Shown here: piece by piece, positions 1 to 26,766 of the stretch
Layout of the letters: each line of letters starts with the position of its first letter
Position numbering within the stretch: the stretch's first letter is position 1
Source of the DNA: a virus
Strand: one strand, 5' to 3'
Virus record (IMG/VR): IMGVR_UViG_3300006802_000455
Span: 1 to 26,766 of that record
DNA length: 26,766 nt
Program-made: the position numbers and the translations under genes
The notes under the pieces: generated by a model
Databases searched by the model: none
Told to the model about the DNA's origin: nothing
Seen by the model: only the letters and a program-made list of their open reading frames with translations

Positions 1-294
1 ATCAAGCACACCAGCAAGCATAACAGTGCCAGCTGGTGGCATTATGCGGATTGCTCGCATTACCGCTTCTTTAGAATCGGGAAAGCGATTCCAAAAAGCC
101 CGCTTTGTTAAGTAGCGCTTTGGCGGCAATGGTTCTGGCTGAGTAAATTCGCCAGTCTCGCTGCTGTATGTGGCGCCGATTAAATCAGGTCTGTAAACTT
201 GAGTTTGAATCATGTTTACATCATTTATTGGGCTTGATGATTCAGCAGCGCCAACAACTTCGGCGCCAGATAGTTGTACGTAGTAATATGTCAT
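1..294 (-). CDS. Virion-region protein, 3' part outside window
   Basis: An open frame begins with ATG at 294 and runs without a stop to the window edge, giving the first 98 residues of a longer protein. It starts one base after the TAA of the upstream tail gene, so it belongs to the same leftward late operon. The N-terminus MTYYYVQLSGAEV is followed by a region rich in Ser, Thr and Pro and then by KRYLTKRAFWNRFP. I do not recognise the family. The position after the tail-fibre genes suggests a tail-associated or host-range accessory protein. That is inference from location only. Confidence 0.7.
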   Translation of the reverse strand, partial: MTYYYVQLSGAEVVGAAESSSPINDVNMIQTQVYRPDLIGATYSSETGEFTQPEPLPPKRYLTKRAFWNRFPDSKEAVMRAIRIMPPAGTVMLAGVLD

Positions 295-295
295 T

Positions 296-724
296 TTAGT
301 AATACTCCACGTACTCGTAAGAAACTAAGGTGTTAAGGCCGCCGCCGTTTGCTTTGCGCGTTGCCGTAATGGTAGTGGTGTTTGTCAAATAAATGTGCGC
401 ATCCGTTCCCGTAGTCTCGGTTGCGCAACCCAAATAAACAAGCTCTGTTTTTGCTGTGTCAACCGCCGTTATAGTGGCTGTTGCAGTCAAATTTGAGCTT
501 GTGATGTTAATAATCCCGCGCCCCCTTGTTTTGACCGCAGTTCGCCCATCAGCCCGCCAATTCGTGGAGTCGCTTGCCGGGTCTGTTGTGCCTGCGCCAG
601 CTACTATGCGCACATAAAGTTGATGATTAGCAGGGCTGCGTACTGTCTTGCCCTGCGCGTAAGTGGTGCCGCTAACCCAATAGGCTATGCTGCCACCTCC
701 AAAAATTGCTGAATATGTGCTCAT
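296..724 (-). CDS. Tail-associated protein with carbohydrate-binding-like N-terminus
   Basis: This 142-residue protein is rich in Thr, Ala and Gly. Residues 16-57 (YWVSGTTYAQGKTV, then QLYVR, TTDPASDSTNW) resemble the small carbohydrate-binding module of the ChtBD3/CBM5-12 type, with W..GTTY..G..V at the start and P..S..W at the end. Such modules occur in phage tail fibres and could bind cell-surface sugars. The rest is beta-prone Thr-rich sequence ending EYVEYY. Its ATG overlaps the stop of the upstream tail-fibre gene (ATGA), which indicates translational coupling. The link to carbohydrate binding is a motif impression and has not been tested by search. Confidence 0.65.
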   Translation of the reverse strand: MSTYSAIFGGGSIAYWVSGTTYAQGKTVRSPANHQLYVRIVAGAGTTDPASDSTNWRADGRTAVKTRGRGIINITSSNLTATATITAVDTAKTELVYLGCATETTGTDAHIYLTNTTTITATRKANGGGLNTLVSYEYVEYY

Positions 725-1659
725 AGTGCTGCGTATCCATAGGTTGCGTTACCGGTTCCAATAATTGTTTTTGCCGCCGTCAGGCTGTCAAGCGTCATTG
801 CTCCAACAGTTTGCCCCAAGACCTTAGCAGCACCAAAATCAACAATTGCCGTAGTTGTCCCGCTGGCGTTAGAAAAAGCGAAAACCTCGCCAGCCGCTAG
901 TGTTGGCGCAGTCAATGTCACGCCGCCATCAGTAATAATGGAGTGATATCCTTTGGTTGCCGTTTTGCTTGATGAAACAAGCTCGATTGGTAGCTCAGGC
1001 GACGACCAACTTGCGTTGGAACCATCAGTTGTTACAAACTTTCCGGCGTTTCCAGACTGGGATGGAAGCGCAGCGCTGAAAGCCGTAGCAGACACAAAAG
1101 CAGTGCTGGCAGCCTTTGTGGTGCTGTCACCAGTTGTTTGCGTTGGCACCGTAATAGTGCCGCCAGTAAAGTCGTGCGTACCAGTCCACGTCTGCCCAGC
1201 AATAGCGCCCTTGGCGTTTAGCTGTGTTTGAATTGCGCTAGTGACACCAACGGAATAGTTAAGCTCTGTAGTTGTTGCCGTTACAGCACCAGACAAGCCG
1301 GTAAACTTTGCTGCAAACTCGCCCTGCACATAAGCAGTAGTTGCGGCTAATGTTGTCGAGTTTCCTACCGCTGGTGTAGCAGCCGTAAGCGTTGCGCCGG
1401 TGAAGTTGTGTGCGCCAGTGTATGTTTCTCCAGCCTTGAGCGCCCTTGCATTAAGCTGCGTTTGGATTGCGCTTGTGACGCCTACGACATAATTAAGCTC
1501 AGTATGCGATGCGGTTACAACTCCCGCAACATTAGGCAATGTTGTCTTAATGACAATCTTGATGCGCCTTATGTGGTCATCACCCTCTGAAAGAAGGTCG
1601 ACATTCTGCGGCCAAGCAGTGTTTAAATCCGGTGGATATAGTGCGGTTTCAACAGCCAT
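721..1659 (-). CDS. Tail fibre protein with internal repeats
   Basis: This 312-residue protein has the typical phage tail-fibre N-terminus: LNTAWPQNVDLLSEGDDHIR followed by RIKIVIKTTLPNVAG, a segment often found at the virion-attachment end of fibres in podoviruses. Residues 53-115 and 131-193 are two copies of one module (TELNYxVGVTSAIQTQLNA, then TGxHxFTG, then a STT.AA.TA segment). The C-terminal 110 residues are Gly/Ala/Thr-rich and beta-prone. No chaperone or receptor domain could be named. The ATG directly follows the TAA of the adaptor gene and the stop overlaps the next ATG, so the three genes are coupled. The likely role is host recognition. Confidence 0.85.
   Translation of the reverse strand: MAVETALYPPDLNTAWPQNVDLLSEGDDHIRRIKIVIKTTLPNVAGVVTASHTELNYVVGVTSAIQTQLNARALKAGETYTGAHNFTGATLTAATPAVGNSTTLAATTAYVQGEFAAKFTGLSGAVTATTTELNYSVGVTSAIQTQLNAKGAIAGQTWTGTHDFTGGTITVPTQTTGDSTTKAASTAFVSATAFSAALPSQSGNAGKFVTTDGSNASWSSPELPIELVSSSKTATKGYHSIITDGGVTLTAPTLAAGEVFAFSNASGTTTAIVDFGAAKVLGQTVGAMTLDSLTAAKTIIGTGNATYGYAAL
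1081..1503 (-). repeat. Two 63-residue modules with a 78-residue period in the tail fibre
   Basis: Codons 53-115 (1315-1503) and 131-193 (1081-1269) of the tail-fibre gene encode the same module. Both contain TELNYxVGVTSAIQTQLNA and TGxHxFTG. Conservation is clearer in protein than in DNA, which suggests an old duplication kept by structure, probably a repeating trimeric shaft unit. Confidence 0.75.
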
Positions 1660-2238
1660 TTAACGACCCCTTCCAACAACTAGGCGTGACCCGCTAATAT
1701 CTTGGGCGCGGTATGCGCTGTTAACGGAATTTGCCGCGCTAGTATAACTTGCAACAGCCCTTGCTGTCATTGCGTCATCTATCGTCCAAAGGCCGACTTC
1801 TATCATCATCGAAGCAAGATAGACCCGCGCATGCTCTGTCAACAATTCATTTGTGTCGGTATCGTCAACGAGCGCGCCCAGCTTGCCGTAATACGTGAGG
1901 TCAAGAGGAAAACCCAAGTCAGTTGACAAAACGAAAGTGTCACCATCTACAGAATAGCTGTTCGATGCTGATTCGATCTGGCTCAGTGGGACAAAGTTTG
2001 CTGATATGCCATAAGGCGTTGCGCTCTTTAGCTTGATAGCCTCAAGATAGCCTGTAGGTCTTGTGCCATCGGCAAGTGTTACCGTTGAGCGCATGGCTGG
2101 TATGCGAACCTTCGGCGCAGTAGTTTCGCCGTAGTAAATCCGATTCTCTGCAAGCTCTAAAAGCGTTGGGAAAATAGATGTTAGATCATCCCGCTTTGAG
2201 TATGCGACAACCGCCGCTTTTAGTTCGCCGTAATTCAT
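1660..2238 (-). CDS. Head-tail adaptor (phage adaptor protein family)
   Basis: This 192-residue protein is mainly alpha-helical at both ends, with a beta-rich middle. It starts MNYGELKAAVVAYSKR and carries FPTLLELAENRIYY, a helix typical of adaptor or gp4-like proteins that dock below the portal in P22- and SU10-like phages. The second half (LTYYGKLGALVDD, then LLTEHARVYLASMMIEVGLW) fits the same family, in which helices pack around the portal ring. The gene lies between the capsid and tail-fibre genes, as expected for a neck protein. Its ATG overlaps the TGA of the upstream gene. The assignment rests on pattern and position. Confidence 0.72.
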   Translation of the reverse strand: MNYGELKAAVVAYSKRDDLTSIFPTLLELAENRIYYGETTAPKVRIPAMRSTVTLADGTRPTGYLEAIKLKSATPYGISANFVPLSQIESASNSYSVDGDTFVLSTDLGFPLDLTYYGKLGALVDDTDTNELLTEHARVYLASMMIEVGLWTIDDAMTARAVASYTSAANSVNSAYRAQDISGSRLVVGRGR

Positions 2239-2549
2239 TTTATGAATGCGTCATAAGCTAAGAAAGCTGGATTTTCGCGGAAAAACTTCTTCATGGCTAC
2301 CTCTCTCTGCCCTGCGTCTTCTATTTTCTGAATTTCATTTAGCGCCCAAGGCGGCAATACACCAACCTCGCGGCCTTCGCCCCATTTCTTACCTTCATTA
2401 CGCGCCCGCATCTCTGCTGCTCGCTTCAGATACGGTTCAGCGTCATATGTTCTGATGCACGTTACTTGGTCGCCCTCGAACTTAAACTGCGTTCTGATGC
2501 CAGTATCAGGGTTCACGCCTTCATCAATGTGGAAATGTCCAAAATCCAT
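2235..2549 (-). CDS. Conserved virion-cluster protein of unknown function
   Basis: The product is 104 residues if translation starts at the ATG at 2549 (MDFGHFHIDEGVNPDTG). This start follows a GGGGA ribosome binding site and lies just downstream of the capsid-gene terminator. A longer frame exists upstream but would cross the terminator hairpin and enter the capsid gene, so I reject it. The pattern FHIDEGxNPDTGIRTQF near the start and IPP/LPPWALNEI in the middle is common in small proteins between capsid and neck genes. The role is not known; a neck or decoration protein is possible. Confidence 0.7.
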   Translation of the reverse strand: MDFGHFHIDEGVNPDTGIRTQFKFEGDQVTCIRTYDAEPYLKRAAEMRARNEGKKWGEGREVGVLPPWALNEIQKIEDAGQREVAMKKFFRENPAFLAYDAFIK

Positions 2550-2559
2550 AATAGTCCCC

Positions 2560-2582
2560 AAAAAAGAGCCCCGAAGGGCTCT
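2560..2582 (-). terminator. Intrinsic terminator after the major capsid gene
   Basis: On the minus strand this reads GAGCCC-TTCG-GGGCTC followed by six T. The 6-7 bp perfect stem with a stable UUCG tetraloop begins eight bases after the capsid stop codon. It sits in front of the ribosome binding site of the next late gene, so it probably reduces rather than abolishes read-through into the neck and tail genes. Confidence 0.9.
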
Positions 2583-2589
2583 CGATTGA

Positions 2590-3561
2590 TTAACCGCCTG
2601 ATAAGTCAGCGATCTTGAAACAGGCTTTTTCAGCCTCAACACGTAACGTTGCGTCCAGCAAGCATTGGTACTTCACGCTGTCGCCAGTTTTTCCAAGTTC
2701 CGTTGACTTGTATGGCTGCAAGTAGGCGACTTTGATCTCGCTGCGTTTCAGGCCGTACACGTTTGTGCTACCAGCCATCATGTAGTGAGGCACAAACGTC
2801 ATTGCACCAAAGTCACCGACATAAACATCAGCGCCACCAATAATTGCGCCTTGGTTTGTGCCTTTAACTTCGTAGCGATTAGCCGCTATGCCCGTGAATG
2901 TTGAAGCCACAGTCTTATGGGCTGGACCCATATACAAAGCTTCTGGCACTTGACCTGAGCTGATGTAAGTGGCTTGGCAAGCATTATCAAGTAAGGTCTT
3001 TGTGAAAGCCCGTGCTGTGCCTGCTGTCGGTGCAGTTGTCGCAGCGCCAGAAGTGTGAGCAACGGTAGAGCCACCAGAGCCATGCTGTGCGTTTGTGTAA
3101 AGCAATACACCAAGACCAGCAGACTTAGGCGCAGCAACGCCAGAACCAACAACGGCAATGTTCGAGGAAACGATTGACTTTTCAAGGTGGCGCATCAATT
3201 CCTTGTACGCCTTGACCTTGTTGTACGCAATCGCACTCTTCATGCCAGCCTTGTCGACGCTCTCTGCACGGCGAGAAATAACAATGGTTTTGTTAAAAAT
3301 CTGGCAGTAGTTCCCGACACGGTCAGGCGGCGTAATTGCCGTGCCAGTTGCGTCGTCGCCGTCAATTGCTGCGTTATCGGCGTTAGGTGCGGCCAATGCG
3401 TCGCGGCTCCACTCGTGGAACGTCTGCATGGCCTTCGCTTTGCCTGCGCTCGAAGAGATAGGAGTAGTTTCAGGGTCTTGCATCGCGATGAAGTCTGCAA
3501 GGTCTTCGCGCACGTTTGTTGCCGCTGTGTGGCGGGTATAAATGTTATTTGGTAATGTCAT
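2590..3561 (-). CDS. Major capsid protein (SU10/DUF5309 type, HK97 fold expected)
   Basis: This 323-residue protein matches the pattern of SU10-like major head proteins. The N-terminus MTLPNNIYTRHTAATNVRED is followed by a DPETTPISSSAGKAKA segment. The region GNYCQIFNKTIVISRRAESV, then KAYKELMRHLEKSIV, is characteristic of the family (R.GNY.QIF.KT..VS). The C-terminal half contains DVYVGDFGAMTFVPHYMM and the closing domain KYQCLLDATLRVEAEKA. It would form the icosahedral shell. The start has a clear GAGGTT ribosome binding site. The gene lies directly downstream of the scaffold and is followed by a strong terminator, as expected for the most abundant virion protein. Confidence 0.93.
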   Translation of the reverse strand: MTLPNNIYTRHTAATNVREDLADFIAMQDPETTPISSSAGKAKAMQTFHEWSRDALAAPNADNAAIDGDDATGTAITPPDRVGNYCQIFNKTIVISRRAESVDKAGMKSAIAYNKVKAYKELMRHLEKSIVSSNIAVVGSGVAAPKSAGLGVLLYTNAQHGSGGSTVAHTSGAATTAPTAGTARAFTKTLLDNACQATYISSGQVPEALYMGPAHKTVASTFTGIAANRYEVKGTNQGAIIGGADVYVGDFGAMTFVPHYMMAGSTNVYGLKRSEIKVAYLQPYKSTELGKTGDSVKYQCLLDATLRVEAEKACFKIADLSGG

Positions 3562-3570
3562 GATTAACCT

Positions 3571-4563
3571 CTATAAATTGTGTTTCATAATGAAGGCTGC
3601 AAGGTCGTCCCTACTGCCTTTACCGCTGCGCAAACGCTCTGTTGCTTTTCTTTCAGCGCTAGACACGCCGCGCGGCGCTGCATTCGGCTTCGATACTTGT
3701 GCTGCGGCTACTGGCTTACGCTTCGCTTCCGCTGTCTTCTGCTTAAGCTGTCTGTAGGCAACAGCATCTTGCATAGCCAAGACTAATGCAGGGTCGCTAA
3801 CACCGGCGAAACGTTCAGGCGCAATGTTGTATTCTTTGGCGAAGCCATTAAAAATACCTTCAAGCCCTTTTCTGTCGATGCCATTCTCCTGCAAAACTTC
3901 CCAGCACTTTGCATAGCTGTTTTCAAGCGCAGCCTGTTGCATGCGCTGCGCCTTCGCACTTTCTTCCTGCCATCCTTGTTGCAAAGACCCAAGAATAGAC
4001 CGCATCTGATCTTGTCGCGCTTGCTCGGCAACATATCCAGCAGGGTCGGTTTGCGCAAGCTGGTGCATCTCTGCTGGGCTGCGTAAACCCGCCAACTGCG
4101 CCACGATAGCATGCGCCATTTGCGCTTGCTGAACATAGTGCTGTTGCGCCTTGCTGATCTCGTTCTGCACAATTTCAGCGGCTTTTTGCTCTCTTTGTGA
4201 AAGCGCCTGCATCTCTTGCGTGAATCGAGAATGTCGCTGATAGCCTGCGATAAGCTCTTTTTGATCTACCTCAATCTCTTCGTCTGCACCATCCGAACCT
4301 TTGATAGTGACTTTAAATTTTTGACCGCTTGTCCGATCTGGTTCGTCTTCGTCGGGGCTGTCGTCTTCAGTTTCAGCGTCTTCGTTATCCTCGTCTGATT
4401 CGCTATCGAGGGTTTCGATAACGTCATCAGATTCGGGCGAATCTACTGTTTGTTCGTCTTCTTGTGTAATCTCGGCCTCATCACTATCAGCGCTTGGGTT
4501 GTCGAGCAAGAATTGAACCACATCATCGTTGGCAATCGGGGCTTGTTCGGCTTGTCCGTCCAT
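3571..4563 (-). CDS. Capsid scaffolding protein
   Basis: This 330-residue protein has a very acidic N-terminal third; residues 14-75 are mostly Asp, Glu and Ser. A short conserved segment follows (FKVTIKGSDGADEEIEVDQ, then ELIAGYQRHSRFTQEMQAL), and then long Gln-, Ala- and Lys-rich helices (about residues 110-220) likely to form coiled coil. This order is typical of scaffolds of SU10- and P22-like podoviruses. The C-terminus is basic (KPVAAAQVSKPNAAP, then RKATERLRSGKG), suited to contact the capsid protein. The start has an AGGAGT ribosome binding site, and the gene lies between the portal region and the capsid gene. It guides procapsid assembly and is absent from the mature virion. Confidence 0.88.
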   Translation of the reverse strand: MDGQAEQAPIANDDVVQFLLDNPSADSDEAEITQEDEQTVDSPESDDVIETLDSESDEDNEDAETEDDSPDEDEPDRTSGQKFKVTIKGSDGADEEIEVDQKELIAGYQRHSRFTQEMQALSQREQKAAEIVQNEISKAQQHYVQQAQMAHAIVAQLAGLRSPAEMHQLAQTDPAGYVAEQARQDQMRSILGSLQQGWQEESAKAQRMQQAALENSYAKCWEVLQENGIDRKGLEGIFNGFAKEYNIAPERFAGVSDPALVLAMQDAVAYRQLKQKTAEAKRKPVAAAQVSKPNAAPRGVSSAERKATERLRSGKGSRDDLAAFIMKHNL

Positions 4564-4636
4564 TGATGTTTACTCCTAAAAATCCGCCGCTATGTCACTA
4601 CAGCGAAAAACAAAAAGGCAAGTGACTGCCAGAAAC

Positions 4637-4930
4637 CTAACCAACAATTCTGCGCAGTGTGCGCTTTACTGCTGGCTCATCACGATGTTTATCTATATTG
4701 AATTTAGCCATCTTGCCGCCCTCAATAATTCTGCGGATTATGCACTCGAAGTCTTCTGTTACCGCTGAAAACTGCCGCGCTATTTTTAAACCCTCTGCAT
4801 CTCGTAAATCAGTCTTTTTGTACGCCTCAAAAGCAAGCTGATGCAATTGCTTTAATGCACATTCAAAAGCCTCGTTATTAAGTAACTGCTTAGCAGCCTC
4901 ACCAACCCTTACTTTCTCTTGATCTGTCAT
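4637..4930 (-). CDS. Conserved small helical protein between portal and scaffold
   Basis: The product is 97 residues, predicted to be almost wholly helical and fairly charged. It contains AFECALKQLHQLAFEAYKKT, then LRDAEGLKIARQF and FECIIRRIIEGGKMA. Small helical proteins with an RDAEGL..AR segment are common at this place in podovirus head modules, but I know of no assigned function. It stands alone, with a 48-base gap to the portal stop upstream and a 73-base gap to the scaffold start downstream. Confidence 0.72.
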   Translation of the reverse strand: MTDQEKVRVGEAAKQLLNNEAFECALKQLHQLAFEAYKKTDLRDAEGLKIARQFSAVTEDFECIIRRIIEGGKMAKFNIDKHRDEPAVKRTLRRIVG

Positions 4931-4978
4931 AAAGCCCCTGCTAGTAATAAAGCCGTAATAGCATCTTCGTTATATCGC

Positions 4979-7123
4979 TCATATCTGCGCGTTTTGATGC
5001 GCCGATTGATTGCGCATGCTGGCAACCGCTAATTGCGTTTGCGCTCCAGTGTCAACCTCATATTTCTTTAGCTCCAGCTTCTGGCGCTCAATCTCGATGC
5101 GTTGCGCTTCCAACTGCGCCTCATAGCTGGCCTTCATCATCTCACGCTCAGCATCGCGCCGGTCATTCTCTGACTGCAACTGCAATTGCATCTCAAGCTC
5201 AAGGCGCTTAGCATCAGCCTCCATTTTCTTAGCCTGCATGTTAAGCATGTGCTGCGCCTGGAACTTCTGCGCATCTGCTTGCATATCCATTTGCTTGAGC
5301 TGCATCGCCTGCTGCAATTTAGCTTGCTCAAGCATGGCTTGCGGTGGTGGCGGCTGCTGTGGCATCTGCTTGCCTTCCGGGTTTCCAATGAAGTCGTTCA
5401 CGTTCTTTTGGCCGCCCAGCTCAACAATTTTGGCAACCGTGTTGTAAACCTTCATTGGGTCAATCATCAACCCGCCAAACGGCGATTGAGCAAGCCCCAT
5501 TTGCATTTGCATCAAGCTGTTAAAGAAGCTGATCTGTTGCTGTTTATCGCCAGTGCCAAGCCCAACGTTAACAGTCATGTCGTACTGATCGCGCCATTCA
5601 TTAGGGTCGTAGCGCACAAACTGGCCGCGCAGCCTGAAAGCGATAGCCTCCATTTCACCCGATGTCAGCAACTTAAATATCCCCAAGAAAACAGGCTTTA
5701 ACAGTGTTTCCGCAAAGATGCGGGCAACTAGCTTAACGCGCTGTTTAGCCGCGTTTGCCGTCATCATTACCTCTGCGGCTGTTCTGTCTTGACGCAGCGC
5801 ATTGCTATCAAGCCCTTGCTGCCGCTTGGATACACCAGTCCTGCGCTCTGCCATTTGCTCGATGTGAGCAAGCATTGGCAGCATCTGTGTTGCATTGAAT
5901 GGCACAGCCTCAACGCTAAGCGCATTAGGCTGTGACTGCCTGACTATGCCACCAACGCGGAAATCAAGCAGGTCATCCATGTCGACAAGCGGGTCACCAT
6001 TGGCATTTGTCAGCACTGTCTTGCGAGGATTTACCGACAAGTTTGCAGAGTTTATGGCCGCTCTATTCAAGTCAGTAGACACGCGCTGAATGTCGGAAAC
6101 CACACGGGCAATGCCCATGCCATCCCATTGATGCGTGTTGATGATTGGGCTTGCAGTCGCTATCTGTACGTGGTCTGTCTCTTCATTTGCCAAGATGCGT
6201 TTACCAAGCCTGTGGATAACTCTTCGTTCAGCAATGCCATCGCCGTCATAGTCAACCAGCACATACTCGATGCGCAACCAACCGGTCGTAAGGCTCTCAT
6301 CCTCAGCGTCTGCTTGGTCATTTCTGCGCATGCCTTCGCGCATCTGATCGCGGTATTCATCTTCAATCGTACCGCCGTTTACTTCATCAGAAGCGCCTAA
6401 TTCTTCTGCTGTGACATCATTAAAGCCCATGCGCTTCAAATCTGATAGCGTCACTTCTGTAACACGCGCCACATACGGGCAATCTTGCAAATCCGGCGTC
6501 CCCCAGCCTCTTTTGACTAGCAATTCGGAAATTGGAAAAGCCTCTACCTTAATCGCCTTTTTGTTCTTGAGCTTTGATACACGGGCATTTACTATCGGCT
6601 GGCCTTCAATCTCAGAAACAGGCACAACGCGCTCAATCGTGTAGCCGTCTTGCTCTGCAAGCGCCAGCATCTCAAGCGTTGCGCCCTGCAAGTCTTGCAC
6701 GTCTCGCACTTGCTGGTTATCCATGTACCAGTGAATAGCGCCATTGTCCGCAATCAGCGCATCTTTGAATGCCGTATACAGAACCAGAAAGCCGTTGTTC
6801 TGCTTGTAAAACACGTAGTTGCAAGCGTCCGTTGCTTGCTGCGCCCCGGCCACATCCTCGATAGATGTTGGCTCAAAGACTACAGCCTGGTCGGATGTCG
6901 TGAAAACATCCAGTAGCTCGGGCAACGTCCACTCAACAGTGTCTTGCACTTCTGACGTGACAAGCGTAGACCAGCCCTCAAGCTCATCATCACCCTCATA
7001 AGCATCTCTGTAATACTCCCGCGCAGATTCAACACGGGCTTGGCCGATGACGTCCGCATACTCCGAAGCGTCATCCTCATTTGACTGCAAATGTCTCAGC
7101 AGTACGTCATCGTCCATCATCAT
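4979..7123 (-). CDS. Portal protein (P22/SU10-like)
   Basis: At 714 residues this has the size of P22-type portals. The N-terminal part has ESAREYYRDAYEGDDELEGW and then VTSEVQDTVEWTLPELLDVF, the hallmark start of this family. The core contains WLRIEYVLVDYDGDGIAERR and HQWDGMGIARVVSDIQR. Residues from about 590 onward form a long Gln/Met/Lys-rich helix with a PQQPPPPQAMLEQ entry, resembling the barrel helix of P22 gp1. The protein forms the ring at one capsid vertex through which DNA enters and leaves. It starts directly after the TAA of the small upstream gene. The tandem ATGATGATG leaves the exact start uncertain by up to two residues. Confidence 0.95.
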   Translation of the reverse strand: MMMDDDVLLRHLQSNEDDASEYADVIGQARVESAREYYRDAYEGDDELEGWSTLVTSEVQDTVEWTLPELLDVFTTSDQAVVFEPTSIEDVAGAQQATDACNYVFYKQNNGFLVLYTAFKDALIADNGAIHWYMDNQQVRDVQDLQGATLEMLALAEQDGYTIERVVPVSEIEGQPIVNARVSKLKNKKAIKVEAFPISELLVKRGWGTPDLQDCPYVARVTEVTLSDLKRMGFNDVTAEELGASDEVNGGTIEDEYRDQMREGMRRNDQADAEDESLTTGWLRIEYVLVDYDGDGIAERRVIHRLGKRILANEETDHVQIATASPIINTHQWDGMGIARVVSDIQRVSTDLNRAAINSANLSVNPRKTVLTNANGDPLVDMDDLLDFRVGGIVRQSQPNALSVEAVPFNATQMLPMLAHIEQMAERRTGVSKRQQGLDSNALRQDRTAAEVMMTANAAKQRVKLVARIFAETLLKPVFLGIFKLLTSGEMEAIAFRLRGQFVRYDPNEWRDQYDMTVNVGLGTGDKQQQISFFNSLMQMQMGLAQSPFGGLMIDPMKVYNTVAKIVELGGQKNVNDFIGNPEGKQMPQQPPPPQAMLEQAKLQQAMQLKQMDMQADAQKFQAQHMLNMQAKKMEADAKRLELEMQLQLQSENDRRDAEREMMKASYEAQLEAQRIEIERQKLELKKYEVDTGAQTQLAVASMRNQSAHQNAQI

Positions 7124-7297
7124 TTACTCACCTTTTTTCTTTGCAGGCTTTGCGGCTGGCTCTTGTGAGTCAGGCGCTTTTTCTGTCATGTCAAGCGCTT
7201 CGCCACGCTTCGCGGCTTCCTCTTGCTCGATAGGTGAATACTTCGGAAATGGCGGCTCACCGTAGCGTTTTGAACCGTCTTTATACTCGTACATCAT
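7124..7297 (-). CDS. 57-residue protein between terminase and portal
   Basis: This short gene starts with ATGATG at 7297 after an AGGAG ribosome binding site. Its ATG overlaps the TGA of the large terminase gene, and its TAA directly touches the portal ATG. The protein begins MMYEYKDGSKRYGEPPFPKY and ends in a Lys/Ala/Pro tail (KPAKKKGE). It is hydrophilic and probably unstructured, rich in Glu, Lys and Pro, with no membrane segment. The tight packing on both sides and the good ribosome binding site argue that it is real. I do not recognise it. Confidence 0.7.
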   Translation of the reverse strand: MMYEYKDGSKRYGEPPFPKYSPIEQEEAAKRGEALDMTEKAPDSQEPAAKPAKKKGE

Positions 7298-8613
7298 GCT
7301 AGCATTCTCCTTTTGTAAACTATCGGCTTGCTCTTGATGGCGCCACTTCCAGCGCTTTCATAAACAATACACATCATGCCAAACGAATCCGCGCCGTGGC
7401 TTGCCCAATCGTGATTAGGCCCAAGCCCCACATTGCGCTTATCGTCCCTTTTCTCATGATACCAGCCCAGCGCATCAAGTCCAGCGCTACAGCCTTCCTC
7501 ATCAAAGTAAATTGACGGGAACACCCTTTGCGCACTTCGGACGCGCAGCATTGCAGCCCCAGCGCCCTGATTGGCCACGATCTCAGAAGCATAGCCAGCT
7601 TGCTCAAACGCTTTCTTGTAGCTCACATCAAAGACTTTATCCTGCGTGTCGCCATCATGGGGCAGCCATATAGTAGTGTTGGCGCCTGTAAAGCCGTTAG
7701 AGCGCAACCACTCCATGTGCGCAGAGGCAGGCTGGCCGACAGCTTCGTAATACTTGAGCACTCGCACTTCACGACCAATAAACTGTGCCACCCATATTGT
7801 GAAAGCGTCAGCCTTTGCGCCTGTTCCGCCGATGTCGCAGAAAGCCCTGTAAGACATCAACGGGTCAGCGCCAACACGCCCAATCCTGCGCTCTTCTCGC
7901 GCTTTGATGAGAGATTGCGCATAGTAAGCGCCTGTTATAGTGCTTATGTAGTCGCCATCCCAAATGTGCGCGTATTGATCTGGCCTGTTTTGCAAGTCGT
8001 CCAGCCTGTCACGCTCCAACTTCGCCGGAAACTTCGGGTTATCAGACCAGTTTATAACCGTACCCTTGATATTCGGGCTATCAGAAAACCTGAACCGTGA
8101 TTCAACACTTGCACTCTTGCGCTTGGGGTTCCATGTCACCCACAATTCAGCGCTCCAGTCCTCACCCTCTTCGCGTAATGTCGGTATCAGCGTTCGCCAA
8201 GCCTCCTCTGTCACCGGCTCTGCTTCGTCCACCCAGCACAAAAGCAAACGGCCTTTAGACTTTATCGAAGCGATGTTGCGGTCAAGACCAGCAAAAGCAA
8301 AGCTAATCCGTCCGTCTTTGCTCTTGATGTATTTTTCACCAATCTCGTAATAGCGAGCGAGAAAAGGCTCATCCTCAATAGCTCGCTTCACTTCTTCAAG
8401 ACTAGAGTCTTCCAAGCTATTCATGAACTGGCGGGCGCACAAGATGATGCCTCTGACACCATTCATACCGTATTGATAGCCCTTGAGCGCCGCCATCTTT
8501 GCAAATGTGCGAGTCTTGCCGCTACCACGGCCACCGCAAGCCCATCGCACGTCAGCCCGCCCGCTAAAAACAGGCCGCAGCTTCTTCGGTATCCTAATCG
8601 TTGCTGTCGTCAT
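7294..8613 (-). CDS. Terminase large subunit
   Basis: This 439-residue protein is the ATP-driven DNA packaging motor with an integral nuclease. Walker A is GGRGSGKT at residues 27-34, and Walker B is LLLCWVDEAE at about 123-132 with the catalytic Glu. A coupling-type segment ELWVTWNPKR follows. The C-terminal RNase H-like nuclease starts at FCDIGGTGAKADAF and continues through the DTQDKVFD and DDKRNVGLGPNHDW regions, which supply acidic metal ligands. The arrangement fits the Terminase_3 (PBSX-type) family. The gene overlaps the small-subunit gene by 20 bases, and its stop overlaps the next ATG. Confidence 0.96.
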   Translation of the reverse strand: MTTATIRIPKKLRPVFSGRADVRWACGGRGSGKTRTFAKMAALKGYQYGMNGVRGIILCARQFMNSLEDSSLEEVKRAIEDEPFLARYYEIGEKYIKSKDGRISFAFAGLDRNIASIKSKGRLLLCWVDEAEPVTEEAWRTLIPTLREEGEDWSAELWVTWNPKRKSASVESRFRFSDSPNIKGTVINWSDNPKFPAKLERDRLDDLQNRPDQYAHIWDGDYISTITGAYYAQSLIKAREERRIGRVGADPLMSYRAFCDIGGTGAKADAFTIWVAQFIGREVRVLKYYEAVGQPASAHMEWLRSNGFTGANTTIWLPHDGDTQDKVFDVSYKKAFEQAGYASEIVANQGAGAAMLRVRSAQRVFPSIYFDEEGCSAGLDALGWYHEKRDDKRNVGLGPNHDWASHGADSFGMMCIVYESAGSGAIKSKPIVYKRRMLA

Positions 8614-8989
8614 CTAAGTCGGCTATCACAACACGGGTCACAATCTCACCGCCAATCTCAACTTTGACGGGCTCATTGAACCCGTGCATGGCATTCAATT
8701 CTTTGATTGCCGCAACTTTCTCGTTAGCTCTAGCATCAATGCCTTCCGCTATCTCTGCAAGCGCTAAAACACTCTTTTCCCGCGTCCAAAGGGCTTTTTC
8801 AGCAACCTTTGTTTTCAGCTCCTTAACCCTTTGCGCCACCTTAGTGTCAGAAAGTAACTTACTAGCATTTACATGGATGCTACTGTCTTTCATACCGCCA
8901 GCATCATAAGCATGCCTGTAAGCGTCCGCCTGCGTCATACCATCAGCAATTGCCTGGGCAAACTTTTCTTGCTTTGGTGTCATCGCCAT
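8594..8989 (-). CDS. Terminase small subunit
   Basis: The product is 131 residues from the ATG at 8989 (MAMTPKQEKFAQAIADG); an upstream TTG would add three residues. The N-terminal helix-turn-helix region TPKQEKFAQAIADGMTQADA, then AYRHAY, and the later SSIHVNASKLLSDTKVAQRV fit the Terminase_2 small-subunit family, which recognises the packaging site on phage DNA. The C-terminal tail is acidic (DLDDDSND), possibly for contact with the large subunit. A GAGG ribosome binding site lies about ten bases upstream. It is the first gene after a likely late promoter. Confidence 0.9.
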   Translation of the reverse strand: MAMTPKQEKFAQAIADGMTQADAYRHAYDAGGMKDSSIHVNASKLLSDTKVAQRVKELKTKVAEKALWTREKSVLALAEIAEGIDARANEKVAAIKELNAMHGFNEPVKVEIGGEIVTRVVIADLDDDSND

Positions 8990-9020
8990 AGTAAACAAAC
9001 CTCACTCATATTAGTAACGC

Positions 9021-9049
9021 ATCTTACTATAAATGTAACAGTTTGTAAA
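9021..9049 (-). promoter_or_regulatory. Likely leftward late promoter upstream of terminase
   Basis: On the minus strand TTTACA (9044-9049) and TAAGAT (9021-9026) are 17 bases apart, a good match to a sigma70-type promoter (5/6 and 4/6). The spacer carries CTGTTACA, the same octamer seen in the divergent control region near 13208. The predicted start is about 20 bases upstream of the small-terminase ATG. It may let head genes be transcribed separately from the replication genes upstream. Confidence 0.6.
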
Positions 9050-9061
9050 AATAAAAGATTG

Positions 9062-9460
9062 CTAATCACGCAAGTCATAAAACGTCACACCCAACTCTGT
9101 GCATGCGTAAGCCTCCACCTGCTCACAAAATCGCGAAAACTCCGCTGTGCTCAGCTTTGTGCTACTCATGCCAACCACAGACCCGTCTGGCAATTCGATC
9201 ACTCCGATAAATTTGCGCTTGAATAGCTCATGCCACGTTTCAGCGTCAAACATCCTGCCATTGACCACGGCCTGATCTGCTATCTGTTTTAGAACGCCAT
9301 CGCCCCAATAGCGCCTGTTTTGTGGCAACGTGCGCTTTCTGTCCTGTACAGTAAGCACTAGCGATTTACCAGCCTGCAATCGCTCCTTCAAGTGAGGGTG
9401 AAGCACAGACTGCATAACAGCCCATGCCTGCTGTCTGTTGTGAAGCTCAAGCTTTAGCAT
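9062..9460 (-). CDS. ninB: NinB-family recombination protein
   Basis: The product is 132 residues from the ATG at 9460 (MLKLELHNRQQAW). The family pattern is clear: a first helix with LHNRQQAWAVMQSVLHPHL, then a strand SLVLTVQDRKRTLPQNRRYW, then GRMFDAETWHELFKRKFIG and STKLSTAEFSRFCEQVEAYA. It resembles lambda NinB (Orf), which binds single-stranded DNA and helps load recombinase over SSB. The upstream frame is open but lacks a better start. The chosen ATG overlaps the end of the preceding gene by 14 bases, with only a weak A-rich ribosome binding site. It pairs functionally with the Sak4 and SSB genes on the other arm. Confidence 0.9.
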   Translation of the reverse strand: MLKLELHNRQQAWAVMQSVLHPHLKERLQAGKSLVLTVQDRKRTLPQNRRYWGDGVLKQIADQAVVNGRMFDAETWHELFKRKFIGVIELPDGSVVGMSSTKLSTAEFSRFCEQVEAYACTELGVTFYDLRD

Positions 9461-9719
9461 CTTTTTTGTTATTTTTCCACCAAACAAAAAAACGGCCTCT
9501 AAGCTCATTTCTTGGCGAAAAATCAGCAACGCCTTTCTGCTTGTAATACTCAAGCTCTGCTAATTGTTCGTTTAAATTCTTTAAATAATTTTCTTCCAAA
9601 GCAAGCATAACATTCGTTCCGCGACAACCTTTTAATTTTTTCCTCGTCTCGCTTATTTCATGCAAGAGGTATTCAATATACAAATCAATATCGACACCTT
9701 GATTTTCAAACAATGACAT
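9447..9719 (-). CDS. Small coiled-coil protein upstream of ninB
   Basis: The product is 90 residues from the ATG at 9719 (MSLFENQGVDIDLYIEYLLH). This start is preceded by GGAG at six bases; another in-frame ATG four codons upstream would place that GGAG inside the coding region. Residues 18-62 are one long charged helix (HEISETRKKLKG, then EENYLKNLNEQLAELEYYKQ) likely to form coiled coil. The end is basic (KNNKKDAKA). The DNA is visibly more AT-rich than its neighbours, hinting at recent acquisition. Its end overlaps ninB, so co-translation is likely. The function is unknown. Confidence 0.6.
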   Translation of the reverse strand: MSLFENQGVDIDLYIEYLLHEISETRKKLKGCRGTNVMLALEENYLKNLNEQLAELEYYKQKGVADFSPRNELRGRFFVWWKNNKKDAKA

Positions 9720-9764
9720 TTTCAGCTCCATATTTATGATGTTTTCATTGAAATAGTTTATAAG

Positions 9765-9959
9765 TTATTTCAACTTATAAAACTTCACCCGCGCTTCTTT
9801 TATTCCGCTTTCTGCGCTCGCATATCTGCCACAAGCGTTTTGTAGCGGCCAATACCTCCACCGCTCTTTTAGCGCACATATTGCAAACCCGGCTTTCGCC
9901 ATTGCAGCGCTGTTTTTCGGCGTCCAATGCTTGCACGTCACGCATGTTTTGTCTGTCAT
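9765..9959 (-). CDS. Small Cys-cluster (zinc-binding-like) protein
   Basis: This 64-residue protein starts TDKTCVTCKHWTPKN. Cysteines at about positions 6, 9, 28 and 43 (CVTC, FAIC, ACGRY) form a pattern typical of small phage proteins that hold one zinc ion. The start lies one base after the stop region of the nuclease gene, with AGGAG and GGGG upstream. A second frame with an ATG four bases earlier gives a 62-residue Arg-rich product without a sensible pattern, and I reject it. The role is unknown; nucleic-acid or protein binding near the recombination genes is plausible. Confidence 0.65.
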   Translation of the reverse strand: MTDKTCVTCKHWTPKNSAAMAKAGFAICALKERWRYWPLQNACGRYASAESGIKEARVKFYKLK

Positions 9960-9962
9960 CCA

Positions 9963-10400
9963 TTACCCCAATCTCCTAAAATTATCACGCTTTACAAATG
10001 GCAGCGCTACCATGGCCGCATCGCGTTCATGTTGGTTTGATCGACCATCGTAGCCAGTCAACTTGTAAAACGCGAGCGCGTCCACTTTTTCCCCTTTTGC
10101 TTTTGGGCTCAAGCTCTCGGTTTCAATGCCTGCGCTCTTGCAAACCGCTTCAATCATAGAACACCACGCATCAATCTGCCCTATGTTCCGCGCCACTTTC
10201 ATTGCCGCAGCGCCTTTCAAGCCCCTCGTCCAAATGTGTGATTGCAAGCGCGAATCCTCGAACACGACTAAATCACACTTCTCACCCTCAAGCATGCGCT
10301 GCAAGTCGTAAGGCTGAATCGTCTTTAGCTCTGCCAATGCGCCATCTCTGTAAACAGCAACGCCAGTGTGTGCGCCAGGGTCTATGCCGATAATCATCAT
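9963..10400 (-). CDS. RuvC-like Holliday junction resolvase
   Basis: This 145-residue protein has an RNase H-fold resolvase layout: the first acidic motif GIDPGAHTGVAV (Asp7), the second VVFEDS (Glu48/Asp49), the basic segment SLSPKAKGEKVDA, and the last motif NQHERDAAMVA (His124, Asp127). These would bind the metal ions that cut branched DNA. The length matches phage RuvC-type enzymes, which resolve replication and recombination joints before packaging. The start overlaps the stop of the upstream gene (ATGATGA). The motifs are clear; substrate preference is inferred from the family. Confidence 0.85.
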   Translation of the reverse strand: MMIIGIDPGAHTGVAVYRDGALAELKTIQPYDLQRMLEGEKCDLVVFEDSRLQSHIWTRGLKGAAAMKVARNIGQIDAWCSMIEAVCKSAGIETESLSPKAKGEKVDALAFYKLTGYDGRSNQHERDAAMVALPFVKRDNFRRLG

Positions 10401-11116
10401 TTGAAGTCGTCCTGTTTTTTGTCAATCTCAGCAATGGCACGGCGCAGATAGATAGCCTTATCCAAAGTTTCCTCATACGCATGCTGTAGCCATGCTCTAA
10501 GCTCTAGCGGGTTTTCTGCCACTGTAGTGCCGTATTTGTTTATTCCAAGCTGTTGACGTTTTGCAATGTCTAAGCACACTTGCGCCTCTATTCCAGTTGG
10601 CAACATTTCTACAGGATGAGAATCATCATCAACTGTTATTTTTTTATCTATTGCATGAGATGTTTTTGACCGATTAACATTATCATAATAATTACCAAAA
10701 ACAACATCGGCCATTTGCTGCATAAGCGCAGTTGCAACACCCATAGCTTTCTTGCTGTCTAAATGTCCATAATACTCAGAGAAATTTTTTCCCCTATGAG
10801 CAATCGATAAGGATTCTTCCTCATCTATTTTATGCGTTGATGCAAATTTTAAATCATTATTTATCTCCAATTGTTTTATAACATCTTTTAATCTATCAAT
10901 CTCTTCTTGTAATTCTTTTTGGCTATATTCTTCTTTCATATTCACCTCCATAAACATATCAATCGTTTTATCGTCTCGAATAACTGAACCTACTGGCTTT
11001 TCTTTCTCCGGCTTAAATCGCTTTGCGCAGACAGCACCGACTGGATAGCCGCCGAGATACATAGCAGGCTTAAACGTAACGCGGCCACATATCGCGCAGC
11101 GCGGTTTTAAGCTCAT
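10397..11116 (-). CDS. Composite protein: Cys-cluster head, coiled-coil middle, MazG-like C-terminus
   Basis: This 239-residue frame has three visibly different parts. Residues 1-45 hold two Cys pairs (CAIC, GAVCAKRF) around MYLGGYPVG and look like a separate small zinc-type protein. Residues 50-160 are a charged helical segment (SQKELQEEIDRLKDVIKQLE) in clearly AT-rich DNA. Residues 165-239 contain CLDIAKRQQLGINKYGTT and LRAWLQHAYEETLDKAIYLR, a phage domain with an EExxD helix like MazG-type nucleotide pyrophosphohydrolases. An internal ATG at 10939 (codon 60) has a near-perfect GGAGGT ribosome binding site, so a shorter product is likely too. Its ends overlap both neighbouring genes by ATGA. 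Confidence 0.75.
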   Translation of the reverse strand: MSLKPRCAICGRVTFKPAMYLGGYPVGAVCAKRFKPEKEKPVGSVIRDDKTIDMFMEVNMKEEYSQKELQEEIDRLKDVIKQLEINNDLKFASTHKIDEEESLSIAHRGKNFSEYYGHLDSKKAMGVATALMQQMADVVFGNYYDNVNRSKTSHAIDKKITVDDDSHPVEMLPTGIEAQVCLDIAKRQQLGINKYGTTVAENPLELRAWLQHAYEETLDKAIYLRRAIAEIDKKQDDFK

Positions 11117-11862
11117 AAATCGCCGCCATGTTTTCTTTCGGCCTGATAATTTTTCACCCGCTCTGCTTGCGCTTGTTTTAATGCCTTTGTTTTTTCAAGC
11201 GCATCATTGCTGACCTTCACTTTTGGCGCTGAAAAATTGTTACGCAGCTCTTTCAGCTTCTCGCGCACGTAATCCGGCATTGCTGTGCTGCGCTCGAGCA
11301 TAAGCATGTCTGCTGGCTTGTACTCAATACGCATGCCGGGCGGTATGCGTCCAGCCTCCACAGCCGTGTTTACAGCCTCGCGCCGCTTGTCTTTATCAAA
11401 GCCAATAGACGCCTCCCAAGCCACAGGCTCTCTGCGCTTTCTAGCCTCGCTTACCAGCCTTGCATAAGCCTCTTTGAATGCCATCCGCGCCCCAACCTCA
11501 TCGCGACAATCAAGAATCGGTTTCGCAATTGCCCATGCCTGCAAGCACTCTCGCGTCCATATCACGGTGTCGCTTTCGTTCTTTGCAGCAATCGAGATAG
11601 CCCACGCCTCCTCAACACCAGGTCTGCCATCGCTCTTAGCCATGCGCTCTAGCTGCTCGATGATGTGCGCAGGCTTCGGCTCAAACTTGCCACCGGCTGG
11701 GTCACGCATGTGCGCTATAAGCGCAGCCCTCACATCATCAATGCCATACGCCGACAAGCAGGCAAACCACATAGCTGATTGCTTAGCGTTTGGCGCCACG
11801 CCCCACATTGCCAAGCAGTCCGTCAGCAATCCGTTGAAGTCGTCAAAATCACTCTTCTGCAT
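11113..11862 (-). CDS. Probable replication accessory protein (helicase-loader-like)
   Basis: The product is 249 residues from the ATG at 11862 (MQKSDFDDFNGLL), chosen because it overlaps the end of the upstream initiator gene by 14 bases and has a GGGGGT upstream; a longer frame with non-ATG starts is less likely. The N-terminal half (DCLAMWGVAPNAKQ, SAYGIDDVRAALIAHMRDP, GGKFEPKPAHIIEQL) is a recurrent pattern in phage proteins placed right after replication initiators, where P- or DnaC-type loaders sit. The C-terminus is long, charged and helical. No ATPase motif is visible, so it would not be a DnaC-type AAA+ loader. The function is inferred from context. Confidence 0.65.
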   Translation of the reverse strand: MQKSDFDDFNGLLTDCLAMWGVAPNAKQSAMWFACLSAYGIDDVRAALIAHMRDPAGGKFEPKPAHIIEQLERMAKSDGRPGVEEAWAISIAAKNESDTVIWTRECLQAWAIAKPILDCRDEVGARMAFKEAYARLVSEARKRREPVAWEASIGFDKDKRREAVNTAVEAGRIPPGMRIEYKPADMLMLERSTAMPDYVREKLKELRNNFSAPKVKVSNDALEKTKALKQAQAERVKNYQAERKHGGDL

Positions 11863-12691
11863 TTTGATTAACCCCCAAAAAAAGCGTTGGCATTTCAACA
11901 TCGGCAACCTCATCACCAAACAACAGCCGTTTAGCCTGCTGCGCTTGATCTGCGCTGTAGTCCTCTCGCTCTCTGTCCGTCATGTGTTTTGCTGGCTTGT
12001 GGCCTGCTCGCGCGGCGTTTTTAGCATCTGGCTCAAAAAGCCCCTGCCATCCGCCAATCGCTGCATTTTCAAGCGCAGCCGCGTAATCAACCCCTTTTGC
12101 TCTCCATGCTGCCAGCTTGTCAACAGCCATTTGCTTTTGGGCGTCAGTAGCTTTCTTGCGCTTCGGGCAACTGTGCCATGCGTCCCAATGCTGTTTGTTT
12201 ATCCAGTCAGGCAACACGAATTCGGAAACAGCGGGCTGGGAGTGCTTGCGCGACCTCTCTTCTGTATTTATATCTTCTTCTCTTCTATTCTCTTCTCTTC
12301 TCTTCTCTGGTGACGGTTTTGTAACGCTTGCTGCGTTACTTTTTGCGTTAATCCTGTATTTTTCAGTCCTGTTTTTACCCAAAGCGCGCGATTTGGCCGT
12401 TTCACCATTGTGGTAAACAAAGTTTTTCAGTGAAAGTGTTTGTCCGTTTTGGTGAATCCAGCCAACAAGTGCAACCTGTTCAGTGAATCCCGTAACGCCA
12501 GCAAGACGATCAAAAAACGCAAATGTAACGCTGTCAGCGTTACCGTCTACAGTATGCGTATCAAACCAAGCCCATATTTTGCACAACTTGCCGACAACGG
12601 CGTCTTGATCTAGCCCAAGCCTTGCTGCAATCGCCAACACTTCCGGCTTGTCAAAAGTGTCTTTTTGCAGCTTTATCCAATCTCCAGCCAT
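11849..12691 (-). CDS. O-like replication initiator
   Basis: The product is 280 residues from the ATG at 12691 (MAGDWIKLQKDTFDKPEVLA). Residues 1-100 form a winged-helix-like domain (AARLGLDQDAVVGKLCKIWA, then FFDRLAGVTGFTEQ and VGWIHQNGQTLSLKNF) seen in phage O-type and DnaT-like replication proteins. A highly charged linker (EKRREENRREED) follows. The C-terminal domain has LPDWINKQHWDAWHSCPKRK and then AAALENAAIGGWQGLF, common in proteins that contact the helicase loader. It would bind the origin and recruit the host helicase. As in lambda O, origin-like repeats lie inside the gene. It starts ten bases after a terminator-type hairpin. Confidence 0.8.
   Translation of the reverse strand: MAGDWIKLQKDTFDKPEVLAIAARLGLDQDAVVGKLCKIWAWFDTHTVDGNADSVTFAFFDRLAGVTGFTEQVALVGWIHQNGQTLSLKNFVYHNGETAKSRALGKNRTEKYRINAKSNAASVTKPSPEKRREENRREEDINTEERSRKHSQPAVSEFVLPDWINKQHWDAWHSCPKRKKATDAQKQMAVDKLAAWRAKGVDYAAALENAAIGGWQGLFEPDAKNAARAGHKPAKHMTDREREDYSADQAQQAKRLLFGDEVADVEMPTLFLGVNQNAEE
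12255..12309 (-). repeat. Purine-rich GAAGA tract in the initiator gene
   Basis: The minus strand carries a run of GAAGA and AGAGA units broken by an AT-rich spacer (ATATAAATAC). It encodes the Arg/Glu linker of the initiator. A strand-asymmetric, easily unwound tract beside iteron-like palindromes is what a lambda-type origin contains, but low-complexity coding for a charged linker would look the same. Confidence 0.55.
12319..12545. other. Candidate origin iterons: two GTAACGC-N5-GCGTTAC palindromes
   Basis: Two 19-base palindromes with the same arms and the same five-base spacing occur at 12321-12339 and 12525-12543. A single GTAACGC half site lies between them at 12492, and a near half site (GCGTTAA) follows the first. 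Five copies of one 7-mer in about 220 bases is far above chance. They lie inside the O-like initiator gene, where lambdoid phages keep the origin. The same codons give the short repeats NAASVT and NADSVT in the protein, so a protein-level explanation remains possible. Confidence 0.6.
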
Positions 12692-12700
12692 AAAAGCCCC

Positions 12701-12781
12701 ATAAAAAAAGGCTAAGGACACACTCTCATCTTTACGATGTTGGCGGACTAGCGGGCACTAGCAGAGTGTGTTCTTAGCCTT
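12701..12781 (-). terminator. Long hairpin terminator/attenuator directly upstream of the initiator gene
   Basis: The arms at 12708-12726 and 12763-12781 pair over 19 bp with one mismatch or wobble position and a 36-base loop. On the minus strand the second arm ends GTCCTTAGCC and runs straight into seven T, so it has the form of an intrinsic terminator for leftward transcripts. It ends about ten bases before the initiator ATG. This is unusually long for a simple terminator and could be a controlled attenuator of the replication operon. Confidence 0.8.
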
Positions 12782-12821
12782 GCCCTTAAAAATCCCCGCC
12801 AAGGGACGCTTTTGCCATCTC

Positions 12822-12851
12822 AAAAAAACCCCAAAGCCCGAAGGCCTTGGG
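12822..12851 (-). terminator. Intrinsic terminator downstream of the cro-like gene
   Basis: On the minus strand a 9-bp stem CCCAAGGCC/GGCTTTGGG with a UUCG tetraloop is followed by seven T after one G. It lies about 75 bases beyond the stop of the cro-like gene and is the first of two terminators in series before the replication genes, a layout like lambda tR1. A further short hairpin (GCGTGG/CCACGC, 12856-12872) lies just upstream. Confidence 0.85.
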
Positions 12852-12925
12852 TAATGCGTGGTTGCGCCACGCGGGGGAGACAACAGTTAAATCATAACAT
12901 CTATTACAACTTAGATGCAAGGCTT

Positions 12926-13117
12926 TTACTTCAAACTCGCTGGCAAATGCTTAGCCAGGTTCTTGCGCGCATAAGCAGCCGTCACGCGGTCACGCTGCGC
13001 ATCGTTTAGCTCGCCGTCTTTCCACACGACTACGCCATGCGCTGTTTTGTAACCAATCGCCTTGGCCGCCGCTGTAGCCGTTCCGCCCAATAGCTCTATC
13101 GCTTCTTTTTTCGTCAT
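12926..13117 (-). CDS. Cro-like DNA-binding regulator
   Basis: This 63-residue protein resembles the small Cro/YdaS-type helix-turn-helix regulators of lambdoid phages. MTKKEAIELLGGTATAAAKA, then IGYKTAHGVVVWKDGELND, matches the layout K..AI...GG...AAKAIG....V..W of P22 Cro-like proteins, with recognition helix about residues 25-33. The C-terminus (AYARKNLAKHLPASLK) is basic. The ribosome binding site is AAAGG. The gene is the first one transcribed leftward from the divergent control region and probably binds the TTACA-type repeats there. No matching CI-type repressor gene is present in the window. Confidence 0.8.
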   Translation of the reverse strand: MTKKEAIELLGGTATAAAKAIGYKTAHGVVVWKDGELNDAQRDRVTAAYARKNLAKHLPASLK

Positions 13118-13174
13118 ACAAACCTTTCAAAGTTCGCGGCATTTTAATAGCTATTACATGCATGCGCTATATCT

Positions 13175-13204
13175 ATTACATCTTTTTTTTCGCTGTTGTT
13201 TTAA
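13175..13204 (-). promoter_or_regulatory. Possible leftward promoter for the cro-like gene
   Basis: On the minus strand TTAAAA (13199-13204) and TGTAAT (13175-13180) are 18 bases apart, with an eight-A run between them. The -10 hexamer is good (5/6) and the -35 weaker (4/6). The -10 coincides with one of the CTATTACA repeats, so a protein bound there would block it. Other spacings in this AT-rich stretch are possible. Confidence 0.4.
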
Positions 13205-13246
13205 CGTCTGTTACAAATAAATGTGCAAATTGTTACAATTTAGTGC

Positions 13247-13274
13247 TTGCATTGTCTGTAATACCTGATACATT
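13247..13274 (+). promoter_or_regulatory. Rightward early promoter
   Basis: TTGCAT (-35, 13247-13252) and TACATT (-10, 13269-13274) are 16 bases apart, with a TG one base before the -10 (extended -10). Transcription would start near 13281. An inverted repeat GTAAT-N9-ATTAC covers the spacer and -10, a natural place for repression. This is the only strong promoter I see in front of the long rightward operon. Confidence 0.65.
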
Positions 13275-13280
13275 ACTACT

Positions 13281-13750
13281 CATGGCGGCGCTGATCTCAG
13301 CACTGCAAAGCAAGCAAGACTTGCAGATCTTTAAAAATTAAGTCCTGGCGGTTCTCTACAAAGCAGACAGCCAGCGCGTACCAGAAGCGTAATGATGGTT
13401 GAGGCGGTCAGCCAAGAGCAGAAATAGACCAAACGGCGGTGGCTGCGAAGGACGCAGCACGAATCCGCCGCGAGATGCTGGAGCCGGGAAACCGGGAGAC
13501 GTCAGCAATTTATATAGGCACTGGTTGTATGTCAGTGCCTAAAATTAAGCATCTTTTTTTTGAAGGGTGTTTAATTTTAGAGCGGCTTCTACTCAAGCGC
13601 CGCGGTTGATTCAAGGTGAGCCAGCGACCCTCACTATCAGCCACAAGAGTGCAGGCATCCGGTGATGAGCGCAGCCCGCTGGATCGTCTTGCCCACGAAA
13701 CGGGCTACTAATTAACTATTGCCCCCTAAGCGGGGGGCAGAAAGGGGTAA
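13281..13750 (+). ncRNA. Structured early leader RNA with boxB/boxA-like start (antitermination candidate)
   Basis: This 470-base stretch has no gene; the longest in-frame ATG stretches are 11-19 codons. It opens with a stem CTGCAA/TTGCAG (13303-13308, 13321-13326) followed at once by GATCTTTAAAAATTAA, a close match to the boxA of ribosomal RNA leaders, in the boxB-boxA order of rrn. Many further stems follow: CGGCGG/CCGCCG enclosing GCTGCG/CGCAGC (13434-13470), CCGG-GAAA-CCGG (13484-13495), AGGCACTG/CAGTGCCT (13516-13540), GCGGC/GCCGC (13582-13603), GTGAG/CTCAC, AGCCCG/CGGGCT (13673-13706) and TGCCCCC/GGGGGCA (13720-13739) just before the Nudix ribosome binding site. An eight-T run at 13554-13561 is not tightly coupled to a stem. 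The antitermination role is inference. Confidence 0.55.
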
Positions 13751-14113
13751 ATGTCAAAACTGCCATTCGCTTGCTTCGCAGTAGTGAAGCACGGCGATGG
13801 GGAGATCTGGGCAACCACCCGCGACGGAAAAGACGCGGGCAAAATAGGGTTGCCCGGTGGCAAGCGTGACACTGGGGAGCATCCAGAGGTCACTGCACGC
13901 CGTGAGAGTGCAGAAGAAGGCCTGCATCTTCATGGCAAGGGCAAGTTGATCCACACCGCCCTGGTGGATGGTCAGCTAGTGCACTGGTACGAGTACCAAG
14001 GCTGTACGCCCCTTCGCCGCTATAAAGAGCAAGAGCGCGGTATCCGCCCTGTCATTGTGTCGATTGAAAAAATTGGACGCAGTGGCTACGGTAACGAGTT
14101 CTTGCTTAAGTAG
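13751..14113 (+). CDS. Nudix hydrolase
   Basis: This 120-residue single-domain protein has a Nudix box at about residues 37-59: GLPGGKRDTGEHPEVTARRE, then SAEEGL. The G-x5-E-x7-RE-xx-EE core that binds magnesium is complete. The usual Gly after EE is shifted by one (EEGL), as in many phage Nudix proteins. Such enzymes hydrolyse nucleoside diphosphate derivatives, for example damaged nucleotides or NAD-type compounds; the substrate cannot be read from sequence. It is the first gene of the rightward operon, with a GGGG ribosome binding site directly after a GC-rich hairpin. Confidence 0.88.
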   Translation: MSKLPFACFAVVKHGDGEIWATTRDGKDAGKIGLPGGKRDTGEHPEVTARRESAEEGLHLHGKGKLIHTALVDGQLVHWYEYQGCTPLRRYKEQERGIRPVIVSIEKIGRSGYGNEFLLK

Positions 14114-14220
14114 CCCCCCAGCGCAGGCATGCGCTATACAAGAGATGCCGCCAACCAGCGGGGCGCGTACCGCTGACAAATTTACAAGCCCCGAAAACAG
14201 GGGTTAAATTGGGGAAAGAC

Positions 14221-14586
14221 ATGGAAATTGACAGCTTAAAAAAAATACAAGCAGCCGCTTTCGCTGCTTGGAAAGCAGCCCCGAGCGCGGCAACAGAAGC
14301 TGCGCTAGACGCAGCTGCGAAAGCGGTTGCGGCTGCAAAAAAAGCCGCTACCGCTACCCAGGCGCCCGATTTGGGCGCATCCCTGGCGGCGATGGATGCC
14401 GCTGTTGCCGCCCGTAAAAAGGCGGCTGGACAAGTAAGCCGCCTGAAAGCGGCCTGCCGCCTCCGTATGGAGGCTGAAAGCTGGCCGCGTTGCGGGCAGG
14501 GATGGCCAGCAACGGCCAGCGAGATCAGGGCGCAGGCCTTGATCGACTCCTCACCTGAGGAGGCAGAGCGCATGATGTACGACTGA
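14221..14586 (+). CDS. Ala-rich helical protein of unknown function
   Basis: The product is 121 residues from the ATG at 14221 (MEIDSLKKIQAAAFAAWKAA); a TTG four codons upstream is less likely because GGGGA then sits at good spacing from the ATG. About the first 90 residues are Ala/Lys-rich amphipathic helix (DAAAKAVAAAKKAATATQ). The C-terminal part has CGQGWPATASEIRAQALID and ends AERMMYD. There is no signal peptide. A CCCC-GAAAACA-GGGG hairpin lies just upstream. I do not recognise the family. Confidence 0.65.
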   Translation: MEIDSLKKIQAAAFAAWKAAPSAATEAALDAAAKAVAAAKKAATATQAPDLGASLAAMDAAVAARKKAAGQVSRLKAACRLRMEAESWPRCGQGWPATASEIRAQALIDSSPEEAERMMYD

Positions 14587-14670
14587 CGTGCAGGCGCACC
14601 GCGTAGCCATAATGTGGCGCGGTCAATAAATGCCACGTAAAGGTAATTTAAAAATTACAGGGGGTATTAA

Positions 14671-14997
14671 ATGGGAAATTTTGCAACATATGTAGACCCC
14701 AATGCGGGTCACTTGGCAGCCGGTTGCTACACAGGCGCCTCGGAAGAGGAGCGCGCTGCGTTGGCGGCGCGTGCTGCTACGTGGCAGGAAAACCACGCGG
14801 TCGAAATGGCTGCAAAGGCCGAAAAGGCCAGATTTGTTTATGAAGAGGCTATTGCCTCTTCTTTGGCTCTCGCGGAGAGAGCCAGAAAAGCGGGCTACGA
14901 GGTAAGCGCAGCCCGTGCGCTGAAAAGAGCGGAAACACTAAGGGCTGCGCTGGCCGCTGGTAAACAGTGGCTAGAAAAAGGAAAGCCAGTTCACTAA
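14671..14997 (+). CDS. Small helical protein of unknown function
   Basis: This 108-residue protein starts MGNFATYVDPNAGHLAAGCY and continues as a charged, Ala/Glu/Lys-rich helix to the end (EEERAALAARAATWQ, LALAERARKAGYEVSAARAL). It resembles its upstream neighbour in composition but not in motifs. The GGGGG ribosome binding site is well placed. Its stop codon lies inside the loop of a 7-bp hairpin (AAGCCAG/CTGGCTT, 14983-15007). The function is unknown. Confidence 0.65.
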   Translation: MGNFATYVDPNAGHLAAGCYTGASEEERAALAARAATWQENHAVEMAAKAEKARFVYEEAIASSLALAERARKAGYEVSAARALKRAETLRAALAAGKQWLEKGKPVH

Positions 14998-15007
14998 GCG
15001 CTGGCTT
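14983..15007 (+). other. Hairpin spanning a stop codon
   Basis: AAGCCAG and CTGGCTT form a perfect 7-bp stem with an 11-base loop that contains the TAA of the upstream gene. There is no T-run, so it is not a terminator. It might stabilise the mRNA end or modulate translation of the next gene, which starts 22 bases later. Confidence 0.5.
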
Positions 15008-15028
15008 GGCATAAATTAAGGAGTAACC

Positions 15029-15343
15029 ATGCAATTCATCAACTGCACGCCCCACCCAATCACAATAGATGGGGTGGGCACCCTGCCACCTAGCGGGATT
15101 ATCCCCCGCTGCGCCACTGTGCGCAGTGAACCCGCCTTTGTGGGTGGTGTCCGCGTTGTCGCCCAATCAATGGGCGAAGTGACCGGCCTGCCAGCGCAAA
15201 AAGATGGTGTGGCACTCATTGTCAGTGCCCTAGTTTTGGGCGCATTAAAGGGCACCCGTCAAGATGTTTTTGCTCCTGATACTGGAGCAGATGCGGTAAG
15301 GGAAAACGGGCAGATTGTGTCCGTCAGGGGGCTGGTGCAGTAA
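15029..15343 (+). CDS. Conserved phage protein of the NCTPHPI type
   Basis: This 104-residue protein begins MQFINCTPHPITIDGVGTLP and has RVVAQSMGEVTGLPAQKDG and ALIVSALVLGALKGTRQDVF before APDTGADAVRENGQIVSVRG. The pattern N.TPH.ITI ... G.V.GLP...DG...IVS ... R.D...PDTG..AVR recurs in small proteins of many phages and bacteria. It is beta-rich and probably cytoplasmic. I know of no established function. The ribosome binding site is AAGGAG. A complex set of hairpins follows directly after its stop. Confidence 0.72.
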   Translation: MQFINCTPHPITIDGVGTLPPSGIIPRCATVRSEPAFVGGVRVVAQSMGEVTGLPAQKDGVALIVSALVLGALKGTRQDVFAPDTGADAVRENGQIVSVRGLVQ

Positions 15344-15352
15344 AATAATAAA

Positions 15353-15433
15353 AAGCCCTTGGAAACAAGGGCATCAATCAAAGCTCTTGCTGCTGGGTGT
15401 TCCCGGTGGAGCGCACAAGGGCTTTGATTGATG
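15353..15433 (+). promoter_or_regulatory. Mutually exclusive hairpins, possible riboregulator
   Basis: Hairpin one is GCCCTTG-GAAA-CAAGGGC (15355-15372), a perfect stem with a GNRA loop. Hairpin two pairs 15372-15389 with 15416-15433 over 18 bp with one G-U pair, core CATCAATCAAAGC/GCTTTGATTGATG. The right side of hairpin two repeats CAAGGGC, so AAGCCCTTG at 15353-15361 could pair perfectly with 15416-15424 instead. Two competing folds are the form of an attenuator or riboswitch. It matches no riboswitch class I can name. Confidence 0.55.
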
Positions 15434-15447
15434 GTACAGAACACGTA

Positions 15448-15477
15448 ATCGGTAAATAGAAAGTGTGCGTACCGATA
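15448..15477 (+). other. Inverted repeat in the 15344-15564 intergenic region
   Basis: ATCGGTA and TACCGAT form a perfect 7-bp stem. An alternative pairing between AAAGTG and CACTTT just downstream overlaps it. This region between two genes contains no plausible coding sequence and appears to be wholly occupied by RNA structure, ending with the terminator at 15534. Confidence 0.4.
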
Positions 15478-15533
15478 ATCAAGCGCACTTTTGTGGCAAG
15501 CGTGATGGCCGCCATCAACTAACATCAACACAG

Positions 15534-15553
15534 CCCGCTTTTGCGGGTTTTTT
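15534..15553 (+). terminator. Intrinsic terminator directly before the PAPS-reductase-like gene
   Basis: CCCGC-TTTT-GCGGG followed by six T is a textbook terminator. It ends three bases before the GGAG ribosome binding site of the next gene, so it lies between two genes of the same operon. A nearly identical copy occurs at 16520 and a degenerate one at 17066. Confidence 0.85.
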
Positions 15554-15564
15554 AATGGAGCGAT

Positions 15565-16512
15565 ATGGAGCACAACATCATCAGCGTGAGCGGCGGGAAA
15601 GACAGCACAGCTCTGCTGCTACTTGCCATCGAGCGCGAGGCAGAAAATTTGCAGGCTGTGTTTGCCGACACCGGAAACGAGCATGAGCTGACATACGAAT
15701 ATGTCCGGTATTTGACCGAGGCAACTGGTGTTCCGATCCGCTGGGTGCGCGCGGACTTTGCCAAGCGCATTGCTGGGAAAAAGGAATACGTGCTGACCAA
15801 GTGGGCTGACAAAGGCGTTCCGCAAGCCGACATTGACCGCGCCGCAGCAGCGCTGGTGCCAACGGGCAATCCGTTTCTTGACCTGTGCATATGGAAAGGC
15901 CGCTTTCCCAGCACAATGGCCGCGTTCTGCAGTGCAGAGCTTAAACGCGAACCAATAGTTCAACAGGTGCAGGCTCCACTACTGGCAGCTGGCGACGACG
16001 TTCGCAGCTGGCAGGGCGTACGCAGGGGTGAATCACTAAAACGCCGTTTCCTGCTGGAGTTGGAGCGGGTGCCAGTCAAACACCTTGGCGAGCTGTGGAA
16101 CTACAGACCCATCCTCGATTGGACCGCTGAGGATGCTTTTGCCATGCACCGCAAACATGGCATCAAGCACAACCCGCTCTATGAGCAAGGCATGGGTCGC
16201 GTTGGCTGCATGCCCTGCATCAACTGCCGCAAGGACGAGCTTCTTGAAATTAGCAAGCGCTTTCCAGAGGCTATAAACCGTATCCGACAATGGGAAGCCG
16301 CCGTATCTAGCGCCAGCAAGCGCCAGGCTGCGACATTTTTTCCCGCAGCGAACCACGGCGGTGGCATCACACCAGCCGAAGCGGTCAAAATGGCAAACAT
16401 TGACGCAGTTGTGGAGTGGTCGCAAACCAGCAGAGGCGGAAAGCAGTTCGATCTTGTCCGGGCAATGGGCGATGGGCCTCTGTGCTCATCAATCTATGGC
16501 CTATGTGAATAA
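15565..16512 (+). CDS. PAPS reductase/DndC-type PP-loop protein
   Basis: This 315-residue protein starts HNIISVSGGKDSTALLLLAI, with the PP-loop SGGKDST at residues 9-15 that binds ATP or an adenylated sulfur donor. VFADTGNEH follows as the usual second motif, and RSWQGVRRGES (about 147-157) and NYRPILDWTAEDAF match the phosphoadenosine phosphosulfate reductase family. Cysteines cluster at 122 (FCSAELK), 215, 218 and 221 (GCMPCINC), 307 and 314, an arrangement suited to an iron-sulfur cluster as in DndC-type enzymes. Phage members are found widely; roles in DNA modification, sulfur metabolism or RNA thiolation are possible. No other dnd or modification gene is nearby, so its substrate is open. 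Confidence 0.85.
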   Translation: MEHNIISVSGGKDSTALLLLAIEREAENLQAVFADTGNEHELTYEYVRYLTEATGVPIRWVRADFAKRIAGKKEYVLTKWADKGVPQADIDRAAAALVPTGNPFLDLCIWKGRFPSTMAAFCSAELKREPIVQQVQAPLLAAGDDVRSWQGVRRGESLKRRFLLELERVPVKHLGELWNYRPILDWTAEDAFAMHRKHGIKHNPLYEQGMGRVGCMPCINCRKDELLEISKRFPEAINRIRQWEAAVSSASKRQAATFFPAANHGGGITPAEAVKMANIDAVVEWSQTSRGGKQFDLVRAMGDGPLCSSIYGLCE

Positions 16513-16519
16513 CACACAT

Positions 16520-16539
16520 CCCGCTTTTGCGGGTTTTTT
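16520..16539 (+). terminator. Intrinsic terminator, second copy of the CCCGC cassette
   Basis: The CCCGC-TTTT-GCGGG stem plus six T is identical to the copy at 15534, and the following ATTGGAAG supplies the ribosome binding site of the next gene at 16553. It begins seven bases after the stop of the preceding gene. Confidence 0.85.
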
Positions 16540-16552
16540 ATTGGAAGCGTGC

Positions 16553-17029
16553 ATGTCAAAACTACTTGAGAGGCTCCAATCTTCGTTAGAAAAGAAGCAG
16601 TGCATATTTGATTCCAGACTGTCAGAGTACTACGCAAGCGTCAAGCAGACCAACGGGCAACCGCTGAACGACAAGCGAAACGGCATGTCAACACTCGCAA
16701 AATGGGAGCGCCAAAACGATGGTTTACGGAAGATTCATGCAGAAATTGAAGTTACTAAGAAAGCAATTGAGCGCGAAAAATCAAAGATCGCGAAAGTCGA
16801 TGCTTTGGAGTTACCGTCAGCAATACGCGTCATGATTGATGATGGCGTTTTAATACAGTGGCGAAAATATCCAAACCGATTCTTTGTTCAGGGTGTTGAT
16901 CGAGGGAGGATTGTTTGGGACGATAAAAATAAGGTAATCACCCATCAGTATTTGGGCGAAATACCGGCTGAACAGTATCCAAAATTCCGCGATACGTTCA
17001 ACAAATTGCGCCGTGAAATAGCCGGGTAA
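16553..17029 (+). CDS. Coiled-coil protein of unknown function
   Basis: The product is 158 residues from the ATG at 16553 (MSKLLERLQSSLEKKQCIFD), chosen because a longer upstream frame would overlap the previous gene and a terminator. Residues 1-85 are charged helices with coiled-coil character (KIHAEIEVTKKAIEREKSKI). The second half is a compact mixed domain (VMIDDGVLIQWRKYPNRFFV, then GVDRGRIVWDDKN and YLGEIPAEQYPKFRD). It carries no catalytic motif I recognise. Confidence 0.65.
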   Translation: MSKLLERLQSSLEKKQCIFDSRLSEYYASVKQTNGQPLNDKRNGMSTLAKWERQNDGLRKIHAEIEVTKKAIEREKSKIAKVDALELPSAIRVMIDDGVLIQWRKYPNRFFVQGVDRGRIVWDDKNKVITHQYLGEIPAEQYPKFRDTFNKLRREIAG

Positions 17030-17065
17030 ACCAAATTTCAGGCGGTGGTTTTTATTAAACAAAAA

Positions 17066-17086
17066 CCCGCAATTCGCGTGTTTTTT
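17066..17086 (+). terminator. Degenerate third copy of the terminator cassette
   Basis: CCCGC-AATTC-GCGTG followed by six T and then ATTGGAG closely resembles the copies at 15534 and 16520, but has a C-U mismatch in the stem. It should be a weaker terminator. It again sits directly before the ribosome binding site of the next gene. Confidence 0.65.
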
Positions 17087-17101
17087 ATTGGAGAAAGCAA
17101 A

Positions 17102-17476
17102 ATGAGCTACAGCACAGACCCCGTTAGAGATGCAGAGAAATACATGGACGCGCAAGGTTTATTTTCTGATGCATTAAGCGAAGCAGAAGCAACGGTGGAA
17201 GCTGAAATTGAGGCGGCTTTTCAGCCAAATAGTGATGCGCCTTTACCGCTGACATCAAGCCTTAAGCCATACTTTCAGACAAAGTGGCACGAAGCGTTAG
17301 CTATGCTGGATTATGACGGCACAGAAGCAGAATTGCTTAATGTATTGATGCTGAGCAAATGCGAGCATGTCGCTGCGCTTCGTGCTGAGATCGCTAAACA
17401 GTATGCGAGGTGCTTTGCTGATGAGATAGCACGCGAACGGATTGAAGGATTAGAAGAAGGAGACGATGATGAGTAA
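17102..17476 (+). CDS. Acidic protein of unknown function
   Basis: The product is 124 residues from the ATG at 17102 (MSYSTDPVRDAEKYMDAQGL), with GGAG upstream. It is acidic and helical (ALSEAEATVEAEIEAAFQ) and ends in a strongly acidic tail (EGLEEGDDDE). A middle segment LPLTSSLKPYFQTKWHEALA, then MLDYDGTEAELLNVLML, may be a folded domain. The tail overlaps the start of the next gene. Such acidic proteins in early regions are often regulators or inhibitors, but nothing specific can be stated. Confidence 0.65.
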   Translation: MSYSTDPVRDAEKYMDAQGLFSDALSEAEATVEAEIEAAFQPNSDAPLPLTSSLKPYFQTKWHEALAMLDYDGTEAELLNVLMLSKCEHVAALRAEIAKQYARCFADEIARERIEGLEEGDDDE

Positions 17477-17675
17477 CTTGGACACATGCCGCTATTTGCC
17501 AAGCGGCCTAATTCAAACGCGCACCGGAATCATTATCGGCGGCGCTGCAAAACCAAGGTTAGCCGAGATGTCGGCCGATGCTGTAAAGATTCAGGCGGCA
17601 TTGCTTGAAAAACGAACGCAATATGCACCTACGAACATTGTGAATGTTGCTAGCTATATATGGAGGTGGTTATGA
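17466..17675 (+). CDS. Small basic protein of unknown function
   Basis: This 69-residue protein starts ATGATG with an AAGGAG ribosome binding site inside the end of the preceding gene. The sequence SNLDTCRYLPSGLIQTRTGI, then IIGGAAKPRLAEMSADAVKI, is unfamiliar but well balanced, and it ends SYIWRWL. The stop overlaps the next ATG (ATGA). Its coupling on both sides supports a real gene. Confidence 0.6.
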   Translation: MMSNLDTCRYLPSGLIQTRTGIIIGGAAKPRLAEMSADAVKIQAALLEKRTQYAPTNIVNVASYIWRWL

Positions 17676-17869
17676 CATGCTTATACAACTGCGGCGACAA
17701 GCCATGCTCTGCACCTGAAAGCTGCGCAGATTATGACGAAGTGCACTCAATGCTGATGATGATGATATGGATTTGCGCGATTCTATTTATTCTGTTTTGC
17801 TTTGTCGCATCTTTGATATTCCATGAATATGCTGGCGATTTATTGCGCTTCTTTTTAAACATGTTCTAG
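17672..17869 (+). CDS. Small Cys-rich membrane protein
   Basis: The product is 65 residues from the ATG at 17672, which has a near-perfect GGAGG ribosome binding site. The N-terminal 25 residues hold four cysteines (CLYNCGDKPCSAPESC). A single strong membrane segment follows (about residues 28-50, MMMIWICAILFILFCFVASL), with a short C-terminal tail (EYAGDLLRFFLNMF). The Cys-rich end could bind metal or form disulfides outside the membrane. I know no family name. Confidence 0.68.
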   Translation: MTCLYNCGDKPCSAPESCADYDEVHSMLMMMIWICAILFILFCFVASLIFHEYAGDLLRFFLNMF

Positions 17870-17870
17870 C

Positions 17871-17907
17871 GTTACATGTTGTAACAAATGCTTACAAAAT
17901 TTATAGA
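17871..17907 (+). promoter_or_regulatory. Likely internal promoter with palindromic operator before the recombination genes
   Basis: TTGTAA (17879-17884) and TATAGA (17902-17907) are 17 bases apart. The palindrome GTTACA-TGT-TGTAAC (17871-17885) overlaps the -35. The same GTTACA element is present in the divergent control region and at the late promoter near 9035, so one regulator may act at all three. The 141-base gap 17870-18010 contains no convincing gene. Confidence 0.5.
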
Positions 17908-18010
17908 CCAATCACAAAAAAGGCATCCAAGATGATAGACGTTGAAGAATCACACCGTGAATACATCTCAACACAGCAAATTAAAAATGACCAACTTTTA
18001 AAGGCACAAA

Positions 18011-18670
18011 ATGAGCATAGCAACAATGATACTTGGACAATCGGGCACAGGCAAAACAACAAGCCTGCGCAATTTGGAAGCATCGAAAACGCTTCTTATT
18101 CAAGCAGTCAAGAAGCCTCTGCCGTTCCGTTCTGACGGTTGGGGCTGGTATGACAAGGACACAAAACCAGATGGCAACGTATTTGTGTCTGATAACGCAG
18201 GATTCATCATCAAGGCAATGCAAAAAACATCACGGGATGTCATTGTGATTGATGATTTTCAGTACATATTGGCCAACGAGTTTATGCGCCGCGTGCTTGA
18301 TAAAGAAACTGGCAATGCGGCTTTTGCCAAATACAATGAGATAGCACATAACGCATGGTCGATCTTGATGGCCGCAAGCCAACTGGCTGACAATAAGCGC
18401 GTTTATATTCTTGGTCACACACAAGAGGATGAAAACGGGCGCATCAAGGCAAAAACGATTGGTAAGCTGCTGGACGAGAAAATCACTCTTGAAGGATTGT
18501 TAACAATAGTATTGCGGACTACTGTTATTAACGGGCAATACTTGTTTAACACAAAGAATAACGGGCTTGATACTGTCAAAAGCCCAATCGGACTATTTGA
18601 AGACGATCAAATAGATAACGACTTATCCGCAATTGATGCGAGCATAGTCAATTATTACTCAACAAACTAA
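18011..18670 (+). CDS. Sak4-like RecA-fold ATPase (single-strand annealing recombinase)
   Basis: This 219-residue protein has Walker A GQSGTGKT at residues 9-16 and Walker B VIVIDD at 77-82, followed by FQYILANEFMRRV. ILGHTQEDENGRIKAKTIGK and IVLRTTVINGQYLFNTKNNG fit the phage AAA_24/Sak4 group, a short RecA-like core that anneals single-stranded DNA with help from a phage SSB. The SSB-like gene follows after eight bases, the usual partner arrangement. The ribosome binding site is AAAGG. It would act with NinB and the RuvC-like nuclease in recombination-dependent replication. The recombinase role is inferred from family and partner. Confidence 0.85.
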   Translation: MSIATMILGQSGTGKTTSLRNLEASKTLLIQAVKKPLPFRSDGWGWYDKDTKPDGNVFVSDNAGFIIKAMQKTSRDVIVIDDFQYILANEFMRRVLDKETGNAAFAKYNEIAHNAWSILMAASQLADNKRVYILGHTQEDENGRIKAKTIGKLLDEKITLEGLLTIVLRTTVINGQYLFNTKNNGLDTVKSPIGLFEDDQIDNDLSAIDASIVNYYSTN

Positions 18671-18678
18671 AGGTAAAC

Positions 18679-19323
18679 ATGTATAAACTAAACGCACAAA
18701 CAGCACAAAACGCACGTAAGGCAGACGCTGGCGGTTTTATTCGCGATACTGGCAAATATGTAGGCAAGATAACACAAGCATACGAGATCAAGACTAAGCG
18801 AGGTGGTCGAGGCGTATCACTAGCATTTAAAACAGACGCCGGACAGAAAGCGAATCTAGCCCTATACACACTGAGCCCAGAAGGTGAAACGTATCAGGGC
18901 TTCGATACGCTCATGGCTATGATGACCTGCATGCGCGTCAAAGAAGTAACACCAAAAGATGGTGTTGTCATGGTTTACGATCTTGAGCAACGTCAAGAAG
19001 TCAAACAGAATGCTCTGGTGCTACCAGAACTTTGCGCAAATATAGGGTTACTTCTTGAAAAAGAAGAATACGAAAAAACCAACGGCGATATTGGCGAACG
19101 CATGGTTATTAAGAATGTTTTTCAGGCTGATACAGAGCTTACGGCGGCGGAGATTCTTGACCGAAAAACGACGCCAGAGGCATTGCCAAAACTTGTGGCT
19201 AATTTGAAAGACCGTCCGCTTAAGCCACAGCGAAAACAGCAGCAGAGCGATTACCAATCCGCAGCACAGCAAAATCATTCATGGTCTGGTTTTGATGGCA
19301 TGGACGATGACATCCCGCTATAA
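18679..19323 (+). CDS. ssb: Phage single-stranded DNA-binding protein
   Basis: This 214-residue protein has an OB-fold-like N-terminal 130 residues (GGFIRDTGKYVGKITQAYEI, RGGRGVSLAFKTDAGQK, GFDTLMAMMTCMRVK). A Gln/Ser-rich disordered linker and the tip GMDDDIPL follow, the acidic C-terminal hook by which SSB proteins recruit partners. This organisation is typical of phage SSBs paired with Sak4 ATPases. It would coat single-stranded DNA in replication and recombination. The ribosome binding site AAAGGT is well placed, and the gene is coupled to the ATPase gene. Confidence 0.88.
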   Translation: MYKLNAQTAQNARKADAGGFIRDTGKYVGKITQAYEIKTKRGGRGVSLAFKTDAGQKANLALYTLSPEGETYQGFDTLMAMMTCMRVKEVTPKDGVVMVYDLEQRQEVKQNALVLPELCANIGLLLEKEEYEKTNGDIGERMVIKNVFQADTELTAAEILDRKTTPEALPKLVANLKDRPLKPQRKQQQSDYQSAAQQNHSWSGFDGMDDDIPL

Positions 19324-19344
19324 CTTAAAAATCAAACAATAAAC

Positions 19345-19366
19345 AGCCGCCACTGTGCGGCTTTTT
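19345..19366 (+). terminator. Intrinsic terminator between ssb and the Gp157 gene
   Basis: AGCCGC-CACTGT-GCGGCT runs into five T (19362-19366). It starts 22 bases after the ssb stop and ends a few bases before the GGGG ribosome binding site of the next gene, repeating the terminator-then-ribosome-binding-site layout seen upstream. Confidence 0.85.
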
Positions 19367-19379
19367 CATAGGGGCAAAC

Positions 19380-19871
19380 ATGAAAAATACATTATTTGAA
19401 CTAGCGCAGTTAATCCGCAATGCGCTGGATGTTGTCGATCAAGAAACTGGTGAGATTCTTGATTTTGACCAAAGCAAACAGCTTTTTGAGCAAAAGGGCG
19501 TTGCCTGCATTGCTTATTTGAAGGATGAGGCTGCGCGAATTGATGCAGGCAAAAAGATGCTCGCAGAAATGACAGAGGCGGTTAAGAAGAAAGAAAAGCG
19601 GCTAGAGGCTTTCAAAGAATATATTGCAAGCTGCATGAAATCGGCTGGCATTACTGATATTGCGCACGATTCTGGCGTTTTTGGCGCGAAACTGTATTTA
19701 GACAGGGATGAATCACTCGAGATTGTTGACGCCTTAGCAATACCGGCCGATTTATACAACGACCCTGAGCCGCCAGAGCCAAGCAAAACAAAGATCAAGG
19801 CGGCGCTTAAAGCTGGCCAGGTTATTGATGGTGTTCGTATTGTCAAAAAAGACAGGCTGACAATTAAATAA
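19380..19871 (+). CDS. Siphovirus Gp157 family protein
   Basis: This 163-residue protein fits the Gp157 family in length and layout: an N-terminal helix (LFELAQLIRNALDVVDQETG, then EILDF), a long charged coiled coil (ARIDAGKKMLAEMTEAVKKK, then EKRLEAFKEYIASCMKSAG), a GAKLYLDRDESLEIVD strand region, IPADLYN, and the C-terminal KTKIKAALKAGQVIDGVRIV. Members are often found beside phage recombination genes, and one was linked to phage resistance in Streptococcus thermophilus. The biochemical role is unknown. Its position next to Sak4 and SSB is the usual one. Confidence 0.88.
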   Translation: MKNTLFELAQLIRNALDVVDQETGEILDFDQSKQLFEQKGVACIAYLKDEAARIDAGKKMLAEMTEAVKKKEKRLEAFKEYIASCMKSAGITDIAHDSGVFGAKLYLDRDESLEIVDALAIPADLYNDPEPPEPSKTKIKAALKAGQVIDGVRIVKKDRLTIK

Positions 19872-19883
19872 TCATAACCAAAT

Positions 19884-19904
19884 CCCGTTAAATCGGGCTT
19901 TTTT
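19884..19904 (+). terminator. Terminator-like hairpin after the Gp157 gene
   Basis: CCCG-TTAAAT-CGGG, then CT and a six-T run, lies 13 bases after the stop codon and just before the AAGGA ribosome binding site of the next gene. The stem is only four to five bp, so it is probably weak. Confidence 0.65.
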
Positions 19905-19918
19905 ATAAGGAAAAGACA

Positions 19919-20272
19919 ATGCAACCAACAATTAAACAAGAGGCATACGTGCCTCATAAGCCAGTTTACGCATGTAAATATGAACCGCTATTCTTAAAAA
20001 TGGAGCCGTTAAAAACGCGTTTGGCATGCGAAGCAAAAGACGCTGGCACGATTGCAAATTCATTGAGACACTGGCTAAAACATCAAGAAGGCATGAAAGG
20101 CTACACGTCTGCAATCAAATCCAAATGCGCTGACGGTCAAGCTGGTGTGTGGATAGTGAGAGCTGACCCTGTTAACGCCAAAAAGCCAAAGCAAGAGCCT
20201 AGCGCAGCACCCAAAACAACATGGGTAGGCAATAGGCCAGCATTTCCGACATTAAAGAAAGTAGGGGGCTGA
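19919..20272 (+). CDS. Protein of unknown function
   Basis: This 117-residue protein begins MQPTIKQEAYVPHKPVYACK. A central helical part has KDAGTIANSLRHWLKHQEGM, then AGVWIVRADP and a Lys/Pro-rich linker, ending NRPAFPTLKKVGG. The end may be a flexible tail. A small GAGGCA-TACG-TGCCTC hairpin lies within codons 8-13. The next gene follows with one base between. I do not recognise the family. Confidence 0.62.
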   Translation: MQPTIKQEAYVPHKPVYACKYEPLFLKMEPLKTRLACEAKDAGTIANSLRHWLKHQEGMKGYTSAIKSKCADGQAGVWIVRADPVNAKKPKQEPSAAPKTTWVGNRPAFPTLKKVGG

Positions 20273-20273
20273 T

Positions 20274-20552
20274 ATGAGCAATCAAACATGGCGTACTGTA
20301 GACCCAAAGCCCGGCGAACTGTCGCCGATATTTGCCAATCGTTCTTTTTTGAACGGTGGCGAATTAACGAAGCGCAAGAAAAAGGAAAAAGTTGCGCAGG
20401 TTGAAGGTCGTATCTGCGCTGCATCAACAAAAGAACCGTATGACGGCAAAGAGCTACAACGCACACCTGGCATACCAGATTCGCGATTCAAGGCTTTTGC
20501 GCTGCCGAGTTTGCGCAATGGACAGTTGTTTTATCCAGTGAGGCCAGCATGA
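20274..20552 (+). CDS. Basic protein of unknown function
   Basis: This 92-residue protein is rich in Lys, Arg and Pro, with GELTKRKKKEKVAQVEGRIC in the middle and PSLRNGQLFYPVRPA at the end. It is probably partly unstructured. The start has GGGGG at good distance, and the stop overlaps the next ATG (ATGA). No motif is recognised. A role in nucleic-acid binding would fit the charge but is not supported further. Confidence 0.6.
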   Translation: MSNQTWRTVDPKPGELSPIFANRSFLNGGELTKRKKKEKVAQVEGRICAASTKEPYDGKELQRTPGIPDSRFKAFALPSLRNGQLFYPVRPA

Positions 20553-20791
20553 AAGTGCGCGAACTTATCAATTGGCTTGCAAAGTTTGAAGATCAAGAAG
20601 CCGAAGTTGAGGTCGTGGAGCACAGCAATTCAGGCGCCTCATACTACGAACAAGGGGGAACATCAAGAGTGGCGAGATTCAACCCGGAAAAACATGCAGT
20701 TTATACAGACTTGCGCGGCAATCCACATGTGAAGCCAAGCAATAGTTATTACAACGAGCGAACGCTGCTGCTTGGCGAAATTAACGCTTAA
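20549..20791 (+). CDS. Conserved small phage protein
   Basis: This 80-residue protein starts MKVRELINWLAKFEDQEAEV, then EVVEHSNSGASYYEQGG. The pattern VRELI..L......AEV.VVEHS..G..YYEQGG recurs in small early proteins of many phages. It looks like a short alpha/beta domain. No function is known to me. It overlaps the upstream gene by ATGA, and a 20-base gap follows. Confidence 0.7.
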   Translation: MKVRELINWLAKFEDQEAEVEVVEHSNSGASYYEQGGTSRVARFNPEKHAVYTDLRGNPHVKPSNSYYNERTLLLGEINA

Positions 20792-20811
20792 CAAACTAAC
20801 TTTATTAAATC

Positions 20812-21210
20812 ATGACAAAACACATACACGCGGATTTGATTATGGAATACGCGCATGACGCGCAAGAGACAGATTCACCTTGGACGCGCTGGCAATATCA
20901 AGCCGACCGTTATAGCCGTTGGCATGATTGTTTTTGCCCGCCTTCATTTGTCTCGACAGTGAAATATCGCAGAAGGCCCAAAACAATCCGCATCGGCGAG
21001 CACGATGTTCCAGAGCCAATGCGAGTGGCTCCACCAGTTGGTACTGAGTATTGGTCTTTAAATTTGGGTTTAAATTCTGCATATGAAACAGGATGGGACG
21101 GTGGCGAAGCGGACTACATTCGACTAGATAAAGGCCTCTGTTTTTCAACGCAAGAAGGCGCAGAAAAAGCAATGAAAGCCATTTACGGCCTGCTGGAGGC
21201 TAAGAAATGA
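20812..21210 (+). CDS. Conserved phage protein (HADLIMEYA type)
   Basis: This 132-residue protein starts MTKHIHADLIMEYAHDAQET, then DSPWTRWQYQ. The opening H.DL...YA.DA.ET..PW..W and the following P.F...V.YRR.P are frequent in phage early proteins, where the second half (APPVGTEYWSLN) often varies. No ribosome binding site is visible at 20812, but the family opening supports this start over a later internal ATG. The Trp-rich N-terminus might bind a ligand or protein. The function is unknown. Confidence 0.72.
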   Translation: MTKHIHADLIMEYAHDAQETDSPWTRWQYQADRYSRWHDCFCPPSFVSTVKYRRRPKTIRIGEHDVPEPMRVAPPVGTEYWSLNLGLNSAYETGWDGGEADYIRLDKGLCFSTQEGAEKAMKAIYGLLEAKK

Positions 21211-21698
21211 AAAAGAAAAGCAAATATAGGCCGCGCGAAATCAAAGACCCAATTCAAACTGCTATCAATCGCGCAACGTGCTTAACAGATCAAGAATGTG
21301 ACGATCTGCTTGGAAAGTTTGAGCAGGCAGCGAAAAACATGCTTAGCGATAGTCGCACACAAGATGATTATGTTGCGTTAACCGCTGGCATACGTGTTTC
21401 TGACGCCATCGAGAAAAGCGGCATAGTGCGCGGGTTGAAGTCCGCAATTGACGATGCAATGCTTACGGCTGAAAGGATGGCCACCGGCGCGGCTGCATCG
21501 CACGATGATGAAGAAGCGCTCAAGTGGTGGCTCAAGCTACACCGTTACCAATTGAAACAACTTTCCAGGAATGAATTAGATACTATTGTTGAAAGGTTAA
21601 AAGCACAAGAAAGGAATGGTCATGAAAATAAAGTGGTACCAAGTTCCGATACTGGTCGTACTATTGTCAATCGAATGGGTTGCTTCGCTTTTTTGTAA
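21207..21698 (+). CDS. Helical protein of unknown function
   Basis: This 163-residue protein is basic at the N-terminus (MKKKSKYRPREIKDP) and mainly helical (CLTDQECDDLLGKFEQAAKN, AIDDAMLTAERMATGAA, ALKWWLKLHRYQLKQLS). It overlaps the preceding stop by four bases with GGAGG upstream. The last 25 residues are encoded in DNA that also starts the next gene in another frame (21622-21698), an unusually long overlap. These C-terminal residues look less ordered and may have grown by stop-codon loss. The family is not recognised. Confidence 0.65.
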   Translation: MKKKSKYRPREIKDPIQTAINRATCLTDQECDDLLGKFEQAAKNMLSDSRTQDDYVALTAGIRVSDAIEKSGIVRGLKSAIDDAMLTAERMATGAAASHDDEEALKWWLKLHRYQLKQLSRNELDTIVERLKAQERNGHENKVVPSSDTGRTIVNRMGCFAFL

Positions 21699-21795
21699 GC
21701 GAGATGATTTTGCAGACACAGAGCCAGTCAGCGGCGTTAGCACCGATATGGTCGATGCAATGGATAGCACTTTTGGTTACAAAAAGGGTGAATAA
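21622..21795 (+). CDS. Small membrane protein upstream of the Imm-like gene
   Basis: This 57-residue protein starts MKIKWYQVPILVVLLSIEWV. It has a short basic start, one hydrophobic segment at about residues 7-24, then CKRDD and a polar tail (DMVDAMDSTFGYKKGE). The ribosome binding site AAGGA is good. It overlaps the upstream gene by 77 bases in another frame, and its TAA touches the ATG of the next gene. It may be a membrane-anchored or exported protein acting together with the Imm-like protein. No family is known to me. Confidence 0.68.
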   Translation: MKIKWYQVPILVVLLSIEWVASLFCKRDDFADTEPVSGVSTDMVDAMDSTFGYKKGE

Positions 21796-21969
21796 ATGGC
21801 TAGCTTACTTTTACTATGCTTTTTGATCGGCTGTTACATATTGCCAGGCCTTGTATCAGTTGCTAACAAAAAGCGGCAGAACAGCGCGATATGGACGCTG
21901 AATATATTGCTTGGCTGGACGCTTATAGGATGGTGTGCTGCGCTTGTTTGGGCAATGATGAAGGATTGA
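21796..21969 (+). CDS. Superinfection immunity protein (T4 Imm family)
   Basis: This 57-residue protein starts MASLLLLCFLIGCYILPGLV. It has two membrane segments, at about residues 3-20 and 32-54. The second half, IWTLNILLGWTLIGWCAALV, then WAMM, is the hallmark of the Imm_superinfect family (N.LLGWT.IGW..AL.WA). In T4, Imm sits in the inner membrane and blocks DNA entry of a second related phage. The gene is directly adjacent to another small membrane protein, and the two probably act at the envelope. The family assignment is by motif and is strong for so short a protein. Confidence 0.85.
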   Translation: MASLLLLCFLIGCYILPGLVSVANKKRQNSAIWTLNILLGWTLIGWCAALVWAMMKD

Positions 21970-21972
21970 AAA

Positions 21973-22362
21973 ATGAAAACATATAACAGCTACACCGAAT
22001 TAGAGATGCAGATTGTGCAATGGGCAGAAGCTCGCAAGATCGTTCAGAACAGCAACATCCAAGCGCAAGGGCGCAAAACGCTTGAAGAGGCTGGAGAATT
22101 GCAAGAGGCAACGGCAAACATCAAGCTGATTAAGCAGATTGAGGCCGCTTTTCCAGATATTGCAATCAGGCAAGAATTTGTTGCTATCAAAAAGCAATGC
22201 GAGGATGCGCTAAGAGATGCCTACGGAGATATTTTGGTGACCTTGATAGTCGGCGCTGCCGTGCACGATGTTTCAATCGTTCAGTGCTTGGCAGGTGCTT
22301 ACGATGAGATCAAAGATCGGAAGGGCACGCTGTTGCCTGATGGAAGGTTTCAAAAGGAATGA
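21973..22362 (+). CDS. MazG-like nucleotide pyrophosphohydrolase
   Basis: This 129-residue protein has the all-alpha MazG layout: KTLEEAGELQEATANI supplies the EExxE metal-binding helix, and ALRDAYGDILVTLIVGA supplies the later acidic helix (ExxD type). The end, AYDEIKDRKGTLLPDGRFQK, is the usual RKG...G.F.K closing pattern. Such enzymes hydrolyse nucleoside triphosphates to monophosphates; in phages they may clean dNTP pools or act on alarmone-type nucleotides. The stop overlaps the next ATG. A second MazG-like domain is present in the leftward operon (10397-11116). Confidence 0.87.
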   Translation: MKTYNSYTELEMQIVQWAEARKIVQNSNIQAQGRKTLEEAGELQEATANIKLIKQIEAAFPDIAIRQEFVAIKKQCEDALRDAYGDILVTLIVGAAVHDVSIVQCLAGAYDEIKDRKGTLLPDGRFQKE

Positions 22363-22556
22363 AATACACACTAGACAGCACAGGCACAGCGCTGGTTAAC
22401 AGAGGCTGGAACTATGAGCCGATAACGCCAGAAACGCCACGCGGCAAAGTGATGCTGCTCATTAACAAAGAGGCGAAGCGGGCGCAGGTCGGTGTGTTGC
22501 TGCCAAGTGATACGCATTGGACGCATTTTGCGCCGCTGCCTGTTTTTAAGGATTGA
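22359..22556 (+). CDS. Small phage protein of unknown function
   Basis: This 65-residue beta-rich protein starts MKYTLDSTGTALVNRGWNYE and has ETPRGKVMLLINKEAKRAQV and THWTHFAPLPVFKD. The composition suggests a small globular domain. It overlaps the MazG-like gene by ATGA. I recognise the general type (GKV.LL....A..G.......THWAPLP) from phage early regions but know of no function. Confidence 0.68.
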   Translation: MKYTLDSTGTALVNRGWNYEPITPETPRGKVMLLINKEAKRAQVGVLLPSDTHWTHFAPLPVFKD

Positions 22557-22557
22557 T

Positions 22558-22854
22558 ATGGAACACGATATAAAAGACCTGCAGCCAACAAAGTATTTTG
22601 ATTTACCTCCTTATTCTGTAGAAGAGTTCCCAGGCATTTTTCCTGATAAAAAATGGTATGCGGTCGTCAATAAAAACGGATTTAACTGCTTGAATTTCCC
22701 TCAAAAGCCGGGCTTAAAATTCACTCTTGATAAAGAATATGCGCTCGCAATTTGTGAGGCATGGAACAATCCTGATAGCAAAGGTAGTAATGATATGGAG
22801 CACGAAATTGCACAACTGCGCCATTTGTACGCAAACCTTGTACATAAAGTCTAA
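22558..22854 (+). CDS. Protein of unknown function with a duplicated C-terminal tail
   Basis: The product is 98 residues from the ATG at 22558 (MEHDIKDLQPTKYFDLPPYS), chosen because it directly follows the preceding stop and has GGATTGAT upstream. Residues 1-79 form one domain (FPDKKWYAVVNKNGFNCLNF). The last 19 residues (MEHEIAQLRHLYANLVHKV) match the N-terminus of the gene at 23184, and an internal ATG at 22795 could start a 19-residue peptide. It looks like a gene fused to a truncated copy of the later one. The function is unknown. Confidence 0.65.
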   Translation: MEHDIKDLQPTKYFDLPPYSVEEFPGIFPDKKWYAVVNKNGFNCLNFPQKPGLKFTLDKEYALAICEAWNNPDSKGSNDMEHEIAQLRHLYANLVHKV

Positions 22855-22865
22855 AAGGAGTAAAC

Positions 22866-23174
22866 ATGAAAACAAAACCGCTTGACGATCTTGAAATGCA
22901 CGATCTTCTTTCACTTCTTTACCCTGAGCATATCAGTGGCGATGATGACAAATACTTTGATATTTCAACAAATGTCTGCGAATATTCTACCGTTGACCTT
23001 GGTGAAGGCTTTGAGGTGACGCTGGCAGACCTTCTTGGCCGGGTCGTCATGCTGACAATGCCGATGCAAAGCGGAATTACTGGCACGCTTTCTCACTGTA
23101 TTGGGAAAGTTACCGTTAAAAACTTGGATGTGCAGATGGAAGCTGCCGTACGGAGGGATGTTTATAATTCTTAA
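22866..23174 (+). CDS. Acidic protein of unknown function
   Basis: This 102-residue protein begins MKTKPLDDLEMHDLLSLLYP, with a strong AAAAGGAG ribosome binding site. A middle segment DLGEGFEVTLADLLGRVVML, then MQSGITGTLSHCIGKVTV, looks like a small beta domain. There is no signal or membrane segment. It lies between the two genes that share the MEHEIAQLRHLYA module and may have been inserted between them. I do not recognise it. Confidence 0.65.
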   Translation: MKTKPLDDLEMHDLLSLLYPEHISGDDDKYFDISTNVCEYSTVDLGEGFEVTLADLLGRVVMLTMPMQSGITGTLSHCIGKVTVKNLDVQMEAAVRRDVYNS

Positions 23175-23183
23175 GGATTGAAT

Positions 23184-23375
23184 ATGGAACATGAAATTGC
23201 ACAATTGCGTCATTTGTACGCACAAATGGTTGGCGGCGTTGTAAAAGATTCAGACGGAGCAAAACGTATAGCAGAAGGGTTGCTTTCGCCTGTTATTGAG
23301 AAGCTGGAGCGGTTGCTTCATGGTGGCAATAAAGCCATGAAATTAGAGGCAGCACAGAAAGGCGGAAAGCCATGA
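23184..23375 (+). CDS. Small helical protein, MEHEIAQLRHLYA module
   Basis: The product is 63 residues from the ATG at 23184, with AAGGA at good distance; a TTG two codons upstream is less likely. It is one long helix pair (HEIAQLRHLYAQMVGG, RIAEGLLSPVIEKLERLLHG) ending in a basic tail (EAAQKGGKP), and may dimerise. The first 13 codons match those at 22795-22833 in protein exactly and in DNA at all but four synonymous positions. The stop overlaps the next ATG. Confidence 0.62.
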   Translation: MEHEIAQLRHLYAQMVGGVVKDSDGAKRIAEGLLSPVIEKLERLLHGGNKAMKLEAAQKGGKP

Positions 23376-23713
23376 GCGATAGACGTTGGTACTGCCTTGG
23401 CAAAGACGGCGTCGCAACGCTTTGCGCAGACAAAGATGACGCAGAGCAATCCGCAAAGCTGGCATCATTGGATTGGCCTCGCAATGCGCCGTATCGTGCC
23501 GTCCAACTTGTGGAGGCAGACGAACTGGACGCGCTGCAAGCTGATGCAGATAGGTATCGGTGGCTGCGTAATTTTCACGCCGCCGGAATAAGTGATAATT
23601 TGCCTCACATCGCCGCCGGTGGTGACTATATTGGCGCATGGACGCTACACAGCGAAGAAGCTGATAAAGCCATTGACGCAGCCCGCGCACGGCTTAATGA
23701 AGGTGATATATGA
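23372..23713 (+). CDS. Phage protein with DAxRYRxLR motif
   Basis: This 113-residue protein starts MSDRRWYCLGKDGVATLCAD. The motif DADRYRWLRN (residues 58-67) and the later DKAIDAARARL match a frequent phage pattern, DAeRYR.LR followed 30-40 residues later by a D.AID.A helix. A second protein with the same two elements is encoded at 24128. The N-terminal part (residues 1-50) looks like a separate small beta domain. The function is unknown. It overlaps both neighbours by ATGA. Confidence 0.7.
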   Translation: MSDRRWYCLGKDGVATLCADKDDAEQSAKLASLDWPRNAPYRAVQLVEADELDALQADADRYRWLRNFHAAGISDNLPHIAAGGDYIGAWTLHSEEADKAIDAARARLNEGDI

Positions 23714-23919
23714 CTACAGCAAAACAAACGCCAGCCCAACTACTTTGCCGCGCTAAGCACCTAAATAATCGCGCTGAAAAAATAGAGCACATATTGTTGC
23801 TTGAAATAAATGGTAATAGCGAGTCGTGTAAATCATCATATAAATATCTGCGCTACATTGTTGAATTATTAAAGATGCGCCTTGAAGCTATCGAAAAAGC
23901 ATTAAAGGGGGAAATATGA
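23710..23919 (+). CDS. Small basic helical protein
   Basis: This 69-residue protein starts MTTAKQTPAQLLCRAKHLNN and is helical throughout (KIEHILLLEING, YLRYIVELLKMRLEAIEKAL). It may form a coiled-coil dimer. The DNA is more AT-rich than the neighbouring genes. It overlaps the genes on both sides by ATGA, which supports translation. No family is recognised. Confidence 0.6.
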   Translation: MTTAKQTPAQLLCRAKHLNNRAEKIEHILLLEINGNSESCKSSYKYLRYIVELLKMRLEAIEKALKGEI

Positions 23920-24131
23920 CACCAAACGACATAACTAGATGCGCAGGTCGTGTTAGTGGCACTTTGCTTGGTAAAGTTGGCAATGTGCGCGTAACCAGCG
24001 GCTTTGGGCACGTTGAGTGCCTGCGATGCGCAAGACGTGACCCGCCATCGCAAGATGCACAGGCTTTCACAATGGAGCCGCCACAATTCATCAATGGGAA
24101 ATGCCCGCAACGATTAGTGAGGATTTCATGA
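23916..24131 (+). CDS. Small Cys-containing protein of unknown function
   Basis: This 71-residue protein starts MTPNDITRCAGRVSGTLLGK and has VECLRCARRDPPSQD in the middle and INGKCPQRLVRIS at the end. The Cys spacing (C9, CLRC, then C near residue 63) could form one metal site. The opening R..G......C..C..R recurs in small phage proteins. GGGG lies directly upstream, and both ends overlap neighbours by ATGA. The function is unknown. Confidence 0.63.
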   Translation: MTPNDITRCAGRVSGTLLGKVGNVRVTSGFGHVECLRCARRDPPSQDAQAFTMEPPQFINGKCPQRLVRIS

Positions 24132-24397
24132 GCCAATTAAAACTTGCAGAAGCGTTAGCCGCGATTGATGATGCGCTTAGTATTGGCGATGACGGCTGCG
24201 GCGGAGCCGATGAGACGCTGACGGCTATTGAAGACCTCAAGGAGGATGCTGAGCGCTATCGTTTTCTGAGCTCTTGCAATCTATCAGAACAAAAAGACGT
24301 TATGGCATCACTTGAAATTGGAGGTGCTATGCTTGACGAGGCAATAGACCGCGCAATAGACGAAGCACTTGCGCGGTCTAATAATGCTAGAAAATAA
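24128..24397 (+). CDS. Acidic phage protein with DAERYRFL motif
   Basis: The product is 89 residues from the ATG at 24128 (MSQLKLAEALAAIDDALSIG), coupled to the upstream gene by ATGA. The motif EDAERYRFLSS lies at residues 39-49, and LDEAIDRAIDEALA closes the protein. It shares this two-part layout with the protein at 23372 but otherwise differs, so the two are probably diverged paralogues or carry the same module. The function is unknown. Confidence 0.7.
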   Translation: MSQLKLAEALAAIDDALSIGDDGCGGADETLTAIEDLKEDAERYRFLSSCNLSEQKDVMASLEIGGAMLDEAIDRAIDEALARSNNARK

Positions 24398-24561
24398 TGA
24401 CCACCACCGACCACATCCGAATGGCCAAGGTGTACTTACATGCTGCAAGCTGCACACAACACCGTGGCTGGGCTTTCTGCCTACTCAATTTTGCAGCAAA
24501 TCAAAGGCGCAATGCTTTTGCTTTGCGTATTCAAAAACCAGCGCAGGGTGCGCTCTTTTGA
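24397..24561 (+). CDS. Small basic protein, last gene of the rightward operon
   Basis: This 54-residue protein starts MTTTDHIRMAKVYLHAASCT. Its ATG shares an A with the stop of the previous gene (TAATG), which favours re-initiation. GWAFCLLNFAANQRRNAFAL resembles a phage pattern A.VYL..A...R...FAF.LL.WAAN.RR. Its last codons lie inside the two-way terminator at 24540. A second frame across this region runs into the lysis genes on the other strand and is rejected. Confidence 0.6.
   Translation: MTTTDHIRMAKVYLHAASCTQHRGWAFCLLNFAANQRRNAFALRIQKPAQGALF
24540..24559. terminator. Two-way terminator between the converging operons
   Basis: AGCGCA-GGG-TGCGCT is a perfect 6-bp stem, followed by CTTTT on the plus strand and by GGTTTTT on the minus strand. 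It lies where the rightward early operon meets the leftward lysis cassette and could stop both. Confidence 0.65.
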
Positions 24562-24569
24562 CGCGACAA

Positions 24570-25043
24570 TCACTCTGGCAGATTTGGCCAAGCCTCTTGC
24601 ATCACTCTGACATCATTGACGTGCTTGTCAGCTTTTTCTCCCAGCGCTCGATATTCTTGGACACACTGTCCGAATACGTCTCCGAGGGTAGCGGCGTACT
24701 GATCGACGGCCTCGCGGGTAGCTGTGGCGATACGTGAATTGGCGGCGGCGAGCTGGCGGCGCAGCTTGTCAGCATGAGCAGCGGCATCAGCAGCAGCCCG
24801 GGCGCTAGCCTGCTCACGGATTTTGGCACGTTCGATAGCGGCATCTTTAATCCTTTGAAGTTCAAAGTATTCTTGCATAGCTTTGCTACTAGCTAGAAGT
24901 TTTTCGGCAGTGTTTTCTCCGCGGATTTTATAAATCTCTGCTTCGTAGCGTGCTTCTTGATATTTCCATGCCGCAAAGCCAGAGCCAGCCGCAGTTGCAA
25001 TCATAAGCAGCTCTGTTGTGTATTTTTTGAATAGTGCAAGCAT
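24570..25043 (-). CDS. Rz: Rz-like inner-membrane spanin
   Basis: This 157-residue protein has a single N-terminal membrane segment (LMIATAAGSGFAAWKYQEAR) followed by a long periplasmic coiled coil (RYEAEIYKIRGENTAEKLLA, then KDAAIERAKIREQASARA), as in i-spanins. A second gene coding for an outer-membrane lipoprotein lies wholly inside it in another frame, the classic Rz/Rz1 arrangement. Spanins fuse inner and outer membranes in the last step of lysis. The gene starts directly after the endolysin stop (TGACATG). The C-terminal part is helical, with EYRALGEKADKHVNDVRVMQ. Confidence 0.88.
   Translation of the reverse strand: MLALFKKYTTELLMIATAAGSGFAAWKYQEARYEAEIYKIRGENTAEKLLASSKAMQEYFELQRIKDAAIERAKIREQASARAAADAAAHADKLRRQLAAANSRIATATREAVDQYAATLGDVFGQCVQEYRALGEKADKHVNDVRVMQEAWPNLPE
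24602..24844 (-). CDS. Rz1: Rz1-like outer-membrane spanin lipoprotein, nested in Rz
   Basis: The product is 80 residues from the ATG at 24844, with AAAGGA upstream. A signal peptide with the hydrophobic core GLLLMPLLM ends in the lipobox LTSC (Cys28), so the mature protein is a lipoprotein of about 53 residues. The mature part is Pro/Ser-rich (SSPPPIHVSPQLPARPS), as in Rz1 proteins, and then helical. It lies wholly inside the Rz gene in another frame. Complex formation with Rz across the periplasm is expected. The nested location and lipobox make this a confident call. Confidence 0.88.
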   Translation of the reverse strand: MPLSNVPKSVSRLAPGLLLMPLLMLTSCAASSPPPIHVSPQLPARPSISTPLPSETYSDSVSKNIERWEKKLTSTSMMSE

Positions 25044-25044
25044 G

Positions 25045-25590
25045 TCAGTCTTTCCACTTTGCGCAAATTTCTTCTGTAGCAGTCCTGCGCTTTACCAAGC
25101 CTGGCAGCGTGACCAAAATTCCATCTACACGGCCTTTGACCCATCTATCCATCTCATCGCATGCGCCGTAAATGTCGCCGGTGTTCAGCTTGCGCCTGAG
25201 CGTTGATTCGCGCATTGCCGATTCACCAACGTTGTAAACCATGTCTATCAGCGCCACCTGTTGCCAGCGTGTCAGTGTGCCGTAGCTTGGGAATAGCCTT
25301 TTTGCGCCTTTTTCCGCTTCTGAATATGCCTTGCTTTCCAATATGTTGCACTGCTCTTGTGTGTACCATTTGTTAGGCAATACAGCAGAGCCTGTGACAC
25401 CGTGGCACACAGTCCATATGCCGCCAGTGTCGCGATACGACTTGTACTGTATAGAGCCATCAGGCATAGTGCGGGTAGGACCTGTTCCTTCATAATAAGC
25501 GCCAAAAGTAGCTGCAAGCGCAACAGCGCTAGCACCAGCAGCAGCCATGATTTTCAGCTTTTTCGATAGCGATGCAGGTACAGCAGACAT
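25045..25590 (-). CDS. SAR endolysin, lysozyme-like (GH24)
   Basis: This 181-residue protein has an N-terminal weakly hydrophobic Ala/Gly-rich segment (residues 12-32, LKIMAAAGASAVALAATFGA), typical of a signal-arrest-release domain that tethers the enzyme to the inner membrane until the holin collapses the potential. The lysozyme domain has the Glu (Glu34, YEGTGPT), Asp (Asp54, YRDTGG) and Thr (Thr60, IWTVCHGVTG) of the GH24 catalytic triad. WQQVALIDMVYNVGESAM and MDRWVKGRVDGILVTLPGLV, then KRR, complete the family pattern. It cleaves peptidoglycan. The ribosome binding site is GAGG. Confidence 0.92.
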   Translation of the reverse strand: MSAVPASLSKKLKIMAAAGASAVALAATFGAYYEGTGPTRTMPDGSIQYKSYRDTGGIWTVCHGVTGSAVLPNKWYTQEQCNILESKAYSEAEKGAKRLFPSYGTLTRWQQVALIDMVYNVGESAMRESTLRRKLNTGDIYGACDEMDRWVKGRVDGILVTLPGLVKRRTATEEICAKWKD

Positions 25591-25592
25591 GG

Positions 25593-25796
25593 TTAATCCT
25601 CAATGTCTTGAGCAACAAAACGCGCAACAAACGCGCCTACCACTATTGCAAATGTAGAAAGCGCCCAAAGCGGTGACGGTTGCAATGGCGTAAAGAATGG
25701 CAGCACAGCTTCTGCGCCGGTCAACAGCGCTGCCAGCAGCATGAATCGCACTGACCATGCCCTGCGTAGTATCTTGCGCCAGTTCTTAACTATCAT
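25593..25796 (-). CDS. Holin-like membrane protein
   Basis: This 67-residue protein has a basic N-terminus (VKNWRKILRRAWSV), two membrane segments (about 18-35, MLLAALLTGAEAVLPFF, and 44-61, ALSTFAIVVGAFVARFV) and a short acidic tail (QDIED). The sequence W....R.AWSVR...LAALL.GAEAVLP recurs in small phage proteins directly upstream of endolysins that are annotated as holin-like (DUF7940 type). The stop lies two bases before the endolysin ATG, and the start overlaps the stop of the next gene upstream. Pore formation is inferred from type and position. Confidence 0.78.
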   Translation of the reverse strand: MIVKNWRKILRRAWSVRFMLLAALLTGAEAVLPFFTPLQPSPLWALSTFAIVVGAFVARFVAQDIED

Positions 25797-26074
25797 CGTT
25801 TTTTCTCGTCTGCGCGATTTTGCGCTTCAAGATTATCCATCCGATACTTGAGCAACGATATTTCACCGGCAACCATGGCTGCCTGCTGATTGCCTGATTT
25901 AATAGTGTTCTGCATCTCTGCGACATCTCGAAGCAGTTGATTCATGCCGAACCACATGCTAATAAGCGCCCACCCAACAGCAGCAGAGCCAGAGAGCATC
26001 CAGACAAGCGGAACCCGAAAATCCACAACACCACCAAAAATGCTGCCCGTTTTTTGCCGTTGCTCATTGCTCAT
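25793..26074 (-). CDS. Membrane-anchored coiled-coil protein of the lysis cassette
   Basis: The product is 93 residues from the ATG at 26074, which overlaps the stop of the gene upstream. One strong membrane segment lies at about residues 22-43 (VPLVWMLSGSAAVGWALISM), followed by an amphipathic helix with coiled-coil character (LLRDVAEMQNTIKSGNQQ, EISLLKYRMDNLEAQNRADE). Such proteins are common beside holins and may act as a second holin or an antiholin. No family could be named with certainty. Confidence 0.7.
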   Translation of the reverse strand: MSNEQRQKTGSIFGGVVDFRVPLVWMLSGSAAVGWALISMWFGMNQLLRDVAEMQNTIKSGNQQAAMVAGEISLLKYRMDNLEAQNRADEKKR

Positions 26075-26766
26075 CAATCACCCCATGCCGGTAACACAGA
26101 CCAAGTAACGGGCGCTTTCAATGCGTAACCTGCAATTGGATACCATGCCTGCAAGCCGCTTTCCTCGCGCCATACGTTTGTAATTTCGTAGCCTATGCGG
26201 GTTTTTACCGACAACCGGCCAAACAGCTTGCGCGTTGCGTTAACCTGCCAAGCATCACCGCAGCGATAGACTTTTACTGATAGCTTGCCACTTGTGCCGC
26301 TCCAGACTTTTACGCCTGTGGATAAGTCAACCGGCAAACCAAGCTCATACGCACGATACGCACCGCCGTTACGCCTATACCACGCTTTGCGGGCTTCGTA
26401 GCTGCGCGGGTGCTTGCCTTTTGCCCAGTAGCAAGACGCAACAGCGTCTTTGTAGTTTGCTGAATTTGGGTCAAGCCTTAGCCAATGCCCTTCTGTTGGC
26501 CTGCCGCCCTGTATGGTTTCTACCCAAGGTGCGTTGTCGCCCTGTGCTGTTACATTTATAAGCGGCTCAATGTCATATGAAGACCATTCGGGCTTGGCGT
26601 TAACAACGCGCTCATCGTGCCAAGTCAAGGCTTTTGCAATTTTGCCAGCCATAAAGTAGCGGGCTTTAATCTTGTGCCACAACAAGCCATTTTTGCGCTT
26701 CTTAGCCAAAGCAAGGCAATCCAACGCCGATTGTTTTTCGGTGTCGGATAGCCCAGCGATGGTTAG
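26074..26766 (-). CDS. Conserved phage protein of unknown function, start beyond window
   Basis: The frame is open to the right edge (230 codons plus stop) and the visible upstream part (TIAGLSDTEKQSALDCLALA, then KKRKNGLLWHKIKARYF) looks like real protein, so the start probably lies outside. An internal ATG at 26652 (MAGKIAKALTWHDE) lacks a ribosome binding site. The rest includes EGHWLRLDPNSANYKDAV, SYEARKAWYRRNGGAYRAYE and WREESGLQAWYPIAGYALKA. The RNGGAYRAYE...G segment resembles one in small phage proteins near lysis genes. Its stop overlaps the start of the next gene. The function is unknown. Confidence 0.68.
   Translation of the reverse strand, partial: LTIAGLSDTEKQSALDCLALAKKRKNGLLWHKIKARYFMAGKIAKALTWHDERVVNAKPEWSSYDIEPLINVTAQGDNAPWVETIQGGRPTEGHWLRLDPNSANYKDAVASCYWAKGKHPRSYEARKAWYRRNGGAYRAYELGLPVDLSTGVKVWSGTSGKLSVKVYRCGDAWQVNATRKLFGRLSVKTRIGYEITNVWREESGLQAWYPIAGYALKAPVTWSVLPAWGD

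Follow-up and report, generated by a model that had tools for sequence, protein, structure and literature searches.

How can transcription reach the distal genes of a phage early operon that carries intrinsic terminators between its genes and encodes no recognizable N protein? Early antitermination in phages is usually ascribed to N-type proteins, and the put RNA of HK022 is the protein-free exception. The question is raised by a whole viral contig of 26,766 bases (IMG/VR record IMGVR_UViG_3300006802_000455; hereafter the window), in which a structured leader lies between divergent transcripts. The sequence and predicted fold of the leader's start suggest that it is probably an antitermination site of the rRNA-operon type, one that would act through host Nus factors and need no phage N protein.

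Gene content and terminators of the early operon

The rightward early operon begins at 13751 and encodes a NUDIX protein, a PAPS-reductase-like protein, a Sak4-type ATPase and a Gp157-like protein, and the leftward genes include Cro-like, replication-type, terminase and portal genes (names of genes in the window that lack a Pfam match are inferred). The first early-operon gene (13751–14113, + strand) has a NUDIX domain (PF00293, E 1.1e-7). A second contig, L359 (IMGVR_UViG_3300019732_000002), encodes a terminase 100% identical to that of the window and is probably the same phage; the part of it compared ends short of the leader.

Three strong intrinsic terminators lie between genes on the + strand: AGCCCGCTTTTGCGGGTTTTTT at 15532–15549, directly before the ATG at 15565; CCCGCTTTTGCGGGTTTTTT at 16520–16533, directly before the ATG at 16553; and AGCCGCCACTGTGCGGCTTTTT at 19345–19362, directly before the ATG at 19380. 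A fourth, weaker terminator-like hairpin at 14859 has a broken T run and is located inside a gene. The original prediction had counted five such hairpins between genes; this number was too high, but the operon's coding strand does have a real excess of terminators (expectation in shuffled sequence, 0.1). Between each of the three strong stems and the ATG that follows lie 15 to 19 nt, a gap taken up by the T run and the ribosome site. Therefore, the genes behind the terminators have no promoter of their own after the terminator: there is no room for the separate promoters right behind 15532, 16520 and 19345 that had been named as a competing explanation. Thus, either read-through or promoters inside the upstream genes are necessary. 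The earlier statement that no N-like basic protein is seen also holds, as a charge scan of the early genes and small ORFs of the window found no N-like or arginine-rich N-terminal protein.

Several other features of the two transcripts were recorded. In the stretch 15532–16534, the PAPS-reductase-like gene stands between AGCCCGCTTTTGCGGGTTTTTT and CCCGCTTTTGCGGGTTTTTT, two terminators of almost the same sequence, which gives it the look of an inserted cassette. At 15344–15531 the operon has another non-coding gap with structure, in which a 12-bp inverted repeat, ATCAATCAAAGC/GCTTTGATTGAT, occurs together with an oppositely facing terminator at 15372–15355. Divergent from the leader is the small Cro-like gene (12926–13117, − strand; an inferred name with no Pfam match), which has relatives of 47% identity in L017 and L018. 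The divergent minus transcript carries no boxA and meets a terminator at 12851–12830. Around this terminator, 12822–12884 (−) holds a promoter-like TTGCAT-18-TATGAT (TSS ~12884) with an overlapping dyad, and it is possible that a ~60-nt small RNA is made here after the Cro-like gene; the Rfam family Betaproteobacteria_toxic_sRNA gives a weak full-length match with the same start (20.7 bits, cut-off 50). Further along, at 12711–12778 (−), a stem of ~17 bp encloses two small hairpins and is followed by seven T directly before the start of the replication-type gene, which looks like a terminator or attenuator in this other early transcript.

The leader and its promoters

The leader spans ~470 nt (13281–13750, + strand). 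As originally described, it holds no convincing gene; it is overlapped by short ORFs only, the small ORFs within it are chance-like in appearance, and the first likely gene downstream is that of the NUDIX protein. The strong promoter that had been placed before it was not recovered. Instead, there are two moderate, sigma-70-like candidates, identified by consensus match only, which rank ~12th and ~48th in the window by a simple score. Candidate 1 (13210–13239, +) reads GTTACA-18-TACAAT with a TG before the −10 element and would start transcription at ~13246. Candidate 2 (13247–13274, +) reads TTGCAT-16-TACATT, would start transcription at ~13281 and overlaps a weak dyad, GTAAT-9-ATTAC (13258–13276), a possible repressor site. 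If candidate 2 is used, the first hairpin described below forms the very 5' end of the RNA, comparable to several Pseudomonas phage leaders.

A 505-nt leader RNA has a predicted folding energy of −181.8 kcal/mol, compared with −160.9 ± 7.2 for shuffled sequences (z −2.9; 1 of 100 shuffles as good), and about ten local stems, in line with the at least eight noted before. No Rfam family reached its gathering score in the leader, and a tRNA search found none; the MicA and U7 matches score far below threshold and are taken as chance. No sequence relatives of the leader were found among annotated phages, through the exact boxB–boxA string in viral contigs, or through relatives of the NUDIX gene or the terminase.

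Tandem hairpins and an rRNA-type boxA at the 5' end

The stems of the leader had been seen correctly; what had been overlooked is an rRNA-type boxA that follows tandem hairpins at its 5' end. Hairpin 1 of this antitermination-like module (13285–13306, +; 22 nt) is given by the predicted fold. Hairpin 2 (13310–13324, +; 15 nt) is boxB-like, with a 5-bp stem and a 5-nt loop (GCAAG-CAAGA-CTTGC), and is followed by boxA, GATCTTTAAAAATTAA (13326–13341, +), which matches the boxA of rRNA operons. The fold predicted for 13283–13327 has an energy of −17.6 kcal/mol and makes up 92% of the ensemble; taken by itself, the hairpin pair beats shuffles only by a modest margin (p 0.043). Hairpin 2 ends 1 nt 5' of GATCTTTAA and 3 nt 5' of TCTTTAA, a hairpin-to-boxA spacing within the range of rRNA leaders. 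On its 3' side, boxA is followed by a larger imperfect stem, and the rest of the leader (13342–13750, +), ~410 nt, is non-coding and strongly structured, with stems that include 13515–13541 and 13539–13580. The 14-nt TCTTTAAAAATTAA within boxA is identical to the boxA regions of rRNA operons in three Burkholderiaceae genomes (G070, G074 and G128). No string of the boxC type (GU-rich, GTGTGGG) occurs in the 50 nt 3' of boxA, and because of this the element is named rRNA-like rather than a full rRNA site.

Host rRNA leaders were searched in 121 genomes from the family of Acidovorax facilis, the host of the prophage closest by Sak4. The query, boxA followed by a conserved rRNA leader string, was matched in 33 of them. 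Most Burkholderiaceae rRNA leaders have a hairpin that ends 1–5 nt 5' of boxA, the same order as in the window, and in Alcaligenes, Ralstonia and Pseudomonas genomes boxA is at the expected place before the 16S gene.

The boxA of the window was first recognized by looking, and matrix scoring came afterwards. The weight matrix was trained solely on 25 boxA sites of host rRNA leaders, nearly all from Burkholderiaceae, with the window excluded. It gives GATCTTTAAAAATTAA 23.0 bits, a score that presumes a host in the Burkholderiaceae, and the second best site in the window 11.7 bits. Other phage DNA, 5.5 Mb scanned on both strands, contains no site that equals 23.0 bits; four come within 4 bits, three of which are the early-leader boxA of L081, L090 and L098. 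The motif TCTTTAA[AC]AA occurs once on the two strands of the window against 0.22 expected, and the expectation in the window falls to 0.0045 when a 5-bp hairpin is required directly upstream; shuffling the leader yields a boxA, hairpins disregarded, with a probability of 0.0012. The exact GATCTTTAAAAATTAA is found in 70 viral contigs. Since most of these have no stable upstream hairpins and many of the matches lie inside long open frames, the string cannot by itself serve as a diagnostic in AT-rich viruses. A scan with GYTCTTTAAAAATTAA gave an upstream hairpin at at least five loci. Weight matrix and folding tests were used rather than a covariance model, as the hairpin lengths are too different to align.

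Recurrence in early leaders of other phages

The same layout, with different hairpin sequences, stands at the start of early leaders in at least three other phage groups: an Alcaligenes type, many temperate phages of Pseudomonas and a phage of Leptolyngbya. The Alcaligenes-type module is present in L073, L079, L081, L093 (a prophage of Alcaligenes faecalis) and L219–L227. It extends over ~110 nt from near the predicted TSS to boxA (AACGCTTCAC...GCAGCAAAGGCTGC-G-CCCGCTAAGGCGG-A-GGCTCTTTAAAAA), and conservation ends at boxA: the upstream promoters differ, and the downstream sequence is unrelated between groups. Its hairpin 2 varies from CCGC/GCGG to CTGC/GCAG. In two of the downstream variants, CGATAA lies 3' of boxA with a spacing that, judged by eye, nearly equals that of rRNA leaders. 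An invariant AGAGC before the hairpins (6928–6975 in L073, and in its relatives) can pair with the GCUCU of boxA; the boxA of this type may be hidden until a factor binds.

In Pseudomonas, hairpins and boxA are carried by two prophages (L105 and L106) and by BR153a, UFJF_PfDIW6, CF23a, SC_8, YMC11/07/P54, phiPSA1, psageB2, psageK9 and PS-1; in Riah, LESphi3 and PP9W the hairpins are accompanied by the boxA variant GCTCTTTCACA. A boxA such as GCTCTTTAACA follows the hairpins just past the CI/Cro region in the Pseudomonas and Leptolyngbya phages. In the Pseudomonas group, boxA is in the immunity region; in most annotated cases it comes right after the repressor gene, within a long stretch that has no annotated gene. 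The stems of hairpin 1 in this group (including GCAGTC/GACTGC, GCCAGC/GCTGGC, CGAGTC/GACTCG, GCAGTG/CACTGC and CGGCA/TGCCG) are replaced yet complementary. The Leptolyngbya phage Lbo-JY16 has GCCAG/CTGGC and GGC-GAAA-GCC, followed by GCTCTTTACACA; the gap that contains them measures 617 nt, and its divergent layout is that of the window. Combined over 13 such leaders, the 48 nt before boxA fold better than shuffles (Fisher p 2e-5, a generous value given that relatives are not independent). Sites with hairpin and boxA number 8 in 1.63 Mb of Sak4-phage loci, compared with 1.7 after shuffling.

Some of these leaders show features of their own. The Pseudomonas leaders share an RNA domain of ~140 nt 3' of boxA (6551–6688 in L105; also L348, L349 and L352–L355). 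An 8-bp helix, CGCATTGC/GCAATGCG, closes the domain, which shows some compensatory changes, matches no Rfam family and is possibly a new phage RNA family. Downstream of the boxA leader of L090, a Pasteurellaceae prophage, six strong intrinsic terminators lie on the coding strand of the operon (11334–16793) and none on the other strand, as in the window. L098, a prophage of Xenorhabdus indica, has a boxA on both of its divergent early transcripts, at 4838 and 6086. It was dropped as support for an rRNA-type leader because its boxA is followed by a boxB-like hairpin and because it has a basic ORF near 6539, which we take to be P22-N-like; L098 is probably an ordinary nut/N system.

Proposed mechanism and alternative explanations

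In the proposed mechanism, the first ~60 nt of the nascent RNA would fold into the two hairpins and leave boxA exposed to the host NusB/NusE(S10) dimer. Binding of the dimer would be followed by NusA, NusG and SuhB, which would make RNA polymerase resistant to termination as on the rRNA operons of the host. Such a complex could prevent Rho from acting on the long untranslated leader and increase read-through at 15532, 16520 and 19345, such that the distal early genes, including that of the Sak4-type ATPase, are expressed. In vitro, the rRNA antitermination complex with SuhB delays Rho and lowers intrinsic termination, and SuhB binds the boxA–boxC region of E. coli rrnG RNA (PMC6614801). For the phage, Nus-factor binding and antitermination are proposed, and whatever function the other 410 nt may have is likewise putative. 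Weighing against this mechanism are the lack of a recognizable boxC, the modest margin of the hairpin pair over shuffles, the uniqueness of the leader in sequence, and a divergent minus transcript that also meets a terminator and has no boxA. Protection from Rho may be the main job of the module in some phages, since L105 and L106 carry it with no strong terminators downstream.

Those two prophages also favor a more limited role, in which boxA does no more than keep Rho off the untranslated leader or, as at suhB, adjust translation of the first gene, and the distal genes are expressed through leaky terminators or internal promoters. It is consistent with the chiefly Rho-directed action of rRNA complexes and with the repression of suhB in E. 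coli by a boxA that works without phage factors (PMC5725501). However, three strong stems so close to start codons leave no room for promoters, and the six coding-strand terminators of L090 against none opposite, behind a similar boxA leader, are not what such a role would lead one to expect; we consider it unlikely, if the most credible of the alternatives. A chance origin of the boxA-like string in AT-rich sequence, with some other function for the leader such as a riboregulator of the first gene, would fit a leader that is unique in sequence. It is improbable in view of the rarity of boxA in shuffles and by matrix score, and of its recurrence at the same place in unrelated phages.

Two further explanations assign the key contact to the hairpins. 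The loop of lambda boxB is GAAGA, to which the CAAGA loop of hairpin 2 is close, and the 5-bp stem also has lambda boxB geometry; an unrecognized phage RNA-binding protein might read hairpin 2 in a nut-like site. Small basic proteins are encoded in the operon at 16553, 19919 and 20274, and L098, with its boxA–boxB order and P22-N-like ORF, indicates that N systems occur among phages with related Sak4 genes. Conversely, the order in the window is hairpin–boxA and not boxA–boxB, the charge scan found no arginine-rich N-terminal protein (a divergent N might escape it), and the other groups vary the stem, loop size and loop sequence of hairpin 2 around a constant boxA, as host rRNA leaders do. Such a protein is accordingly a rather doubtful candidate. 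A put-like RNA, whose hairpins would bind RNA polymerase directly, is suggested by the tandem arrangement of two hairpins close to where the early transcript begins, which is also seen in putL (PMC9378689), but it is very improbable: in the sequence and Rfam comparisons, HK022 is absent from the hits of the leader and no Rfam family matches, the hairpins are short (22 and 15 nt) relative to the long stems of the ~70-nt put RNA, and put has no counterpart of the rRNA boxA at the end of the element. Thus, where the original prediction offered either a put-like RNA or a host Nus-factor complex, it is the latter that the match of hairpin and boxA to host rRNA sites, in sequence and order, favors.

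Significance and comparison with known systems

Among the titles and abstracts that full-text searches of non-subscription literature brought up, none describes rRNA-type boxA leaders in phages without N, and an rRNA-like variant of Nus-dependent antitermination appears to be undescribed in phages. The chances are about even that the leader belongs to a widespread, undescribed class of phage early leaders in which tandem hairpins and boxA imitate the rRNA antitermination site of the host, so that its ribosomal antitermination machinery is taken over without a phage protein. This class would recur with unrelated hairpins in phages whose hosts are Burkholderiales-like, Alcaligenes, Pseudomonas or a cyanobacterium, and the border of boxA would be the point at which the module recombines. 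An early leader that supplies an rRNA antitermination site ready-made would add a third and very economical route to early antitermination, could explain the expression of long early operons in temperate phages without a recognizable N, and would tie phage gene expression to the machinery of host ribosome synthesis (SuhB, NusB).

Among known systems, the nut sites of lambda, served by N (and those of P22 and mEp021), also place boxA in an early phage leader, after the promoter and before terminators. The order in lambda nut is opposite to hairpin–boxA (PMC6614801): in the window boxA comes after the small hairpin, and the search for an N protein was negative. In HK022, putL is a hairpin pair just after PL (PMC9378689). 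It resembles the leader of the window in that two hairpins lie close to where an early transcript begins and in that no phage protein is proposed. Sequence comparison found no similarity between the two, and putL differs in lacking boxA and in acting directly on polymerase, whereas host Nus factors are proposed to mediate the action here. The boxB–boxA–boxC site of rrn operons works with Nus factors and SuhB. There, too, a long untranslated RNA carries, close to its 5' end, a hairpin and then boxA, and the 14-nt boxA region is shared with some Burkholderiaceae rRNA leaders; unlike the rrn site, the element of the window has no recognizable boxC and stands in a phage early operon with protein genes and intrinsic terminators downstream. 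Finally, boxA sites outside rRNA operons, in the suhB leader and at Citrobacter koseri CKO_00699 (PMC5725501), are likewise cases of a host Nus complex at an mRNA leader without N; the outcome at suhB is repression, whereas antitermination is proposed for the window.
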